From the NCBI RefSeq assembly GCF_000797465.1, contig NZ_JSWG01000006.1:62001-126000 (forward strand): DNA of 64,000 bases, written 5' to 3'. This document shows positions 1 through 64,000 of this stretch, in pieces. Both the position numbers and the translations under genes were made by a program. The notes under the pieces were generated by a model, which made no database searches, was not told the origin of the DNA, and saw only the letters and a program-made list of their open reading frames with translations. How positions within the stretch are numbered: position 1 is the stretch's first letter; the number at the start of each line of letters is the position of its first letter. Source of the stretch: Psychroserpens jangbogonensis. Its GTDB lineage: Bacteria; Bacteroidota; Bacteroidia; Flavobacteriales; Flavobacteriaceae.

Positions 1-765
1 ACAAATAATGATGGTGTTTTTGAAGATGATTCAGAAAAGTACGGACTTAAAGACACAAGAGGAATGTGGTGGTCAATTACTGCTAGTGATTTAGATAATG
101 ATGGTGATGACGATTACATCATTGGTAATTTAGGTAAAAACAACAAGTTTAAAGCGTCGGCAGAACATCCTTTTAAAGTCTATACAAATGATTTTGATAA
201 TAATGGAACTAATGATGTTGTATTAGCTAAGTTTTATAAAGATGGTTATGTACCTGTTAGAGGCAGAGAATGCACAAGTCAGCAGATGCCTTTTGTTGCT
301 GAAAAATTTGAAAGCTACGATAGTTTTGCATCATCAAAATTGATAGATATATTACCGGAAAACAAGATGGACGATGCCGTTGTATATGAAATCAAAAGTT
401 TTGAAAGTATCATTCTTATTAATGACAATGGCAAATTGGTCAGTCAATCACTACCTAATGAAGCTCAAATTTCACCAATTAAATCAACACTTGTATTTGA
501 TATTAATAAAGATGGTCATCAAGATATAATTACCGTTGGTAATCATTATGGAGTTGAAGTTGAAACCACACGTTATGATGCTGGTTTTGGAAGTGTGCTT
601 CTTGGTGATGGAAAAAACAATTTTAATTTTGTCTCTCCAAATAAAAGTGGCTTTTATGTGCCATTTGATAGTAGAGATGTAAAGCAATTGCATTTAAAAA
701 ATAAAGTCTTAATTCTTGTGACTAATAATAATGCCGACCTATCTGTTTTTAGCATGAAGCCTTAA
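1..765 (+). CDS. FG-GAP/VCBS repeat protein, C-terminal part (5' truncated by window)
   Basis: The reading frame is open from base 1 and ends at a TAA at 763-765, so only the last 254 residues are present. Visible Asp-rich loops of FG-GAP/VCBS type are DLDNDGDDD, DFDNNGTND and DINKDGHQD, which in this fold bind calcium in beta-propeller blades. The segment RGRECTSQQMPFV followed by a KFESYDSFA motif is typical of the CRTAC1/UnbV-like extracellular proteins that Bacteroidota export in large numbers, often beside SusCD genes. No sorting domain follows. The ligand cannot be read from this part, and the signal peptide and first blades lie outside the window. I am confident of the repeat family but not of the role. 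Confidence 0.8.
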   Translation, partial: TNNDGVFEDDSEKYGLKDTRGMWWSITASDLDNDGDDDYIIGNLGKNNKFKASAEHPFKVYTNDFDNNGTNDVVLAKFYKDGYVPVRGRECTSQQMPFVAEKFESYDSFASSKLIDILPENKMDDAVVYEIKSFESIILINDNGKLVSQSLPNEAQISPIKSTLVFDINKDGHQDIITVGNHYGVEVETTRYDAGFGSVLLGDGKNNFNFVSPNKSGFYVPFDSRDVKQLHLKNKVLILVTNNNADLSVFSMKP

Positions 766-973
766 ATTTAAATTTGTATAGGTTTGTTTTTTTTGATATT
801 TCTTCTTTTTATTTAATTTAACTTATTCGAAATCAGTTGATTAAATCTTAAATTATGTTGTGCCTTCAAATCATTTTTTTTTCAACTGTATGGTTTTTGT
901 ATAGGTGCCTTTAACAGTGTAATTGAATATAATTCATTTTCTTGCATGTATAAATAACAAATTCCTAAAAATT

Positions 974-2902
974 ATGAAAAAAATTACATTATTAACATTC
1001 TTATTAACTTCATTGTTTGGCTTCTCGCAAACTTATACTTTGTTGGATAACTTTGATGCTGTTGTCACTGGCACTACTTGGATAGATGATAATGGTAGTA
1101 CTACATCTACTATTGAGTCTGCACCTATTTCTGGATCAAATATGGTTGCATCTGATGGGAATTATGGGCAAATTATTACAGAAGAAGCCTCTGCTCCTTG
1201 GCAGGCTGGTGCATTAATACTACAAGATAATTATATAGATCTTGCTAACCAAAGAACAATGCAAGTAGATGTTTATTCTGATGTTACAACTTGGATTTTA
1301 GCTAAAGCTGTTGGAGTTGTTGGTGGTGGTGGTTCTGATGGAGCTACTCATGCAGAACATCCTGGTGGAGGATGGGCTACGTTAACATTTGATTTTGATG
1401 ATATTCAAGATAACCCACCTTCAGGTGCATCAAATAGTGAGTTTGAGAGCATCTTCTTTTTTCCAAATTGGAATGGAGCAGGATGGGATGGTAATGCAGA
1501 TGCAAATGGTCCTTCTCCAGTTACTACAACACTATATGATAATGTTAAAGGGCTAGTCGGTTCTGCAATACCACCAGATCCACAAGTTTACGACTTAATA
1601 GATAATTTTGATGCTGTTGTCGCTGGTACAACGTGGTTAGATGATAATGGTAGTACTACATCTACAGTTGAATCTGCACCTATTTCTGGATCAAATATGG
1701 TTGCATCTGATGGGAATTATGGACAAATTATTACGGAAGAAGCTTCTGCTCCATGGCAGGCTGGTGCATTAATACTACAAGATAATTATATAGATCTTGC
1801 TAACCAAAGAACAATGCAAGTAGATGTTTATTCTGATGTTACTACTTGGATTTTAGCTAAAGCTGTTGGAGTTGTTGGAGGTGGTGGTTCTGATGGAGCT
1901 ACTCATGCAGAACATCCTGGTGGAGGATGGGCTACGTTAACATTTGATTTTGATGATATTCAAGATAACCCACCTTCAGGTGCATCAAATAGTGAGTTTG
2001 AAAGTCTCTTCTTTTTTCCAAATTGGAATGGAGCAGGATGGGATGGTAATGCAGATGCAAATGGTCCTTCTCCCGTTACTACAACACTTTATGATAATAT
2101 TAGAGGATTACTCGGTGCTGCAATTACTCCTGATGATCCAGATCCTGAAGCTGCTCCAATACCAAATGCACCTGATGGTGAGACTTATAGTATTTATAAT
2201 GATACCAACAGTTATTCTACAGTATTTCCTTTTGCATATGATTTTGGTACTATAGGTGGCGAGCCAGATTTAGATACAGGCGCTGGAGAGAATAAGGCTT
2301 TGAGATTTGATTTTACCTTTGCTGGGTATGGTCAAGGAGAAGGTGGTCCAGATGATGTGTCTGCTTATGGTTTTGTTCATTTTATGTATTGGGCTGAGGT
2401 TGGCGTACCTGGTTTTCAGTTTAGAATGATAAGTAATAATGGTGGTGTCACTGAACATACTTATGAAATTGGAACACAAGAAGCAATTGTTAATGGACAA
2501 TGGATTCAAGTATCGATACCAATGACTTATTTTACGAATCTTGGGTTTTCTAGTACTAACTTGTTCCAATGGAAATTTGAACCATTTATGCAAGCTGTCA
2601 CAGATCCTGGAAAAGTTTTTATAGACAATATCATACTTACTCAAAATCCGTTATCTGTTGATGAATTTGATACAGCATCTTTTAAAGCATATCCAAATCC
2701 AACTTCAACAAATTGGAATATCACTAGTAATAATCCAATTTCTAAAGTAACAGTATATGATGTATTAGGAAAAGTAGTAAGAACATTGACTTTTAGTGAA
2801 AATGAAGTTCAAATAAGTTCTGCTGGTTTGAATTCTGGAATATACTTCGCTAAATTAGAAAGTACCAAGGGATCTAAGACGATTAGACTTATTAAAGAAT
2901 AA
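974..2902 (+). CDS. T9SS-exported protein with duplicated 185-residue module
   Basis: The 642-residue product starts at ATG 974; the frame extends upstream to 923, but only the 974 start gives a clean signal peptide (MKKITLLTFLLTSLFGFSQ). Residues about 25-209 and 210-385 are two nearly identical copies of a glycine- and aspartate-rich module (DNFDAVV, HAEHPGGGW, FFFPNWNGAGWDG). A third, different jelly-roll-like module follows (about 400-555) and ends in a VFIDNI motif. The C-terminus (YPNPTSTNWNI to KTIRLIKE) is a type A T9SS sorting domain, so the protein should reach the cell surface or medium. The modules resemble carbohydrate-binding jelly rolls, but I see no catalytic domain. A terminator follows directly. 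Confidence 0.85.
   Translation: MKKITLLTFLLTSLFGFSQTYTLLDNFDAVVTGTTWIDDNGSTTSTIESAPISGSNMVASDGNYGQIITEEASAPWQAGALILQDNYIDLANQRTMQVDVYSDVTTWILAKAVGVVGGGGSDGATHAEHPGGGWATLTFDFDDIQDNPPSGASNSEFESIFFFPNWNGAGWDGNADANGPSPVTTTLYDNVKGLVGSAIPPDPQVYDLIDNFDAVVAGTTWLDDNGSTTSTVESAPISGSNMVASDGNYGQIITEEASAPWQAGALILQDNYIDLANQRTMQVDVYSDVTTWILAKAVGVVGGGGSDGATHAEHPGGGWATLTFDFDDIQDNPPSGASNSEFESLFFFPNWNGAGWDGNADANGPSPVTTTLYDNIRGLLGAAITPDDPDPEAAPIPNAPDGETYSIYNDTNSYSTVFPFAYDFGTIGGEPDLDTGAGENKALRFDFTFAGYGQGEGGPDDVSAYGFVHFMYWAEVGVPGFQFRMISNNGGVTEHTYEIGTQEAIVNGQWIQVSIPMTYFTNLGFSSTNLFQWKFEPFMQAVTDPGKVFIDNIILTQNPLSVDEFDTASFKAYPNPTSTNWNITSNNPISKVTVYDVLGKVVRTLTFSENEVQISSAGLNSGIYFAKLESTKGSKTIRLIKE
1046..2130 (+). repeat. 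Tandem duplication, 555-bp unit, two copies
   Basis: Copy 1 begins at 1046 and copy 2 at 1601, an exact 555-bp (185-codon) step. Long stretches are identical at nucleotide level, including most of the part encoding the GGGGSDGATHAEHPGGGW segment, and most differences are single silent bases. The duplication is in frame and lies within one gene. Similarity fades after about 2125. Confidence 0.95.
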
Positions 2903-2930
2903 GATTGTAATATTATTGCTTAATAGCATT

Positions 2931-2966
2931 AAAAGCGTGTTTAATTTATTAAACACGCTTTTTTTA
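2931..2966 (+). terminator. Rho-independent terminator
   Basis: A 14-bp perfect stem (AAAAGCGTGTTTAA, four-base loop, TTAAACACGCTTTT) runs into a T tract 29 bp after the stop codon at 2902. Confidence 0.9.
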
Positions 2967-3009
2967 TTTAACTGTTTTATACTATAACCAAAGAGCCATT
3001 TTTACTATA

Positions 3010-5142
3010 TTGATAAAAAATTCAGCATTGAAAACTATTATCTATTTCATACTCGTTTTAATTCTATTTTGTAGTTGTTCTAATAAGAACAATTCGGCAA
3101 TAACTGAAGATAAACCATTCACGAACGACTTAATTAATGAAACAAGTCCGTATCTGCTTCAACACGCCTATAATCCTGTAGATTGGAAAGCATGGAATCA
3201 AGAGACTTTAAAATTGGCAAAAGAGGAAAATAAACTCATCATTATTTCTGTAGGATATTCAGCTTGCCACTGGTGTCATGTAATGGAAGAAGAAAGTTTT
3301 GAAAATGATTCTGTAGCCAATATCATGAATGACAACTTTATTAATATTAAAGTAGACAGGGAAGAACGACCAGATGTGGATCAAGTGTATATGAATGCTG
3401 TTCAGTTAATGACTGGCAGTGGAGGTTGGCCTCTTAATTGCATAGCTTTACCAGATGGTAGACCAGTTTTTGGCGGTACATATTTTACAAAAACACAATG
3501 GACAAAAATATTAGAAGATATGTCCGACTTGTATCGTACAGATCCTGATAAAGTAATTGCATACGCTGAGAAATTAACACAAGGCGTTAAAAACTCAGAT
3601 TTAATAGTATTAAACAAAGAAGATATTCAATTTACAAAGGAGTCTCTTAATGAGTTGAAAGATAAATGGATGCCAACTTTAGACTTTAAAGATGGAGGTC
3701 AAAAGAATGCTCCTAAATTCCCGATGCCATCCAATTTAGATTATTTGTTCAGATATGGTTTTCAAAATAATGATTTAGAGTTGAATGATTTTGTTGAATT
3801 GACATTAACTAAAATGGCTAATGGTGGAATTTATGATCAAATAGGTGGAGGGTTTTCTCGCTATTCTGTTGATGAGAGATGGCATGTGCCGCATTTTGAA
3901 AAAATGCTCTATGACAATGCTCAATTAGTGAGCCTTTATTCAAAAGCGTATCAGCTTTCAGGTAAAGAAGAGTTTAAAACTGTAGTGGTTGAAACTTTAC
4001 AATTTATAGAAAAAGAACTTACAGATGATGAAGGTGCTTTTTATTCATCTTTAGATGCCGATAGTGAAACTGAAGAAGGAGAATTGGAAGAAGGTGTATT
4101 TTATACATGGACTAAAGAAGAATTGAAAATTATTCTGCAAGGAGATTTTGAGCTTTTTAAATCTTATTATAATATAAACTCAACAGGGAAATGGGAAAAC
4201 AATCATTACATCTTATTTAAAACCAAAACCAACGAAGAGTTTTTAAAAGGAAACTCCTTGTCTCTAAAAGAATTAAAAGCTAAAGTTTCCGATTGGAAAT
4301 CTAAATTGTTTAAAGCTAGATCAACTAGAAAGCGACCAAGAACAGATGATAAGGTGTTAACCTCTTGGAATGCTATGATGCTCAGCGCTTATATTGATGC
4401 CTACCGAGTTTTAGGAGAACAACAGTATTTAGATACCGCACTAAAAAACGCACACTTTCTAAAAGAGAATCAGATATCTAAAAAAGGTTCATTGTTTCAT
4501 AATTATAAAAATGGAGTAAGTACCATTGAAGGATTTTCAGAAGATTATGCTCATGTTATTTCTGCTTATATAGATTTATATCAAGTGACCTTAGATGAGG
4601 TATGGTTACAAATTGCAAATGAATTAATGGATTATACTATTGCCCATTTTTTTGATAAAGATAATGGCATGTTTTATTTTACGTCAGATACTGAAACCAA
4701 TTTGATAGCAAGAAAGATTGAAGTTTACGATAATGTAATTCCCTCTTCAAATTCAGTTTTAGCACATAATTTATTCAAATTAAGTCATTACTACTCAAAT
4801 AATTCATACTCTAAAATGGCAAAACAGATGTTGAGTAATATTATTTCTGATTTAGAAAAGTCACCTTCAGCATATTCAAATTGGGGTAATCTTTATTTGA
4901 ATTACTCAAACCCATATTATGAAGTTGCACTCTCTGGGGCTAATGCAAAAGAAAAAGTTAGTGAGCTTAATGGATATTACTTGCCAAACATTTTGGTAGC
5001 TGGAGCTATTACTGAAAGTGAAATTCCTATAATGAAAAATAGATTCAACGATGATGAAACTTATATTTATGTTTGTGTAGATGGTTCATGTAAATTGCCC
5101 GTAACCGAAACAAAACAAGCAGTAAGTCAATTATTGAAGTGA
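3010..5142 (+). CDS. Thioredoxin-domain lipoprotein of the YyaL/SPATA20 (DUF255) family
   Basis: The 710-residue product begins with a TTG codon; no ATG lies in frame upstream, and only this start includes the membrane segment and lipobox (LILFCSC, modified Cys probably 23). A thioredoxin-like domain with the conserved SACHWCHVMEEESF motif (CHWC at about 86-89) is followed by an (alpha/alpha)6-barrel domain typical of this family, which usually has 650-700 residues. Family members are often annotated as thioredoxin-domain or glycosidase-like proteins, but the reaction is not established. The lipoprotein signal places this one in the cell envelope, whereas many family members are cytoplasmic. 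The gene stands alone between a terminator and a LacI-type regulator 22 bp downstream. Confidence 0.88.
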   Translation: MIKNSALKTIIYFILVLILFCSCSNKNNSAITEDKPFTNDLINETSPYLLQHAYNPVDWKAWNQETLKLAKEENKLIIISVGYSACHWCHVMEEESFENDSVANIMNDNFINIKVDREERPDVDQVYMNAVQLMTGSGGWPLNCIALPDGRPVFGGTYFTKTQWTKILEDMSDLYRTDPDKVIAYAEKLTQGVKNSDLIVLNKEDIQFTKESLNELKDKWMPTLDFKDGGQKNAPKFPMPSNLDYLFRYGFQNNDLELNDFVELTLTKMANGGIYDQIGGGFSRYSVDERWHVPHFEKMLYDNAQLVSLYSKAYQLSGKEEFKTVVVETLQFIEKELTDDEGAFYSSLDADSETEEGELEEGVFYTWTKEELKIILQGDFELFKSYYNINSTGKWENNHYILFKTKTNEEFLKGNSLSLKELKAKVSDWKSKLFKARSTRKRPRTDDKVLTSWNAMMLSAYIDAYRVLGEQQYLDTALKNAHFLKENQISKKGSLFHNYKNGVSTIEGFSEDYAHVISAYIDLYQVTLDEVWLQIANELMDYTIAHFFDKDNGMFYFTSDTETNLIARKIEVYDNVIPSSNSVLAHNLFKLSHYYSNNSYSKMAKQMLSNIISDLEKSPSAYSNWGNLYLNYSNPYYEVALSGANAKEKVSELNGYYLPNILVAGAITESEIPIMKNRFNDDETYIYVCVDGSCKLPVTETKQAVSQLLK

Positions 5143-5164
5143 TTATATACTTAATTAAAATCCA

Positions 5165-6175
5165 ATGGTAACACTAAAACACTTAGCAGAACAATTAAAC
5201 GTTTCAATTTCTACGGTTTCAAAAGCACTACATAATAGTGAAGAAATAAGTCCAGATACAATTGAACGCGTTAAAGCATTAGCTAAGCATCTTAATTATA
5301 AGCCTAATAAGGTGGCTATTAGCCTCAAGAATAGTAAAACAAATACGATAGGTGTAATTATACCCAATATCCTTAATCATTTTTTTGCGAAGGCGCTGTT
5401 AGCAATCGAAAAGGAAGCTTCTAAACAAGGGTATAATATTATTACATGTCTTTCAAATGAGAAAAAATCTAAAGAGATAAATAGCCTTCAATTATTATCT
5501 AACGGAAGCGTAGATGGTTTTATAATGTCTATTTCAGAAGAATCACAGATTTCAAATAATGTAGATCATATTAATCAAATACTTAGTCATAACATTCCCG
5601 TTGTTTTATTTGATCGAGTTTCAGATAATATAGACTGTGATAAAGTGATTATAGATGATTTTGGTGCTGCTTATGAAGCCACTAAGCATTTATTGTCTGA
5701 AGGTAGAAAACATATTGTTTTATTAAGTGACATTCATGATTTGAGTGTCGGTAAACTTAGAACAAATGGTTATATTGAAGCATTGAACGATGCTAGTGAT
5801 TATAGTAATAAGCCTACTGTTATTTCTATAAAAAGAGGTGATGATTCAGCAGATGCAACGATTCAAGATCTATTTAAAAATAATCCTTCCGTTGATGGGA
5901 TTATTTCTATTGACAATACATCAGGAGTTGTAGCTCTTCAAAAGGCTTTAAAATTGAATTATAATATTCCTGAAGATTTATCTATCATTGGTTTCTCTGA
6001 CGAAAACGTACTTCAATTTACAGACCCAAAATTATCTTCTATTTCTCAAAATACATTAGATATCGGAAAAGCATCTGTGAAGCTATTACTTAATCGCTTA
6101 AATAATAAAGATCAGGTTAAGTCTACAACTAAAATTATAAAAACGAAGTTGGTTTTAAGAGAAACAACAAAATAA
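5165..6175 (+). CDS. LacI-family transcriptional regulator
   Basis: The 336-residue length is typical for LacI/GalR regulators. Residues 2-50 form the helix-turn-helix and hinge (TLKHLAEQLNVSISTVSKAL, then HLNYKPNKVAISLK). A periplasmic-binding-protein-like effector domain follows (TIGVIIPNILNHFFAKALLAIE; SVDGFIMSISEE; GFSDENVLQFTDPKLSSI). Such proteins usually sense a sugar, but no sugar-use operon lies next to it in this window, so its targets are probably elsewhere. It follows the YyaL-like gene by 22 bp and could be read from the same transcript. Confidence 0.92.
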   Translation: MVTLKHLAEQLNVSISTVSKALHNSEEISPDTIERVKALAKHLNYKPNKVAISLKNSKTNTIGVIIPNILNHFFAKALLAIEKEASKQGYNIITCLSNEKKSKEINSLQLLSNGSVDGFIMSISEESQISNNVDHINQILSHNIPVVLFDRVSDNIDCDKVIIDDFGAAYEATKHLLSEGRKHIVLLSDIHDLSVGKLRTNGYIEALNDASDYSNKPTVISIKRGDDSADATIQDLFKNNPSVDGIISIDNTSGVVALQKALKLNYNIPEDLSIIGFSDENVLQFTDPKLSSISQNTLDIGKASVKLLLNRLNNKDQVKSTTKIIKTKLVLRETTK

Positions 6176-6281
6176 GATACTGTAGATTTAAGTAATTTCG
6201 AAAATCATTGTTTGTTAAATGAAGTCGATTGGCTTTTCTAAACTTTCCAAATGAGTTATATTTAAGGCATAAAATAAATTT

Positions 6282-6914
6282 ATGTTAGAAGCATTAGAGG
6301 CAAATTATGGGTATTTATTTGAAGAAGAGTTACTTCAAGAAATAAATAGTGTAGGCACCTGCAAAGATATACCAGAAGGATATAAGCTTATAGAAATAGG
6401 AGATTACATTAGATCTATGCCACTTTTAGTGAGTGGAGCTATAAAAATTCTTCGAGAAGATGAGAATGGCGATGAACTCATCTTATATTTTATAGAGCGT
6501 GGAGATACGTGTGCCATGACGCTCTCTTGTTGCTTAGGTCAATCTAAAAGTGAAATAAGAGCTGTGGCTGAAACTGACACAAAATTGATTATGATTCCTG
6601 TTCAAAAAATGGAAGAATGGTTAGGGAAATACAAAAGTTGGCAAAAATTTATTTTGCAAAGTTATCATGATCGAATGTCTGAATTGCTTAATGCCATTGA
6701 CACTATAGCATTTTTAAAAATGGATGAGCGTTTGTTTATATATTTAAAAGATAAAGCGATGGTCAATCATAATGATGTTATACATGTAACTCATCAAGAA
6801 ATTTCACAAGACCTTCATACTTCACGTGTAGTAATTTCTAGATTACTAAAAAAGTTGGCTATTAACGGTAAAATTGAGCTTCAGAGAAATAATATTAAGG
6901 TTATAGACCTATAA
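6282..6914 (+). CDS. Crp/Fnr-family transcriptional regulator, cysteine-containing, Val at CRP position 181
   Basis: The product has 210 residues: a cyclic-nucleotide-binding-like beta-roll (about 25-115), a long dimer helix (about 117-145) and a winged helix-turn-helix (about 165-208). The recognition helix TSRVVISRLLKKL aligns with CSRETVGRILKML of E. coli CRP: Arg180 and Arg185 are kept (R182, R187) and Glu181 is replaced by Val183. Where CRP binds the cAMP phosphate, this protein has GDTCAMTLSCCLG, with Cys77, Cys83 and Cys84; Cys27 is the only other cysteine. It lacks the N-terminal cysteine cluster of FNR, so a thiol- or metal-based sensor is possible but unproven. A matching palindrome starts 3 bp after its stop codon, and four more lie downstream before sulfur-related and efflux genes. 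I infer that it controls them. Confidence 0.93.
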   Translation: MLEALEANYGYLFEEELLQEINSVGTCKDIPEGYKLIEIGDYIRSMPLLVSGAIKILREDENGDELILYFIERGDTCAMTLSCCLGQSKSEIRAVAETDTKLIMIPVQKMEEWLGKYKSWQKFILQSYHDRMSELLNAIDTIAFLKMDERLFIYLKDKAMVNHNDVIHVTHQEISQDLHTSRVVISRLLKKLAINGKIELQRNNIKVIDL

Positions 6915-6916
6915 AA

Positions 6917-6932
6917 GGTGACTTTTGTTACC
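6917..6932. promoter_or_regulatory. Crp/Fnr-type operator before the TauE/SafE gene
   Basis: GGTGACTTTTGTTACC is an inverted repeat (GGTGAC/GTTACC with one mismatch). Its centre, 6924.5, is 29.5 bp before the -7 box at 6954, which places it at about -41.5 from the expected transcription start. Confidence 0.8.
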
Positions 6933-6953
6933 AAATACCGTTCAAATTCAATT

Positions 6954-6961
6954 TAGATTTG
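6954..6961 (+). promoter_or_regulatory. -7 promoter box (TAGATTTG) of the TauE/SafE gene
   Basis: The box matches the Bacteroidota TAnnTTTG consensus. The expected start near 6966 leaves a leader of about 12 nt before ATG 6978. Confidence 0.7.
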
Positions 6962-6977
6962 AATGAAAATATAAGGT

Positions 6978-7778
6978 ATGGATGTACAACAATTTTTAGG
7001 ATACTTTGGAGCACTTTTAATAGGTGTTGTTTTAGGACTTATTGGCGGAGGTGGCTCTATTTTAACAGTTCCAATTTTAGTGTATCTAATGTTTATTAAT
7101 CCAGTAACTGCAACTGCATATTCTTTATTTATTGTTGGAGTATCTGCATTGGTAGGTGCCATAAGGAATATTCAAAAAGGCCTTGTCGATTTTAAAACAG
7201 CTATTGTATTTGCAATTCCTGCATTTATTGCAGTGTATGCAACTCGAAAATATTTGGTGCCTGCCATTCCAGAAGAATTGTTTACCATCAATTCCTTTAT
7301 AATGACTAAGAACATAGCAATCATGCTGTTCTTTGCACTAATAATGTTGGTGGCTTCTATATCAATGATAAGAAATAAACGAAACGATTCTGGAGAAGAA
7401 ACCGTTGTTGTTTATAATTTCCCATTAATAATAATTGAAGGCTTTGTGGTAGGTGTTCTAACAGGTATCGTTGGAGCAGGTGGCGGATTTCTAATTATTC
7501 CAGCGCTAGTTCTTTTAGCCAAGTTGCCAATGAAAAAAGCAGTTGCAACGTCTCTTTTAATTATTGCAATTAAATCACTAATTGGTTTTATAGGAGATGT
7601 TGAAAACTTAGATATCGATTGGATGTTTTTAATCAAATTCACTTCAATTTCGGTCTTCGGGATCTTTTTAGGTATCTACTTGTCAAAGTTTATCAATGGT
7701 AAAAATCTTAAAAAAGGATTTGGTTGGTTTGTACTGGTAATGGGAGTTTATATCATCTTCAAAGAACTAACTAAGTAA
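6978..7778 (+). CDS. TauE/SafE-family sulfite/sulfur-compound exporter
   Basis: This 266-residue membrane protein has about eight hydrophobic segments. It has the two glycine-rich repeats diagnostic of TauE/SafE (DUF81): GVVLGLIGGGGSILTVPILV near residue 20 and VGVLTGIVGAGGGFLIIPAL near residue 160. Family members export sulfite, sulfoacetate or other small sulfur anions across the inner membrane. TauE/SafE proteins are recurrent members of persulfide-responsive operons together with rhodanese and DUF2892, both of which are present here. It has its own Crp/Fnr-type operator and promoter. The exact substrate cannot be read from the sequence. Confidence 0.9.
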   Translation: MDVQQFLGYFGALLIGVVLGLIGGGGSILTVPILVYLMFINPVTATAYSLFIVGVSALVGAIRNIQKGLVDFKTAIVFAIPAFIAVYATRKYLVPAIPEELFTINSFIMTKNIAIMLFFALIMLVASISMIRNKRNDSGEETVVVYNFPLIIIEGFVVGVLTGIVGAGGGFLIIPALVLLAKLPMKKAVATSLLIIAIKSLIGFIGDVENLDIDWMFLIKFTSISVFGIFLGIYLSKFINGKNLKKGFGWFVLVMGVYIIFKELTK

Positions 7779-7783
7779 GAGTG

Positions 7784-7799
7784 TGTAACTTTTGTTACA
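7784..7799. promoter_or_regulatory. Crp/Fnr-type operator before the candidate small RNA
   Basis: TGTAACTTTTGTTACA is a perfect 6-4-6 palindrome. Its centre, 7791.5, is 29.5 bp before the -7 box TACTTTTA at 7821-7828. Confidence 0.85.
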
Positions 7800-7820
7800 T
7801 CACAGCATAAATTTATATAC

Positions 7821-7828
7821 TACTTTTA
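7821..7828 (+). promoter_or_regulatory. -7 promoter box (TACTTTTA) of the candidate small RNA
   Basis: The box is one base off TAnnTTTG and sits at the same distance from its operator as in the three other promoters of this set. The expected transcription start is about 7833. Confidence 0.65.
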
Positions 7829-7832
7829 TACT

Positions 7833-7968
7833 GTTCAAATTAAATAACATTAAAAACATAAATGTTTAAGGATAGAGTTTGATTGCTTGTCCTAAAACAG
7901 CAAGATAGATTACATGATTTTTGGTTGGTAAAAAGCGTGTCCGAAATAATAGTAGGATGCGCTTTTTT
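7833..7968 (+). ncRNA. Candidate Crp/Fnr-controlled small RNA, about 135 nt
   Basis: Between the TauE and rhodanese genes lies a stretch with its own operator and -7 box at the 5' end and a terminator at the 3' end. A second, independent operator and promoter then serve the rhodanese operon. I find no open reading frame above a few codons on the + strand (for example six codons from 7862). A 10-bp helix with one mismatch pairs 7865-7874 with 7888-7897. The structure fits a regulator-induced small RNA, comparable in concept to enterobacterial FnrS, but no homologue is known to me. The alternative is a spurious promoter with a terminator that insulates the rhodanese operon. Confidence 0.55.
7931..7968 (+). 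terminator. Rho-independent terminator of the candidate small RNA
   Basis: AAAAAGCGTGTCC pairs with GGATGCGCTTTTT through a 12-base loop, with two G-U wobbles, and ends in a T tract. It lies upstream of, not after, the rhodanese promoter. Confidence 0.8.
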
Positions 7969-7969
7969 G

Positions 7970-7985
7970 TGTAACAAAGGTTACA
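7970..7985. promoter_or_regulatory. Crp/Fnr-type operator before the rhodanese operon
   Basis: TGTAACAAAGGTTACA is a perfect 6-4-6 palindrome with centre 7977.5, again 29.5 bp before the -7 box at 8007. It begins directly after the T tract of the preceding terminator. Confidence 0.85.
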
Positions 7986-8006
7986 AATCTTAAACTGAAA
8001 ATGGAG

Positions 8007-8014
8007 TACTTTTA
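8007..8014 (+). promoter_or_regulatory. -7 promoter box (TACTTTTA) of the rhodanese operon
   Basis: The box is identical to the one before the candidate small RNA. The expected transcription start near 8019 leaves a leader of about 40 nt before ATG 8060. Confidence 0.65.
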
Positions 8015-8059
8015 TTATGTTTTAGTTCTAGATTAATTATAATAAAAATAGTAAATAGT

Positions 8060-8398
8060 ATGTCGTTTTTGTCTACAATTTTTGGTGGAAAACCACCTCA
8101 CAATGAATACATTGAAGTGCTTTCGCCTATTGACTTTAAAAGTCAAATAAACGGTAAGAGCATTCAATTAATTGATGTAAGGACATCTAAAGAATACAAA
8201 TCTGGTCACATTAAAAACGCTAAAAATATTGACTTTTTTTCAAGAAACTTTGATTTAGAGTTTAATAAACTTAGTAAGGAAAAACCTGTTTATGTGTATT
8301 GTAGAAGTGGGAGTCGCAGCAGACAGACTGCTAGAAAACTGTCAAATATGGATTTTAAAAAAATCTACGATTTAAAAGGAGGAATTCTAAATTATTAA
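8060..8398 (+). CDS. Single-domain rhodanese-like sulfurtransferase
   Basis: The 112-residue protein is one rhodanese domain. It has the DVRTSKEYKSGHIKNAKNI motif (about 39-57) and the active-site loop CRSGSRSR, with catalytic Cys81. Such enzymes carry a persulfide on this cysteine and pass sulfane sulfur from thiosulfate or polysulfide to thiols. No signal peptide is obvious, so it is probably cytoplasmic. It is the first gene of an operon with a cytochrome lipoprotein (3-bp gap), thioredoxin and a methyltransferase. Its own Crp/Fnr operator and the sulfur-related neighbours suggest a role in handling reactive sulfur. Confidence 0.92.
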   Translation: MSFLSTIFGGKPPHNEYIEVLSPIDFKSQINGKSIQLIDVRTSKEYKSGHIKNAKNIDFFSRNFDLEFNKLSKEKPVYVYCRSGSRSRQTARKLSNMDFKKIYDLKGGILNY

Positions 8399-8401
8399 AT
8401 C

Positions 8402-8860
8402 ATGAAAAATATAATATTTGTGTTTACATTATCTATACTGATTTTTAGTTGTAACGACACTAAAAAAGAAACAGCGTATGTATCAATGAAAGCGCTTGAA
8501 ACGGAAAGTACACATCCTGGAAAGAAATTAATGGAAACAAATTGTTATGCTTGTCACAATCCAACAGCAAGCCATGATGATAGACTTGGACCTCCTATGA
8601 TAGCTATCAAAAAGCATTATATAAATGAAGGAGTAACCAAAGAAGAATTTATTAGTGCAATTCAAAATTGGATTAAAAACCCAACTGAAGATAGTGCTAA
8701 AATGAATGGAGCAGTGAGACGTTTTGGAATAATGCCAAAGCAAGTGTTTCCAGAAGAAACAATTGAGCAAATATCCAACTATATTTATGACAATGAGATT
8801 GAACAACCTGAGTGGTTTGAAGAACACTTTAAGTCAAGAAAAGGGAAGAACAGAGGATAA
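8402..8860 (+). CDS. c-type cytochrome lipoprotein
   Basis: The 152-residue protein begins with a lipoprotein signal (ILIFSCN, lipid-bearing Cys about 17) and contains one haem c site, CYACH, at about 48-52. FGIMPKQ provides a likely Met axial ligand. A single-haem class I cytochrome domain fills the rest, ending in a basic tail. It would act as a membrane-anchored periplasmic electron carrier, perhaps taking electrons from the oxidation of sulfur compounds to a terminal oxidase. That partner role is inferred from its place 3 bp behind the rhodanese gene. Confidence 0.88.
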   Translation: MKNIIFVFTLSILIFSCNDTKKETAYVSMKALETESTHPGKKLMETNCYACHNPTASHDDRLGPPMIAIKKHYINEGVTKEEFISAIQNWIKNPTEDSAKMNGAVRRFGIMPKQVFPEETIEQISNYIYDNEIEQPEWFEEHFKSRKGKNRG

Positions 8861-8917
8861 TAATTAGTTGAAATAAATATATAAATGTAATTTTAAACAC
8901 GTAATAGTTTGTCAGGT

Positions 8918-9214
8918 ATGAGCAAGTTTTTAGAAATAATAAATCAAAACAAACCAGTGTTAATCGACTTTTTTGCGGACTGGTGTGGACCTTGTAAAAC
9001 AATGAGCCCTATTTTGAAAGATGTTAAACGTGTTTTGGGAGATAAGGTATCAATTATAAAAATCAATGTTGATAAAAACCAATCCTTAGCCGCTAAATAT
9101 CAAGTTAGAGGCGTACCAACATTTTTATTATTTAAAGAAGGGAAGCAGATTTGGAGACAGTCTGGAATCATTCAAAAAGAAGAATTGCTAAATATTATTT
9201 CAAAAAATAATTAA
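8918..9214 (+). CDS. trxA: Thioredoxin
   Basis: The 98-residue protein is a complete thioredoxin fold with the active site ADWCGPCKT and the cis-proline loop GVPTF. I chose ATG 8918; a TTG three codons upstream (8909) is in frame but adds nothing conserved. It would reduce disulfides or persulfides in the cytoplasm. It lies 57 bp after the cytochrome gene, and its stop codon overlaps the start of the next gene by one base (TAATG), which suggests translational coupling. In this setting it may recycle the rhodanese persulfide, which is inference. Confidence 0.93.
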   Translation: MSKFLEIINQNKPVLIDFFADWCGPCKTMSPILKDVKRVLGDKVSIIKINVDKNQSLAAKYQVRGVPTFLLFKEGKQIWRQSGIIQKEELLNIISKNN

Positions 9215-9801
9215 TGAATTTAAATGAAGATTTCTGGGATCATCGCTATAAAAACAATGATATAGGTTGGGATCTTGGGCAAATATCTACACCACTTAAA
9301 ACTTATATTAATCAACTAACAGACAAATCAATAAGAATTTTGATTCCTGGAGGAGGAAATTCTTATGAGGCTGAATATCTATTTAATCTTGGTTTTAAAA
9401 ATGTCTTTGTTGTTGATGTGTCGCAAACAGCGCTAGACAATATAAAATCACGAATTCCTAGTTTTCCTTCAGAACAATTGTTGAATAAAAACTTCTTCGA
9501 TTTGAATATGATTTTTGATTTGATCTTAGAGCAAACGTTCTTTTGTGCAATCGAACCTCGGTTAAGAAATGATTATGTGATTAAAATGAATGCCTTGCTT
9601 TCTAATAAAGGAAAGTTGACAGGCCTTTTATTTAATGTTGCATTGTATACAGAACGTCCGCCATTTGGAGGTTCTAAATCTGAATATGTTAAGCGTTTTG
9701 GTAACTGTTTTAATATAAGAACTATTGAAAACGCATATAACTCACATGAGTCTAGAGTAGACCAAGAACTATTTTTTATATTAGAAAAAAAGACTAATTA
9801 A
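9214..9801 (+). CDS. SAM-dependent methyltransferase of the TPMT family
   Basis: The 195-residue protein has the TPMT-family opening FWDHRYKNNDIGWDLGQIS, with the WD-G substrate/SAM region, and a SAM-binding motif I of the form ILIPGGGNSYEAEYL (about 42-56). Other conserved parts are VVDVSQTAL and the ERPPFGG segment. Bacterial and plant TPMT-like enzymes methylate thiols, selenium or tellurium compounds, or halides. Methylating sulfide or a thiol would fit the operon (rhodanese, cytochrome, thioredoxin). It overlaps the thioredoxin stop codon by one base. The substrate itself cannot be read. Confidence 0.85.
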   Translation: MNLNEDFWDHRYKNNDIGWDLGQISTPLKTYINQLTDKSIRILIPGGGNSYEAEYLFNLGFKNVFVVDVSQTALDNIKSRIPSFPSEQLLNKNFFDLNMIFDLILEQTFFCAIEPRLRNDYVIKMNALLSNKGKLTGLLFNVALYTERPPFGGSKSEYVKRFGNCFNIRTIENAYNSHESRVDQELFFILEKKTN

Positions 9802-9900
9802 TTATTTATGATACTTTTTAATTACTGACAATTATCATAGTTAATTGAACAACACAATTATAATTTTATAATCTCAAAACAACGACTAAATCTAAATAAT

Positions 9901-10050
9901 ATGATATCTCAAAGCATTGGATTATACAACTGGAATAATGGAGTAATAATGATAGTTATTTTTGGGCTAGTTTGTCTGACTCTTGTAGGTTTTTTAGTGA
10001 AATTTATGACAACTAGTGATAGAAATAAAGATGAGCCTAAAGAAAGGTAG
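9901..10050 (+). CDS. Small single-span membrane protein, 49 residues
   Basis: ATG 9901 opens a 49-codon frame that ends at TAG 10048-10050. The product has a short polar start with tryptophan and asparagine (GLYNWNNG), one strongly hydrophobic span (about 15-35, VIMIVIFGLVCLTLVGFLVK) and a charged tail (DRNKDEPKER). A terminator lies 23 bp downstream. Composition and position argue for a real gene, probably a small subunit or membrane anchor. I do not recognise a named family. It is 99 bp behind the methyltransferase and may be the last gene of that operon or have its own promoter. Confidence 0.7.
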   Translation: MISQSIGLYNWNNGVIMIVIFGLVCLTLVGFLVKFMTTSDRNKDEPKER

Positions 10051-10072
10051 CATTTAGTTTTCTATGGTTATT

Positions 10073-10108
10073 AAAAAAGGGACGCATTTATAATTCGTTC
10101 CTTTTTTA
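10073..10108 (+). terminator. Rho-independent terminator
   Basis: AAAAAAGGGACG pairs with CGTTCCTTTTTT (one G-U) across an 11-base loop, followed by TATG. It closes the rhodanese-to-small-protein region. The remaining bases to 10267 show no gene or clear signal. Confidence 0.85.
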
Positions 10109-10267
10109 TGTTCAAGATTGTCCTATAAAAACTTAATCCTTTAATAATTACCCAATTATCGATTTTATTATCCATTTGAGTAAATTATTTTATTATTTGA
10201 AGTTATCGCCTTATCTTTATTTTGATTTCTAGCAAAATTTGTATTCAACCAAACTAAAGTATCAGTT

Positions 10268-13200
10268 ATGTTTTGCTATAATCGTATTCTAAATTTAAAG
10301 ACTCTATGTTCTATTAGTCTTTTTCTTCTATTTTTTTCTAACGCTTTTGGACAATTACCTTTAGGATATACAGCATCTGAAGTTCAAGATAATTACAATA
10401 CTATAATGGGTGTTGTTTTTAATGCTGACGGAACAAAAATGTTCGTTTGGGAAAAAAGAGGTCATGTTTATGTGTCCAATTGGGATGGATCCCAATACAC
10501 AAGACAAGCTTCTCCTATTCTCGATATTTCTGATGAAGTTGGAGATTGGAGAGATTTTGGTTTTGCTAGTTTTTGTCTAGACCCAAATTTTGATACTAAT
10601 GGTTTAGTATATATGTACTATATGGTAGATAGAGAGCATCTTATGAATTTTGGAACTCCTAGTTATGATCCTAACGATAATGATTATTTTGAAGCTTCTA
10701 TCAGTCGAGTAACTCGATACCAAATTAATATTGGAAGTGATCCATTAACTACTGATTATAATTCTCGAGCTGTTCTTGTTGGTGAATCTGTTTCTACAGG
10801 AGTACCTTTAACACACGAATCTCATGCTGGTGGAACAGTCATTTTTGCAACCGATGGAACCTTATTGGTTTCAACTGGAGATAATGCTAGTTATTCTTCA
10901 ACAGACACTGGAAGTGCTGGCGAAACATATTGGCAACAAGCTATTAACGATGGCATTATGCGTACTGAAGAAAATGTAGGCGCATTTAGAGCTCAAATGA
11001 CAACCTCGCTTTGTGGAAAAGTATTGCGTTTAGATCCTGCGACTGGAGATGGAATTCCTTCAAATCCGCATTATAATGCATCTAATCCGCGTTTACCAGA
11101 ATCAAGGATGTGGGCAATGGGTTTACGTCATCCATTTAGAATGTCAATTCAACAAGGAAGTGGAAGTACCAATCCAACTGATGGAAATCCAGGTATTATT
11201 CAAATTGCTGATGTAGGTTGGGGAACTTGGGAAGATTTACACATTTTTGATAAAGGAGGTCTAAATGGAGGATGGCCTTTATATGAAGGTTTAACACAAC
11301 ACAATGGTTACTATAATAGTGGTACAACAAATCCCGATGAAGGCAATGTGCTTTTTGTTGACAATTGTCCGCAACCAACAGATTTTATAGATAATACTGA
11401 TCCAGCATTAAGACGTTTTGTACATGATCGACCAGAAGTAGCTTGGCGACATGGTGGTAGTAATGAAGCTAGAGTACCTTGGTTTAGTGGAACAACAGCT
11501 ACAAACCCAAGAGTAGGAGCATCTGGGTCTCCAACAACAGGAATTGAGTTTAGAGGAAATACGGCAATTGCTGGAATTTATATTCAAGGTGATGCAATGG
11601 GTAGTAGTATGAATGGTAAATATTTGTTTACAGATTACGTCAGAAACTGGATTAATGTAGCAACGCTCACAGATGGATCGTTAAATTGGATAAGCGATAT
11701 TTCAGAATTAGCGCCAATAAATTTTGGCGATGGAATTGTACATATGATGCAAAACCCTTTGGATGGTTTTATATATTATGTGAATATTTTTGATGGCACT
11801 CTATTTAAAATTTCTTTTGAAGGTCCAACATGGACTGACGAACCAACCGATTTAACTTTACAGTGTGATGCTATTACGAATCCGACTGATGAATTTAATA
11901 ATTGGTTAGCTAGTTTTTCTGGAACTGTTTTATGTGGAAACGCGACGCTTACAAATAATAACTCAGGACTAACTATAACATGTGGTTCTTCTGCTTCAGA
12001 AACAGTTACGTTTACCTTAACTAATGACTGTGGAAATGAAATCACTAAGCAAGCTACATTTACGATTGAGGATAATGATGATCCAACATTCAATGAAGCT
12101 TTACCAGCAAGCACAACAGCAGAATGTGATAACATTCCAACTGAAGAAACGCTAACTGCGTCAGATACGTGCGGAACAGCAATCGTTACATTTGATGAAA
12201 GCACAATACCAGGATCATGTTCTGGAGAATACACGATTACAAGAACTTGGACAGCAACTGACGACTGTGATAATACAGCAGTTCACATCCAAACCATAAC
12301 AGTTGAAGATAATGGTGATCCAACATTCAATGAAACCTTACCAGCAAATACGACAGCAGAATGTGATAACATTCCAACAGAAGAAACGCTTACTGCAACA
12401 GATACTTGCGGAACAACTATCGTTACATTTGATGAAAGCACAACTCCAGGATTATGCACTGGAGAATACACAATTACAAGAACTTGGACTGCAACTGACG
12501 ACTGTGATAACACAGCAGTTCACGTTCAAACCATAACAGTTGAAGATAATGGTGATCCAACGTTTAACGAAACCTTACCAGCAAATACAACTGCAGAATG
12601 TGATAACATTCCAACTGAAGAAACATTGACTGCAACAGATACTTGCGGAACTGCTATCGTTACATTTGATGAAGAGACAACACCAGGAACATGTTCTGGA
12701 GAATACACAATTACAAGAACTTGGACAGCAACTGACGATTGCGATAACACAGCAATTCACGTTCAAACTATTGCAGTTGAAGATAATGGTGATCCAACAT
12801 TCAATGAAGCTTTACCAGCAAGCACAACAGCAGAATGTGATAACATTCCAACAGAAGAAATATTAACAGCTTCAGATACTTGCGGAACAGCTATCGTTAC
12901 ATTTGATGAAAGCGAAACTTCAGGATTATGCGCTGGAGAATACACCATTACAAGAACTTGGACAGCAACTGACCAATGTGATAACACAGCAGTTCACGTT
13001 CAAACCATAACAGTTGAAGATAATGGTGATCCAACGTTTAATGAAACCTTACCAGCAAATACAACAGCAGAATGTGATAACATTCCAACAGAAGAAACAT
13101 TAACAGCTTCAGATACTTGCGGAACAGCTATCGTTACATATGATGAAAGCGAAACTTCAGGATTATGCGCTGGAGAATACACAATTACAAGAACTTGGAC

Positions 13201-13750
13201 AGCAACTGACGAATGCGATAATATAGCAATTCACGTTCAAACCATAACAGTTGAAGATACTACAAGTCCAATTTGGGATACTTTACCTAGTAATCTTACA
13301 GTAAATTGCGGCATTGATTATCAAGCAGCTTATGAAACTTGGTTAGATAGTTTTTCAGGAACAGATAATTGTAGTACACCAATAGTCATTCATAATGCTC
13401 CAGCAACTGTGTCATGTCCAGATGCAGTAGTAGTTACTTTTGAGTTGACTGATGCTTGTGACAACATGTCTATAGCTATATCAACATTTACTATAGAAGG
13501 CACATTACACATTTCAGAAGTTTTTGAAAAGGACATTGTAATATTTCCTAATCCCACAGAAAACTATATTTATATTAAAGGGTTAAAAGACGACAGTCAT
13601 ATGGAAGTCTTTAATTTAGCTGGTCAAAAAGTATTAACAAGACGTATTGTCAATAAAAATCGCATTGAATTCGATTTGAAATCTGGACTCTATATGGTTA
13701 AAATAATTTCAGGATCTAAAACCACAATAAAGAAATTAATAATTAGATAA
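10268..13750 (+). CDS. Secreted PQQ-dependent sugar dehydrogenase-like protein with Ig-like repeats and T9SS tail
   Basis: The product has 1160 residues. A signal peptide (to about FSNAFGQ) is followed by a six-bladed GSDH/sorbosone dehydrogenase-like propeller (about 30-520). Landmarks are THESHAGGTVIF, where His matches the family catalytic base, LLVSTGDNA, GKVLRLDPATGDGIP and MGLRHPFRMS, where Arg matches the family PQQ contact. Residues about 602-996 are five copies of a 79-residue module with four cysteines, flanked by two diverged Ig-like modules. A type A sorting domain ends the protein (IFPNPTENYIYIKG to KTTIKKLIIR). It probably oxidises a sugar outside the cell and is exported by T9SS. 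The repeats probably act as a spacer or in adhesion. Confidence 0.88.
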   Translation: MFCYNRILNLKTLCSISLFLLFFSNAFGQLPLGYTASEVQDNYNTIMGVVFNADGTKMFVWEKRGHVYVSNWDGSQYTRQASPILDISDEVGDWRDFGFASFCLDPNFDTNGLVYMYYMVDREHLMNFGTPSYDPNDNDYFEASISRVTRYQINIGSDPLTTDYNSRAVLVGESVSTGVPLTHESHAGGTVIFATDGTLLVSTGDNASYSSTDTGSAGETYWQQAINDGIMRTEENVGAFRAQMTTSLCGKVLRLDPATGDGIPSNPHYNASNPRLPESRMWAMGLRHPFRMSIQQGSGSTNPTDGNPGIIQIADVGWGTWEDLHIFDKGGLNGGWPLYEGLTQHNGYYNSGTTNPDEGNVLFVDNCPQPTDFIDNTDPALRRFVHDRPEVAWRHGGSNEARVPWFSGTTATNPRVGASGSPTTGIEFRGNTAIAGIYIQGDAMGSSMNGKYLFTDYVRNWINVATLTDGSLNWISDISELAPINFGDGIVHMMQNPLDGFIYYVNIFDGTLFKISFEGPTWTDEPTDLTLQCDAITNPTDEFNNWLASFSGTVLCGNATLTNNNSGLTITCGSSASETVTFTLTNDCGNEITKQATFTIEDNDDPTFNEALPASTTAECDNIPTEETLTASDTCGTAIVTFDESTIPGSCSGEYTITRTWTATDDCDNTAVHIQTITVEDNGDPTFNETLPANTTAECDNIPTEETLTATDTCGTTIVTFDESTTPGLCTGEYTITRTWTATDDCDNTAVHVQTITVEDNGDPTFNETLPANTTAECDNIPTEETLTATDTCGTAIVTFDEETTPGTCSGEYTITRTWTATDDCDNTAIHVQTIAVEDNGDPTFNEALPASTTAECDNIPTEEILTASDTCGTAIVTFDESETSGLCAGEYTITRTWTATDQCDNTAVHVQTITVEDNGDPTFNETLPANTTAECDNIPTEETLTASDTCGTAIVTYDESETSGLCAGEYTITRTWTATDECDNIAIHVQTITVEDTTSPIWDTLPSNLTVNCGIDYQAAYETWLDSFSGTDNCSTPIVIHNAPATVSCPDAVVVTFELTDACDNMSIAISTFTIEGTLHISEVFEKDIVIFPNPTENYIYIKGLKDDSHMEVFNLAGQKVLTRRIVNKNRIEFDLKSGLYMVKIISGSKTTIKKLIIR
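12071..13255 (+). repeat. Five in-frame 237-bp repeats
   Basis: The repeat start GATAATGRTGATCCAAC recurs at 12071, 12308, 12545 and 12782, and again at 13019, each step exactly 237 bp (79 codons). Units encode Ig-like modules with four cysteines (AECDN, DTCGT, C-GEYT, D-CDN). Long stretches are near identical between units, which makes the array prone to copy-number change. Open frames on the opposite strand here are by-products of the repeat. Confidence 0.95.
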
Positions 13751-13817
13751 AAAGACTTTGTAACATTTTTTATTATTCTGCGTCCAATAGGTAATCAATC
13801 AAAACAATCACTTAATC

Positions 13818-14156
13818 ATGAGACAGGATAATCAACTTATAGTTTTAACACATTTAAGCCAATTACTAACCTTTATAACAGGTTTTGGCGGATTGTTAGT
13901 GCCATTAGTTATTTGGCTCACTCAAAAAGATAATGTGTATGCAATGGACGAACAAGGCAAACATATTTTGAACTTTCAATTAAGTATGCTTATTTATAGC
14001 ATAATATGTATACCCTTAATATTGGCATTAGGATTAGGCATTTTAGGTCTATTTATTTTATGTGTTTTATCATTTATATATCCAATTATAAATGCAATTA
14101 GAGCAAGTCACGGAAAAACACCAAGATATCCTTTATCTCTTAATTTTATTAGTTAG
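13818..14156 (+). CDS. DUF4870 domain membrane protein
   Basis: The 112-residue protein fits the DUF4870 (formerly Tic20-like) family. A short polar start (MRQDNQLIVLTHLSQLLTFITG) leads into a hydrophobic segment, the conserved loop WLTQKDNVYAMDEQGKHILNFQLSM and two more hydrophobic segments. The function of the family is unknown. It stands alone between the dehydrogenase and a terminator. Confidence 0.88.
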   Translation: MRQDNQLIVLTHLSQLLTFITGFGGLLVPLVIWLTQKDNVYAMDEQGKHILNFQLSMLIYSIICIPLILALGLGILGLFILCVLSFIYPIINAIRASHGKTPRYPLSLNFIS

Positions 14157-14182
14157 TTATATTTTATAAAGAGGTAAATAAG

Positions 14183-14214
14183 AACGCGCACTTAATTAAG
14201 TGCGCGTTTTTTCT
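14183..14214 (+). terminator. Rho-independent terminator
   Basis: AACGCGCACTTAATTAAGTGCGCGTT is a perfect palindrome (14183-14208) followed by a T tract. A near copy closes the RND operon at 20672-20706. Confidence 0.9.
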
Positions 14215-14248
14215 GTTTAATTAGTATCTAAAACTCTTATTCCTTTTT

Positions 14249-14264
14249 GGTAACATAAGTTACA
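14249..14264. promoter_or_regulatory. Distal Crp/Fnr-type operator of the TolC/RND operon
   Basis: GGTAACATAAGTTACA is an inverted repeat with one mismatch at the outer base. Its centre, 14256.5, is 21 bp (two helical turns) upstream of the proximal site, at about -62.5. Confidence 0.8.
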
Positions 14265-14269
14265 AGGTT

Positions 14270-14285
14270 AGTAACATAGGTTACA
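14270..14285. promoter_or_regulatory. Proximal Crp/Fnr-type operator of the TolC/RND operon
   Basis: AGTAACATAGGTTACA is an inverted repeat (inner GTAAC/GTTAC perfect) with centre 14277.5, again 29.5 bp before the -7 box at 14307. Confidence 0.8.
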
Positions 14286-14306
14286 GACTTCCATTTATCC
14301 TGAACG

Positions 14307-14314
14307 TACTTTTG
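14307..14314 (+). promoter_or_regulatory. -7 promoter box (TACTTTTG) of the TolC/RND operon
   Basis: The box is an exact TAnnTTTG match. The expected transcription start near 14319 is 18 nt before ATG 14337. Confidence 0.75.
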
Positions 14315-14336
14315 TATAAGTAAATTAAAAGTTTAA

Positions 14337-15644
14337 ATGAAAGCACATATTTATATTCCACTATTTCTTTTGGTTTTCACTTTATCAGTGCAAGCACAGG
14401 AAGTATTACCAATTACAAAAACAGAAGTCCTATCTAAAGTCTCTGAAAACAATACTAGCATTAAAATTTCTAAAGAAGAATTTAATCAAGCCAAAGCAGA
14501 TTATAGACAAACGAATGCTGTGTTCTTACCAAATATCACAGCAAGTCATACAGCAATGGCAACTACAAACCCATTAATGGCTTTTGGGTCTAAATTAAAT
14601 CAAGAAATTTTAACACAGAATGATTTTAATCCTGCGTTATTAAACAATCCTTCGCAGATTGAAAATTTTGCTACAAAACTTGAAATATTACAACCATTAA
14701 TCAATTTAGATGGTATACACCAACGGAAAGCAGCGAAGTCTAAAATGCAAGCCATGTCTTTAAAAACGGAACGTACTCAAGATTATTTAGTATTTGAAGT
14801 TGAAAAAGCATACATGCAATTGCAATTGGCATATAAGGCAGTTGATGTTTTAGAAAAAGCCTTGAAAGCTGCAAATTCAAATAAAAAGCTAGCAGATAAT
14901 ATTTTTAAACAAGGATATTTACAACGTGCAGATGTGTTGAATGTTGAAGTACATGTAACCGAAGTTCAAAACCAATTACAATCGGCTAAAAGTAATATCC
15001 TAAACGCTTCTAATTACTTGTCTTTTTTAATGAATGATGAATCTTATGTGGTCTATACACCAACAGATAGCTTAACGGTTTCAACATTTGCTATTGAAGA
15101 TAAAATGATTTCTGAAAACCGCTCAGATATTAAGGCTATGCAATTTGCTTCAGATGCTTATAAAGCGATGAATAGAGCTGATAAAATGGCATTTTTACCA
15201 AAATTAAATGCCTTTGGAAGTTATGAATTGTACGACAGTCAAGCTTTTCAAGGAGGTGCCAATGGTTATCTATTTGGAGCGCAACTAAGTTGGGACATTT
15301 TTCAAGGCTCTAAACGTTTTGGAAAAGTTCAAAAAAGTAATGCGGAATTTGAGAAATCTAAATTGGAATACAAACAATATGTTTCGAAAAGTAATTTGGA
15401 ATTAAATAAGGCAAAGCGTGCCTTTTTAGATGCTGAAAATAAACTGACCTTAACCACTTTAGGATTACAACAATCGGAAGAATCTCTAAGAATACGAACA
15501 AATAGGTTTAAAGAAGGATTAGAGAAAACGTCGGATTTATTGCTGGCAGAAACACAATATGCCCAAAAGCAATTGGAATACTATCAAACAATATTCGAAT
15601 ACAATTACACACAAGCATATTTACAATTTTTAACTAAAGAATAA
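14337..15644 (+). CDS. TolC-family outer membrane efflux protein
   Basis: The 435-residue protein has a signal peptide (LFLLVFTLSVQAQ) and two outer-membrane efflux protein repeats with long, coiled-coil-rich helices (about 30-220 and 240-430). The conserved NPLMAFGSKLNQEIL and GAQLSWDIFQGSKRFGK stretches support the family. It would form the exit duct of a tripartite pump. It is the first gene of a five-gene run with the adaptor (8 bp on), RND pump, PII-like and DUF2892 genes, and it carries two Crp/Fnr-type operators. Confidence 0.92.
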   Translation: MKAHIYIPLFLLVFTLSVQAQEVLPITKTEVLSKVSENNTSIKISKEEFNQAKADYRQTNAVFLPNITASHTAMATTNPLMAFGSKLNQEILTQNDFNPALLNNPSQIENFATKLEILQPLINLDGIHQRKAAKSKMQAMSLKTERTQDYLVFEVEKAYMQLQLAYKAVDVLEKALKAANSNKKLADNIFKQGYLQRADVLNVEVHVTEVQNQLQSAKSNILNASNYLSFLMNDESYVVYTPTDSLTVSTFAIEDKMISENRSDIKAMQFASDAYKAMNRADKMAFLPKLNAFGSYELYDSQAFQGGANGYLFGAQLSWDIFQGSKRFGKVQKSNAEFEKSKLEYKQYVSKSNLELNKAKRAFLDAENKLTLTTLGLQQSEESLRIRTNRFKEGLEKTSDLLLAETQYAQKQLEYYQTIFEYNYTQAYLQFLTKE

Positions 15645-15652
15645 TTTTTGAA

Positions 15653-16729
15653 ATGAAATATATATATACAATCATAATCATTTCTGCAGCTTTTTTATTA
15701 GCGAGTTGTGGTAGTGAAGATAAAAAGTCCATAGAAGATAATTCTCCCGCAATTGGCGTAAAAGTGAATCAAGTGGAAACAAATGGGAATAGTCCGTTTT
15801 TAAGTGTTAGTGGTAAAATTCAAGCAACCAATAGTGCTGATTTAAGCACAAGGATGATGGGTTACGTAAATAATGTTCACGTAAATGTTGGTGATAAAGT
15901 GCAGAAAGGACAATTATTAGTGTCTATTAATAATACTGATTTACAAGCGAAAAGAGCACAAGTAAATGCAGGTATAACGGAAGCTACTGCTGCTTTTAAT
16001 AATGCACAAAAAGATTACAACCGTTTTAAAAATTTGTTAGCAGATAATAGTGCTTCACAAAAAGAAATGGATGATATGACTGCTAATTTTGAAATGGCTA
16101 AGGCTCGCTTAGAATCTGCAAATCAAATGAAAAACGAAGTAAGTGCACAATTTGCTTATAGCAATATCACTGCACCATTTAGCGGAACAATTACAAGTAA
16201 AAATGTTAAGGCAGGAAACATGGCTAATCCAGGAATTCCATTGATTAGCATAGAAACTCCAGGAGATTTTGAAGTTATGGCAATGGTACCGGAAACTGAA
16301 ATTTTAGAAATTATTAAAGGAACTTCAGTAAGTGTATTAGTGAAATCTATTAACAAAGCGATACAAGGAGAAGTTGCAGAAGTAAGTATCTCAGCAAAAA
16401 ACACGGGAGGACAATATTTAGTAAAAATAGACTTGGATAAAACAAATGCCAATATTTTGTCGGGAATGTTCACAACAGTACAGTTTCCAGTAATGCGAAA
16501 AGGAAAATCTGAAATCACATTAATTCCAACAGAAGCAATTGTAACTAACGGTCAATTATCTGGAGTTTACACAGTAAGTCAGAGTAATACTGCCATTTTA
16601 CGATGGTTGCGTTTAGGCAGATCTTATGGAAATCAAGTTCAAGTATTATCAGGTTTAAATGCAAATGAATCGTATATCGTTTCTGCTGATGGGAAACTCT
16701 ATAATGGAGCTAAAATTACGATTCAATAA
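15653..16729 (+). CDS. RND efflux periplasmic adaptor (HlyD/AcrA family), lipoprotein
   Basis: The 358-residue protein has a lipobox (FLLASCG, Cys about 19) that anchors it to a membrane. A lipoyl-like half (MGYVNNVHVNVGDKVQKGQLL), an alpha-hairpin (about 100-165), the second lipoyl half (NITAPFSGTITSKNVKAGNM) and a beta-barrel domain follow in the usual adaptor order. It bridges the TolC-like duct and the RND pump. The spacing to the TolC gene is 8 bp, and a weak hairpin lies between it and the pump gene. Confidence 0.92.
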   Translation: MKYIYTIIIISAAFLLASCGSEDKKSIEDNSPAIGVKVNQVETNGNSPFLSVSGKIQATNSADLSTRMMGYVNNVHVNVGDKVQKGQLLVSINNTDLQAKRAQVNAGITEATAAFNNAQKDYNRFKNLLADNSASQKEMDDMTANFEMAKARLESANQMKNEVSAQFAYSNITAPFSGTITSKNVKAGNMANPGIPLISIETPGDFEVMAMVPETEILEIIKGTSVSVLVKSINKAIQGEVAEVSISAKNTGGQYLVKIDLDKTNANILSGMFTTVQFPVMRKGKSEITLIPTEAIVTNGQLSGVYTVSQSNTAILRWLRLGRSYGNQVQVLSGLNANESYIVSADGKLYNGAKITIQ

Positions 16730-16745
16730 CAAATAAGTTACGTTA

Positions 16746-16769
16746 AGGATAGAAGTGAAAATCCTTTTT
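16746..16769 (+). terminator. Weak intercistronic hairpin with T tract
   Basis: AAGGAT pairs with ATCCTT over a 10-base loop, followed by TTTTTG. With only six base pairs it may act as a partial terminator or mRNA-processing site between the adaptor and pump genes. It is not a full stop, since no promoter is evident after it. Confidence 0.4.
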
Positions 16770-16836
16770 TTGTTACCATTTATGGCAAAGAAAGATTGAA
16801 ACGAATAGCCTGTTAAAACGCTCAAAAAAAAATAAA

Positions 16837-19800
16837 ATGAAAGAAGGTATCGCAGGAAAAATTGCCAAAGTCTTTATGCAATCAAAGCTTACAGTGCTTT
16901 TAATGATTGTGTTTATGGTAGTTGGTGTATATAGTTCATTTTTGATTCCTCGTGAAGAAGAACCACAAATTGATGTGCCTATGGCAGATATTTTTGTTGG
17001 TTATCCTGGAGCAAGCCCTACTGAAGTAGAATCGCGAGTGATAAAGCCATTAGAACAATTAATTTCGAATATTAAAGGTGTAGAATATGTGTACTCTACG
17101 TCAATGAAAGAGCAAGGTATGGTTATCGTGCAGTTTTATGTTGGCGAAGATATTGAGCGTTCGTTTGTGAAATTATATAACGAGATTAACAAACACATGG
17201 ATCAAATGCCTCAAGGCGTAACGTTTCCGTTAGTTAAAACTCGCGCAATTGATGATGTGCCAATGCTAGGATTAACGCTTTGGAGTGAAACTTATGACGA
17301 TTATCAATTGAGTCAAATAGCTCAAGAATTAGAGTCCGAAATTAAGAAGATAAATGATGTTGCTATTACACATAAAATAGGAGGAAGGAACCGCCAATTA
17401 CGTGTCGTATTAGATAAAGACAAATTAGCAGCAAGCGGCTTGGATTTCTTGTCGGTTTCTGAAATGATTAAGGCAAATAATTCACAATTAGTCTCCGGGA
17501 GTTTTGATAAGAACGACAGTGAATTCCTTGTAAATACTGGAAAATTTTTGGAATCTGTTACTGACGTTGAAAACTTAGTAGTTGGTGTGCAACAAAGTCA
17601 GCCTATTTATCTGAAGCAAGTTGCTAACATTATTGATGGACCTGAAGTGCCTCAAAATTATGTGAGTTTAGGTTTTGGACATGGCAGTGAGAAAGCGTCA
17701 GATTTCAAATCGGAATATCCTGCAGTAACCATTTCCATAGCGAAACGAAAAGGTGCAGATGCTATGAAAATAGCGGAAGTCATTATTGAAAAAGTGAATC
17801 ACTTACGTGCCACTTTAATTCCAGATGATGTTCATGTGGAAGTTACCAGAAACTATGGTGAAACAGCATCACATAAGGTGTCAGAATTACTGTTGCACCT
17901 TATAGGATCTATATTTGCAGTAACTATTGTTGTGATGTTAGCAATGGGTTGGCGTGGAGGATTGGTCGTGTTTTTATCAGTTCCAATTACATTTGCATTG
18001 ACTTTGTTAAGTTATTATATGCTCGATTACACATTAAACCGAATCACGCTTTTCGCTTTAGTATTTGTAACAGGAATCGTCGTTGATGACTCCATTATTA
18101 TTGCCGAAAATATGCATAGGCATTTTAAAATGAAACGTCTGCCATTTAAACAAGCAGCTTTATATGCAATTAACGAAGTTGGTAATCCAACCATTTTGGC
18201 CACATTTACAGTAATTGCGTCTGTTTTACCAATGGCTTTTGTTTCTGGATTAATGGGGCCATATATGGCACCAATGCCAATAGGAGCTTCTATTGCAATG
18301 ATTTTGTCATTGTTTGTAGCCTTGACAATTACACCATATTTAGGTTATATTTTCCTAAAGGAAAAAGATAAGAAAGGGAAAATTGAAAAAGTTGAAAAAC
18401 CATTAGAAGAAACTTTCATATATAAAATTTACAACAAATTTGAACGTCCTTTATTAGAAAGCAAAAGAAAACGGTGGTTATTTTTATTGGGGACTTTTGT
18501 AGTCTTATTGGGAACAATGGTCTTGTTTTTTACCAATTCTGTAGCTGTAAAAATGTTGCCATTTGATAATAAGAATGAATTTCAGATTGTCATAGATATG
18601 CCAGAAGGCACAACCTTGGAGCGCACTGGAGTTGTAACACAAGAAATTGCACAATATCTATCTACACGACCAGAAGTGGTAAATTATCAGAATTATATTG
18701 GGACATCTGCACCAATAACTTTTAATGGTTTGGTGCGTCATTACGATTTGCGTGGTGGAAGCAATATGGCAGATATTCAAGTTAATTTAATTGATAAAGG
18801 AGAGCGTTCTGCACAAAGTCATGATATCGCTAAACTATTGCGTCCAGAGATCCAGAAAATTGCTTCAAAATACAATGCGAATGTAAAATTGGTAGAAGTT
18901 CCACCAGGACCACCAGTATTGTCAACTATTGTCGCTGAAGTTTATGGACCAGATTATGACGAACAAATTAAAGTAGCGAATAGTGTTAAAAACATATTGA
19001 AAAACACAGATGATGTGGTTGATATTGATTGGATGGTAGAAGCAGATCAAACCGAATATCAATTCGACATAAACAAAGAAAAAGCGATGTTGTATGGTGT
19101 TGCACCACAGCAAATAGCGTATACCATGAATATGGCTTTATCCAATAGAGCAATCACGAATCTATATGATGAAGATGCGGTTATTCAAGTTGGGTTGGTA
19201 TTGGCTTTAGATGAAATGGAGAAATCTACAATTAATGATATTTCACAATTAAAAGTCAAGTCGAAACAAGGGAACATGATCCCAATTGCAGATTTGGTAG
19301 AAATTAAACAAACAACAGCTGCAAAAAGTATTTTCCGTAAGAACCAAAAACGTGTGGTTTATGTAATGGCAGATATGGCTGGAGAATTAGAGAGTCCTGC
19401 TTATGCTATTTTAGGAATGGAAGAAAAGTTGAAAGAAATACCCTTACCAAAAGGCTATGAGATTAACGAAATGTATTTGGGTCAGCCAGATTTTGAAGAC
19501 GATTATACCGTAAAATGGGATGGAGAATGGCAAATTACTCTAGAAGTATTTAGAGATTTAGGAATTGCCTTTTTAGGAGCTATCATCCTTATTTACATTT
19601 TGATTGTTGGCTGGTTTCAAAACTTTAAAGCACCAATTGTAATGATGGTTGCCATTCCATTATCCTTAATAGGAATTATTCTAGGACATTGGATAATGGG
19701 AGCATTTTTCACTGCAACATCATTTATAGGTATGATTGCTTTGGCGGGAATCATGGTTCGAAATTCGGTATTGCTGATTGACTTTATCAATTTAAGAACA

Positions 19801-20031
19801 GCTGAAGGTGTGCCATTAAAACAAGCAGCAATTGAAGCAGGAGCAGTTAGAACGACACCAATTTTATTAACGGCAGGAACGGTTGTTATTGGCGCATTTG
19901 TAATCCTGTTTGATCCAATTTTTCAAGGGTTAGCAATTTCGCTAATGGGAGGAACTATTGTTTCAACCGTGTTGACATTATTAGTTGTACCACTTGTGTA
20001 TTATATGATTGAGAAGAAAAATTATAAATAA
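16837..20031 (+). CDS. RND efflux pump permease subunit
   Basis: The 1064-residue protein has the AcrB/MexB-type layout: a first membrane span at 13-33, a large periplasmic loop, membrane spans 2-6 (about 350-500), a second loop and a final bundle. The proton-relay pair is present in TGIVVDDSIIIAEN (Asp417 and Asp418). The opening motif FLIPREEEPQIDVPMADIFVGYPGASPTEVE is typical of a branch of RND pumps of unknown substrate in Bacteroidota and sulfur bacteria. Substrates are not readable. The regulatory link to rhodanese and TauE genes suggests a sulfur-related or stress-generated compound. Confidence 0.93.
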   Translation: MKEGIAGKIAKVFMQSKLTVLLMIVFMVVGVYSSFLIPREEEPQIDVPMADIFVGYPGASPTEVESRVIKPLEQLISNIKGVEYVYSTSMKEQGMVIVQFYVGEDIERSFVKLYNEINKHMDQMPQGVTFPLVKTRAIDDVPMLGLTLWSETYDDYQLSQIAQELESEIKKINDVAITHKIGGRNRQLRVVLDKDKLAASGLDFLSVSEMIKANNSQLVSGSFDKNDSEFLVNTGKFLESVTDVENLVVGVQQSQPIYLKQVANIIDGPEVPQNYVSLGFGHGSEKASDFKSEYPAVTISIAKRKGADAMKIAEVIIEKVNHLRATLIPDDVHVEVTRNYGETASHKVSELLLHLIGSIFAVTIVVMLAMGWRGGLVVFLSVPITFALTLLSYYMLDYTLNRITLFALVFVTGIVVDDSIIIAENMHRHFKMKRLPFKQAALYAINEVGNPTILATFTVIASVLPMAFVSGLMGPYMAPMPIGASIAMILSLFVALTITPYLGYIFLKEKDKKGKIEKVEKPLEETFIYKIYNKFERPLLESKRKRWLFLLGTFVVLLGTMVLFFTNSVAVKMLPFDNKNEFQIVIDMPEGTTLERTGVVTQEIAQYLSTRPEVVNYQNYIGTSAPITFNGLVRHYDLRGGSNMADIQVNLIDKGERSAQSHDIAKLLRPEIQKIASKYNANVKLVEVPPGPPVLSTIVAEVYGPDYDEQIKVANSVKNILKNTDDVVDIDWMVEADQTEYQFDINKEKAMLYGVAPQQIAYTMNMALSNRAITNLYDEDAVIQVGLVLALDEMEKSTINDISQLKVKSKQGNMIPIADLVEIKQTTAAKSIFRKNQKRVVYVMADMAGELESPAYAILGMEEKLKEIPLPKGYEINEMYLGQPDFEDDYTVKWDGEWQITLEVFRDLGIAFLGAIILIYILIVGWFQNFKAPIVMMVAIPLSLIGIILGHWIMGAFFTATSFIGMIALAGIMVRNSVLLIDFINLRTAEGVPLKQAAIEAGAVRTTPILLTAGTVVIGAFVILFDPIFQGLAISLMGGTIVSTVLTLLVVPLVYYMIEKKNYK

Positions 20032-20077
20032 AGAGATTCTGAAACAAATTCAGAATGACATATCAAAAGCTAATAAT

Positions 20078-20383
20078 ATGAAATTAGTCATAGTAACAGC
20101 AGTAGAAGAATTTAATAAAGAGGTATTGAAACTCTTCAAAAAAGCAAATATCAAAAATTTCAGTAGCTCAGAAATTGTAGGTTATAAGAATGAATCCTCA
20201 TTACTGACGGCTTCAAACTGGTTCTCTGTAGAAAAGTCAGGTAATGAATCTAGGCTCTTTTTCTCTTTTACAGAAGATGAGCATATTGATGATTTATTCA
20301 ATTTAATAAAAGAATTTAATTCAAACATAGAAACCAACAATCCTATAAAAGCGATTGTGGTTCCTATCGAAAAGTATATATAA
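20078..20383 (+). CDS. Small PII-like protein of the RND operon
   Basis: ATG 20078 opens 101 codons; the frame reaches back to 20009 inside the pump gene, but the upstream residues are not conserved-looking. The predicted order beta-alpha-beta-beta-alpha-beta (MKLVIVTAVEEF, EVLKLFKKANIKNFSSSEIVGY, SRLFFSFTEDEHIDDLFNLIKEFN, IKAIVVPIEKYI) resembles the ferredoxin-like fold of PII signalling proteins. It recalls DUF3240-type PII-like proteins found beside metal RND pumps in proteobacteria. The T-loop region is short. Its place between an RND pump and DUF2892 suggests it tunes the pump or senses its substrate. The fold assignment is inference. Confidence 0.65.
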   Translation: MKLVIVTAVEEFNKEVLKLFKKANIKNFSSSEIVGYKNESSLLTASNWFSVEKSGNESRLFFSFTEDEHIDDLFNLIKEFNSNIETNNPIKAIVVPIEKYI

Positions 20384-20413
20384 AGAAGACGTTTAATCTT
20401 AAAATTAATTAAA

Positions 20414-20614
20414 ATGCTAAATACATATTTTAGAGTTATAGTAGGAGTAATGGTATTGTTAAGTGTAGTATTAACTGTTTATGTAAGCCAATATTGGATG
20501 TGGTTCACCATATTTATTGGTGTTAACCTTATACAATCGGCTTTTACAAAATGGTGTTTGTTGGAGACTATTTTACAAAAACTGGGTATTAAAAAAGAAG
20601 GAGCTTCCTGCTAG
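20414..20614 (+). CDS. DUF2892 (YgaP-type) inner membrane protein
   Basis: The 66-residue protein has two hydrophobic segments joined by a short loop (VIVGVMVLLSVVLTVYV and WFTIFIGVNLIQSAF), followed by TKWCLLETILQKLG. This matches DUF2892, which elsewhere is fused to rhodanese (YgaP) or encoded beside sulfide- and persulfide-responsive genes. The conserved cysteine sits just after the second span. It is the last gene of the TolC/RND operon and is followed by a strong terminator. It supports a sulfur-related role for the operon. Confidence 0.85.
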   Translation: MLNTYFRVIVGVMVLLSVVLTVYVSQYWMWFTIFIGVNLIQSAFTKWCLLETILQKLGIKKEGASC

Positions 20615-20671
20615 ATTGATAAATAGAGCAACCATTTATTTCATAGTTATAAACGAAATTGAAGAAAATAA

Positions 20672-20706
20672 AAAACGCGCACTTAATAAGGTGCGCGTTT
20701 TTTATT
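20672..20706. terminator. Bidirectional terminator
   Basis: AAAACGCGCAC pairs with GTGCGCGTTTT over an eight-base loop, with an A tract before and a T tract after. It separates the RND operon from the minus-strand dnaN unit and is nearly identical to the hairpin at 14183-14214. Confidence 0.9.
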
Positions 20707-20737
20707 TTATGTATTAGATATCTAAATAGCAAAATAA

Positions 20738-20977
20738 TTATTTGCCTATATCCTCAATTTCTTCTTTTGGAGTTTGTTTAGAAGTCCATTTCAAGGCATA
20801 TTTAAAAAAAAGGAATCCAAATACTACTGTTAATACAATTGCTGTTATTATTTCAGCAGTCTCAATGGTACTTCCACCTCTTCGTCCTATAACTAGGCTT
20901 AAAACATTTCCAATGGCGCTTAAAACGCATAAAATGCCAAATAGAAAAAAGAAAACACCTAGAATTTTTTTAAACAC
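20738..20977 (-). CDS. Small two-span membrane protein downstream of dnaN
   Basis: A GTG start 4 bp after the dnaN stop codon opens 79 codons. The product has two hydrophobic stretches (ILGVFFFLFGILCVLSAIGN and AEIITAIVLTVVFGFLFFKY) around a Gly-Arg-rich loop, and a charged tail ending in KEEIEDIGK. No family is recognised. The close spacing to dnaN and the membrane-protein composition suggest a real gene co-transcribed with dnaN. Confidence 0.65.
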   Translation of the reverse strand: MFKKILGVFFFLFGILCVLSAIGNVLSLVIGRRGGSTIETAEIITAIVLTVVFGFLFFKYALKWTSKQTPKEEIEDIGK

Positions 20978-20981
20978 TGAA

Positions 20982-22100
20982 TTAACTATTCAGCATTACT
21001 GGCATTACCAACATTGTAACTTGCTCACCTTCATCTAAGCCATCAATAGGAGTTAAGATTCCAGCTCTATTTGGTAAGCTCATCTCTAATTGAACTTGAT
21101 CGGCACTTAGGTTATTTAGCATTTCTGTTAAAAAACGAGAGTTGAAACCTATTTGCATATCATCACCTTGATAATCACAAGTTAAACGTTCTTCAGCTTT
21201 ATTTGAGTAATCAATGTCTTCAGCAGAAATGTTTAATTCTGATCCAGCAATTTTTAAACGGATTTGATGTGTTGTTTTATTTGAAAATATACTCACACGA
21301 CGAACAGAGTTTAAAAATTGAGTTCTGTCTATAGTAAGTTTATTCGGGTTCTCTTTAGGAATTACAGCTTCGTAATTTGGATATTTTCCATCAATTAAAC
21401 GACAAACTAAGATTGAATTCTCAAAAGTGAATTTTGCATTAGAATCGTTATATTCAATAGTTAAAGCATCATCACTCGTTGCTAAAATTCCTTTTAAAAG
21501 ATTTAAAGGCTTTTTAGGCATAATAAATTCAGCTACCTGATCTGCTTTTACATCTTCACGAGTATATTTTACCAATTTATGTGCATCAGTAGCAACAAAA
21601 GTTAAACCTTCAGTAGAAAATTGAAAAAACACTCCACTCATTACTGGGCGTAAATCGTCATTTCCAGCTGCAAATATAGTTTTGCTAATTGCAGTTGCTA
21701 AAATATCGCCTGCAATAGCAGTAGTACTTGGATTATCAAGTTCTACAGCTTTAGGAAATTCTTTACCATCAGCATATGCTAAAGCATACTTACCATGATT
21801 TGAACTAATTTCAACAGTGTTGTTTTCTTCAACGACAAAAGTTAAAGGTTGCTCAGGAAACGTTTTTAACGTATCTAACAGCAAACGTGCAGGTAATGCA
21901 ATACTTCCATCTTCATCACTTTCAACATCTAAAGTAGATGACATAGTGGTTTCGAGATCACTAGCAGAAACTGTAAGTTTTGAATCTTTCAATTCAAAAA
22001 GAAAATTATCTAAAATAGGAAGTGTATTAGAATTATTAATGACACCACCTAATACCTGTAATTGTTTCAATAAATATGTACTTGATACTATAAATTTCAT
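20982..22100 (-). CDS. dnaN: DNA polymerase III beta subunit (sliding clamp)
   Basis: The 372-residue length is standard for the bacterial clamp. The start MKFIVSSTYLLKQLQVLGGVI, the three repeated clamp domains and the C-terminal MLVMPVML segment are typical. It forms a ring dimer that tethers DNA polymerase III and many repair enzymes to DNA. It is encoded alone here, not beside dnaA or gyrB, which is usual in Flavobacteriaceae. A consensus -7 box lies 28-35 bp upstream, and a small membrane protein gene follows 4 bp downstream. Confidence 0.97.
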   Translation of the reverse strand: MKFIVSSTYLLKQLQVLGGVINNSNTLPILDNFLFELKDSKLTVSASDLETTMSSTLDVESDEDGSIALPARLLLDTLKTFPEQPLTFVVEENNTVEISSNHGKYALAYADGKEFPKAVELDNPSTTAIAGDILATAISKTIFAAGNDDLRPVMSGVFFQFSTEGLTFVATDAHKLVKYTREDVKADQVAEFIMPKKPLNLLKGILATSDDALTIEYNDSNAKFTFENSILVCRLIDGKYPNYEAVIPKENPNKLTIDRTQFLNSVRRVSIFSNKTTHQIRLKIAGSELNISAEDIDYSNKAEERLTCDYQGDDMQIGFNSRFLTEMLNNLSADQVQLEMSLPNRAGILTPIDGLDEGEQVTMLVMPVMLNS

Positions 22101-22127
22101 GTGTATTTATATAATAGAATTGAACAA

Positions 22128-22135
22128 CAAATATA
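22128..22135 (-). promoter_or_regulatory. -7 promoter box (TATATTTG) of dnaN
   Basis: On the minus strand TATATTTG matches TAnnTTTG exactly. The expected transcription start near 22123 gives a leader of about 23 nt. The rest of 22101-22306 shows no other clear feature. Confidence 0.65.
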
Positions 22136-22306
22136 TTTCATTAAACTGATAATCTTAAGCCTTATTTATATAATTTTATTAACACTTCATCATTAATTTT
22201 ATTTAAAGCATTTAATACTGTTTCTAATCTTAGATATAGTGCATTAAATTAACACTTGTTAGTTTATTCGTATTAAATGATTTATTTTTAAAAAAAAATT
22301 GAATTT

Positions 22307-25225
22307 ATGAAAAAAAGTACGTTTAAAGTACAACTTGTACTTACGATATGTTTATGCATGTCTTTTAGTTTGTTTGGACAAACTCCAGATCAAAAAAGGG
22401 CTATTGCAGAAACTTATGATCAAGAGTTATTAGCACAATTAGCTTTAGAATATTCTAGAACATTTAAAGAAGATTTCGAAGCGGCTAAAGCATATGCTGC
22501 TGTAAATAATATTCCGGTGTTTATTGAAAGAGAAAATGGAGGAATAGCCGTATTACATAAAGTTTTAGCTGATGGTTCATTATTGTATACGTCTACAACA
22601 AACCAAGGAGCAGCAAGGACAGTAGGAGCAAACAAATTGTATCCTGGTCCAAGTCCTTTAGATCTTGAAGTTGAAGGTGAAGGTATTGTTCTTGGTATTT
22701 GGGATGGTGGATTAGTTTTACCTACTCATGAAATGCTTGGAGGTAGAGTACAACAAATTGATGGTGCAACTGGACTTAGTAATCATGCAACTCACGTGTC
22801 TGGAACTATGATTGGTTCAGGAATTCCAGACTCAGCAGCAAAAGGTATGGCGCCAAAAGCAACCTTACTTGCTAATGATTTTGATAATGCTATGGGTGAA
22901 ATGACACCTCAAGCTGCAGCAGGACTTATTTTATCTAATCATTCTTATGGTATTCCAGCTGGAAATGTAACAATTCCATTTTTAGGAAGTTATACTAATG
23001 GAGCTAGATCTTTAGATCAACTACTTTATAATACACCTTATTATATGCCAGTGTATTCTGCAGGTAATGATAGAAATTCAGGTGTTAATACTTCCGACAA
23101 TGGTTATGATCTTTTAACAGGAGACAAAAATGCGAAAAATAATATCGTAGTTGCAGCAGTAAATACTGTAAACAATTATACTGGACCAGCAAGTGTGGTT
23201 ATGTCAAACTTTAGTAGTTGGGGACCATCTGATGATGGTAGAGTAAAGCCAGATATTTCTGCCAAAGGCGTAAATACTTATTCTTCTCTTGCAAATAATA
23301 ATGATTCTTATGGTTCTATGAGTGGTACATCTATGGCTGCTCCAAGTGTAACAGGAACTTTAGCTTTATTACAAGAATTATATAGTGATATTCATGGTAA
23401 CTTTATGAAGTCTGCTACATTAAAAGGCTTAGTTATACAAACTGCTTTAGAAGCAGGTACAGATCCAGGACCAGATGCTAGATTTGGTTGGGGTTTACTT
23501 AATGCAGAAGCTGCTGCTCAAGCATTACTTGATGAAGATTTTGAGTCATTAGTTTACGAGAATTCATTAGCAAATTCAGGAACGTACACTAAAACAGTGA
23601 CTTCAAATGGTGTTGACCCTTTAATTGTAACTATTGCATGGACTGATCCTCCCGGAAATGCTAGTGGTGCTGAAGATGATACAACTCCTCGTTTAGTTAA
23701 TGACTTAGATTTAGTTTTAGAAGACCAAGGCGGAAATTTATTTTACCCATGGAGACTTATTCCAGGTTTAAACTCTTCTCCAGCTATTAGGTTTACAACC
23801 AATGACACTGATAATGTTGAAAAAGTAGAGGTTGATGTTCCATCTGGAGACTATATTATAAGAGTTACTCACCAAGGAAATTTATTAAACGGTATGCAAG
23901 ATTATTCTCTTATTGCTACTGGTATTTCTGAATCTGATTTTACATACACACCTGATAACATCAGAAAAGAATCATGTGCTGATCAAGTGGCTCTATTTGA
24001 GTTTAACTATGAGTCAAGTGATACTTATATAGGACCAACAACTTTATCTGTAAGCGGATTACCAGCTGGTGCTGTAGCTACGTTTACTCCATCAGTAATT
24101 ACTACAGATGAAGATTTTATTCTTGAAATATCAAATTTAAATTCAATTGGTGCTGGAATATTTCCTTTTACAGTTATTGCTTCAGGTTCTTCGTTAATAA
24201 AAGAAACTGATATGGAATTAGAAGTAATTGGTGCAGATCCTTTAACTAACCCAGTTTTAGATTATCCTAACAATGGAGAAACAGAAGTATTTATATTCCC
24301 TACATTAAATTGGGATACGGTTGCAAATGCATTAGAATATTTAGTTGAAGTGTCTTCTACATCTGATTTTTCAACAATTGTTTTTGAAACAACAACTACT
24401 GAAACTAATGTTGGTGTTCCTGGCTTAGATAGTAATATCGTTTATTTCTGGAGAGTAAAGCCTTTATCAGAATGTGTTGAAGGTAATTTTACTGATGCAT
24501 CATTTACTACAGAAAGCGTCAGTTGCTCTAATGTAGTTACTGCTCAAGATACACCTTTAGCGATTAGCCTTATACCTAATGAAATTCAATCGGTAATTAC
24601 TATTCCAGCTGCTGATGATGTTTTAATAGGAGATATCAATGTAACTGTGAATTTAAATCACACATGGTTAGGAGATTTAACGATTAGCCTAATTAGTCCT
24701 TCTGGAACAGAAGTTATACTAATGGATGGTGTTTGTGGTGAAGCTAATAATATTGATGTAATTTTTGATGATAGTGGAATTGTTTTTGAATGTGCTGATG
24801 ACACACCTGCTGTAACTGGTATATTGAAAGGTCAAAATTTATTGACACCTTTTATTGCTGAAAATTCTGTCGGAAATTGGACGTTAAGAGTTGTTGATGG
24901 ATTTAATGATGATGGTGGAGCGTTAAACAATTTTGCAATAGAATTTTGTTCTACAGCTGGACCTTTAAGCATTGCTGATAATAAACTAGAAGGTTTTGAA
25001 TTATTCCCTAATCCAGCAAAGGATTACTTCGAATTTACATTACAAAATCAATTTAGTAATGTAAAGCTTGGAATTTATGATATCAATGGAAGAGCTTTAA
25101 TTTCAAAATCATTTAATAGTCAGGATAGAAAAATAGTTGATACTACTAGTTTATCTGCAGGAATATATTTTGTAGAGATCAATAGTGGGAATCAAATAGG
25201 AGTAAAGAAGCTTATTATTAAATAA
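22307..25225 (+). CDS. Secreted subtilisin-like (S8) protease with P domain and T9SS tail
   Basis: The 972-residue protein has a signal peptide (to about SLFGQ) and a subtilase domain with all three catalytic motifs: Asp133 in GIWDGG, His163 in NHATHVSG and Ser342 in SGTSMAAPS. A jelly-roll segment follows, then a fibronectin-like segment (about 650-740) and a proprotein-convertase P domain (about 750-880; LNHTWLGDLTISLISPSG, VGNWTLRVVDGFNDDGG). A type A sorting domain ends it (LFPNPAKDYFEFTL to GVKKLIIK). It probably digests proteins outside the cell after T9SS export. It is monocistronic, with a terminator 25 bp downstream. Confidence 0.93.
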   Translation: MKKSTFKVQLVLTICLCMSFSLFGQTPDQKRAIAETYDQELLAQLALEYSRTFKEDFEAAKAYAAVNNIPVFIERENGGIAVLHKVLADGSLLYTSTTNQGAARTVGANKLYPGPSPLDLEVEGEGIVLGIWDGGLVLPTHEMLGGRVQQIDGATGLSNHATHVSGTMIGSGIPDSAAKGMAPKATLLANDFDNAMGEMTPQAAAGLILSNHSYGIPAGNVTIPFLGSYTNGARSLDQLLYNTPYYMPVYSAGNDRNSGVNTSDNGYDLLTGDKNAKNNIVVAAVNTVNNYTGPASVVMSNFSSWGPSDDGRVKPDISAKGVNTYSSLANNNDSYGSMSGTSMAAPSVTGTLALLQELYSDIHGNFMKSATLKGLVIQTALEAGTDPGPDARFGWGLLNAEAAAQALLDEDFESLVYENSLANSGTYTKTVTSNGVDPLIVTIAWTDPPGNASGAEDDTTPRLVNDLDLVLEDQGGNLFYPWRLIPGLNSSPAIRFTTNDTDNVEKVEVDVPSGDYIIRVTHQGNLLNGMQDYSLIATGISESDFTYTPDNIRKESCADQVALFEFNYESSDTYIGPTTLSVSGLPAGAVATFTPSVITTDEDFILEISNLNSIGAGIFPFTVIASGSSLIKETDMELEVIGADPLTNPVLDYPNNGETEVFIFPTLNWDTVANALEYLVEVSSTSDFSTIVFETTTTETNVGVPGLDSNIVYFWRVKPLSECVEGNFTDASFTTESVSCSNVVTAQDTPLAISLIPNEIQSVITIPAADDVLIGDINVTVNLNHTWLGDLTISLISPSGTEVILMDGVCGEANNIDVIFDDSGIVFECADDTPAVTGILKGQNLLTPFIAENSVGNWTLRVVDGFNDDGGALNNFAIEFCSTAGPLSIADNKLEGFELFPNPAKDYFEFTLQNQFSNVKLGIYDINGRALISKSFNSQDRKIVDTTSLSAGIYFVEINSGNQIGVKKLIIK

Positions 25226-25248
25226 AGGTAATTACTTCTCAATTATAA

Positions 25249-25279
25249 AAAAAGACCACATATATTGTGGTCTTTTTTT
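25249..25279. terminator. Bidirectional terminator
   Basis: AAAAAGACCACA pairs with TGTGGTCTTTTT over a five-base loop. It sits between the protease gene and gldG on the other strand; its T tract overlaps the gldG stop codon at 25278-25280. Confidence 0.9.
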
Positions 25280-26954
25280 ATAACGTATACTTTCTTTTAC
25301 GGAGATAACTAAAAACAAATCCAAATAGTGCTAAAAGAACTAAAGGCAAGGCAATATTAACTATTTGCCATTTGGTTTTTTCTTTCTCTATTTTTTGCGG
25401 ATCTAAAAACTGAAGCGCAACGTCTTTAGTTCTTATGTCTATTAATCCGTCATCATTCAATAAATAATTCACTGCATTTTCAAGAAACTCTGAATTACCA
25501 AATCTTCGACCAGTCATACGATCAAACCCTAATTCTTGTGGCTTATTTTTAATAACGTCATTTTTAATAACATCACCATCAGCAATCACAATCATTTTTG
25601 TAGAGATACTATTGGTTTTGTCATCATTTAACTGAAACGGTTTCACTCTGTTTTTATAGACAGATGTAAATTCGCCTTCCAATAAAACGGCTAAAGATTG
25701 ATGAGGGTTTAAATACGATTTTGGATCTGGTTCACTAGTGACGATTTCTAAATCAACTTCGCTAGGAACACCAACAAGTTTTGTGAGTTTTGAACTTCTT
25801 AATAGAATGGTCTTTTCTACTGAATTTTTCAAGGTATCAATCTGACTAGCGAAATCAAAACGTACAGGATTGATATTAGTTGTAATTGGATGATTAGGAT
25901 TATTAGCGGCCAAAGGAGAATATGGCCATTGTACTGGTTGAAACTGAGCATTGCTACCTTCACCTATGGCTAACGTAATTGGAGCAGAGTAGAGGTCGTT
26001 AACCATAACAGGATTTACTCGAACACCATACTTAAAGAAAAAATCGCTAAGATTAAGATCTTTCATAATGGCAACAGCTTTTCCAGAATTATTATACAAG
26101 CTATCCTTATCCATTATAATAGCCTCGGTGAGCCAAAGACTTTTTCCTCCTTGCATCGTATATTGATCGAGGACATATTTTTCTTCTTCAGAAAAAGGTT
26201 CCATTGGTTTAGCCGAAATAATCAAGTCGAAACCTTTCAGGTCGTTTAATGTCTTTTGCGGATTACTAGCTACACTATCTAAAGTAAAAGGTGCCAATAA
26301 ATAATGTGCTCCAAGTTTTTGAAGAAAATCTGCAACATATGCATCACCAAGTTGCTCATTACCGCGTAAAATTGCTATCTTTTTTCCTTTCGGATTAACT
26401 AGCTTTTTAAATGCTTCAGCAAATACATATTCTAAATTTTGAATGGAACCATTGACAAGCTCCTGATCTGAAGCACCCATTTTATTTTTAATTAACGGAA
26501 CAATAACCGTTTGTCCATTATAGCTAGCCAGAGCCCAAGGAATCACGACTTCTTGTGACGTTTTGCCACTTTCTTGAATCGTAATTTGAAAAGGTTGCAT
26601 ACCGCGTTGTGCTAGTTGCTGAATGTTTTGATCTCGTGTATCTTCCTTTTCTAAAGGGTTAATAAAATTGAACTTTAAATTACTATTTGAAACAGAAAAC
26701 TCTTCTAGAATCTGTTGTGTTTCATTTCGTAGTCGTCTAAATTCTGAAGGAAAATCTCCTTCTAAAAACACATCAACAATTATTGGTGCATCGATAGTTT
26801 CAATCGTTTGTTTTGCTGCATCAGAAAGTGTATAACGTTTGTCTTTTGTTAAGTCAAAGCGGCTATATACTTGACTAGAAATCAAATTAACCACAATGAT
26901 TACTAACAATGTAACAACTACAACTATGATATGTTTCTTATTCTTTATCATCAA
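25278..26954 (-). CDS. gldG: Gliding motility ABC transporter-associated protein GldG
   Basis: The 558-residue protein has an N-terminal membrane span (HIIVVVVTLLVIIVVNLISS), a large extracytoplasmic ABC-type-uptake domain (VDVFLEGDFPSEFRRLRNETQQILEEF) and a C-terminal span before KRKYTL. This matches GldG, which with GldF (permease) and GldA (ATPase, not in this window) forms an ABC transporter tied to gliding in Flavobacteriia. Its start overlaps the preceding small gene by 17 bp (or 14 if the second Met is used). gldF lies one gene upstream, so an extra gene interrupts the usual gldFG pair. Confidence 0.93.
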   Translation of the reverse strand: MMIKNKKHIIVVVVTLLVIIVVNLISSQVYSRFDLTKDKRYTLSDAAKQTIETIDAPIIVDVFLEGDFPSEFRRLRNETQQILEEFSVSNSNLKFNFINPLEKEDTRDQNIQQLAQRGMQPFQITIQESGKTSQEVVIPWALASYNGQTVIVPLIKNKMGASDQELVNGSIQNLEYVFAEAFKKLVNPKGKKIAILRGNEQLGDAYVADFLQKLGAHYLLAPFTLDSVASNPQKTLNDLKGFDLIISAKPMEPFSEEEKYVLDQYTMQGGKSLWLTEAIIMDKDSLYNNSGKAVAIMKDLNLSDFFFKYGVRVNPVMVNDLYSAPITLAIGEGSNAQFQPVQWPYSPLAANNPNHPITTNINPVRFDFASQIDTLKNSVEKTILLRSSKLTKLVGVPSEVDLEIVTSEPDPKSYLNPHQSLAVLLEGEFTSVYKNRVKPFQLNDDKTNSISTKMIVIADGDVIKNDVIKNKPQELGFDRMTGRRFGNSEFLENAVNYLLNDDGLIDIRTKDVALQFLDPQKIEKEKTKWQIVNIALPLVLLALFGFVFSYLRKRKYTL

Positions 26955-27432
26955 ATTCTATAAGGTCTTTAAAAGGGTTTATAGTTACAACTTTATCATT
27001 TTTAAAAACGATTTCAATGCATTCTTTTTCTGTATTGAAGGCACCAGGTTCAATACCTAAGCCATAATTCCATTTGTTGTTGTTATGGTCTTTTTTTGTA
27101 TCATCCCAAGACAACCATTCATAGGTTCCTAAAAGTGTAATCACTTCTGTTTTAGTTTTTCTAATCAACACTTTGGAAGTCAACATATCATCTGAAATCT
27201 CATAACGCAAGGCAGGTTTTTCTGTCCATAATTCTGATGAGAAATACTTCTGATGATGGTAATTACTAAAAATATTAATCATAGGATATAGCGCATAAAA
27301 ATAGATAAAAGGTGTCATCGCTAAACTTACTAAAACTGTCAACCATTTACGTTTATCTATTGTTTTTACAAATAGAAAAACAAGTGCAAATACAACGCAC
27401 ATTAAAATCACCAATGGAACCGTAATTATCAT
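26938..27432 (-). CDS. Membrane-anchored hypothetical protein between gldF and gldG, BamE-like C-terminal part
   Basis: The 164-residue protein has two N-terminal hydrophobic spans (VPLVILMCVVFALVFLFV and WLTVLVSLAMTPFIYFYALY). A soluble part follows with SKVLIRKTKTEVITLLGTYEW and WNYGLGIEPG, a pattern like the BamE/SmpA fold (K-T-x-x-E-V-x-x-L-L-G, then W-x-Y). It overlaps gldF by 4 bp (ATGA) and gldG by 17 bp, so it is translationally coupled to both. I know no gliding role for it. The BamE likeness is from pattern only. Confidence 0.75.
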   Translation of the reverse strand: MIITVPLVILMCVVFALVFLFVKTIDKRKWLTVLVSLAMTPFIYFYALYPMINIFSNYHHQKYFSSELWTEKPALRYEISDDMLTSKVLIRKTKTEVITLLGTYEWLSWDDTKKDHNNNKWNYGLGIEPGAFNTEKECIEIVFKNDKVVTINPFKDLIEFDDKE

Positions 27433-28157
27433 TGATTGACGCTTTTAATATTCAATGTTGTTCCTGTTATAAATAAAGCTGTTATGCTTAAAAAGTAAAT
27501 GATATCTCTGGTATCTAAAACACCTCGGCTCATACTTTTAAAGTGTGATTCCATTCCTAAATTTTCAATATAAAAAGCATCTCCAAATAGGTTATAGTTT
27601 GATAAGCCTTCAAATCCGAAATAGAAAAAGAAGCAAATAAATACAGCTATAATAAATGACACAATTTGATTATCTGAAAGGCTAGAAGCAAATACACCTA
27701 TTGCAGTATAAGCAGCAACTAAAAACAACAATCCAAAATACGAACCCATAACACTTCCTAAATCAAGATTTCCTTCAGGATTTCCTAATTTAGAGATTGT
27801 ATATACATATAATAAGGTAGGTACTAATGCAATAATGATAAGTACTAAAGCACCAAGGTATTTACCAAGAACAATATTTAAATGACTAATGGGTTTTGTG
27901 AGTAATAATTCTAAAGTACCTTGTTTTTTTTCATCAGCAAAACTTCTCATAGTTACTGCTGGCACCAAGAAAACAAGAATCCAAGGTGTTAATAAAAAGA
28001 AGCTTGACAAATCTGCAAAGCCATTATCGAGAATATTAAATTCGCCTTTAAATAACCAAAGGAATAAACCATTAAGCAATAAAAATACAGCAATCACCAA
28101 ATAACCTATTGGAGAAGCAAAAAATGTGTTGATTTCTTTTTTAAGAATGGCAATCAT
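27429..28157 (-). CDS. gldF: Gliding motility ABC transporter permease GldF
   Basis: The 242-residue protein has six hydrophobic spans and the ABC-2 permease signature (VPAVTMRSFADEKKQGTLEL, LLTKPISHLNIVLGKYLGAL). It begins MIAILKKEINTFFASPIGYL, typical of GldF. It would pair with the ATPase GldA. The start codon abuts the stop of the upstream 75-residue membrane protein (TAAATG), and the stop overlaps the next gene by 4 bp, so the run is tightly coupled. Confidence 0.93.
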   Translation of the reverse strand: MIAILKKEINTFFASPIGYLVIAVFLLLNGLFLWLFKGEFNILDNGFADLSSFFLLTPWILVFLVPAVTMRSFADEKKQGTLELLLTKPISHLNIVLGKYLGALVLIIIALVPTLLYVYTISKLGNPEGNLDLGSVMGSYFGLLFLVAAYTAIGVFASSLSDNQIVSFIIAVFICFFFYFGFEGLSNYNLFGDAFYIENLGMESHFKSMSRGVLDTRDIIYFLSITALFITGTTLNIKSVNQ

Positions 28158-28385
28158 TTAATTTTCGTTTAGGTGTTTTAAAGTTTGTCTGAATTTAATG
28201 ATTTTAATAGCGTAAAAGATAGTAAATGTTAAGCTATATACTGAAGCAAAAAGACTAACGGTTTGAGGTGTAGGTTTTTTACTTCCAAGTCTATTAAAGA
28301 GAACTGAAACGATCAATAACACCACAAAAACAATAAACGGAGTAATTGTCTTCTTCCACGTCTTTTTTAGTTCGTCTTCAGTCAT
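28158..28385 (-). CDS. Small membrane protein upstream of gldF
   Basis: The 75-residue protein has a charged start (MTEDELKKTWKKT) and two hydrophobic segments (ITPFIVFVVLLIVSVLF and TVSLFASVYSLTFTIFYAI). Its stop codon directly abuts the gldF ATG and the upstream gene is 7 bp away, so it sits inside an operon. No family is recognised. Confidence 0.7.
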   Translation of the reverse strand: MTEDELKKTWKKTITPFIVFVVLLIVSVLFNRLGSKKPTPQTVSLFASVYSLTFTIFYAIKIIKFRQTLKHLNEN

Positions 28386-28392
28386 TCGCTAT

Positions 28393-28689
28393 TTATTTTA
28401 AAGTGACCACTTTATCCACACTCCAAGCTTCAGGTTTAGCATTAAACAAAGGTTTTGTCTTTGCCCAAACTCCTTTAAACAATTCGGAATGTCTATAATT
28501 TTCTAAATCAGCTTCAGAGGCCCAATAACTATACGTAAAAAAGGTGTTTGTATTGTCTTTATCACGATAGAGTTCTAAAAATTGGCAGCCTTCAAAAGCT
28601 CTTATTTTATCTTTGACTACTTCAAAATCAGAAAGAAACTCTTCAATTTTTAAGGGGTCAAAACCCATTTTTACAATTCGTACAAACAT
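28393..28689 (-). CDS. Antibiotic biosynthesis monooxygenase (ABM)-fold protein
   Basis: The 98-residue protein is one ferredoxin-like ABM domain (MFVRIVKMGFDPLKIEEFL; FEGCQFLELYRDKDNTNTFFTYSYW; FKGVWAKTKPLFNAKPEAW). Such proteins act as small quinol monooxygenases, haem-degrading enzymes or unknown oxidoreductases. It is 3 bp after the SAM hydrolase gene and 7 bp before the small membrane protein. The substrate is unknown. Confidence 0.85.
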   Translation of the reverse strand: MFVRIVKMGFDPLKIEEFLSDFEVVKDKIRAFEGCQFLELYRDKDNTNTFFTYSYWASEADLENYRHSELFKGVWAKTKPLFNAKPEAWSVDKVVTLK

Positions 28690-28692
28690 ATA

Positions 28693-29565
28693 TTATCGTT
28701 CTAAAACTTCTTTTCCTTTAGGTGTTACAGGAGTTGCAACAATGTTTATAGTCACTGTATCTCTAAGTTTTAAGCCCATTAAACTAGTTGCGCTTCCAAC
28801 GGTGTTACAATCACTTTTATACACTGCAATTTCTAAATAACCAGAAGAATTAAAAACCACTAAACCTTTACCAGCATCGTAGCGTTTTTCTTCAGGAATG
28901 TCAAAATTTATAGCATCACTGTATTTATCATATATCTTTTTAAACTTATAATTACGTGCCGAAATTTCGTAATTACGTGTTTTCTGAATCGATTCAAAAA
29001 AGCCTCTTTTTATATTCGTAACAACATTTCCATAGTTATCAATATAAATCACACTACCAATGATTTGATTTTTTTCGTCGTTCACAAACGGAATCAAATT
29101 CTTAATTGGTTTAATTGTATCAATCACTTTACCAATCACTTCTAAAGTTCCACCTCGAGCGATATGGCAAGCTACATTAACAAATACATCAAGTACAGGA
29201 AAACTAGTAGCTACACGATCATGAATATTAATTTCCACAATTTTCTGTGGCGCAATATCACTACATATCATACTCATAATACCATTATTGGCACAAATAA
29301 AGTAGTGATCATCCAATTGTACTGCAATATGTTTGTTCTCTGGATTGAGTTCAGAATCAATCCCAATCATATGAATAGTTCCTTTTGGGAAACTACTGTA
29401 TGCATTCTGAATGATATAAGCCGCTTCAGGAACATTGAAAGGTGCAACCGAATGAGAGATATCAACAATTCGCACCTCTGACAATTCACTATAAATAGCA
29501 CCTTTTATAGCACCAGCAAAGTGGTCTTTTTCGCCAAAATCGGTTGTTAATGTGATGATTGCCAT
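28693..29565 (-). CDS. SAM hydrolase (DUF62, SAM hydroxide adenosyltransferase family)
   Basis: The 290-residue protein shows the family's N-terminal motif ITLTTDFGEKDHFAGAIKGAI, the VDISHSVAPFNV segment, and IYIDNYGNVVTNI with RKYD-type ends in the C-terminal barrel. Characterised relatives cleave S-adenosylmethionine to adenosine and methionine; fluorinases and chlorinases are a related branch. It heads the operon SAM hydrolase, ABM protein, small membrane protein, gldF, BamE-like, gldG. This order next to phoH is common in Flavobacteriaceae. Confidence 0.9.
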   Translation of the reverse strand: MAIITLTTDFGEKDHFAGAIKGAIYSELSEVRIVDISHSVAPFNVPEAAYIIQNAYSSFPKGTIHMIGIDSELNPENKHIAVQLDDHYFICANNGIMSMICSDIAPQKIVEINIHDRVATSFPVLDVFVNVACHIARGGTLEVIGKVIDTIKPIKNLIPFVNDEKNQIIGSVIYIDNYGNVVTNIKRGFFESIQKTRNYEISARNYKFKKIYDKYSDAINFDIPEEKRYDAGKGLVVFNSSGYLEIAVYKSDCNTVGSATSLMGLKLRDTVTINIVATPVTPKGKEVLER

Positions 29566-29682
29566 AAATGAATTGCAAAAAATATTTAATAGATATTAAC
29601 TCCTTTTTAATGTTAAACAAAACTGTTAAAAACTAATCAAAATTTTAATCTTCGGAAAACCCAATGAGTTAAATAGTTTAAT

Positions 29683-29690
29683 TATTTTTG
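29683..29690 (+). promoter_or_regulatory. -7 promoter box (TATTTTTG) of phoH
   Basis: The box is an exact TAnnTTTG match and the best promoter candidate in the 210-bp divergent gap 29566-29775. The expected start near 29695 gives a leader of about 80 nt. Confidence 0.5.
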
Positions 29691-29775
29691 ATAGAGGTGT
29701 AATTAAATGAGCTTCATTTTCTCTCATCACAAAACTAATAAAAGAAAACAGATTAATTTATAAATCGAATAGCTT

Positions 29776-30729
29776 TTGAACGAACTTATTTTAGAACTAG
29801 AAGAAATTACTCCCAAAGAATTTTTCGGAGCTCAAAATGCCAATATCAAATTACTTAAAGAATACTTTCCAAAACTGAAAATTGTAGCCAGAGGGAATAA
29901 AATAAAAGCCTATGGTGATGCAGATTTACTTGAAGAGTTTGACCGTCGTATGAATATGCTCATGGAGCATTTTGGTAAGTACAATAAAATTGATGAAAAT
30001 GTCATTGAACGTGTATTAACGAGCCAGAGTAGTGATGATTATAAAACGTCTGCTCATAGCGGAGAAGCTATAATTCATGGCGTTAATGGTAAAATCATAA
30101 AAGCACAAACAGTAAACCAACGAAAATTGGTTGAGAGCGTGAATAGAAATGATATGGTATTTGCAATCGGTCCAGCAGGAACAGGTAAAACCTATACAGG
30201 AGTTGCTTTGGCTGTTAGAGCTTTGAAAAATAAAGAAGTAAAACGAATTATATTAACGCGTCCTGCTGTTGAAGCTGGTGAGAATTTAGGATTTCTTCCA
30301 GGTGATTTAAAAGAAAAACTGGATCCATACATGCAACCTTTGTATGATGCGCTTCGCGATATGATTCCTGCAGAAAAATTAGCTAGTTTTATCGAAAATG
30401 GAACCATTCAAATTGCACCTTTGGCTTTTATGCGTGGACGAACTTTGGATAATGCATTTGTTATTTTAGATGAAGGTCAAAATACGACACATGCTCAAAT
30501 GAAGATGTTCTTAACACGAATGGGAAAAAGCGCGAAGTTTTTATTAACTGGAGATCCTGGTCAAGTAGATTTACCAAGACGATCAATTTCTGGATTAAAA
30601 GAAGCGTTGCTCGTTCTAAAAAATGTAGAAGGTATTGGGATGATTTATTTAGATGATAAAGATGTCATTCGTCACAAACTAGTGAAGAAAGTGATTGAAG
30701 CCTATAAGAGTATTGAAAATAGAGATTAA
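29776..30729 (+). CDS. PhoH-family ATPase
   Basis: The 317-residue protein begins with TTG; the first conserved family residues (LILELEEITPKEFFGAQN) follow at once and no ATG lies closer. It has an N-terminal KH-like part, Walker A (GPAGTGKTYTG, about 134-144) and Walker B (VILDEGQNTTHAQ). PhoH-like proteins are RNA-linked NTPases or helicases, with YbeZ acting near ribosome maturation in E. coli. A promoter lies about 85 bp upstream. purC follows 57 bp downstream. Confidence 0.92.
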   Translation: MNELILELEEITPKEFFGAQNANIKLLKEYFPKLKIVARGNKIKAYGDADLLEEFDRRMNMLMEHFGKYNKIDENVIERVLTSQSSDDYKTSAHSGEAIIHGVNGKIIKAQTVNQRKLVESVNRNDMVFAIGPAGTGKTYTGVALAVRALKNKEVKRIILTRPAVEAGENLGFLPGDLKEKLDPYMQPLYDALRDMIPAEKLASFIENGTIQIAPLAFMRGRTLDNAFVILDEGQNTTHAQMKMFLTRMGKSAKFLLTGDPGQVDLPRRSISGLKEALLVLKNVEGIGMIYLDDKDVIRHKLVKKVIEAYKSIENRD

Positions 30730-30786
30730 GCTAAATTAGTTATGTTACTGCACTGAGTATTGTCGAGGTGTTATTTAAAATTCAAA

Positions 30787-31740
30787 ATGTCAAACAAAAC
30801 CATAATAGAATCCAATTTCAATTTCCCTAACCAAAAAAGTGTTTATAAAGGGAAAGTAAGAGAAGTCTATAATATTAATGATAACGAGCTTGTTATGATT
30901 GCTACCGATAGATTATCTGCTTTTGATGTTGTAATGCCCAAGGGTATTCCATACAAAGGTCAAATTTTAAATCAAATAGCGACAAGTATGATGAAAGCTA
31001 CTGAAGATTTGGTACCAAATTGGTTAACAGCAACTCCAGATCCAAACGTGGCTGTCGGACATTTATGTGATACTTTTAAAGTAGAAATGGTCATTCGTGG
31101 ATATATATCAGGTCATGCAGCTCGTGAGTACAAAGCTGGACGACGTTTGTTATGTGGTGTTGAAATGCCTGAAGGCATGAAAGAAAACGATAAGTTTCCT
31201 GAACCAATCATTACACCTGCAACTAAAGCAGAAATGGGAGACCATGATGAAGATATTTCTAGAGAAGACATTTTGCAACGTGGAATAGTTTCCGAAGAAG
31301 ATTATATAGTTTTAGAAGATTTCACACGCAAATTATTTCAACGTGGAAGCGAAATAGCAGCTTCTAGAGGATTAATTTTGGTGGATACAAAGTATGAATT
31401 CGGAAAGACGAAAGATGGCAAAATTGTATTGATTGATGAAATTCATACGCCAGATTCCTCTCGTTATTTTTATGCTGAGGGTTATCAAGATCGTCAAGAT
31501 AAAAACGAAGCTCAAAAACAGTTGTCAAAAGAGTTTGTACGTCAGTGGTTAATTGCAAATAACTTCCAAGGTCTCGAAGGGCAAACAGTTCCTGAAATGA
31601 GCGATGACTATATTAAAACAGTTAGCGACCGTTATATTGAACTCTACGAGAATATTATGGGAGAAACTTTTGTAAAAGCCGATGTTTCAGATATTCAGAG
31701 TAGGATAGAAGCGAATGTTTTAGCGTATTTAAAAAACTAA
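30787..31740 (+). CDS. purC: Phosphoribosylaminoimidazole-succinocarboxamide synthase (SAICAR synthase)
   Basis: I chose ATG 30787 (317 residues); an in-frame TTG at 30760 adds nine unconserved residues. The protein has the YKGKVREVY opening, DRLSAFDVV, the substrate loop [13 protein letters not shown] and [10 protein letters not shown] near the C-terminal part. It joins aspartate to CAIR with ATP in purine synthesis. The length fits the longer eukaryote- and Bacteroidota-type enzyme. It follows phoH and its stop overlaps the convergent SnoaL-like gene by 4 bp. Confidence 0.95.
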
Positions 31741-32114
31741 TACATCGTATTTGGATTAGCAGAGTTTTTAGGAATTTGCTGAATGGCATCCCAATGTTCA
31801 CAAATCTTTCCGTTGTTATCAAATCTAAAAAAGTCCATCGTTATATATTGGTCATTTCCTGGCCACGTTTGATGTGTATGTAATGCTACTAATTCTCCTT
31901 CAGCTATACATCGTACAAATTCAATAGATTTGTTTGGATACTCGGTTTGCATGCGTTCAAAATAGACCATAAAACCTTTTAAACCATCAGCAACATCAGG
32001 GTTGTGTTGGATGTATTCATTACCAACAAAATTATCAATTGCTTTTTTTGGATTGCCTAAATACGCCATTTCGTAAAAAGCAATAGCATTTTTTTTGTTC
32101 TGTTCTAAATTCAT
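31737..32114 (-). CDS. SnoaL/NTF2-like protein
   Basis: The 125-residue protein has the cone-shaped NTF2/SnoaL fold pattern: [33 protein letters not shown] and [30 protein letters not shown]. Members are polyketide cyclases, isomerases or uncharacterised ligand-binding proteins. It lies 4 bp behind the acyltransferase gene and is probably in its operon. The substrate is unknown. Confidence 0.87.
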
Positions 32115-32118
32115 AGTT

Positions 32119-33207
32119 TCAATTTTTAATTGCCCTAATTAGTTTTCTCACGCTATTATAAATAAATGCATTTGTTTTGATATAATGAAACGATATAAAA
32201 CACACAACGACCATAAATAGTATTGCTCCAAGAATGGCTTCTGTTGGATTTAATGATTTTGATAAAAAATAATTTAAGCCTATTCCTGTAAAACTTCCGA
32301 AGATGATTATAAAATGAATGACATAAATAGATAAGGTTTTTTGACCGATTTTACCAATTAGAGATCCCTTTAAAAAAGGTTCGGCAGCGTAGAATACGCC
32401 AAATAACAAGAGTACATTTCCGAAGCGCGTAAATAGGTAATTGTAATATGCTGAAGATTTGAATAGTTCTATATCTGTCCAATAATGGATTCTCATTAAA
32501 AACCAAGATGAATACTCAATAAGCAAGCTTCCGAAGACGAAAAACGAAATCACAGTAATTAATCTGAATCTATTTTTATGCACATGTGAAAAGAATATTG
32601 TAGCAAGAAAACCTCCAAAAGCAGTAAAGCCAAACCAAGGTAAAATGGTAAAAATAGATCCATTGTTTCTGGTCATATAATTCGCAAATATCTTTGGAAT
32701 ATGACTCAAGTCTAAGCTACGATATAAAGGCTCCGTTAAAAAGCACAAGCAACCCAAAATTAGTAGTAAAATAGACAGAAGCCTTACGTATTTTCTAAGA
32801 ATAACGTAACATGCAATAAGAATTATAAGAGATAATCCAATGCATTGTAGGACATCAATAACAAAAATATAATTGTTGAAATCACCATACAACCATCCAA
32901 AAATATCTATCCGTAATGCATAACCAATAACAATAAGTAATACACCTCTATATAATCCTTTTTTAATCCTAGGATAATCATCTCCTTTGTCTTTAGCTTT
33001 TAAGAGCAGATATAAAAAAACCAATCCAGATATCGTAAAAAAAGTAGGTGCAGTTATACCTCTAAAGTAAGACCATACTTGATATACAACATTAGCTTTG
33101 TCTCTATAAATTGGATTTAAAAGGGTATCAATAAAATGACCTTGAAGCATCATCAAAATAGCGAAGGCACGTACAGCATCAATGAAGAAAATTCGGTTGC
33201 TATTCAA
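32119..33207 (-). CDS. Membrane acyltransferase of the heparan-alpha-glucosaminide N-acetyltransferase-like (DUF1624) family
   Basis: The 362-residue protein has about ten hydrophobic segments. It opens with RIFFIDAVRAFAILMMLQGHFIDTLL, where the His-bearing first span matches the HGSNAT-like/acyltransferase family. FTISGLVFLYLLL and KTLSIYVIHFIIIFGSF also fit. Such proteins transfer acyl groups across the inner membrane to sugars or lipids. It forms a pair with the SnoaL-like gene 4 bp downstream. Acceptor and donor are unknown. Confidence 0.82.
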   Translation of the reverse strand: MNSNRIFFIDAVRAFAILMMLQGHFIDTLLNPIYRDKANVVYQVWSYFRGITAPTFFTISGLVFLYLLLKAKDKGDDYPRIKKGLYRGVLLIVIGYALRIDIFGWLYGDFNNYIFVIDVLQCIGLSLIILIACYVILRKYVRLLSILLLILGCLCFLTEPLYRSLDLSHIPKIFANYMTRNNGSIFTILPWFGFTAFGGFLATIFFSHVHKNRFRLITVISFFVFGSLLIEYSSWFLMRIHYWTDIELFKSSAYYNYLFTRFGNVLLLFGVFYAAEPFLKGSLIGKIGQKTLSIYVIHFIIIFGSFTGIGLNYFLSKSLNPTEAILGAILFMVVVCFISFHYIKTNAFIYNSVRKLIRAIKN

Positions 33208-33297
33208 AAAAAAAGTTTTAAAAAATAAAGATACTTTAAATTTTAAGGATTGCTAAAACTAAAATAATATCTTAGAGGAGTATTATCAAATCTATTC

Positions 33298-34668
33298 ATG
33301 GAACAACTCAATACGCTATCTGAAAGATTTTCTTCCCTTGCTTGGGGAATTCCATTATTAGTTTTGCTCATTGGAGGAGGTCTTTACCTAATAATTATTT
33401 CACGTTTTTTACCATTTCGATTTTTTGGTCACGCTATTCAAGTGTTAAGAGGGAAATATGACGATCCAAATGATCCAGGAGAGATTAGTCATTTTAAAGC
33501 TTTAACGACAGCATTGTCTTCTACTATTGGCATGGGAAATATTGCAGGTGTAGCGCTTGCCATTTCTGTAGGTGGTCCAGGAGCCATGTTTTGGATGTGG
33601 ATTAGTGCAATTGTTGGTATGAGTACCAAATTCTTTACGTCAACTTTAGCAATTATGTATAGAGGAAAAGACAGTAATGGTGATTTGCAAGGAGGACCAA
33701 TGTATTTTATAAGAGAAGGTTTAGGGAAAAACTGGAAATTTCTGGCTATAATGTTTTCTATTTTCGGAATGCTAGGTGCTTTACCTGTTGTAAATGTGAA
33801 TCAATTGAAGCAAGCTATAAATGATATTATTTTAATTCCGAATGGAGTAGACGTAAGTTTATCATCAGATTTGATGATTGCGGCAGTCTTAGTGATACTA
33901 ACTTCAGTTGTAATTCTTGGAGGATTGAAACGGATCAGCAATATCGCTTCGAAACTGGTCCCAACGATGGTTATTCTCTATTTTATTCTTGTGGTAATTA
34001 TTCTAGGACTTAACTATACAGAAGTTCCTAAATATTTGATGTTAATATTCACAGATGCTTTTGAAGCCAACTTCATAAAAGGAGATGCAGTATTTGGCGG
34101 ACTATTAGGTGCTCTCATATTATTGGGAATTAAACGAGGAGCATTTTCAAACGAAGCTGGTATAGGAACAGCACCAATGGCTCATGGTGCTGCAAAAACT
34201 GATGAACCAGTTCGAGAAGGTTTAGTAGCAATGCTGGGCCCAGTGATTGATACACTAATTGTTTGTACGCTTACAGCCTTAGCAATTTTAGTAACTGGTG
34301 TTTGGGAAACTACTTCAGGAAATGGTGTTACCTTAACCGCTTCTGCTTTTCAAAATGCAATGCCAGGATACGGACAATATTTGCTTATGATTTGTGTGTT
34401 CATCTTTAGTATTTCTTCATTGTTTTCCTATGCATATTACGGAACAAAATGTATGTCTTTTCTAATTGGTGCAGATAAAAAACATTACTATAATTACCTC
34501 TATATTTTGAGTATTATCCTAGCAGCTACCACATCGTTTAGTACAATGATTAATTTTATAGATGGCATATTCGCATTAATGGCTATTCCGACGATGTTGT
34601 CAACGATTATACTTGCTCCAAGAGTTGTAAAAGAAATAAAATCCTACAGAAAGCGGATTAATTCTTAA
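33298..34668 (+). CDS. Alanine/glycine:cation symporter (AGCS family)
   Basis: The 456-residue membrane protein shows the AGCS signatures: GEISHFKALTTALSSTIGMGNIAGVALAI (about 60-90), GGPMYFIREGLG and GIKRGAFSNEAGIGTAPMAHGAAKT (about 280-305). It imports alanine or glycine with Na+ or H+. Ten to eleven spans are visible, which matches the family. It stands before acs, with a 55-bp gap. Confidence 0.93.
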   Translation: MEQLNTLSERFSSLAWGIPLLVLLIGGGLYLIIISRFLPFRFFGHAIQVLRGKYDDPNDPGEISHFKALTTALSSTIGMGNIAGVALAISVGGPGAMFWMWISAIVGMSTKFFTSTLAIMYRGKDSNGDLQGGPMYFIREGLGKNWKFLAIMFSIFGMLGALPVVNVNQLKQAINDIILIPNGVDVSLSSDLMIAAVLVILTSVVILGGLKRISNIASKLVPTMVILYFILVVIILGLNYTEVPKYLMLIFTDAFEANFIKGDAVFGGLLGALILLGIKRGAFSNEAGIGTAPMAHGAAKTDEPVREGLVAMLGPVIDTLIVCTLTALAILVTGVWETTSGNGVTLTASAFQNAMPGYGQYLLMICVFIFSISSLFSYAYYGTKCMSFLIGADKKHYYNYLYILSIILAATTSFSTMINFIDGIFALMAIPTMLSTIILAPRVVKEIKSYRKRINS

Positions 34669-34723
34669 AATAAAAGCAATTTTTTTCTAATAATTATTAA
34701 ATTGAAGCTTAAATAAATTATTT

Positions 34724-36631
34724 ATGAGTAATTATCATATAAAGCATTTAGAAGAATACTATCAAGTGTATCGTAAATCGGTAAGAAATCCAGAAATATT
34801 TTGGGAAGAAATTGCCGAAGAACACTTTATGTGGAGAAAAAAATGGGATAAGGTCTTGAGTTGGGATTTTTCTAAGCCTGAAATTAAATGGTTTGAAGGT
34901 GCTCAGCTTAATATTACTGAAAATTGTATCGATAGGCATTTAGCAACTAGAGGAAACAAAACGGCAATCATTTTTGAGCCAAATAGCCCTGAGGAAGCTG
35001 CACAGCATATTACTTATAATCAATTACATGATAAGGTTTGTCGATTTGCCAATGTATTAAAAAACAAAGGCATTGGTAAAGGAGATCGTGTTTGTATTTA
35101 TTTACCAATGATTCCTGAACTGGCTGTTTCAGTATTGGCTTGTGCTAGGATTGGAGCAATCCATTCAGTAGTTTTTGCAGGATTCTCTTCAACAGCTTTA
35201 TCTACTAGAATAAATGATTCAGATTGTAAAATGGTGATTACAAGTGATGGGTCTTTTAGAGGTGCCAAAACAATAGACTTAAAAGGTATTGTGGATGAAG
35301 CCTTAGAAGACTGTGATTGCATCGAATCTGTATTAGTCGCTAAACGTATCAATTCTGATATTCAAATGAAAGACAGTCGTGACCATTGGTTACAACCATT
35401 ACTTGACGAAGCAAGTCCAGATTGTCCAGCAGAGACAATGAATGCGGAAGATCCATTATTTATATTATACACTTCAGGTTCTACAGGAAAACCAAAAGGA
35501 ATGGTGCATACCACAGCTGGTTATATGGTATATACAGCTTACACGTTTAAAAATGTATTTCAGTACAGAGAAGAAGATGTGTATTGGTGTACAGCTGATA
35601 TAGGTTGGATTACAGGACACAGTTACATTGTTTATGGTCCCTTATGTAATGGCGCAACAACTGTAATGTTTGAAGGAGTACCAAGTTATCCGGATTTTGG
35701 ACGATTTTGGGACATCGTAGAAAAACACAAAGTCAATCAGTTCTATACAGCACCAACTGCGATAAGAGCTTTGGCAAAAGAAGGTATTGAGCATTTAGAA
35801 AATCGTGATTTATCATCGATTAAAGTTTTAGGAACCGTTGGAGAGCCAATTAATGAAGAAGCTTGGCATTGGTATGATGATAATGTAGGAAACAAAAAAG
35901 CTCCAATTGTTGATACTTGGTGGCAAACTGAAACAGGAGGTATAATGATTACGCCAATTGCATTCGCAACACCAACAAAACCAACATATGCGACTTTGCC
36001 ATTTATTGGGATTCAACCAGCATTAATGGATGAAACTGGTCAAGAAATTAAAGGTAATCAGGTTGATGGACGCTTATGTATTAAATTTCCATGGCCAAGT
36101 ATCGCACGAACCATTTGGGGAAATCATCAACGCTATAAAGACACTTATTTCTCAGCTTTCAAGAACATGTATTTTACGGGAGATGGAGCTTTGAGAGATG
36201 AAGTCGGTTATTATAGAATTACAGGACGTGTTGACGACGTGATTATTGTTTCAGGACATAATTTAGGAACTGCACCAATTGAGGATGCCATTAACGAACA
36301 TCCTGCTGTAGCCGAAAGTGCTATTGTTGGTTTTCCACATGATATCAAAGGAAATGCACTATATGGTTATGTGACGCTCAAAGACATTGGCGAAGGTCGT
36401 AATCAAGACAATTTGAGAAAAGAAATTAACCAAATCATTACTGAACAAATTGGACCAATAGCAAAGTTAGATAAGATTCAATTTACCCATGGATTACCAA
36501 AAACACGTAGTGGTAAAATTATGCGTCGTATATTGAGAAAAATTGCTGGAAAAGATACCAGTAATTTAGGTGATACAAGTACACTTTTAAATCCTGAAGT
36601 TGTACAAGATATTATGGATAACGCTTTATAG
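34724..36631 (+). CDS. acs: Acetyl-CoA synthetase (acetate-CoA ligase)
   Basis: The 635-residue protein has the acyl-adenylate motif YTSGSTGKPKGMVHTTAGYM (about 249-268), the WWQTETGGIMITPI acetate/propionate signature and the C-terminal PKTRSGKIMRR, whose lysine is the regulatory acetylation site in the family. It converts acetate, ATP and CoA to acetyl-CoA. The length is slightly below the usual 650, mainly at the N-terminus. A small DUF2306 gene follows after about 10 bp. Confidence 0.95.
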   Translation: MSNYHIKHLEEYYQVYRKSVRNPEIFWEEIAEEHFMWRKKWDKVLSWDFSKPEIKWFEGAQLNITENCIDRHLATRGNKTAIIFEPNSPEEAAQHITYNQLHDKVCRFANVLKNKGIGKGDRVCIYLPMIPELAVSVLACARIGAIHSVVFAGFSSTALSTRINDSDCKMVITSDGSFRGAKTIDLKGIVDEALEDCDCIESVLVAKRINSDIQMKDSRDHWLQPLLDEASPDCPAETMNAEDPLFILYTSGSTGKPKGMVHTTAGYMVYTAYTFKNVFQYREEDVYWCTADIGWITGHSYIVYGPLCNGATTVMFEGVPSYPDFGRFWDIVEKHKVNQFYTAPTAIRALAKEGIEHLENRDLSSIKVLGTVGEPINEEAWHWYDDNVGNKKAPIVDTWWQTETGGIMITPIAFATPTKPTYATLPFIGIQPALMDETGQEIKGNQVDGRLCIKFPWPSIARTIWGNHQRYKDTYFSAFKNMYFTGDGALRDEVGYYRITGRVDDVIIVSGHNLGTAPIEDAINEHPAVAESAIVGFPHDIKGNALYGYVTLKDIGEGRNQDNLRKEINQIITEQIGPIAKLDKIQFTHGLPKTRSGKIMRRILRKIAGKDTSNLGDTSTLLNPEVVQDIMDNAL

Positions 36632-36641
36632 TTTTAGTGAA

Positions 36642-37259
36642 ATGACAAAAAAACTCGGTTTAATAATCTTTGTAACCTCATGTATTTTAATTGGTTTATA
36701 CCCTTTGTTATACTTCATAATTGATACAAAATTTGGGATACTAAATTCTAAGAATGATTCTTTGTTAAATGACGGACTTTGGAATATAGGCTTTTACACA
36801 CATATTTCACTTGGAGGGCTTGCGCTATTAATTGGTTGGACTCAATTCAGTAAAAATATTAGAAAAAAGAATATCAACTTACATCGTAATTTAGGTAAGG
36901 TCTATTTGATTTCTGTATTGTTTAGTGGCTTTTCAGGTTTATATATTGCTTATTTTGCAACAGGAGGTATTATATCTACAGTAGGTTTTTCTAGTTTAGC
37001 AATTATATGGTTGTATACCACTTTAAGAGCTTTTTTAGAAATTAAAAATGCAAGTGTCAGTAAGCACCAGAAATTTATGACTTACAGTTTTGCTGCTTGT
37101 TTTGCCGCTGTTACTTTAAGAATCTGGCTACCAGTGTTAACCTCTTTGTTCAATGATTTTATAATTGCATATAGAATAGTTGCTTGGTTATGTTGGATTC
37201 CAAATATGTTTGTAGCTTACTTTATGGTAAAGCACCAAAAATTTCTAAGGGACAGATAA
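36642..37259 (+). CDS. DUF2306 membrane protein
   Basis: I chose ATG 36642, 10 bp after acs; the frame runs back into acs to 36600 but those residues do not look like a signal. The 205-residue product has about six spans. Two His-bearing loops fit DUF2306: FYTHISLGGLALLIGW with NLHRNLGKVYL, and SVSKHQKFMTYSFAACFAAVTLRIWLP. The paired histidines could hold haem, but the function is unknown. Convergent with the next gene. Confidence 0.85.
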   Translation: MTKKLGLIIFVTSCILIGLYPLLYFIIDTKFGILNSKNDSLLNDGLWNIGFYTHISLGGLALLIGWTQFSKNIRKKNINLHRNLGKVYLISVLFSGFSGLYIAYFATGGIISTVGFSSLAIIWLYTTLRAFLEIKNASVSKHQKFMTYSFAACFAAVTLRIWLPVLTSLFNDFIIAYRIVAWLCWIPNMFVAYFMVKHQKFLRDR

Positions 37260-37262
37260 TTC

Positions 37263-39440
37263 TTATAACTTCTTCAACAATACTTTTTCATTTGTGAACT
37301 GATTGGCTTCATCTAAAAAGGCAATCATTTTTGACCAATTACTGTTTGGTTCGTAGTAATTTTTATAGCGTTTAGATGTTGTAATAATCAATTGGCCTCC
37401 TTCAATTTTAGCTGTACTAATAAATGCTCCAGTAGTATTATCAACATTTTTATTTAGTTTATCTAAACCAGCTACAGTATAGCCTTCAGGAATATTTAAT
37501 GTAATGGTATAATTGAATACTCTTGGGTGAGGTAGATATACATTTTCTGTACGTTTACGTTCATTTTCATCCAAATCTATCTGTCCACCAATAAGCTTTC
37601 CAATTTCTAAAATAAAATTTGGTCCTGCTTTTTTGATTAATGCATTTTTTGCCGAAAAGTTTTCTGTAAAAGTAAAATAGGAATCATGTGAATAACGACC
37701 ATTTTCATTGATCACATATGTGTAATCTTCTACCTCTTCAATACCATATTCACCTTTAGCACTTCCTTCAAAACTTTCTTTTTGATTCTTTTTTAGTTTT
37801 TCAATTAAGGCATCCATTTCTTTTTGAAACTTAATTTTGTTTTTCTTTCCACGAGTTACCTCAATCCAAGATTCAGTATCATAATGCTTATAATCTTCAA
37901 ATACATAATCACTAAATAGCAACCTATCATATTGTTGTTCTCCTTTTTGGTGACCTTTAAAACTATTTACTGCTGTCATTGTTAATCCTGAGAAATCCTC
38001 ATTTAAACTAAGTGTCATCTCTTTTTTTGTTTCGTTATCTTCATAACTAGATGTTGGTAGAGTTCCACGATCAATTTTATCTATTTTACGCTTGCTCTTT
38101 TCTGAAGACAACAAAAAGACATCTGTTCCTTCCATAAGAGGAGAAAACTCATTGATGTTAGTATGCGGACTGAAAAACTCTGCATATAAAGGATTAGCTG
38201 TATTGACCTTTACCATAACGTTTATGTTACGTTCAATAAGTAATTCATCAATATTACCATCAAAACGTTTCTTACCAACTACAATACTGTAATCGATTTT
38301 TTGTCGTTTTAGGAATTCAGTAAAATGTCTAATAAACTGTTTTTGATTTTGGATGAAGACAACATCATTCCCATAGACCATAAATGGATAACTAGAAATA
38401 CTTGCTTCACGAGCATAAAAGGCTTCTAAGTAACGCGTTAAATAATAATGCCTCATGTAATAGTATGCTGCTGTAACTTTTTCGTTAGAATTTTTGAATG
38501 TTTTTCCTTTGAAAAATGATTTTACATCACCAACATCACCATCAGGTTTGAATCTATTGTCATATAAGTCTAATACTTCGTCTTTAGAAACGCTATTTTT
38601 TATAGTGGTTTCGTCTTCAGGTAGAAAAGCTAAAGCTCGATCTTCAAATTTTCCAGAACGTGCAAAATATACTTGAAATTTATAAGACGGTAATTCTACT
38701 AAAGGATAAAACCAACGTGTATATTCTCGCTTAGCAATATTTGTTTCAGTAAGCTCATAGCGTCTCATGTTCTTTTTGTCAGTTGTTATTTCTTTCAGTT
38801 CAGGAGCTCCATTAAATGATTTAAAATTGATAAAGAAATCGTTTTCAGTTTCAAAAAACAATTTAAAATCCATAATAGGATACTCTTCATTTAAACTTGT
38901 TTCTACAGGATCAAAACCAAAAGCATATGTGCTTTTAAAAGGTTCATTTCTATAGTAATAGTAGTCAATGATATCACCAACTTCAAGATTTGAAATAGCT
39001 AATTTTGTTTCACCATCAACTTCTACTGCATCTTTTTCTACATCTATTTCAGTACTACTTCCATCTGGCTTAATGACTTTAACACCAACATAATTATCGC
39101 CTTTTTTCTTCCAAGAAATACGACCTTTTGTAGATCTAAAGCGTTTGGTGAAAGCAAATTCTGAAAATTCTTCAACCGCAGCTTTGTCTAATAATTTAAT
39201 ACGTTTTCTTACAGAGGTAGTGTAGGTTACATTTTTACCATATTTGTGAAAATCGAAGTTGGCATTTTTATAAATGATAACTGCAGATTCATTTGATAAG
39301 TCTGCTGGAATATCATTAGCATTTTTATAATTGTCATTTGCTCCCCAAAAAAAGTCTTTGGCTTCTAATTCTTCTTTAGATTGAGAAAAGGCACTGGTTG
39401 ATAATACCAAAATGAATAGTAGTAAATATTTAGATGTCAT
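37263..39440 (-). CDS. DUF3857 companion protein without transglutaminase cysteine (cassette A, second gene)
   Basis: The 725-residue protein has a signal peptide (LLLFILVLSTSAFS), an N-terminal DUF3857 beta-sandwich (VTYTTSVRKRIKLLDKAAVEEFSEFAF; NLEVGDIIDYYYYRNEPF), a middle transglutaminase-like region and a C-terminal beta-rich part with FNYTITLNIPEGYTVAGLDKLN. Where the active enzyme has GDCK, this protein reads VVFIQNQKQFIRHFTEFLKR, so the catalytic Cys is missing. It follows the intact paralogue by 3 bp. It is probably periplasmic and may be a pseudo-enzyme partner of that protein. The same arrangement recurs at 57.1-60.9 kb. Confidence 0.82.
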   Translation of the reverse strand: MTSKYLLLFILVLSTSAFSQSKEELEAKDFFWGANDNYKNANDIPADLSNESAVIIYKNANFDFHKYGKNVTYTTSVRKRIKLLDKAAVEEFSEFAFTKRFRSTKGRISWKKKGDNYVGVKVIKPDGSSTEIDVEKDAVEVDGETKLAISNLEVGDIIDYYYYRNEPFKSTYAFGFDPVETSLNEEYPIMDFKLFFETENDFFINFKSFNGAPELKEITTDKKNMRRYELTETNIAKREYTRWFYPLVELPSYKFQVYFARSGKFEDRALAFLPEDETTIKNSVSKDEVLDLYDNRFKPDGDVGDVKSFFKGKTFKNSNEKVTAAYYYMRHYYLTRYLEAFYAREASISSYPFMVYGNDVVFIQNQKQFIRHFTEFLKRQKIDYSIVVGKKRFDGNIDELLIERNINVMVKVNTANPLYAEFFSPHTNINEFSPLMEGTDVFLLSSEKSKRKIDKIDRGTLPTSSYEDNETKKEMTLSLNEDFSGLTMTAVNSFKGHQKGEQQYDRLLFSDYVFEDYKHYDTESWIEVTRGKKNKIKFQKEMDALIEKLKKNQKESFEGSAKGEYGIEEVEDYTYVINENGRYSHDSYFTFTENFSAKNALIKKAGPNFILEIGKLIGGQIDLDENERKRTENVYLPHPRVFNYTITLNIPEGYTVAGLDKLNKNVDNTTGAFISTAKIEGGQLIITTSKRYKNYYEPNSNWSKMIAFLDEANQFTNEKVLLKKL

Positions 39441-39443
39441 AAA

Positions 39444-41366
39444 TTAGTCTTTTGTTAGGATAATTTGTTCGTTGTATAAAGCATCAAGTTTTTTGATGAA
39501 GCCATTCCATTCTTCAAAATCAGAAATTTCTATTTTTGCGTTATTTATACGGAATTGCTTTTTGTAGATAATTATATTGTTTTCTTTTGAGAAATTTACA
39601 CTCATATCATAATTAGCACTTGTTACCGCAATGTTTTCTGGTAAGTGAGAGATATTATAGCCTTGAGGAATTTCTAAGCGTGTTATAGATTCTAAATCTT
39701 TTTTAGAGCTGAAAATGTAATCTGTTTTGCGCTCTTCCATTAAAAAAGTTGATAATTCTTTATCGAAATCAAGATCGATATAAACTTGGTCATCAAAAGA
39801 TGAAACCGCATTTTTTATATCAACTTCGTAAGCTATATTAATCTTTCCTTCTCGGTTTTGTAAGTCTGAAGTTTCAATATTAGACACTTTAATATTGCTA
39901 TTGCCTTTATTTAGATAATACTCTAAGAACTCGTCTTTCTTATCAGTTTTCAAACTATTGAAGTAATAAAGAAGACCAGATCTACTTTCGCCATTATAAA
40001 TTTTATCAACTTTTCCTATAATATTATCTTCCGAAAGTTTCAAGCTGTATTCAAATTGCTCTTTATTAAAATCGGCTTCAGAAGTTGGAACATATTCTAA
40101 AATGAAATCATCTCCATTCTCTATTAAAACTTGTTTCCCTTGAATCCGATTTGCATATTCTCCAAAGGCATTAAATTTTTCTGTACCATCTAAGAAAATA
40201 GTTTTTCCATCCTTAAAAAGTGTACAAATCATATGATTATCTACAGAAAGATTTGGAGTAGAGTAGTCGTAAGCAATACGTTTAGTACCAATCCATGTCA
40301 AACGTGCATCAAAGCCTGCTTCAATAAGCATTTGTTTAGTAAGATTTGCCATCCCTTTACAATCACCATAACGTTTTGTAAATACATTGGCAGCTTCATC
40401 AGGTTTGAATCCAGCAATACCATCTTCAAAAGCGATATAGCGAATATTATCTTGAACCCAATAGTATATGTTTTTAATCTTCTCTTCGTCTGAAGTCGTA
40501 TTTTCGGTGAGTTCCTTAACCTTGTCTTTTATAGGAGCAATATCGTTTTCTAAACTATTCACTAAAGATTTGTACCAATTATAAAGGTCTTGTGTTTCTT
40601 TAAAAATATTATTAGATGTTCCATTATACGTATACGATTTAGGTAAAATAAGTACATGAGGATAAATGTATGTTGGTCCAGGAGCAGATTCGTCTTTATA
40701 CATTCCTGGTGCATCTTTTAAGGTATAAGTGTGAATCTTCCCATTACCTTTATGATTTGGACTAACTTTTTTCTCAATAGCATAACCCTCAAAATTCATT
40801 TCCTTTAACTCAACATCTAGCCAATCTGGAATTTCAATTCGAATCGTTTTTTTAACTGTTGGATATGCACCATTAAAATAGAGTTTAGTAAAGTATTTTA
40901 TGTCTTTATATTCCTTTTTAATTGAAGTTAAGTAGCGATAGCCTTTTAATGGGAAATCTATATTGGCGTATTGTACTCGACTGTCATTGTGAAATAAATC
41001 ATCACTAGTATAAGCTTCATCCTTCACATAAAAATTAGCTTCTTTTTTGTTCTTAAATCTAATTACAAATTCTTCAATGGTAGATTCACCATCATAAAAA
41101 TTATAAACTTGAATATCAGCTCTGGAATCAATATTGATCATGTTTTCACTAACATGATGCATAACTGTAACTTTTCCATCACGCTTATTTAAACCAAAAG
41201 TAACGTCGTCTTTACTAGAAACTAAAGCGACATTGTCATCAGGATATTGTTCTTTTAACGAATTTGCTAAAGTTATATCTTGAGTAGCTGGTTCAATTCT
41301 TTTTTGGGAAAATGAGGAGAAGGTTAGTGTTAAACATAAGAAAACACTTAAAGTATATTTAATCAT
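39444..41366 (-). CDS. DUF3857/transglutaminase-like protein, intact active site (cassette A, first gene)
   Basis: The 640-residue protein has a signal peptide (LSVFLCLTLTFSSFS), a DUF3857 domain (about 40-240) and a transglutaminase-like domain with WVQDNIRYIAFEDGIAGFKP, RYGDCKGMANLTKQML (Cys336), DNHMIC (His) and IFLDGTEKFN (Asp). All three catalytic residues are therefore present. A C-terminal beta-rich domain follows (LEIPQGYNISHLPENI). These proteins are frequent in Bacteroidota; the substrate is unknown, and they may act as proteases or cross-linkers in the periplasm. Confidence 0.88.
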   Translation of the reverse strand: MIKYTLSVFLCLTLTFSSFSQKRIEPATQDITLANSLKEQYPDDNVALVSSKDDVTFGLNKRDGKVTVMHHVSENMINIDSRADIQVYNFYDGESTIEEFVIRFKNKKEANFYVKDEAYTSDDLFHNDSRVQYANIDFPLKGYRYLTSIKKEYKDIKYFTKLYFNGAYPTVKKTIRIEIPDWLDVELKEMNFEGYAIEKKVSPNHKGNGKIHTYTLKDAPGMYKDESAPGPTYIYPHVLILPKSYTYNGTSNNIFKETQDLYNWYKSLVNSLENDIAPIKDKVKELTENTTSDEEKIKNIYYWVQDNIRYIAFEDGIAGFKPDEAANVFTKRYGDCKGMANLTKQMLIEAGFDARLTWIGTKRIAYDYSTPNLSVDNHMICTLFKDGKTIFLDGTEKFNAFGEYANRIQGKQVLIENGDDFILEYVPTSEADFNKEQFEYSLKLSEDNIIGKVDKIYNGESRSGLLYYFNSLKTDKKDEFLEYYLNKGNSNIKVSNIETSDLQNREGKINIAYEVDIKNAVSSFDDQVYIDLDFDKELSTFLMEERKTDYIFSSKKDLESITRLEIPQGYNISHLPENIAVTSANYDMSVNFSKENNIIIYKKQFRINNAKIEISDFEEWNGFIKKLDALYNEQIILTKD

Positions 41367-41493
41367 ATATAATAGTTAAGAATGCTAATATATCATTTCG
41401 AGACATAAAGTAAAATTAAAAATAGGTCTTTTTTCTTATTAAACTTATGCTTTTAATTGAAATTTTAAAGTTATGCACGCATAGTATTTTTTA

Positions 41494-41501
41494 TATCTTT
41501 A
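41494..41501 (+). promoter_or_regulatory. -7 promoter box (TATCTTTA) of the nitronate monooxygenase gene
   Basis: The box is one base off TAnnTTTG. The expected start near 41506 is 11 nt before ATG 41517. Confidence 0.45.
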
Positions 41502-41516
41502 CAAAAATTCATTACC

Positions 41517-42467
41517 ATGACTTCTACAAAACTCACTGAGCTTTTAAATATTAAATATCCCATTATTCAAGCGCCAATGTTTTTGGTTTCGAATGTAGCA
41601 ATGGTAAAAGAGGCTATGAGTGCTGGTATTGCAGGTTGTATTCCTGCTTTAAACTATAGAACCTTAGACGAATTACGGGCTGCAATCAAAGAATTAAAAG
41701 CAGCTAAAGTAGATAGAGGTTCTTTTGGATTTAATTTAATAGTTAATAAATCTAATCTTAAATATAAAGGACAATTAGAAGTGTTGTGTGAAGAAGGCTG
41801 TGACTTTATTATTACATCGCTAGGAAGTCCTGAGGAAACTATAAATCAATCACGTGCTGCTGGAATTAAAGTATTTTGTGATGTAACCGATTTAAAATTC
41901 GCAAAGAAAGTAGAAGATTTAGGAGCAGATGCCGCCATCGCAGTAAATAATGAAGCAGGAGGTCATCGAGGTAATTCATCACCTGAAGAATTGATTAAAC
42001 TACTAAATGAAAACTTAACGATTCCAGTAATTTCTGCAGGAGGAGTTGGCTGTAAAGCCGATATTGATGACATGTTAAGTTACGGTGCAGAAGGCGTCTC
42101 TGTTGGAAGCCCTTTTATTGCTTCAATTGAAGCTGGAGTAACTAATGATTACAAACAAGCTTGTGTAGATTATGGAGCTGAAGATATTATTATGACCGAA
42201 CGTATTTCAGGAACACCTTGTACAGTGATCAATACACCTTATGTTCAAAAAATTGGTACTAAAGCTACATGGTTAGAAAACTTATTGAATAAAAACCGTA
42301 AACTCAAAAAATGGGTTAAGATGGTTCGTTTCTCTATTGGAATGAAAGCTACAGAAAAAGCTGCTACACAAGCAACATACAAAACTGTTTGGGTTGCTGG
42401 TCCAAGTATAGAGCACACTAAAGCAATTTTACCAGTTAAAGATATTGTTGCGAACTTGGTGAACTAG
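41517..42467 (+). CDS. Nitronate monooxygenase family flavoprotein
   Basis: The 316-residue TIM-barrel protein shows the 2-nitropropane dioxygenase pattern: YPIIQAPMFLVSN near the start, EAGGHRG (about 147-153, with the catalytic His), PVISAGGVGCKADIDDML and GAEGVSVGSPFIAS, which binds FMN phosphate. It would oxidise nitronates such as propionate-3-nitronate. It is monocistronic, and its physiological substrate is not readable. Confidence 0.9.
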   Translation: MTSTKLTELLNIKYPIIQAPMFLVSNVAMVKEAMSAGIAGCIPALNYRTLDELRAAIKELKAAKVDRGSFGFNLIVNKSNLKYKGQLEVLCEEGCDFIITSLGSPEETINQSRAAGIKVFCDVTDLKFAKKVEDLGADAAIAVNNEAGGHRGNSSPEELIKLLNENLTIPVISAGGVGCKADIDDMLSYGAEGVSVGSPFIASIEAGVTNDYKQACVDYGAEDIIMTERISGTPCTVINTPYVQKIGTKATWLENLLNKNRKLKKWVKMVRFSIGMKATEKAATQATYKTVWVAGPSIEHTKAILPVKDIVANLVN

Positions 42468-42545
42468 CCAATATTAATTTCTTTCAGTAAACTGTAACAT
42501 TCTCTTAGAAGGACTATCTTTATCATAACCATCAATTAGATATTA

Positions 42546-44027
42546 ATGAAAAGAAATTTCAGTTTACTTATCATCGTGCTTCTTTTTTCCAATTGTAAAG
42601 AAAAAGCTAAAGAAGTTCAAAATGAACCTTTGAGTGCCATTGAATATTCAATGGTTAATAATGCCAATTTCATTCTTGAAAACCCAGAAATTAATTCGGT
42701 TTCTATAGGAATTTATAAAGATGGAGAAACACACATTGGATATTATGGCGAAATTGATAAGGGTAAAAACAATTTGCCAAATGATAATTCGCTTTTTGAA
42801 ATAGCTTCAGTAACTAAATCATTTACTGGAATCATAACAGCTCAAGCCGTCCTAGATGGAAAAATTAAGGTTGATGATGATATTAGAACATACTTAGATG
42901 ATTCATATCCTAATCTTGTATTTGAAGATCGACCAATTCAAATAAGAGATCTGTTAACACATACTAGCGGAATTAGAAGAGATTTTTCAGTAGTCTTATC
43001 TAAACTTTTTACACTCGATGCAACACAAGAAGAGAAAACCAATATTGTAAACTATAATAGTGAAGATTTACAAAAAGATTTAAAGCAATATAAACTAGAT
43101 AGAATCCCTGGTTCTAGATATGAATATTCGCCAGTTGTTGGCCCTGAAATTTTAGCAATGATTCTTGAAAAAGTATACAATAAATCATTTTCAAATTTAT
43201 TGAATGACCAAATATTGAACAAAGCCGACATGAATCAAACGCAACTTCAATTAACGACTGAAGAGTCTAGCAATCTTGTTAATAGCTACACAGATGAAGG
43301 TCTACTTGTTCAGCCAATGCCTCTTCCTGTGAAAGGTGCTGGGGCTGGCTTAAAATCTTCAATTCCTGATTTAATAAAATATACGAAATACCTGCTTGAC
43401 ACAGATAATCCTGTTATTAATGAAATGCAGAAACCTTTATTTAATGATGTATTAGAAGGGGATCTCTATGGTTATTTCTGGCAACTTAATGATGATGGTG
43501 AATTTATGCATAATGGAGGTACTCATGGAAGTACAAATTGGGTCATTGTTTCACCAGAAATCAATGCAGGTTTTACAGTAATGTTTAACTCTAATGGAGA
43601 CACCTCTGGAACGTTAATTAATAATATTGCCAATAGAATTTTAAATGATTTAGAAAATTATCCTAAAAAGAATGCGTATTTCTCAGTTCGCAAAAAAATT
43701 ATGGAAAACACGAATAAAGGTATTGAGTTTTATAATAAATTGAAATTAGAAAAGCTTGAAGATTTTGATTTTGAAGATTCATCTATGCTTAATAGTATTG
43801 GGTATGAACTTCTAGGACATGAACAAAATGAAGATGCGATCAAGGTTTTTAAGTTATTGGTGTCTGAATTTCCAAACGAAGGAAATCCTTATGACAGCCT
43901 TGGAGAGGCTTACTACATAAATGAACAATACGAATTATCATTGAAGAACTATAAAAAAGCTTTAGAACTTAATCCCAAAAATGATAATGCAAGAAATGCG
44001 ATTGATGAAATAAACAAAATCATATAA
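42546..44027 (+). CDS. Beta-lactamase-like serine hydrolase lipoprotein with TPR tail
   Basis: The 493-residue protein has a lipoprotein signal (LLFSNCKEK, Cys17) and a class C beta-lactamase/esterase-like domain (about 35-380). The S-x-x-K motif is ASVTK (Ser88, Lys91), and HNGGTHGS matches the third motif. The second motif, normally Y-x-N, reads Tyr193-Ser-Pro195, so the Asn is replaced. The last 90 residues form TPR-like helices (DAIKVFKLLVSEFPNEGNPYDSLGEAYY; SLKNYKKALELNPKNDNA). It is probably a periplasmic peptidase or esterase. Confidence 0.88.
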   Translation: MKRNFSLLIIVLLFSNCKEKAKEVQNEPLSAIEYSMVNNANFILENPEINSVSIGIYKDGETHIGYYGEIDKGKNNLPNDNSLFEIASVTKSFTGIITAQAVLDGKIKVDDDIRTYLDDSYPNLVFEDRPIQIRDLLTHTSGIRRDFSVVLSKLFTLDATQEEKTNIVNYNSEDLQKDLKQYKLDRIPGSRYEYSPVVGPEILAMILEKVYNKSFSNLLNDQILNKADMNQTQLQLTTEESSNLVNSYTDEGLLVQPMPLPVKGAGAGLKSSIPDLIKYTKYLLDTDNPVINEMQKPLFNDVLEGDLYGYFWQLNDDGEFMHNGGTHGSTNWVIVSPEINAGFTVMFNSNGDTSGTLINNIANRILNDLENYPKKNAYFSVRKKIMENTNKGIEFYNKLKLEKLEDFDFEDSSMLNSIGYELLGHEQNEDAIKVFKLLVSEFPNEGNPYDSLGEAYYINEQYELSLKNYKKALELNPKNDNARNAIDEINKII

Positions 44028-44114
44028 ATACTTGATTCATAGATTGTTTGTAACAAAACAGTAAATTTTACGACGTATAGATTAAACACGTTTAATTAAA
44101 AGAAAAAAGAAGTT

Positions 44115-44435
44115 ATGATTCATAAAGGAGCTATCGTATTAGGAGTATTATTAGGAGCAGCAGCTGGAGTATTATTGGCACCAGAAAAAGGCAGTAATAC
44201 CAGAGATAAACTAAAAAAAGAAGGTAAGGATATAAAAGATCAGTTGTCCAAAGATTTTGTAGAAGTTAAAGATGATTTATCCAAAACAGCTGCATCAGGA
44301 AAGGAGACGCTAAAACACGAGATAAAAGATATTGCCTCTAAAACTAGTTATAAAACAGAACAAGCCATTACGTTTTTAGAAAAACAATTGGCAATTTTAA
44401 AAGAAAAGAACAAAACGCTACAGAAGACGAGTTAA
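44115..44435 (+). CDS. YtxH-domain protein
   Basis: The 106-residue protein opens with a glycine-rich membrane segment (GAIVLGVLLGAAAGVLLAPEKGSNTRDKLKKEGKDIKDQL), the hallmark of YtxH/gas-vesicle GvpP-like proteins. A long, charged amphipathic helix follows. Members are often stress-induced; the function is unclear. Its stop overlaps the convergent acetyltransferase gene by 4 bp. Confidence 0.87.
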   Translation: MIHKGAIVLGVLLGAAAGVLLAPEKGSNTRDKLKKEGKDIKDQLSKDFVEVKDDLSKTAASGKETLKHEIKDIASKTSYKTEQAITFLEKQLAILKEKNKTLQKTS

Positions 44436-45004
44436 AAGGATTTAAATACTGTAGCTTTAATATTTGGCCATTCTTCTTTTAGAATGCCATAACAACATGT
44501 ACTGCGTCTAAATCCGTCGTTCATGATTGTGTCTTTTCGTAAGATTCCTTCTAGTGTAGCACCCAACTTTTCAGCAGCTTTTCTAGATTTTGGGTTACGT
44601 TCATCAATTCTAAACTCTACTTTTTCGAATTTAAGAGTTTCAAACACATAGTGTAGCATTAAAAACTTCATGTGCTTATTTAGTCCAGTACCTTGAAAAT
44701 CATGACCAATCCATGTCCATCCAATATGTAAGAGTTTGTTTTTCCAATTGATTAAACCAAATCTCGTACTTCCAGCATATTGTTGTTTTTCTTTATCATA
44801 AATAATAAAAGGCAATACTGTATTGTTCTGAAAACCTTCTTCGGCAATTTCTACATAGTTTCGTAGTTTTTCTGGAGTTGAAATATCACTTGGTGAATAA
44901 TAAATCAAATCGTTTTCTTGAACAATAATTGTCAAATGATGGTAATTATCCAGAGTTAAAAGCGATAATTTCACTCGTTCGTTTTCTAAGGTTGGTATAT
45001 TCAT
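44432..45004 (-). CDS. GNAT-family N-acetyltransferase (RimJ/RimL-like)
   Basis: The 190-residue protein has a GNAT core: ERVKLSLLTLDNYHHL at the start, GWTWIGHDFQGTGLNKHMKFLML (acetyl-CoA pyrophosphate loop region) and VEFRIDERNPKSRKAAEKLGATLEGILRK. The last motif is typical of RimJ/RimL-type enzymes that acetylate protein N-termini or small amines. It lies 4 bp after the alpha/beta hydrolase gene. The substrate is unknown. Confidence 0.88.
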   Translation of the reverse strand: MNIPTLENERVKLSLLTLDNYHHLTIIVQENDLIYYSPSDISTPEKLRNYVEIAEEGFQNNTVLPFIIYDKEKQQYAGSTRFGLINWKNKLLHIGWTWIGHDFQGTGLNKHMKFLMLHYVFETLKFEKVEFRIDERNPKSRKAAEKLGATLEGILRKDTIMNDGFRRSTCCYGILKEEWPNIKATVFKSF

Positions 45005-45008
45005 AAGG

Positions 45009-45644
45009 TTAAACTAAGCCATTAATTAATTCTACATTAACAATATGTTTACCATCAAACGGAAGAATTCTCAAATTGTTACCAAATAACGACTCGGCTC
45101 TTTCAGTTTCATATACAATGCGTTCTTCATTTAAAAATTCATCCTGAGTACCATAAATAAGTGTCACTTTAGCTTTTAAAAACTCAAAATCGTTTGGAGT
45201 TAATTCCATAGGAATCCCTCCAGAATGCAAAATGAGTTCACTGCACTGTAGTTTTCGCTTAGCTAGATATCTCATAGAAACACTAACACCTTGTGAGTAT
45301 CCAAAAACGATCAAGTTGATATGTTTCGGAATAGATTCGTTTTCAAATATGGAATCAAAATAAGTCATCACATTTTCGGTTTCGACTAAAGTATTCTCTT
45401 TTGTTAACCAGCTTGCTCCAACATGTTTAAACTTGGGAGCTTGATAATATTTACTTTGTGCTTGAGGTGCAATAATATAATTCTCTTCAGAATGAAGCTC
45501 TTTAAAGTATTTTATAAAATAACGACTCAAATAACCCATACCATGACAAACAAACCAAACATTCTTTGTGTCTTTAGTTAGTTTGTTTAATGTAGAATAG
45601 CTGTTATTAATGGTGTAATAAATTTCCTTTTCGGTAGAATTCAT
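45009..45644 (-). CDS. Alpha/beta hydrolase of the phospholipase/carboxylesterase type
   Basis: The 211-residue protein has the HGMGYL oxyanion loop, the nucleophile elbow VFGYSQGVSVS (Ser about 118), an acid in LIYGTQDEFL and a catalytic His in FDGKHIVN. It is divergent from the menaquinone gene run, and no menH is obvious in this window, so a role as SHCHC synthase is possible. The sequence looks more like a generic esterase. I keep the general call. Confidence 0.83.
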   Translation of the reverse strand: MNSTEKEIYYTINNSYSTLNKLTKDTKNVWFVCHGMGYLSRYFIKYFKELHSEENYIIAPQAQSKYYQAPKFKHVGASWLTKENTLVETENVMTYFDSIFENESIPKHINLIVFGYSQGVSVSMRYLAKRKLQCSELILHSGGIPMELTPNDFEFLKAKVTLIYGTQDEFLNEERIVYETERAESLFGNNLRILPFDGKHIVNVELINGLV

Positions 45645-45648
45645 TTCG

Positions 45649-45656
45649 TATTTTTG
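45649..45656 (+). promoter_or_regulatory. -7 promoter box (TATTTTTG) of the menI/menF/menD run
   Basis: The box is an exact TAnnTTTG match overlapping the 5' end region of the divergent hydrolase gene. The expected start near 45661 is 24 nt before ATG 45685. Confidence 0.6.
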
Positions 45657-45684
45657 TTATCGACTTTAAAAATACAGTATTTCT

Positions 45685-46110
45685 ATGCAATTATCCAAAG
45701 ACGAGATATTGGCAGAAGCCAATTTAATAGCCAAAGGCACTTTATTGGAAACACTTTCTATTGAAATGATAGATTATGGTGATGACTTTTTGGTAGCTAG
45801 AATGCCTGTAACTCCTATAGTTCATCAACCAGATGGCGTTTTACATGGAGGAGCTACAGCAGCTTTAGCTGAAAGCGTTGGTAGTTTTGCAGCTCATTTA
45901 TTTATTGATACAGACAACTTTTTTGTTCGTGGTTTAGAAATAACTGCCAATCATTTAAAAAGTGTTAAAGACGGTTTTGTATACGCTAAAGCAACATTCA
46001 TACACAAAGGAAGAACTACTCAACTTTTAGATATAAGGATCACGGATGACGATGATAGATTAATATCGCTTTGCAGATTATCTACTATTTCGCTTCCAAA
46101 ACAACAATAG
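45685..46110 (+). CDS. menI: Hotdog-fold thioesterase, probable DHNA-CoA thioesterase
   Basis: The 141-residue protein is a PaaI/MenI-type hotdog domain with HQPDGVLHGGATAALAESVGSFAAHLF, in which the Glu/Asp of ALAESVGS is the usual catalytic position. It lies 3 bp upstream of menF and at the head of a menaquinone gene run, so hydrolysis of 1,4-dihydroxy-2-naphthoyl-CoA is the likely reaction. The family also covers other acyl-CoA thioesterases, so the symbol rests on context. Confidence 0.82.
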   Translation: MQLSKDEILAEANLIAKGTLLETLSIEMIDYGDDFLVARMPVTPIVHQPDGVLHGGATAALAESVGSFAAHLFIDTDNFFVRGLEITANHLKSVKDGFVYAKATFIHKGRTTQLLDIRITDDDDRLISLCRLSTISLPKQQ

Positions 46111-46113
46111 AGA

Positions 46114-47229
46114 ATGAGGCCAGACGATTTCTTTTCACATATAGAAAATCAATTCAATAACTCTTTACCTTTTGTAGCCTATAGAAAGCCTAATGACTCT
46201 GTTGCTAAAGCACTGCTTCAGAACACAGATAATTTATATACGACTCAGGATTTCAAAGAAAGCGGATTTGTATTTGCGCCTTTTGACAATTCACAACAGA
46301 CAGTGCTAATACCTTTAGAAGGTTCTGAATTTTTAACCTGTGAAATAGAAGATGAAACCAATAATACTTCGTCTCAAAATAATGCAGAAGTTAATGATGA
46401 TGACAAAGAGTCTCATTTAAAATTGGTGCAAAATGGTATAGAGTCTATTCAAGAAAGTCATTTGAAAAAGGTCGTATTATCAAGATGTGAATCCATTCAG
46501 TTTTCTGAAACTAAATCTATTTCAGTATTTAATCGATTGGTGCAGAATTATCCTAAAGCATTTGTGTACTGTTGGTATCATCCAAAAGTTGGATTGTGGT
46601 TAGGAGCAACTCCCGAAACATTACTTAGTGTTTCAGGGAATCGTTTTAAAACAATGGCTTTGGCTGGAACGCAACCTTATAAGGATTCTACAGATGTTAA
46701 TTGGAAAGATAAGGAAAGAGAAGAACAACAATTTGTTACTGATTATATAGAAGATAGATTGAAGTCATCTGTAAGTAGTATATCAATCTCGGAACCTAAA
46801 ACAATAAAAGCAGGAAACCTTTTGCATTTACAATCTAATATTAGCGGAATTCTGGATACAGAGTTGAACTATGTTTTAAAGAAATTGCATCCAACACCTG
46901 CTGTTTGTGGATTGCCAGTAAAAGAAGCTAAGACATTTATTCTCGAAAATGAATCGTACGATCGTGAATTTTATACAGGTTTTTTAGGTGAACTAAACTT
47001 AATGGAAACGACTTCGAGAAATACTAATAGTCGTAATGTAGAAAATAATGCTTACAGCTCAGTAAAGACTGTGAGTAACATGTTTGTAAATCTACGTTGC
47101 ATGCAAGTAAAAAACAATCAAGCATTAATCTATGTTGGAGGCGGAATTACTAAAGATTCTAATCCAGAATTTGAATGGGAGGAAACGGTTTCAAAAGCCG
47201 AAACTATGAAGCGCGTTTTGATATCTTAA
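46114..47229 (+). CDS. menF: Isochorismate synthase
   Basis: The 371-residue protein belongs to the chorismate-binding family: KKVVLSRCESIQF, YCWYHPKVGLWLGATPETLL, MALAGTQ, LHPTPAVCGLPVKEAKTFI and REFYTGFLGEL are all in the expected order. It converts chorismate to isochorismate, the first dedicated step to menaquinone. The ATG lies 3 bp after the thioesterase stop. menD follows 30 bp downstream. An entC-type siderophore enzyme would look similar, but the context favours menF. Confidence 0.93.
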   Translation: MRPDDFFSHIENQFNNSLPFVAYRKPNDSVAKALLQNTDNLYTTQDFKESGFVFAPFDNSQQTVLIPLEGSEFLTCEIEDETNNTSSQNNAEVNDDDKESHLKLVQNGIESIQESHLKKVVLSRCESIQFSETKSISVFNRLVQNYPKAFVYCWYHPKVGLWLGATPETLLSVSGNRFKTMALAGTQPYKDSTDVNWKDKEREEQQFVTDYIEDRLKSSVSSISISEPKTIKAGNLLHLQSNISGILDTELNYVLKKLHPTPAVCGLPVKEAKTFILENESYDREFYTGFLGELNLMETTSRNTNSRNVENNAYSSVKTVSNMFVNLRCMQVKNNQALIYVGGGITKDSNPEFEWEETVSKAETMKRVLIS

Positions 47230-47246
47230 TACAGCTATTTTTTTAT

Positions 47247-47254
47247 TAAATTTG
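47247..47254 (+). promoter_or_regulatory. Possible -7 promoter box (TAAATTTG) before menD
   Basis: The box matches TAnnTTTG and ends 5 bp before the menD ATG at 47260. A transcript from it would start at about 47259, giving almost no leader. It lies inside a gene run, so it may be fortuitous. Confidence 0.35.
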
Positions 47255-47259
47255 TAGTC

Positions 47260-49020
47260 ATGGTTTACTCAAAAATCCCTTTAGCACAAACTGTAGTTCA
47301 GTTGTGCAAACTCAAAAATATTAAGCACATTGTTATTTCTCCAGGAAGCAGAAATGCACCTCTTACTATTGGCTTTACAAATGATGACTTTTTTACATGC
47401 TATAGCATTGTAGATGAGCGCTGTGCTGCTTTTTTTGGTTTGGGTATTGCCCAACAAACAAAAGAAACGGTTGCTATGATTTGCACGTCTGGTAGTGCAT
47501 TGTTAAACTATTATCCAGCAATTTCAGAAGCATTTTATAGTGATATACCTTTAGTTGTGTTATCAGCAGACAGACCAAAGCATTTGATTAATGTTGGTGA
47601 TGGGCAAACTATTAATCAGAAAAATGTATTTGAAAACCATATTTTATATTCAGCTAATCTAAAGTTAGATCTCAAAGACGAAAACAAATTACCTCAAAAG
47701 GAGGAATTGCCAATCTTTAAGAGTTTGGAGAATAAGCTTGAACGCATGTTAGGTTTACAACAAGGAATCCAGTCATTTAATGAAACTGAAATTAATACTG
47801 CTTTAAACTTAGCTAAGCTAAAAAAAGGTCCAGTACATATTAATGTGCCTTTTGATGAACCTCTTTACGAACTAACCGACACTTTAACTGTAAATCCAAA
47901 AGCAGAGGCTATAGACATTAAGCCTTTAAAAATTGATGCAACAGAATTAGATGATTGCCTTGATGAATGGTATGTTGCAAAACGAAAAATGATATTGGTT
48001 GGTGTTTTAGAACCAAATTCTATAGAGCAACAATTCTTAGAAGACTTAGCAAATGATGATGGCGTTTTAATTTTTACAGAAACGACTTCAAATCTGCATC
48101 ATCCTAACTTTTTCCCAAGTATTGATAAAATTATTGCGCCTTTATCCGAAAAGGAGTTAAAAGATCTTCAACCGGATATTTTACTCACTTTTGGCGGTAT
48201 GATTGTGTCAAAAAAAGTGAAGGCATTTTTACGAAAACACAAACCAAAACAGCATTGGCACTTAGACGAGAAGAAAGCATATGATACGTTTTTCTGTTTA
48301 ACAAAGCATATTGAAGTTTCTCCTAATCAATTCTTATCTGCGTTTTTATCAAAAATTACACATGTTGCAAAGAGTAATTATTTTGAAAGCTGGACGTTAA
48401 TAAAAAAACACAGAAGTAAAAAACATTTAGAATACATCAAGCAAATTCCTTTTTCAGATTTTAAAGTGTTTAATAATGTTTTAAAAGCTATTCCTAATAA
48501 AACAATACTTCAACTTGGAAATAGTTCAGCCATTCGATATGCACAATTATTTAATTTGAATCCATCATTAGAAGTGTTTTGCAATAGAGGAACAAGTGGA
48601 ATAGATGGAAGTACATCAACAGCCATTGGATGTTCAGTAGCTGCAAATAAGCAAACCACGTTTATTACTGGAGATTTGAGTTTCTTTTACGATAGTAATG
48701 GCTTATGGAATAGTTATATTCCGAATAACTTCAGAATTATTGTTATTAATAATCAAGGAGGAGGCATTTTTAGAATTTTACCTGGTCATAAAAACACAGA
48801 TAATTTTGAAAACTATTTTGAAACCACACATCATTTGACAGCTAAACACTTATCAGATATGTATTCGTTTGAATACAACAAAGCTTCAAATGAAACAGAA
48901 TTGTCTGAGTTATTAAAAGATTTCTTTAATGAATCTAATTCGCCTAAACTTCTTGAAATTTTTACTCCAAGAACAGAAAATGATAGTATTCTCATTGACT
49001 ATTTCAATTATATTAAATAA
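47260..49020 (+). CDS. menD: SEPHCHC synthase MenD
   Basis: The 586-residue protein is a ThDP-dependent enzyme. The N-terminal domain has HIVISPGSRNAPLTIGF and VDERCAAFFGLGIAQQ, with the catalytic Glu of this family, and CTSGSALLNYYPAISEAFY. The ThDP/Mg2+ site appears as GDLSFFYDSNGLWN and NNQGGGIF near residues 475-505. It joins 2-oxoglutarate to isochorismate. The length is normal. It is the third gene of the menI-menF-menD run. Confidence 0.96.
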   Translation: MVYSKIPLAQTVVQLCKLKNIKHIVISPGSRNAPLTIGFTNDDFFTCYSIVDERCAAFFGLGIAQQTKETVAMICTSGSALLNYYPAISEAFYSDIPLVVLSADRPKHLINVGDGQTINQKNVFENHILYSANLKLDLKDENKLPQKEELPIFKSLENKLERMLGLQQGIQSFNETEINTALNLAKLKKGPVHINVPFDEPLYELTDTLTVNPKAEAIDIKPLKIDATELDDCLDEWYVAKRKMILVGVLEPNSIEQQFLEDLANDDGVLIFTETTSNLHHPNFFPSIDKIIAPLSEKELKDLQPDILLTFGGMIVSKKVKAFLRKHKPKQHWHLDEKKAYDTFFCLTKHIEVSPNQFLSAFLSKITHVAKSNYFESWTLIKKHRSKKHLEYIKQIPFSDFKVFNNVLKAIPNKTILQLGNSSAIRYAQLFNLNPSLEVFCNRGTSGIDGSTSTAIGCSVAANKQTTFITGDLSFFYDSNGLWNSYIPNNFRIIVINNQGGGIFRILPGHKNTDNFENYFETTHHLTAKHLSDMYSFEYNKASNETELSELLKDFFNESNSPKLLEIFTPRTENDSILIDYFNYIK

Positions 49021-49109
49021 TCGTTATTTGTGACCTTTTCATAATTTATGTGTCTTAAAATTGACTATCTTTATATATAGTTTTTTTAAACACTTAAAAT
49101 TTATTAGAC

Positions 49110-49448
49110 ATGAGTAAAAGAGACGAATTAATAGCAAAGTATGCCACAGACTTAAAAGATAAATGTGGTGTAAATCCAGATATGGATTTATTGACAAAAG
49201 TAACTATTGGTTGTGGACCATCTATCTACAATGCTGATGCTGCTACAGTTTCAGGATCTGATGATTCAGAATTAGCTACTGTTAAGAATAACTTCTTAAT
49301 CAAGAAATTAGGATTAAAAGATAGTGCAGATTTAAACAAAGGTATTGATGCTGTAATGGAAACTTACGGAAAGTCAAACCGTAACAAATACAGAGCAGTA
49401 GTGTATTATTTATTGACAAAACACTTTAAGAAAGAGTCAGTATATTAA
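49110..49448 (+). CDS. DUF2853 family protein
   Basis: The 112-residue soluble protein matches DUF2853: MSKRDELIAKYATDLKDKCG, DLLTKVTIGCGPSIYNADAATVSGSD, NFLIKKLGL and NKYRAVVYYLLTKHF. The function is unknown. It sits between menD and the CvfB-like gene, a position it often has in Flavobacteriaceae, and is followed by a terminator, so it may be expressed apart from the pathway genes. Confidence 0.9.
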   Translation: MSKRDELIAKYATDLKDKCGVNPDMDLLTKVTIGCGPSIYNADAATVSGSDDSELATVKNNFLIKKLGLKDSADLNKGIDAVMETYGKSNRNKYRAVVYYLLTKHFKKESVY

Positions 49449-49469
49449 TTGCTAACTTTTATAAGTATA

Positions 49470-49510
49470 AAAAGCGTTATGATTCTCATAGAATTATAAC
49501 GCTTTTTTTA
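49470..49510 (+). terminator. Rho-independent terminator
   Basis: AAAAGCGTTAT pairs with ATAACGCTTTT over a loop with an inner A-T-rich pairing (GATTCTCATAGAATT), followed by a T tract. It closes the DUF2853 gene. Confidence 0.9.
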
Positions 49511-49530
49511 TTTCTATTCTGTAATATCTG

Positions 49531-49538
49531 TATCTTTG
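49531..49538 (+). promoter_or_regulatory. -7 promoter box (TATCTTTG) of the CvfB-like gene
   Basis: An exact TAnnTTTG match just after a terminator. Using the 12-bp offset seen at the Crp-type promoters, transcription would start at 49543, the A of the ATG, so the message may be leaderless. Confidence 0.6.
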
Positions 49539-49542
49539 CCGC

Positions 49543-50373
49543 ATGATAAAAGTTGGAGAATATAATACGTTAGAGATACTTCGTGAAAGTGAACAAGGTT
49601 TATACCTTGCAGATGCAGATGGAAATGAGGTTTTATTACCAAACAGGTATGTTCCTAAAGAATTTAAAATATGGGAACCTATTGATGTTTTTGTATATCT
49701 TGATAATGAAGAGAGACCAGTCGCAGTAACTGATGAACCTTATGTTACGGTTAATGATTTTGCAATGTTACGTTGTAATCAAGTGACAGATCATGGTGCG
49801 TTTTTAGATTGGGGAATGGTTAAAGAATTGTTCTGTCCATTTAGAGAACAAGCGTTTAAAATGAAAGCAGGAGGCTGGTATTTGATTTTTTGTTATTTAG
49901 ATGAAGAATCAGGTAGACTAGTAGCATCAAGTAAAACAAATAGCTTTTTAGATAATAAAGAGTTAACTGTTCAACAGTTTGATGAAGTTGATCTTATTGT
50001 ATCTCATCCTTCAGAACTTGGAATGAATGTTATTATTAATAAAGTACACCACGGATTAATTTTTAAAGATGATATTTTTAAAGAATTGAGCGTAGGTGAT
50101 AAACTGAAAGGTATTGTTAAAAAAGTTCGTAATGATAACAAATTAGACATTAAATTAGGTCAAATTGGATATCGTAATATTGAACCAAATGCTGAAAAAA
50201 TTCTTCATATTCTAGAAGATAGTGATGGCTATTTAGCTTTAACTGACAAATCTAATCCTGATCAGATTAAAGATCAATTAGAAATGAGCAAAAAGAATTT
50301 CAAAAAAGCTATAGGTTCTTTATATAGACAACGATTGATTACCATTGAAACTGATGGGATACGATTAGTTTAA
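49543..50373 (+). CDS. CvfB-like S1 RNA-binding protein
   Basis: The 276-residue protein consists of several S1-like OB folds followed by a winged helix. It shows the family start (GEYNTLEILRESEQGLYLADADGNEVLLPNRYVP), AFLDWGMVKELFCPF and a C-terminal YLALTDKSNPDQIKDQLEMSKKNFKKAIGSLYRQR, matching CvfB/YitL. CvfB proteins bind RNA and affect virulence genes in staphylococci. It lies between two transcription signals and may have a leaderless start. Confidence 0.9.
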   Translation: MIKVGEYNTLEILRESEQGLYLADADGNEVLLPNRYVPKEFKIWEPIDVFVYLDNEERPVAVTDEPYVTVNDFAMLRCNQVTDHGAFLDWGMVKELFCPFREQAFKMKAGGWYLIFCYLDEESGRLVASSKTNSFLDNKELTVQQFDEVDLIVSHPSELGMNVIINKVHHGLIFKDDIFKELSVGDKLKGIVKKVRNDNKLDIKLGQIGYRNIEPNAEKILHILEDSDGYLALTDKSNPDQIKDQLEMSKKNFKKAIGSLYRQRLITIETDGIRLV

Positions 50374-50443
50374 AGGAATTTTAATTTCTTTCTTTCTGAA
50401 TTATAACTGTATTTAATGCTTCAAATAATTTATTTAAAAGCAG

Positions 50444-50451
50444 TATTTTTG
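50444..50451 (+). promoter_or_regulatory. -7 promoter box (TATTTTTG) of menB-menA
   Basis: An exact TAnnTTTG match. The expected start near 50456 is 14 nt before ATG 50470. Confidence 0.6.
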
Positions 50452-50469
50452 TGCTAAACAGATTTAACT

Positions 50470-51309
50470 ATGGATAAAGCAAAATGGGTTACAGTAAAAA
50501 CCTATGAAGATATCACTTATAAAAAATGTGATGGTGTCGCAAGAATTGCGTTTAATCGTCCGAATATTAGAAATGCTTTTAGACCAAAGACTACCAGTGA
50601 ACTTTATGACGCTTTTTACGATGCAACTGAAGATGTAAATATTGGTGTTGTTTTATTATCTGCTGAAGGTCCTTCAACAAAAGACGGTATTTGGAGCTTT
50701 TGTTCTGGAGGTGATCAAAAAGCTAGAGGTCACCAAGGTTATGTAGGTGAAGATGGATACCATCGTTTAAATATTCTTGAAGTTCAACGTTTAATCAGAT
50801 TCATGCCAAAAGCAGTAATAGCTGTTGTTCCAGGTTGGGCAGTTGGAGGTGGACATAGTTTACATGTGGTTTGCGATTTAACTATAGCGAGTAAAGAACA
50901 TGCGATTTTTAAGCAAACAGATGCTGATGTAACCAGTTTTGATGGTGGTTATGGTTCAGCTTATTTGGCTAAAATGGTCGGACAAAAAAGAGCACGTGAG
51001 ATATTTTTCCTCGGAAGAAATTACTCAGCACAAGAAGCTTATGACATGGGAATGGTAAACGCCGTAATTCCTCATGCTGAATTAGAAGATACTGCCTTTG
51101 AATGGGCTCAAGAAATACTAGAGAAATCACCAACATCCATTAAGATGCTTAAATTCGCAATGAATCTAACCGATGATGGTATGGTTGGTCAACAAGTATT
51201 TGCAGGAGAAGCAACACGATTGGCTTATATGACAGACGAAGCTAAAGAAGGTCGTGATGCGTTTTTAGAAAAACGTAAGCCAAACTTCGATAAAAAATGG
51301 ATTCCATAA
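50470..51309 (+). CDS. menB: 1,4-Dihydroxy-2-naphthoyl-CoA synthase
   Basis: The 279-residue crotonase-fold protein shows FCSGGDQKARG (oxyanion and bicarbonate region), VPGWAVGGGHSLHVVCDLTIAS and TDADVTSFDGGYGSAYLAK, all diagnostic of MenB. It closes the second ring from o-succinylbenzoyl-CoA. The length matches the family. menA starts 15 bp downstream, so the two form an operon with their own promoter. Confidence 0.97.
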   Translation: MDKAKWVTVKTYEDITYKKCDGVARIAFNRPNIRNAFRPKTTSELYDAFYDATEDVNIGVVLLSAEGPSTKDGIWSFCSGGDQKARGHQGYVGEDGYHRLNILEVQRLIRFMPKAVIAVVPGWAVGGGHSLHVVCDLTIASKEHAIFKQTDADVTSFDGGYGSAYLAKMVGQKRAREIFFLGRNYSAQEAYDMGMVNAVIPHAELEDTAFEWAQEILEKSPTSIKMLKFAMNLTDDGMVGQQVFAGEATRLAYMTDEAKEGRDAFLEKRKPNFDKKWIP

Positions 51310-51324
51310 ATAGATCTCTATTGT

Positions 51325-52230
51325 ATGTTTAAAAAAATTAAACCTTGGATTTCTGCATTTCGATTGCGAACCTTACCCTTGTCAGTTTCCGGAATTATTA
51401 TTGGTGCATGCTTGGCAGAACACAATGGTTCTTTTAGTCCATTTGTGTTTATTATCGCAATTTTGTTAACCATCAGTTTGCAAATTCTGTCCAATCTTGC
51501 TAATGATTATGGAGATGGAGTAAAAGGAACAGATAACGAAAATAGAGTAGGACCAGAACGTGCCATTCAAAGTGGAGCAATAAGTGAGGATGAAATGATG
51601 CTAGGTATTAAGAACAATATCTTAATTGTTGTTGGCTTAGCTGTTGCACTTATCTATGCGTCTTTTGGAGTAAGTCATTTATTATTATCGCTCTTATTTT
51701 TATTACTCGCAGGTTTATCAATTTATGCAGCTATTAGTTATACCGTTGGAGAATCGGCATATGGCTATAGAGGTTTAGGTGATGTTTTCGTTTTTATATT
51801 CTTCGGTTTAGTGAGTGTTGGCGGAAGTTATTTGCTATTTGCAAAGCATTTAGATCATCATATATTTCTACCTGCAGTAACTTTAGGTCTATTAAGTGTA
51901 GGTGTTTTAAACCTCAATAATATGAGAGATATCGATTCAGATCGAGCTTCTAATAAAATGACATTAGCCGTGAAATTGGGAAAGAAAAGAGCAAAACAAT
52001 ACCATTTGTTTTTGATAGGATCTGCTATAGCTATATCTGTGATTTTTGGAGTATTATATTTTTCTTCGTTTTATAATTTACTTTTCTTCATAGCTTTTAT
52101 TCCTTTATGTATTCATATGATAAAGATTAGCAAAGCCAAAGTTCCTAATGATTTTGATTCGCAGTTAAAGGTATTAGCCTTAACTACTTTCTTGTTTTCT
52201 GTACTTTTAGGCGTTGGTTATATTTTATGA
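51325..52230 (+). CDS. menA: 1,4-Dihydroxy-2-naphthoate polyprenyltransferase
   Basis: The 301-residue UbiA-family membrane protein has about nine spans and both Asp-rich motifs: NLANDYGDGVKGTDNENRVGP (about 61-81) and NNMRDIDSDRASNKMTLAVK (about 194-213). It attaches the polyprenyl tail to DHNA at the inner membrane. It follows menB by 15 bp. A terminator lies about 110 bp downstream. Confidence 0.96.
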   Translation: MFKKIKPWISAFRLRTLPLSVSGIIIGACLAEHNGSFSPFVFIIAILLTISLQILSNLANDYGDGVKGTDNENRVGPERAIQSGAISEDEMMLGIKNNILIVVGLAVALIYASFGVSHLLLSLLFLLLAGLSIYAAISYTVGESAYGYRGLGDVFVFIFFGLVSVGGSYLLFAKHLDHHIFLPAVTLGLLSVGVLNLNNMRDIDSDRASNKMTLAVKLGKKRAKQYHLFLIGSAIAISVIFGVLYFSSFYNLLFFIAFIPLCIHMIKISKAKVPNDFDSQLKVLALTTFLFSVLLGVGYIL

Positions 52231-52341
52231 TATTTTTAACATAATTGTTTGGTTATCAAAGAATTAATTCTTATATTTATTACAGAAATTTTGTAGGTCG
52301 GCATTAATTGCTATTATGTTGGCAATAAAATTTGGGGCTTT

Positions 52342-52382
52342 AAAACTCAGACAAATTATCTTTAATCTGTCTGAGTTTTTTC
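52342..52382 (+). terminator. Rho-independent terminator
   Basis: AAAACTCAGACA pairs perfectly with TGTCTGAGTTTT over a 14-base loop and runs into a T tract. It ends the menBA unit. The bases 52231-52341 show nothing else. Confidence 0.9.
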
Positions 52383-52425
52383 GTATTTTACACTTCTATA
52401 ATTATCCATTAAAAACTTCCTTCTT

Positions 52426-53103
52426 ATGCAAATCACATTTTATGGTCACGCAAGTCTAGGTATTAAAATTGCTGATATTAATATTCTTGTTGATCCTTTT
52501 ATCTCTGGAAACCCAAAAGCATCAGAAATAAATATTGAAGAGCTTGACGCTGATTTCATTTTAGTGACACATGCACATCAAGATCATATTTTAGATGTTG
52601 AAGCTATAGCAAAGCGTACAGGAGCAGTTGTAGTTTCAAATTTTGAAATTGCTACACATTACGATAAACTAGGAATAGAAAATCATCCTATGAATCATGG
52701 TGGTCAGTGGGAATTTGAATTTGGAACCGTAAAATATGTAAATGCCATTCATACATCTTCTTTCCCAGATGGTAGTTATGGCGGACAACCAGGAGGATTC
52801 GTTATTGAAGGTGAACACAAAAATATTTACATTGCTGGTGATACAGCTTTAACAATGGATATGAAATTAATTCCATTGCAAACAAAATTAGATTTGGCCA
52901 TTTTACCTATTGGAGACAATTTTACAATGGGAATTAACGATGCACTAATTGCAAGTGATTTTGTAGAATGTGATAAGGTTTTAGGGTATCACTTTGATAC
53001 GTTTGGTTATATTGAAATTGATCATGAAACTGCAAAGCGAAAATTCTTCGATCAAGATAAAGATCTCATGCTTCTGGGAATTGGAGAAAATATTGAATTA
53101 TAG
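52426..53103 (+). CDS. Metal-dependent hydrolase, UPF0173 (metallo-beta-lactamase fold)
   Basis: The 225-residue protein begins MQITFYGHASLGIKI and has the HAHQDHILD zinc motif, NHGGQWEF, IAGDTALTMDMKLI and GYHFDTFG, all typical of the UPF0173 branch of the metallo-beta-lactamase fold. The substrate is unknown. It lies between menA and menC, a conserved position in this family of bacteria, but no pathway role is proven. Confidence 0.9.
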   Translation: MQITFYGHASLGIKIADINILVDPFISGNPKASEINIEELDADFILVTHAHQDHILDVEAIAKRTGAVVVSNFEIATHYDKLGIENHPMNHGGQWEFEFGTVKYVNAIHTSSFPDGSYGGQPGGFVIEGEHKNIYIAGDTALTMDMKLIPLQTKLDLAILPIGDNFTMGINDALIASDFVECDKVLGYHFDTFGYIEIDHETAKRKFFDQDKDLMLLGIGENIEL

Positions 53104-53106
53104 AGC

Positions 53107-54000
53107 TTAATTGTTTTCTAACCAATCTTTCCTCAAATCTTCACTTACCGTTCCTGTTCCATCGTGTTTCCAACCAGGTGGTTTGATGAGATAAAGCAAC
53201 CTATTCTTAAAAGATTTTCGTCCTGAAAAAGCATCTTTAAACATATGAATCCATTCTATAAATGCAATTTTTATAGGATTATACGTATTGATGTTTTTTA
53301 CCAATCCATAAACAACCTTTTCGTTTTCTAATTCTGGTTGAAAGGTTCCAAAGAACTTATCCCAAATAATTAAAATACCTGCATGATTTCTATCCAAATA
53401 CAAAGGGTTACTGCCATGATGTACACGATGATGTGAAGGCGTATTAAAAACAGCTTCAAACCAACGAGGCAGTTTATTTATAGCTTCTGTATGGATCCAA
53501 AACTGATATAATAAACTAATAGACATTTGAAGCATAATAAGAGCAGGATGGAAGCCCAATAAAGGCAGCCACAACCAAAAGATAAATGTATAGAATCCAC
53601 CAGACCATGTTTGACGTAAGGCAGTACTTAAATTATAATGCTGTGATGAATGATGCACAACATGCGAAGCCCAAAATAGCCGACATTCATGAGAGACACG
53701 ATGAAACCAATAATATGCAAAATCATCAGCAAAGAAAATTAAAATAAAACACCACCAAGTAATAGGAATCGTCAAGATTCTAAAATTTTCGTAGATATAA
53801 AAGAATGATAATAATACCAAAGCTTTACTGAAAAACCCTAAAAAAACATTGCCTAAACCCATAGCAATCGAGGAGAAGGCATCCTTAGGTTCATACGTTT
53901 TAATGCCTTGTTTAATGGTTACAAATATTTCTAATAGCATTGCCACTATAAAAAATGGAATGGCATATAAAATGATATTTGGGAAATTGGGATCTTGCAT
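53107..54000 (-). CDS. Sterol desaturase/fatty acid hydroxylase family protein
   Basis: The 297-residue membrane protein carries the di-iron histidine boxes: HRVSHECRLFWASHVVHHSS (HxxxH and HxxHH) and NTPSHHRVHHGSNPLY. Four spans surround them. Such enzymes hydroxylate or desaturate lipids. It is convergent with the UPF0173 gene and divergent from the DUF2490 gene, so it is transcribed alone. The substrate is unknown. Confidence 0.92.
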   Translation of the reverse strand: MQDPNFPNIILYAIPFFIVAMLLEIFVTIKQGIKTYEPKDAFSSIAMGLGNVFLGFFSKALVLLSFFYIYENFRILTIPITWWCFILIFFADDFAYYWFHRVSHECRLFWASHVVHHSSQHYNLSTALRQTWSGGFYTFIFWLWLPLLGFHPALIMLQMSISLLYQFWIHTEAINKLPRWFEAVFNTPSHHRVHHGSNPLYLDRNHAGILIIWDKFFGTFQPELENEKVVYGLVKNINTYNPIKIAFIEWIHMFKDAFSGRKSFKNRLLYLIKPPGWKHDGTGTVSEDLRKDWLENN

Positions 54001-54045
54001 TTATAATTAAGATTTTTGCTAATGTACGAATTCCTTAAAAATTTT

Positions 54046-54053
54046 TATTTTTG
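54046..54053 (+). promoter_or_regulatory. -7 promoter box (TATTTTTG) of the DUF2490 gene
   Basis: An exact TAnnTTTG match. The expected start near 54058 is 13 nt before ATG 54071. Confidence 0.6.
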
Positions 54054-54070
54054 CATTAAAAAATATCAGT

Positions 54071-54760
54071 ATGAAATTTAAATTGTTACTACTAATTTCT
54101 TTGTTTTTTATAAGCAATACCTCTGCACAAGTGGAATCAGGTAAAACAGGTGCCTGGTACATGTATTTCATTAATCACCAATTCAAAGAAAGTCAATTTG
54201 GAATTCAAGGGGACATTCAATATCGTAATTGGAATTTAGGAGGTGATTTAGAACAACTCCTGATTAGAGCAGGAGCAACATATACTCCTAATAACTCAAA
54301 AGTACTTTTAACCCTTGGTTATGCGAATATAACTTCTGGTGAATTTGGAGATGGAAATGATACTTCAGTAGAAAGTAGAATTTATCAAGAGGCTCTAATT
54401 CCACAAAAATTAGGTAAGAGAATCTATTTAACACATCGCTTTAGGTATGAGCAACGGTTTGTTGAAAATCAAGACTTTAGAACACGTTATCGTTATAATT
54501 TATTTTTGAATGTGCCTTTTAATAAATCTGCCTTAGAAAAGGGTGCTTTGTATGCCGCATTGTATAATGAGTTATTCATTAACGGACAAAAAGATATAGG
54601 AGATGGAAGAGAAGTAGAATTCTTTGATCGTAACCGTACTTATCTTGGTTTAGGCTATGTTTTAAAAGAAGGAATGCGTTTTCAATTAGGTTGGATGAAT
54701 CAAAAAACAGATGCAATTGGAAAAGCACAGTTGCAATTGAGCTTTCATCATAAATTCTAA
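54071..54760 (+). CDS. DUF2490 outer-membrane beta-barrel-like protein
   Basis: The 229-residue protein has a signal peptide (LLLISLFFISNTSAQ) and alternating beta strands rich in aromatic and charged residues (GIQGDIQYRNWNLGGDLEQLLIRAGATY; TRYRYNLFLNVPF; TYLGLGYVLKEGMRFQLGWMNQ). It ends in Phe (QLSFHHKF), the usual outer-membrane insertion signal. This matches DUF2490. The function is unknown. Confidence 0.88.
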   Translation: MKFKLLLLISLFFISNTSAQVESGKTGAWYMYFINHQFKESQFGIQGDIQYRNWNLGGDLEQLLIRAGATYTPNNSKVLLTLGYANITSGEFGDGNDTSVESRIYQEALIPQKLGKRIYLTHRFRYEQRFVENQDFRTRYRYNLFLNVPFNKSALEKGALYAALYNELFINGQKDIGDGREVEFFDRNRTYLGLGYVLKEGMRFQLGWMNQKTDAIGKAQLQLSFHHKF

Positions 54761-54773
54761 TTTTAGAAGCCTT

Positions 54774-54781
54774 ATTTTTGT
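54774..54781 (+). promoter_or_regulatory. -7 promoter box (TATTTTTG) of menC
   Basis: An exact TAnnTTTG match 6 bp before ATG 54788. The expected start near 54786 leaves a leader of about 2 nt. Confidence 0.55.
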
Positions 54782-54787
54782 TCAGTA

Positions 54788-55831
54788 ATGACAGCAACAT
54801 TTCAACAATACATACTTAATTTTAAAAAGGCCAGTGGTACGTCTCGTGGTATATTGAATACTAAAGAGACTTGGTTTATTATTTTAAAAGATAATAATCA
54901 AATCGGAATTGGTGAATGTGGATTATTTAGAGGACTAAGTATTGACGATAGACCCGATTTTGAAGAGAAACTCCAATGGACTTGTGATCATATTCATTCA
55001 GGATTAAATGAATTACTAGATGAGTTAATTGAGTTCCCTAGCATTCAGTTTGGTTTAGAACAAGCCTTTAAATCCCTTCAGAGCTCGTTTCCTTTTGAAT
55101 TATTCCCTTCGGAATTTACAGAAAGTAAAGCTTCAATACCTATTAACGGATTGATATGGATGGGAAGTGAAGCTTTTATGAAAAAACAAATTAAAGAAAA
55201 GCTTATCGCGGGTTTTAATTGCATTAAAATGAAAATAGGAGCTATCGATTTTGACACTGAATTAGCGCTTCTAAAATCCATTAGAAAAGAATTTACATCA
55301 GATGATATTGAATTACGCGTTGATGCTAATGGTGCTTTTTCTCCTGATAATGCTTTAGAAAAGCTTAAACGTCTTTCTGAATTCGATTTGCATTCGATAG
55401 AGCAACCCATTAAACAAGGTCAGATTGAAGCTATGGCAAGACTTTGCGAAAAAACACCTTTGCCTATTGCTTTAGATGAAGAACTAATAGGCGTGTTTTC
55501 TGTAACAAAACAAAAGGAACTACTACAAATAATAAATCCACAATACATCATATTAAAACCAAGTTTAGTTGGAGGATGTCGTGGAAGTCAGCAATGGATT
55601 AATAGTGCTGAAGAAAACAAAATAGGATGGTGGATTACCAGTGCCTTAGAAAGTAATGTAGGTTTAAATGCAATAGCGCAATGGACATACACACTTAAGA
55701 GTAAAATGCCACAAGGCTTAGGAACTGGTAGTTTGTTTACCAACAATTTTGATAGTCCGTTACAAGTTAAAAATGGTACATTGCGATTCGAAATTAATAA
55801 AGATTGGAATTTGACCAATCTGAACATATAA
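54788..55831 (+). CDS. menC: o-Succinylbenzoate synthase
   Basis: The 347-residue enolase-superfamily protein has FNCIKMKIGAIDF (catalytic Lys pair region), LRVDANGAF (metal Asp), HSIEQPIKQGQ (metal Glu), IALDEELIG (metal Asp/Glu) and ILKPSLVGG (second catalytic Lys). It dehydrates SHCHC to o-succinylbenzoate. The length is as expected. The CPBP protease gene follows 10 bp downstream. Confidence 0.94.
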   Translation: MTATFQQYILNFKKASGTSRGILNTKETWFIILKDNNQIGIGECGLFRGLSIDDRPDFEEKLQWTCDHIHSGLNELLDELIEFPSIQFGLEQAFKSLQSSFPFELFPSEFTESKASIPINGLIWMGSEAFMKKQIKEKLIAGFNCIKMKIGAIDFDTELALLKSIRKEFTSDDIELRVDANGAFSPDNALEKLKRLSEFDLHSIEQPIKQGQIEAMARLCEKTPLPIALDEELIGVFSVTKQKELLQIINPQYIILKPSLVGGCRGSQQWINSAEENKIGWWITSALESNVGLNAIAQWTYTLKSKMPQGLGTGSLFTNNFDSPLQVKNGTLRFEINKDWNLTNLNI

Positions 55832-55841
55832 AATTGATATT

Positions 55842-57008
55842 ATGTTTATAAAACAAGCCTTTAAAGTAGAACATGACTTTTGGAGATACCTAGTTGGATC
55901 GATAGTTATTCTTGTAGCCGCTTTAGTTGGTCAGATGCCACTTTTAGTAGCAATAATATGGAAAGGAATGCAAGATGGTGGTTCAGGACTTGAAAGCATA
56001 ACTGAAGAATCAATGTATACAATGTTGGATTCTAATTTATTTCTATTCCTTATGCTAATCTCATTTTTAGCAGCTTTTGCAGGACTATTTTTTGCTGTAA
56101 AGTATATCCATAAGCAAACCATGACGTCTATAGCGACATCAAGACCTAAGCTAGATTGGAAACGTATTTGGTTTGCCTTTATATTTTGGGGTGTGGTTTC
56201 TTCAGGATTAGTATTACTAGAATATTTTTATTTAGCACCAGAAAATTATGAATTTAATTTTGAGTTAAAACGTTTTGCAATACTAGCAGTCATAGCGATA
56301 GCACTTATTCCTTTTCAAACAAGTTTAGAAGAATACCTTTTTAGAGGCTATTTAATGCAAGGTTTTGGAACAGCTACAAAGGATAAGTACTTCCCTTTCG
56401 CATTTATTTACTCAATGATATTTATTCCATTATTTGTTGTACTAAATATTGGTTATGATATAAATCTATTGTCTAATGTAAGTCTTGGCTTAGGAGCTAT
56501 AATATTAGGGATAGTAGTATTTCAAACGCTAAAGAAGCTTAACTTTTTTGAGTCTAAAAAAAATGATAGCTTAAGAAATGTTTGTAAAAGAAATTGGGTA
56601 CCTATTCTAATTACGTCTATTATTTTTGGAGGACTTCACATCGCAAATCCTGAAGTAGGTAAATTGGGATATTCTATTATGATCTTTTACATAGGAACTG
56701 GATTGTTTTGGGGAATCATGACAATTATGGATGACGGCTTAGAACTCGCTTTAGGTTTTCATGCTGCTAACAATTTATTTACAGCTTTATTAGTAACTAC
56801 TGACTGGACGGTTTTTCAGACACATTCTATTTTGAAAGATGTTTCAGAACCTGAAATAACCATGATAGATATGATTATACCTGTGTTTATAATGTATCCT
56901 ATCATACTATTTATATTCTCTAAAGTTTATAAATGGTCAAATTGGAAAGACAAAATTTTTGGTAAAATAGAAGAGCCACCTAAAGATGATTATAAGATTA
57001 TAGAATAA
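55842..57008 (+). CDS. CPBP-family intramembrane metalloprotease
   Basis: The 388-residue protein has about eight spans. It carries the CPBP (Rce1-like/Abi) motifs: SLEEYLFRGYLMQGF (E-E-x-x-x-R), a His in FGGLHIANPEVGK and GFHAANNLF. This family cleaves membrane-bound substrates, such as prenylated or bacteriocin-related peptides. It sits between menC and a terminator and is probably co-transcribed with menC. Its target is unknown. Confidence 0.9.
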   Translation: MFIKQAFKVEHDFWRYLVGSIVILVAALVGQMPLLVAIIWKGMQDGGSGLESITEESMYTMLDSNLFLFLMLISFLAAFAGLFFAVKYIHKQTMTSIATSRPKLDWKRIWFAFIFWGVVSSGLVLLEYFYLAPENYEFNFELKRFAILAVIAIALIPFQTSLEEYLFRGYLMQGFGTATKDKYFPFAFIYSMIFIPLFVVLNIGYDINLLSNVSLGLGAIILGIVVFQTLKKLNFFESKKNDSLRNVCKRNWVPILITSIIFGGLHIANPEVGKLGYSIMIFYIGTGLFWGIMTIMDDGLELALGFHAANNLFTALLVTTDWTVFQTHSILKDVSEPEITMIDMIIPVFIMYPIILFIFSKVYKWSNWKDKIFGKIEEPPKDDYKIIE

Positions 57009-57010
57009 TA

Positions 57011-57040
57011 AAAAAAGCGACTATTAAGTCGCTTTTTTTA
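57011..57040. terminator. Bidirectional terminator
   Basis: AAAAAAGCGACT pairs with AGTCGCTTTTTT over a four-base loop. It ends the menC-CPBP unit and the convergent DUF3857 cassette B. Confidence 0.9.
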
Positions 57041-57058
57041 TGGGTTTATTTAAGATTA

Positions 57059-58993
57059 TTATTCTACTGCTTTAAATAAAATTGCAGCTTTATTAAAATC
57101 TGAAGCGGCATTAATTACCTCTCTAAATTCTTCATACCTATTAAGGTCGAACTCGTGGGTTTTATAATACTCTTCAATTGTGATTACAATCTTATTCTTT
57201 TCTAGTTTATAATTGGATTCAAACTTAGCAGTCTTCTCTCCATTTCTAGCCACATAACTCTTATCAATAATTAAAGACTCTAATCCTTCAACAGAATACC
57301 CTTCTGGAATATTTACTATAATTTCGTAATTATAACGGTTAGGATAAATCATTTCAATTGGATTGATACGTTCTGTTTCTTGATACAACTCACTTTGCGT
57401 ACCAATAACGAGTCCTATCTGAAATATATAACTATCTCCAGCATCTTCTAATAATTCTTCAGAAGAAATCGTGGTTTTTACCTTAAAAGGGATGTTATAT
57501 TCTAATTGATTCATATCAGTATTAAACGCCTCATAGCTTAAAATCTCTTTATCTTCAATACCAGACCCTGTTAAATAGTCTTTATATTCTGTAATACCTT
57601 GTTCAGTAGAAAGGCTTAAAACAGCTCTACTAGTTTCAGACCAATGTCCATAATAGTCTTGATCTTGTTCTATTTTAACGCTTTCAAAATCGTTATTAAA
57701 AGAGATATTCATGTCTCTTCTAATTCTACTGTAGTCTGGATCTTCTTGGATGATTTTTGAAAAATAATGTTCAAAATCTGAAGAGATAAATAAACCGTAG
57801 TTTCCTAAGATATTAAAAGGAGCTTCACCAATTCTTCCTTCAAATCGGTCTGGTGCAATGTATTTTTTTTCAGAAGGTATATAGATTAAGAAATCTCTTA
57901 ACATTCCAGGAACAAAGAATTCAGGATCAAACTTAGTTAAAAAACGATTTGCCGTAATGACAATTTCAAACTCAACATCTAATGCTTTTAAATACTGTCC
58001 ATATACTTTTAAAATACCATAATCACTAGAAGAACGGTTAGTCAAGATGTAATTTAAATCTGATAATTCTTGATTGTTATTCTTTACAATTGTGTAATTG
58101 GATTTTATAAATATGTCAACGAGAGCAGCCTTTTTAAAATTAGTAAGATCTGTTTTGCCTTCTACAATTTTATTCACATCTTCTGTGGCTTGACTTACTA
58201 TCGTTTCAGGAAAAAATTGTCGTCCGACATTATTTGAAACGTTTGTCCAAAACATATTTTGAGTGATGTTTTGGCCTTCAGTAAAACATTGATAAACAAC
58301 AGCAATATTATTTGCTTTTGGTGTTGCATATTCTTCTTCAACCATTCCAGGAATATCCTTAATAGTTAAGAGTTGTGCATTATCACCATTTATTTTAACC
58401 TCTTCAAAGGTTTCTAGAGTTCTGTATGCTTTTACGTTAGACTCAAGTTTTCCAGTAATGAATAAAAACTGAGCTTCTTTTACTTTATAATTTGCTTGAA
58501 GGGTTTGAGAACCATAAATTTCATAATTTTTTTCTACCGTGTAGAGCACTTCTATTTCAGAATTTAATTCAACACCTTCAATAGCAAAAATTTTAAAGTC
58601 TCCATATTCTTCAACATTACTAACCTCTTTAATATTATCTTGATTTAATAATACTACTTTTCCAGACGGACTAATAGTTCTAGCTTTAATATTCACAACT
58701 TTTCTAACCTCGTACATTGGAATGTATACTGTATTGTGCTGAGCAATGCCATTGTCGTCATTAACCCTTATAATAGTATGTTCAGTTTCGTAAAGTTTAG
58801 GTTCTGGAGAAATCACGTTAGAAACATATTCAACAATATGCTTTTTTAAAATAGCTATAGACGACTCTTTTTGTTCTTCTTTATTTATCTCATGAAGTTT
58901 TGGGTTTTTTTCCCAATCGTAAGTTCTGAAATGTTGAGCAAAACTAGATGTAGTGCTTATTAATAAGGCTATAAATGCAATTTTCTTTATCAT
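57059..58993 (-). CDS. DUF3857 companion protein without transglutaminase cysteine (cassette B, second gene)
   Basis: The 644-residue protein has a signal peptide (FIALLISTTSSFAQ), a DUF3857-like beta-sandwich (VYIPMYEVRKVVNIKARTISPSG) and a transglutaminase-like middle part. There the position of GDCKAMSNL reads SSDYGILKVYGQYLKAL, so the catalytic Cys is lost although the following helix (ALDVEFEIVITANR) still aligns. A beta-rich C-terminal part has YEIIVNIPEGYSVEGLESL. The start codon overlaps the stop of the intact paralogue by one base (TAATG), so the two are coupled. It mirrors the gene at 37263-39440. Confidence 0.82.
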   Translation of the reverse strand: MIKKIAFIALLISTTSSFAQHFRTYDWEKNPKLHEINKEEQKESSIAILKKHIVEYVSNVISPEPKLYETEHTIIRVNDDNGIAQHNTVYIPMYEVRKVVNIKARTISPSGKVVLLNQDNIKEVSNVEEYGDFKIFAIEGVELNSEIEVLYTVEKNYEIYGSQTLQANYKVKEAQFLFITGKLESNVKAYRTLETFEEVKINGDNAQLLTIKDIPGMVEEEYATPKANNIAVVYQCFTEGQNITQNMFWTNVSNNVGRQFFPETIVSQATEDVNKIVEGKTDLTNFKKAALVDIFIKSNYTIVKNNNQELSDLNYILTNRSSSDYGILKVYGQYLKALDVEFEIVITANRFLTKFDPEFFVPGMLRDFLIYIPSEKKYIAPDRFEGRIGEAPFNILGNYGLFISSDFEHYFSKIIQEDPDYSRIRRDMNISFNNDFESVKIEQDQDYYGHWSETSRAVLSLSTEQGITEYKDYLTGSGIEDKEILSYEAFNTDMNQLEYNIPFKVKTTISSEELLEDAGDSYIFQIGLVIGTQSELYQETERINPIEMIYPNRYNYEIIVNIPEGYSVEGLESLIIDKSYVARNGEKTAKFESNYKLEKNKIVITIEEYYKTHEFDLNRYEEFREVINAASDFNKAAILFKAVE

Positions 58994-60876
58994 TATATTT
59001 GTTCTAATATTATACTTTTTTTGTAGGCTTTTCTTAGGCTTTTAATGAAACGGTTCCAGTTTTCAAAACCATCTTTTTTTACGCTTAAGGTTTTAATGTA
59101 AATTGACTTGGATTGAGTTATGACACTGCCATTTCTTGCATAACTAATTTTAAATCCATAATTCGGATCTTCAAAGGATATTTCATCAGGAATATAACTG
59201 GCGTAATAACCTTCTGGGATTTGGAAGTTAGTTGTAAAATCTCGTTCGAATTGATAATCAATTTTTTTGCTATACTTCCTGTCTTTAATTTCTACATCAC
59301 TATTAGAAAGGGAACGGTCAATATTTAAATTGATATAAATTTTATTTCCAATATTTCTAGTATAACTATCGATATCTAAATCGTATTCTAAAATTAGAGG
59401 AATACCTTTATTGTCAAAATTCGTTTTAGAAATGTTTGTGTAATTTGTTTTATTATTTCCTAAAGCGAGCGTTGTATTGAGGTATTCTTCTTCAGTTTTA
59501 CTATCTTTTTTATAGATATAATCTGAAACAAATTCTACCTTATCATAACCTTGAAGTGCACGTTTTTCAGAAACTTTTACAGTACTATTTTCCAAAGTTA
59601 TATTAGAAGTAATAGTGGTTTTGCTTTGACTAGATTTTTGAATTGGAACTTTAATGATTTTAAAGTTTTTATCATCAATACCCATAAGAGCTTCCTTGGT
59701 TTGTATAAATGCACTTGGCATACCAAATGGCACATAACTATCTGTAGCATCTAGAAAAATAGTATCATTCTCAATGATTGCAGCTGTAATCATATGATCA
59801 TCTACAGATGTTGTAGGAACCTTATAATAGGAGTAAGGCTTGTTTCTGGAACCAATCCAAGTTCTGTAAGCCTCAATGTCTACATGATTAAGCATTTCAT
59901 AAAGTAAATTTGACATGGCTTTACAATCACCATAACGTGTTTCACAAGTAGATGCAGCACCAGTTGGAATAAATCCACCATAACCATCTCCAAAAGCGAT
60001 GTAATTGATGTTATTCTGAACCCATTCAAAAATAGCTTTCGCTTTGTCTTCTTTTGAATCTAAAGAACTCGTAATTTCATCTGTAATTTTGTAAACATTT
60101 TCTAAAGAATCGGTATCGACTTGATCTATTAAACTTACATACCATTTATATAGGTCAGATAAATCATTTAGAATGTTTACCTTTTTATCATTTGTTTCAT
60201 AGCTTTTTATGTAAAGCAACATATGTGGTAAGTAATACATCGCAGCTTCACTATCATCTTCACCTTCATATCCATCAGTATCGTAGGCATTCCAGGTATA
60301 AATATTACTCGTTGCAGTTTCTTCTTTTTTGAACTCTAATTTAATAGATTCAGTATTGAATTCTACATAACCTATTTCAACATTCTTTGGAAATTCAACA
60401 GAAAGCTGAGCGCTTTTCGTTGGCACATGAATCGCAAAATTAAAACCACCTAAAAAACGTGGTTCTTTTATGATGCGCTTATAATTCAAATGTGTTTCAG
60501 CACCTTTTGCTACCGCAGGAAATATGAAGCTTTTATATTCGTCATCACTGTAAAATATCATGTTGTCGAATTCTTGCTTAGTTTCAATATAATCAACTTC
60601 AATTCTTTTGTCAGTTGATGGAATGTAAGTAAACGCTTCAATATCTTTAATTTCTGAAAAACTACTATAACCAATAGATTCGTTTGCGTAGTACAAGTTT
60701 TTAGAGCTTATAAACTTTCCTTGTTCGGTGATGTTTTGAACAATATCAAATTTGTCATCGCTTAGACTTATTTTAATGTGTTCATGTCTTTTGAGATAGA
60801 TGTAATCGTCATCCGAAAAATCTTGTGAAATGCATAAAAAAGGTACAAGTAAAAAAAAGAAAAAATATTTACTCAT
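58993..60876 (-). CDS. DUF3857/transglutaminase-like protein, intact active site (cassette B, first gene)
   Basis: The 627-residue protein has a signal peptide (FFFLLVPFLCIS), a DUF3857 domain (about 40-230) and a transglutaminase-like domain with WVQNNINYIAFGDGYGGFIP, TRYGDCKAMSNLLYEML (Cys318), DDHMITA (His) and FLDATDSYVPFG (Asp). The C-terminal domain has FQIPEGYYASYIPDEI. It is a clear paralogue of the protein at 39444-41366. A -7 box lies about 20 bp upstream. It is probably periplasmic; the substrate is unknown. Confidence 0.88.
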   Translation of the reverse strand: MSKYFFFFLLVPFLCISQDFSDDDYIYLKRHEHIKISLSDDKFDIVQNITEQGKFISSKNLYYANESIGYSSFSEIKDIEAFTYIPSTDKRIEVDYIETKQEFDNMIFYSDDEYKSFIFPAVAKGAETHLNYKRIIKEPRFLGGFNFAIHVPTKSAQLSVEFPKNVEIGYVEFNTESIKLEFKKEETATSNIYTWNAYDTDGYEGEDDSEAAMYYLPHMLLYIKSYETNDKKVNILNDLSDLYKWYVSLIDQVDTDSLENVYKITDEITSSLDSKEDKAKAIFEWVQNNINYIAFGDGYGGFIPTGAASTCETRYGDCKAMSNLLYEMLNHVDIEAYRTWIGSRNKPYSYYKVPTTSVDDHMITAAIIENDTIFLDATDSYVPFGMPSAFIQTKEALMGIDDKNFKIIKVPIQKSSQSKTTITSNITLENSTVKVSEKRALQGYDKVEFVSDYIYKKDSKTEEEYLNTTLALGNNKTNYTNISKTNFDNKGIPLILEYDLDIDSYTRNIGNKIYINLNIDRSLSNSDVEIKDRKYSKKIDYQFERDFTTNFQIPEGYYASYIPDEISFEDPNYGFKISYARNGSVITQSKSIYIKTLSVKKDGFENWNRFIKSLRKAYKKSIILEQI

Positions 60877-60893
60877 TGTTTAGGGTTTAAGTT

Positions 60894-60901
60894 CAAATAT
60901 A
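60894..60901 (-). promoter_or_regulatory. -7 promoter box (TATATTTG) of DUF3857 cassette B
   Basis: On the minus strand the box matches TAnnTTTG exactly. The expected start near 60889 is 13 nt before the ATG at 60876. Confidence 0.6.
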
Positions 60902-60968
60902 GACTATTTATCTTTAACTTAGTTGTGTTAAAAATAGTATATAAACCTATAGCTAATATCATACCAAA

Positions 60969-62033
60969 ATGACTCCGACATTTGATAAAATTCACTTAAA
61001 ATTTAAATTCAATGGCACTTCTTTTAATCATGAAGAACTTAAAGAAGTCGCTTATAGTCTAGTAAAAGAAGGCGAATCATTCGAAAAAATTGCTGGAAAT
61101 TTTCTATTAGATTGGTTAGATTGTAAAGACTATGTTTTGGTTAGAACATCTGGAACAACAGGATTACCAAAGACCATTAAACTTGATAAAAAAGCGATGG
61201 TCAACTCTGCAATTATGACAGGTGATTTTTTTGATATCCATCCAGGAGATAAAGCATTACATTGTTTGCCAAGTCGATATATTTCTGGCAAGATGATGTT
61301 GGTACGTGCAATGATTTTAGGTTTAGAATTAGATATGGTTGCACCAACGCTTCATCCAGCCTATGACAACCGAAAATATTACGACTTTAGTGCTATGATT
61401 CCGTTGCAATTAAAAAACTCTTTAGAGAGATTAAACAATATTAAAACACTTATTGTTGGAGGTGCAAGTGTTTCTAATCCATTGATTGAAAATATTCAGA
61501 CCTTAAAAGCGACTGTGTATGAAACCTTTGGTATGACTGAGACCATTAGCCATATTGCAGTAAAAAAGCTAAACCATAATCAATCTAAGAGCACAGGTTT
61601 TGAAATACTTCCAAATATTAAAATTTCAAAGGACGAAAGAGATTGTTTAGTTATTGATGCTCCAAAGTTAAGTAACGAAATTATTGTTACTAATGACTTG
61701 ATTGATTTAATTAACGAAAAACAATTTGAAATTATTGGTCGCTATGATAATATGATTAATTCTGGAGGCGTAAAAGTATTTCCAGAGTTAATAGAACTTA
61801 AACTTCAAGATCTTATTGAACATCGTTTTTTAATTGCTTCAGAAAATGATAGTGATTTAGGTCAAAAAGTAATTCTAGTTATTGAAGGTGATTCAGACGA
61901 TTTTGATAAAGATGTTTTTTCACAATTAAACAAACATGAAATTCCAAAAGCTGTATATAGTATTCCTAAATTTTTCGATACTGAAACAGGAAAACTTCAG
62001 CGCAAAAAAATCTTAGATGCGGTTTTGAGTTAG
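60969..62033 (+). CDS. menE: o-Succinylbenzoate-CoA ligase
   Basis: The 354-residue AMP-forming ligase has the P-loop motif RTSGTTGLPKTIKLDKKAM (about 61-79), YETFGMTETISHIA and GRYDNMINSGGVKVFPELIE, and ends with a TGKLQRKKI lysine motif. It makes o-succinylbenzoyl-CoA, the substrate of MenB. It is shorter than proteobacterial MenE (about 450), as is common in Bacteroidota. It is divergent from DUF3857 cassette B and completes the men genes seen here. Confidence 0.93.
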   Translation: MTPTFDKIHLKFKFNGTSFNHEELKEVAYSLVKEGESFEKIAGNFLLDWLDCKDYVLVRTSGTTGLPKTIKLDKKAMVNSAIMTGDFFDIHPGDKALHCLPSRYISGKMMLVRAMILGLELDMVAPTLHPAYDNRKYYDFSAMIPLQLKNSLERLNNIKTLIVGGASVSNPLIENIQTLKATVYETFGMTETISHIAVKKLNHNQSKSTGFEILPNIKISKDERDCLVIDAPKLSNEIIVTNDLIDLINEKQFEIIGRYDNMINSGGVKVFPELIELKLQDLIEHRFLIASENDSDLGQKVILVIEGDSDDFDKDVFSQLNKHEIPKAVYSIPKFFDTETGKLQRKKILDAVLS

Positions 62034-62125
62034 TTTACTCATTGAAAACCTAGTTTCACTAAGTTTCCATTTTTTAGGTTATAGTTTGATTATAAGTTTG
62101 GTAAGAACTTAAAACTATAATCATT

Positions 62126-64000
62126 ATGAAATTATTACTAAAATTATCGTGCATCCTCTTCATGAGTATTTGTTTAAATGCACAAGAAAGAACTATTTCT
62201 GGAACTGTAACTTCAAGCGCAGATGGATTACCATTGCCTGGAGTTAATGTCATTGTTAAAAGAACATCCTACGGCGTTCAAACAGATTTTGATGGTAATT
62301 ATACTATACTAGCAAAAACGGGAGATACATTAGAGTTTTCATTTATAGGAATGAAACCTACTGAAACCATTATTGGTGTAGGAAATGTAATAGATATCTT
62401 TATGAATGAAGATAAAGAAACCTTACAAGAAATTGTGGTGGTTGGCTTTAGCTCTAAATCTAGAAGCGAAATGACTTCAGCGGTATCCAAGGTTACCATT
62501 CAGGATATAAAATCAAGTATATCGTCACCAACAATCAATAATACGCTTCAAGGAGTAGCTTCAGGTGTACAAATAACAAATCGTGATGGTACAACACCAA
62601 TAAGGATTAAAGGTAATTCAGCTATCGGTAAATCAAAAAAACCTTTATACGTATTAGATGGGAAGCCTATAACAGAAAATGAATTAAATAATCTGGAAGT
62701 AAAAAAAATCAAACATGTTGAGATTCTTAGTGCCTTGCAAGGTAATGTTGTTTATGGTTATGAAGGCTCAAAAGGCGTTGTTGTTTTAAGAAGTAAAGGA
62801 CCTCGAAATAATGTTGATGTTAATATTATTAGCGACTTTTTAAATGAGTCTTACACCCAAATACAAGAAAACCCATTCAAGCGATCACATTTATCACCTT
62901 TGTCAACGTTTTCAATTGATGTAGATAAAGCGTCATATAGCAATATTAGACGTATGATTAATAGTGGACAAACTGTTCCGAAATATGCCGTTAGGATAGA
63001 GGAAATGGTCAATTATTTTGATTACAATTATCCGCAACCAAAAGATGATCATCCTTTTTCAATTAATACAGAAGTTGTTCAAACTCCTTGGCATCAAGCC
63101 ACACAACTGGTAAGAATTGGCCTTCAAGGTAAATCCTATAATAATGATGAGTTGCCAGCTTCGAATCTTACCTTTTTAATTGATGTTTCTGGTTCAATGA
63201 ATGCACCAAATAAACTTCATTTATTAAAAAGTGCTTTCAAATTACTGGTAAATCAATTACGAGATAAAGATATGGTATCAATAGTTGTATATGCTGGAGC
63301 TGCTGGTGTTGTATTAGAACCAACACCAGGAAGTAAAAAGAGTACCATTTTAAAAGCACTTGATAATTTGCAAGCTGGTGGATCAACTGCTGGTGGAGCT
63401 GGTATACAATTGGCTTACAAATTGGCTCAAAGGAATTTCAAAAAAGATGGAAATAATCGTGTAATATTAGCTACAGATGGCGATTTCAATGTTGGTGCTT
63501 CTAGTGACAATGACATGCAGACATTAATTGAAGAAAAGCGTAAATCTGGGGTGTTTTTATCGGTATTAGGTTTTGGTTATGGAAATTATAAAGACTCAAA
63601 ACTAGAAACACTAGCAGATAAAGGAAATGGCAATCATGCGTATATAGACAATATGCAAGAAGCTCAAAAAGTATTTGGGAAAGAGTTTGGTGGCACATTA
63701 TTTACCATCGCTAAAGATGTTAAGATTCAAGTAGAGTTTAATCCAGAAAAAGTGCAAGCGTATCGTCTTATCGGTTATGAAAACAGATTGTTAGCTGATG
63801 AAGATTTTATTGATGACACTAAAGATGCAGGAGAATTGGGTAGTGGTCATACTGTAACTGCATTATATGAAATAATTCCTATTGGAACTGATGTTGATTA
63901 TTTGAAAGATATTTCTAGGTTAAAATATACTAGTAGCAATACTTCAAATAAGTACAATGACGAATTGTTTACTGTGAAATTTAGATATAAAAAACCAAAT
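62126..64000 (+). CDS. vWA-domain protein with carboxypeptidase-like and TonB-plug-like N-terminal parts (3' truncated by window)
   Basis: ATG 62126 opens a frame with no stop up to base 64000 (625 codons). A signal peptide (MKLLLKLSCILFMSICLNAQ) is followed by a carboxypeptidase-regulatory-like domain (ISGTVTSSADGLPLPGVNVI). A plug-like segment comes next (TLQGVASGVQITNRDGTTPIRIKG, then PLYVLDGKPI), and then the YfbK-type start (LSTFSIDVDKASYSNIRRMI). The vWA domain has an intact metal-binding motif DVSGSMNAP. No barrel follows in the visible part, so this is not a TonB receptor. It is probably an envelope protein; its role is unknown. Confidence 0.88.
   Translation, partial: MKLLLKLSCILFMSICLNAQERTISGTVTSSADGLPLPGVNVIVKRTSYGVQTDFDGNYTILAKTGDTLEFSFIGMKPTETIIGVGNVIDIFMNEDKETLQEIVVVGFSSKSRSEMTSAVSKVTIQDIKSSISSPTINNTLQGVASGVQITNRDGTTPIRIKGNSAIGKSKKPLYVLDGKPITENELNNLEVKKIKHVEILSALQGNVVYGYEGSKGVVVLRSKGPRNNVDVNIISDFLNESYTQIQENPFKRSHLSPLSTFSIDVDKASYSNIRRMINSGQTVPKYAVRIEEMVNYFDYNYPQPKDDHPFSINTEVVQTPWHQATQLVRIGLQGKSYNNDELPASNLTFLIDVSGSMNAPNKLHLLKSAFKLLVNQLRDKDMVSIVVYAGAAGVVLEPTPGSKKSTILKALDNLQAGGSTAGGAGIQLAYKLAQRNFKKDGNNRVILATDGDFNVGASSDNDMQTLIEEKRKSGVFLSVLGFGYGNYKDSKLETLADKGNGNHAYIDNMQEAQKVFGKEFGGTLFTIAKDVKIQVEFNPEKVQAYRLIGYENRLLADEDFIDDTKDAGELGSGHTVTALYEIIPIGTDVDYLKDISRLKYTSSNTSNKYNDELFTVKFRYKKPN

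Follow-up and report, generated by a model that had tools for sequence, protein, structure and literature searches.

A Crp/Fnr-type regulator of Psychroserpens jangbogonensis as the probable class II activator of a reactive-sulfur regulon

NtcA is a cyanobacterial Crp/Fnr activator associated with 2-oxoglutarate, and HcpR of Porphyromonas belongs to the same superfamily and acts in NO stress via heme. The residues of Crp itself that contact cAMP are E72 and R82. NtcA is described as activating from GTAN8TAC sites at −41.5 (PMC3898017). The persulfide regulators presented in the cited texts come from the CsoR, ArsR and sigma-54 families, along with general redox regulators such as OxyR and MarR (PMC9774590, PMC9918477). 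Among them, CstR, SqrR/BigR and FisR control sulfur-oxidation genes through reactive cysteines, as may the protein considered here, but they are of the CsoR, ArsR and sigma-54 activator families, and CstR and SqrR repress (PMC9774590, PMC9918477). Crp of Acinetobacter baumannii, 50% identical to that of E. coli, is persulfidated in sulfide-treated cells; the relevant part of that account gives no link to a sulfur regulon (PMC7315123). A homologue of the present regulator in one Flavobacteriales MAG was treated as MalR-like, with no persulfide term in the corresponding passages (PMC8510549), and our literature search returned no published account of a regulator of this type among the matches listed.

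We analysed a stretch of 64,000 nucleotides of the P. jangbogonensis genome (contig NZ_JSWG01000006.1, positions 62,001 to 126,000), referred to below as the window. A preliminary description had reported five Crp/Fnr-type palindromes at four promoters, with the centre of each proximal operator exactly 29.5 bp from the first base of the −7 box. The five palindromes have the sequences given there and the spacing is exact at all four promoters. The regulator gene adjacent to the first site is here called CRPX. The features are:

6282..6914, plus strand: Crp/Fnr-type regulator CRPX, 210 aa (PF00027, PF13545; alignment of 81 proteins)
6917..6932, plus strand: operator 1, GGTGAC-TTTT-GTTACC, centre 6924.5 (−41.5); an equivalent site precedes TauE in relatives
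6954..6961, plus strand: −7 box TAGATTTG of the TauE promoter
6978..7778, plus strand: putative TauE/SafE-family exporter (PF01925, 154.4 bits)
7784..7799, plus strand: operator 2, TGTAAC-TTTT-GTTACA, centre 7791.5 (−41.5); from a deleted dioxygenase-rhodanese gene
7821..7828, plus strand: −7 box TACTTTTA of the relict promoter
7829..7929, plus strand: short relict with similarity to the 3′ end of the relatives' dioxygenase-rhodanese gene
7930..7968, plus strand: intrinsic-type terminator, AAAAAGCG...CGCTTTTTT
7970..7985, plus strand: operator 3, TGTAAC-AAAG-GTTACA, centre 7977.5 (−41.5)
8007..8014, plus strand: −7 box TACTTTTA of the rhodanese operon
8060..8398, plus strand: rhodanese-domain protein, sulfurtransferase type (PF00581)
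8402..8860, plus strand: c-type cytochrome (PF00034)
8921..9214, plus strand: thioredoxin (TIGR01068, above cut-off)
9214..9801, plus strand: TPMT-family methyltransferase (PF05724)
14249..14264, plus strand: operator 4 (distal), GGTAAC-ATAA-GTTACA, centre 14256.5 (−62.5)
14270..14285, plus strand: operator 5 (proximal), AGTAAC-ATAG-GTTACA, centre 14277.5 (−41.5)
14307..14314, plus strand: −7 box TACTTTTG of the RND-pump operon
14337..15644, plus strand: TolC-family outer-membrane efflux protein (PF02321)
15653..16729, plus strand: RND periplasmic adaptor (TIGR01730, above cut-off)
16837..20031, plus strand: RND permease, AcrB family (PF00873)

Adding 29.5 bp to the four proximal centres gives 6954, 7821, 8007 and 14307. 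Because a flavobacterial start-site map, in the part relevant here, places the sigma-A box TAnnTTTG at −12 to −5 (PMC9723704), this spacing puts the operator centres at −41.5. The sites are palindromes of two half-sites of 5–6 bp, as predicted for Crp/Fnr operators. One half-site of operator 1 is off consensus (GGTGAC). The tandem arrangement of operators 4 and 5 recurs in the related locus L108 and, with one mismatch, in L113. We consider it likely that CRPX is a class II activator of a reactive-sulfur regulon and senses its signal through the cysteines C77, C83 and C84.

The palindromes had been said to lie only in gaps before genes, which does not quite hold for the promoter at 7784, where a relict stands downstream instead. 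In L001, the locus of Psychroserpens mesophilus JCM 13413, the dioxygenase and SQR-like genes are retained. In alignment with L001, L003 and L004, segment 7829..7929 is similar to the 3′ end of a dioxygenase-rhodanese gene; it contains no ORF of at least 20 aa, and the terminator that follows it is conserved downstream of that gene in relatives. Judged from this alignment, the gene present in relatives has been deleted here and the promoter now serves no gene, its operator having been kept intact. A regulated sRNA at 7831–7968 (fold z −3.12) was considered and rejected, since the relatives show a deleted gene of which promoter and terminator remain; Rfam gave no match to this segment at E up to 1. 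A transcript may still be made from it.

The TauE gene, whose product had no NCBIfam match, immediately follows the regulator gene in 57 of 80 related loci, and TauE leads the list of 175 site-gene pairs (48), followed by dioxygenase-rhodanese (38), rhodanese (28, including the relict site at 7784, which was counted with the gene that follows it), SQR-like (9), cytochrome c (8), peroxiredoxin and HMA (6 each), and the regulator itself, TolC and DUF983 (5 each). Clusters of CydA-like, YeeE-like, SulP-like, molybdopterin oxidoreductase-like and Fe-S genes were named by eye from their representatives, and two more received no name in this way. The dioxygenase of relatives passed no NCBIfam cut-off among the best 25 of 31 matches and is named from its domains only; the window cytochrome is without the C-terminal Tll0287 domain (PF11845) found in its 332-aa homologue in L001. 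Elsewhere in the P. jangbogonensis genome, a fifth operator stands ahead of a FadL-like gene (recognised by eye) and of genes for type III sulfide:quinone reductase (SQR), DsrC and a DsrE-family protein; this operator fits −63.5, not −41.5. The SQR is assigned by NF049943 (652.3 bits, cut-off 525), whereas the 420-aa SQR-like protein of relatives remains below that cut-off at 219.9. Sites before TolC genes occur in up to 12 genomes. With sites before SQR, dioxygenase (by domains only), rhodanese and TauE-type genes, as in the range of a persulfide regulator, the targets appear to form a sulfide/persulfide regulon that includes the RND pump. A second palindrome, TGACAATTATCA at 9826, which is also found near the SQR operon (C61), was dropped as unproven; its relaxed form has 7 matches in 81 sequences, 6 noncoding and 1 upstream of a small ORF.

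CRPX matches both superfamily domains, PF00027 with 40.2 bits (cut-off 27.5) and PF13545 (HTH_Crp_2) with 31.1 (cut-off 27), and the moderately confident AlphaFold model (pLDDT 77.7, pTM 0.59) agrees with the Crp/Fnr fold. The best PDB match by sequence (profile E 8.9e-20) is 3dv8, an uncharacterised Crp/Fnr protein of Eubacterium rectale, from a different phylum; its aligned loop has cysteines at the C77 and C83 positions but isoleucine at that of C84, and the entry title gives no function. NtcA is the second-best solved structure by sequence; one structure comparison includes it, and in another it is absent among the 50 matches listed. Its operator core, GTA-N8-TAC, is that of GTAAC-N4-GTTAC, its class II position is the same, and the recognition helix of CRPX, TSRVVISRLLKKL, resembles its own (TSRVVISRLL against STRVTVTRLL). 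CRPX nevertheless scores only 51.3 against the NtcA equivalog cut-off of 244.95, carries three cysteines in the ligand region and has sulfur targets instead of nitrogen genes. With Crp it shares fold, domain order and class II geometry, but M79 and K89 occupy the positions of E72 and R82. HcpR is absent from the sequence matches of CRPX (E 0.01; profile E 0.001). The preliminary description is strongly supported on the class of binder and on the geometry; it lacked the sulfide/persulfide role, the candidate sensor cysteines, the NtcA-like operator and the leftover at 7784.

By alignment, C77, C83 and C84 sit where Crp holds the cAMP phosphate. They are invariant in 81 of 81 aligned proteins and retained in 27 of 30 in a further set (drawn partly from the same genomes) and in 27 of 29 class-wide, which makes them candidate sensors. 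Model confidence is lowest in the cysteine loop (residues 78–90, pLDDT below 50), and the model is uninformative on thiol geometry. Some homologues of 43–52% identity are without C83 and/or C84 (L148, L151, L157, L183, L193); because L148 nonetheless adjoins a YeeE-like gene (by eye), C77 alone may be essential. The same regulon could answer to another signal, the cysteines holding a metal, Fe-S cluster or heme or forming a plain disulfide, and the protein sensing O2, NO or a general thiol oxidation that goes along with the oxidation of sulfide. Redox or gas sensing is common among Crp/Fnr relatives, structure comparison also matches the CO-sensing CooA, FNR and HcpR of P. gingivalis, and thioredoxin, peroxiredoxin and a CydA-like gene (by eye) among the targets are general redox genes. 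We regard this as unlikely, though it is the strongest of the competing readings. The 81 proteins have no conserved N-terminal cysteine, and no further column has cysteine in at least 30% of them, so that the N-terminal set for the [4Fe-4S] cluster of FNR is absent; none of the 23 FNR-type TTGATN4ATCAA sites in the loci is noncoding; and the core targets (TauE, dioxygenase-rhodanese, SQR, DsrC/DsrE) concern sulfur, not oxygen or NO.

The class II reading draws strong support from the related loci. Exact GTAAC-N4-GTTAC is not as common in coding DNA: 189 of 198 occurrences in the 80 loci are noncoding, at a coding fraction of 0.866. Spacers of N2, N3, N5 and N6 gave 1, 2, 0 and 1 matches and the reversed motif 4, and the 1.53 Mb of loci contained just two copies of the Crp-type TGTGA-N6-TCACA. 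The box TAnnTTT(G/A) stands at exactly 29.5 bp from 161 of the 189 noncoding palindromes (next best, 13 at 28.5 bp), the other 28 having no box at 29.5 bp; after strict dereplication (50% flank identity), 78 of 97 keep it. TTTG occurs in the −33 region of 1 of 153 dereplicated promoters, and operators centred at about −41.5 with no −35/−33 element have the layout predicted for class II activation. Together with the position of the sigma-A box and the co-occurrence with CRPX orthologues given below, this spacing supports the Crp/Fnr class II assignment made earlier. The palindromes might instead be repressor sites, RNA polymerase being blocked until sulfur inactivates the protein. CstR and SqrR/BigR are presented among the persulfide repressors (PMC9774590), and the operator does overlap the −33 region; we nevertheless hold repression improbable, since the fixed −41.5 spacing and the missing −33 element fit class II activation and NtcA, whose site and spacing are identical, is an activator from that position.

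That CRPX itself, and not a different Crp/Fnr paralogue, is the probable binder is indicated by co-occurrence in 57 genomes, that of P. jangbogonensis included. The operator-promoter composite is present in 19 of 19 genomes with a CRPX orthologue of at least 59% identity, in 7 of 13 with a regulator at 43–54% and in 1 of 25 with a more remote one or none (Fisher p 1.4e-11 for the extremes); this set has 74 composite matches by hand count, against 3 for the reversed control. A paralogue had 12 first-look candidates in the P. jangbogonensis genome in its favour, and Crp/Fnr sites are alike. It is very improbable, given that the operator tracks the CRPX orthologue, that a site abuts the regulator gene in several remote genomes and that only one P. 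jangbogonensis gene matches at E 1e-30 or better. The five sites in the window are very probably binding sites of the neighbouring regulator. Class-wide, among 197 genomes, the composite has 54 matches against 6 for the reversed control; a family member is found in 121 genomes and the composite in only 37, and most remote members must therefore use other sites or another spacing. Of the 29 class-wide loci fetched, 23 contain a gene of the target set and 6 none; 4 of the 29 sites lie inside a predicted ORF.

Within the window, GTWACN4GTTAC with at most one mismatch has 14 matches (each palindrome on both strands), a number reached in none of 100 shuffles (mean 4.97). A sample of 1,163 nt of noncoding window DNA contains TAnnTTT(G/A) 10 times, four of these being the reported boxes, and in the 80 loci the box begins at a fraction of 0.0048 of the noncoding positions; the agreement in spacing is beyond chance, as had been claimed, three further matches at the offset set by the first having a probability of about 0.0086 cubed, or 6e-7 or less, with a box definition chosen after the fact. 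The whole genome (3.63 Mb) holds 7 exact palindromes, 4 in the window, 1 before the SQR operon and 2 inside long reading frames; as the reversed pattern gives 5, the palindrome by itself does not exceed the genomic background. A scan for palindrome plus spacing had been suggested; run as a pattern rather than a matrix (GTNACN4GTTAC, 22 bp, TANNTTT, at most one mismatch), it rises above background with 10 matches against 1 in the control, and the four without mismatch are the window promoters. Chance or AT-rich sequence bias, which the count of 7 against 5 might suggest, can be dismissed in view of the spacing-controlled and comparative tests, including the 161 of 189 with their controls.

The operators, their constant spacing, their co-occurrence with CRPX orthologues, the families of the targets and the conservation of the cysteines are computational results; from them we infer that CRPX binds these sites, activates rather than represses, and has persulfide as its signal. 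In the proposed mechanism, a CRPX dimer would bind TGTAAC-N4-GTTACA and activate sigma-A promoters from −41.5, replacing the −33 element; the RND-pump promoter would be activated from the tandem pair at −62.5 and −41.5. The signal would most likely be persulfide or polysulfide modifying C77, C83 and C84. The regulon would deal with sulfide-derived reactive sulfur by export, rhodanese transfer, persulfide dioxygenation and sulfide:quinone oxidation, with further roles for thioredoxin/peroxiredoxin repair, thiol methylation and the efflux pump.

The proposal supplies an operator, a promoter geometry and a set of targets, all open to immediate testing. The widest form of the proposal, to which we give about an even chance, is that CRPX is a Crp/Fnr reactive-sulfur sensor in which a C-x5-CC triad that reads persulfide replaces the cassette binding the cAMP phosphate, and that across much of the class it serves as master activator for detoxifying sulfide, also switching on an RND pump. 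If true, many bacteria of the class would use a Crp/Fnr activator for their persulfide response, the Crp scaffold would have exchanged a nucleotide ligand for a reactive thiol signal, and environmental sulfide would be tied to efflux-pump expression by an operator and promoter geometry that the pump shares with the sulfur genes.

The genome of Psychroserpens jangbogonensis (3.63 Mb; the window is G000:C55:62001-126000, genome and contig) has as its closest named relative, judged by the regulator, the flavobacterium Psychroserpens mesophilus (93%, locus L001). The window encodes a Crp/Fnr protein, a TauE/SafE exporter, rhodanese, cytochrome c, thioredoxin, a TPMT-type methyltransferase, a repeat-rich protein and a TolC-adaptor-RND operon. 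The five palindromes and four -7 boxes of the preliminary description were all found in the sequence at the positions it gave. The following features are relevant here:

6282-6914 (+), regulator gene, Crp/Fnr-type protein of 210 aa
6917, 7784 and 7970, first to third operators (consensus TGTAAC-N4-GTTACA)
8402-8860, cytochrome protein, 152 aa
9826-9837, palindrome TGACAATTATCA, with a second copy close to the SQR operon (G000:C61, L086); it might serve another regulator
9901-10050, 49-aa ORF recurring near sulfur genes in 22 of the 80 loci compared below; a Pfam search gave no match
10268-13750, large protein containing a 79-aa repeat five times in tandem, by eye apparently secreted and dehydrogenase-like
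14186-14212, hairpin GCGCACTTAATTAAGTGCGC with a run of T's behind it, resembling a terminator, 3' of a small gene (13818-14156) and ahead of the tandem operators
14249 and 14270, tandem operators
16732-16819, Flavo-1 RNA (RF01705, 58.8 bits; gathering threshold 42) in the gap that separates the RND adaptor gene from the permease gene

A sample of 1,163 nt of the window's noncoding DNA contained the -7 box ten times, the four reported boxes among them; across the 80 loci, its frequency was 0.0048 per noncoding position. That three more boxes should fall by chance at one set distance is very unlikely.

For comparison, the best 80 of 290 loci encoding a regulator relative (1.53 Mb in total) were searched. 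Exact palindromes numbered 198, against 4 for the reversed motif, and spacers of 2, 3, 5 and 6 bp gave 1, 2, 0 and 1 matches. Of the 198, 189 were noncoding, in DNA of which predicted reading frames occupy 86.6%. TAnnTTT(G/A) lay exactly 29.5 bp from the centre of 161 of these 189 palindromes (13 at 28.5 and 3 at 30.5), and of 137/162, 122/145 and 78/97 after dereplication of the flanks below 75, 60 and 50% identity, respectively; TTTG was present in the -33 region of 1 of 153 dereplicated promoters. Since TAnnTTTG sits at -12 to -5 in a flavobacterial start-site study (PMC9723704), the fixed distance would place the operator centre at -41.5. The proposed Crp/Fnr class II reading is strongly supported and, as far as it goes, correct.

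The composite of palindrome and box follows the regulator. When 57 genomes, the own one among them, were sorted by their best regulator match, the composite (both half-sites exact) was found in 19/19 with a match of at least 59%, in 7/13 at 43-54% and in 1/25 with a match below 43% or none (74 matches in all by hand count, versus 3 in the reversed control). Beyond the family, 197 genomes of the class yielded 54 matches, three of them the window's, versus 6 in the reversed control; of the 37 genomes with a composite, 33 (hand count) also encode a family member at E 1e-40. A family member is present in 121 of the 197, so most remote members lack the composite in this exact form. The site directly adjoins the regulator gene in several genomes (e.g. 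G125, G164, G185, G213 and G223).

By itself, the palindrome shows no enrichment in the own genome (7 exact versus 5 for the reversed control, two of the seven within long reading frames), whereas GTNACN4GTTAC with a box at 29.5 bp and at most one mismatch is (10 versus 1); without mismatch, exactly four composites remain, the window's four promoters. One variant, TGTGACTTTTGTCACA, also lies 29.5 bp from its box (G000:C62:523153-523195, L094); it is flanked by NifU-like and ferredoxin-reductase-like genes (both named by eye), and is possibly another Crp/Fnr regulator's.

The 80 loci plus the window supplied 175 site-gene pairs in 18 clusters, part of them checked by family search. This target census comprised dioxygenase-rhodanese (38) and rhodanese (28, one being the window's relict site at 7784), a single cluster divided by length, then TauE (48), SQR-like (9), cytochrome c (8), HMA-domain (6), peroxiredoxin (6), the regulator itself (5), TolC (5), DUF983 (5) and CydA-like (3) proteins; small clusters include YeeE-like, YgaP-like, SulP-like and molybdopterin oxidoreductase-like proteins. 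The dioxygenase of relatives is named from its metallo-beta-lactamase and rhodanese domains, and exceeded no NCBIfam cut-off among the matches listed (25 of 31); their 420-aa SQR-like protein scored 219.9, below the cut-off of 525. Composite-site loci of the 57 genomes carry a target-type or regulator gene in 29 of 30 cases (TolC behind the site in 5); class-wide, a target-type gene lies within the stretch in 23 of 29 loci and in 6 there is none, and 4 of the 29 sites fall in a predicted ORF. A fifth operator in the own genome precedes a gene that by eye is FadL-like and genes for a type III SQR (NF049943, 652.3 bits versus 525), DsrC (TIGR03342, passing its cut-off) and a member of the DsrE family (PF13686). 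The box of this operator is 51.5 bp away, which would correspond to -63.5, a class I-like place. Taken together, the predicted targets make up a sulfide/persulfide regulon.

The second operator precedes a 471-aa reading frame in L001, L002, L004 and L005 (dioxygenase-rhodanese by domains in L001), and in relatives with this frame a conserved terminator stands immediately ahead of the third operator. Operator, box and terminator have been kept in the window and in L003, but the gene has been lost from both; L003 retains short pieces like both gene ends, the window at most a 3'-end piece. A paralogue on C1 of the own genome is 63% identical, and no GTNACN4GTNAC palindrome was found within its surrounding 12 kb. 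The SQR-like gene of L001 is absent from the window locus (best own match, the type III SQR at C61, 28% identical), and the cytochrome protein, 152 aa here, reaches 331-338 aa in relatives such as L001, L003 and L015, the L001 homologue bearing a C-terminal Tll0287 domain. Given the shorter cytochrome and the two lost genes, the locus looks reduced.

Profile search and structure comparison gave a Crp/Fnr fold and domains. C77, C83 and C84 are invariant in 81/81 aligned proteins, where no other cysteine column reached 30%. All three are kept in 27/30 proteins of another set, drawn partly from the same genomes (L148 and L151 retain C77 only, L157 C77 and C83), and in 27/29 of the class-wide search (L183 retains C77, L193 C77 and C83). 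When the protein is aligned with Crp, the triad falls on the phosphate-binding cassette, and M79 and K89 align with the cAMP contacts E72 and R82. The sensing half is thus unlike that of Crp or FNR. The recognition helix resembles that of NtcA, a class II activator using GTAN8TAC at -41.5; because helix, site and position agree, the DNA-binding half probably works like NtcA's.

As to binding, activation and the chemical signal, we infer that sulfide oxidation would yield persulfide, which would modify the cysteine triad; the modified dimer would bind TGTAACN4GTTACA and recruit polymerase at -41.5, raising expression of exporter, transferase, dioxygenase, SQR and repair genes, and the RND pump would be activated through tandem -62.5/-41.5 sites. 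Elsewhere the same job is done by CstR (CsoR), SqrR/BigR (ArsR) and FisR (sigma-54) (PMC9774590, PMC9918477), and an Acinetobacter Crp was found persulfidated (PMC7315123). None of the open-literature matches listed described, in its title or the start of its abstract, a sulfide regulon of Bacteroidota under a Crp/Fnr protein. The operator-promoter finding is real. Computation establishes the operators, their spacing, the link to the regulator, the families of the targets and the conserved cysteines; the regulator would be a class II activator of the Crp/Fnr type whose signal is probably new.
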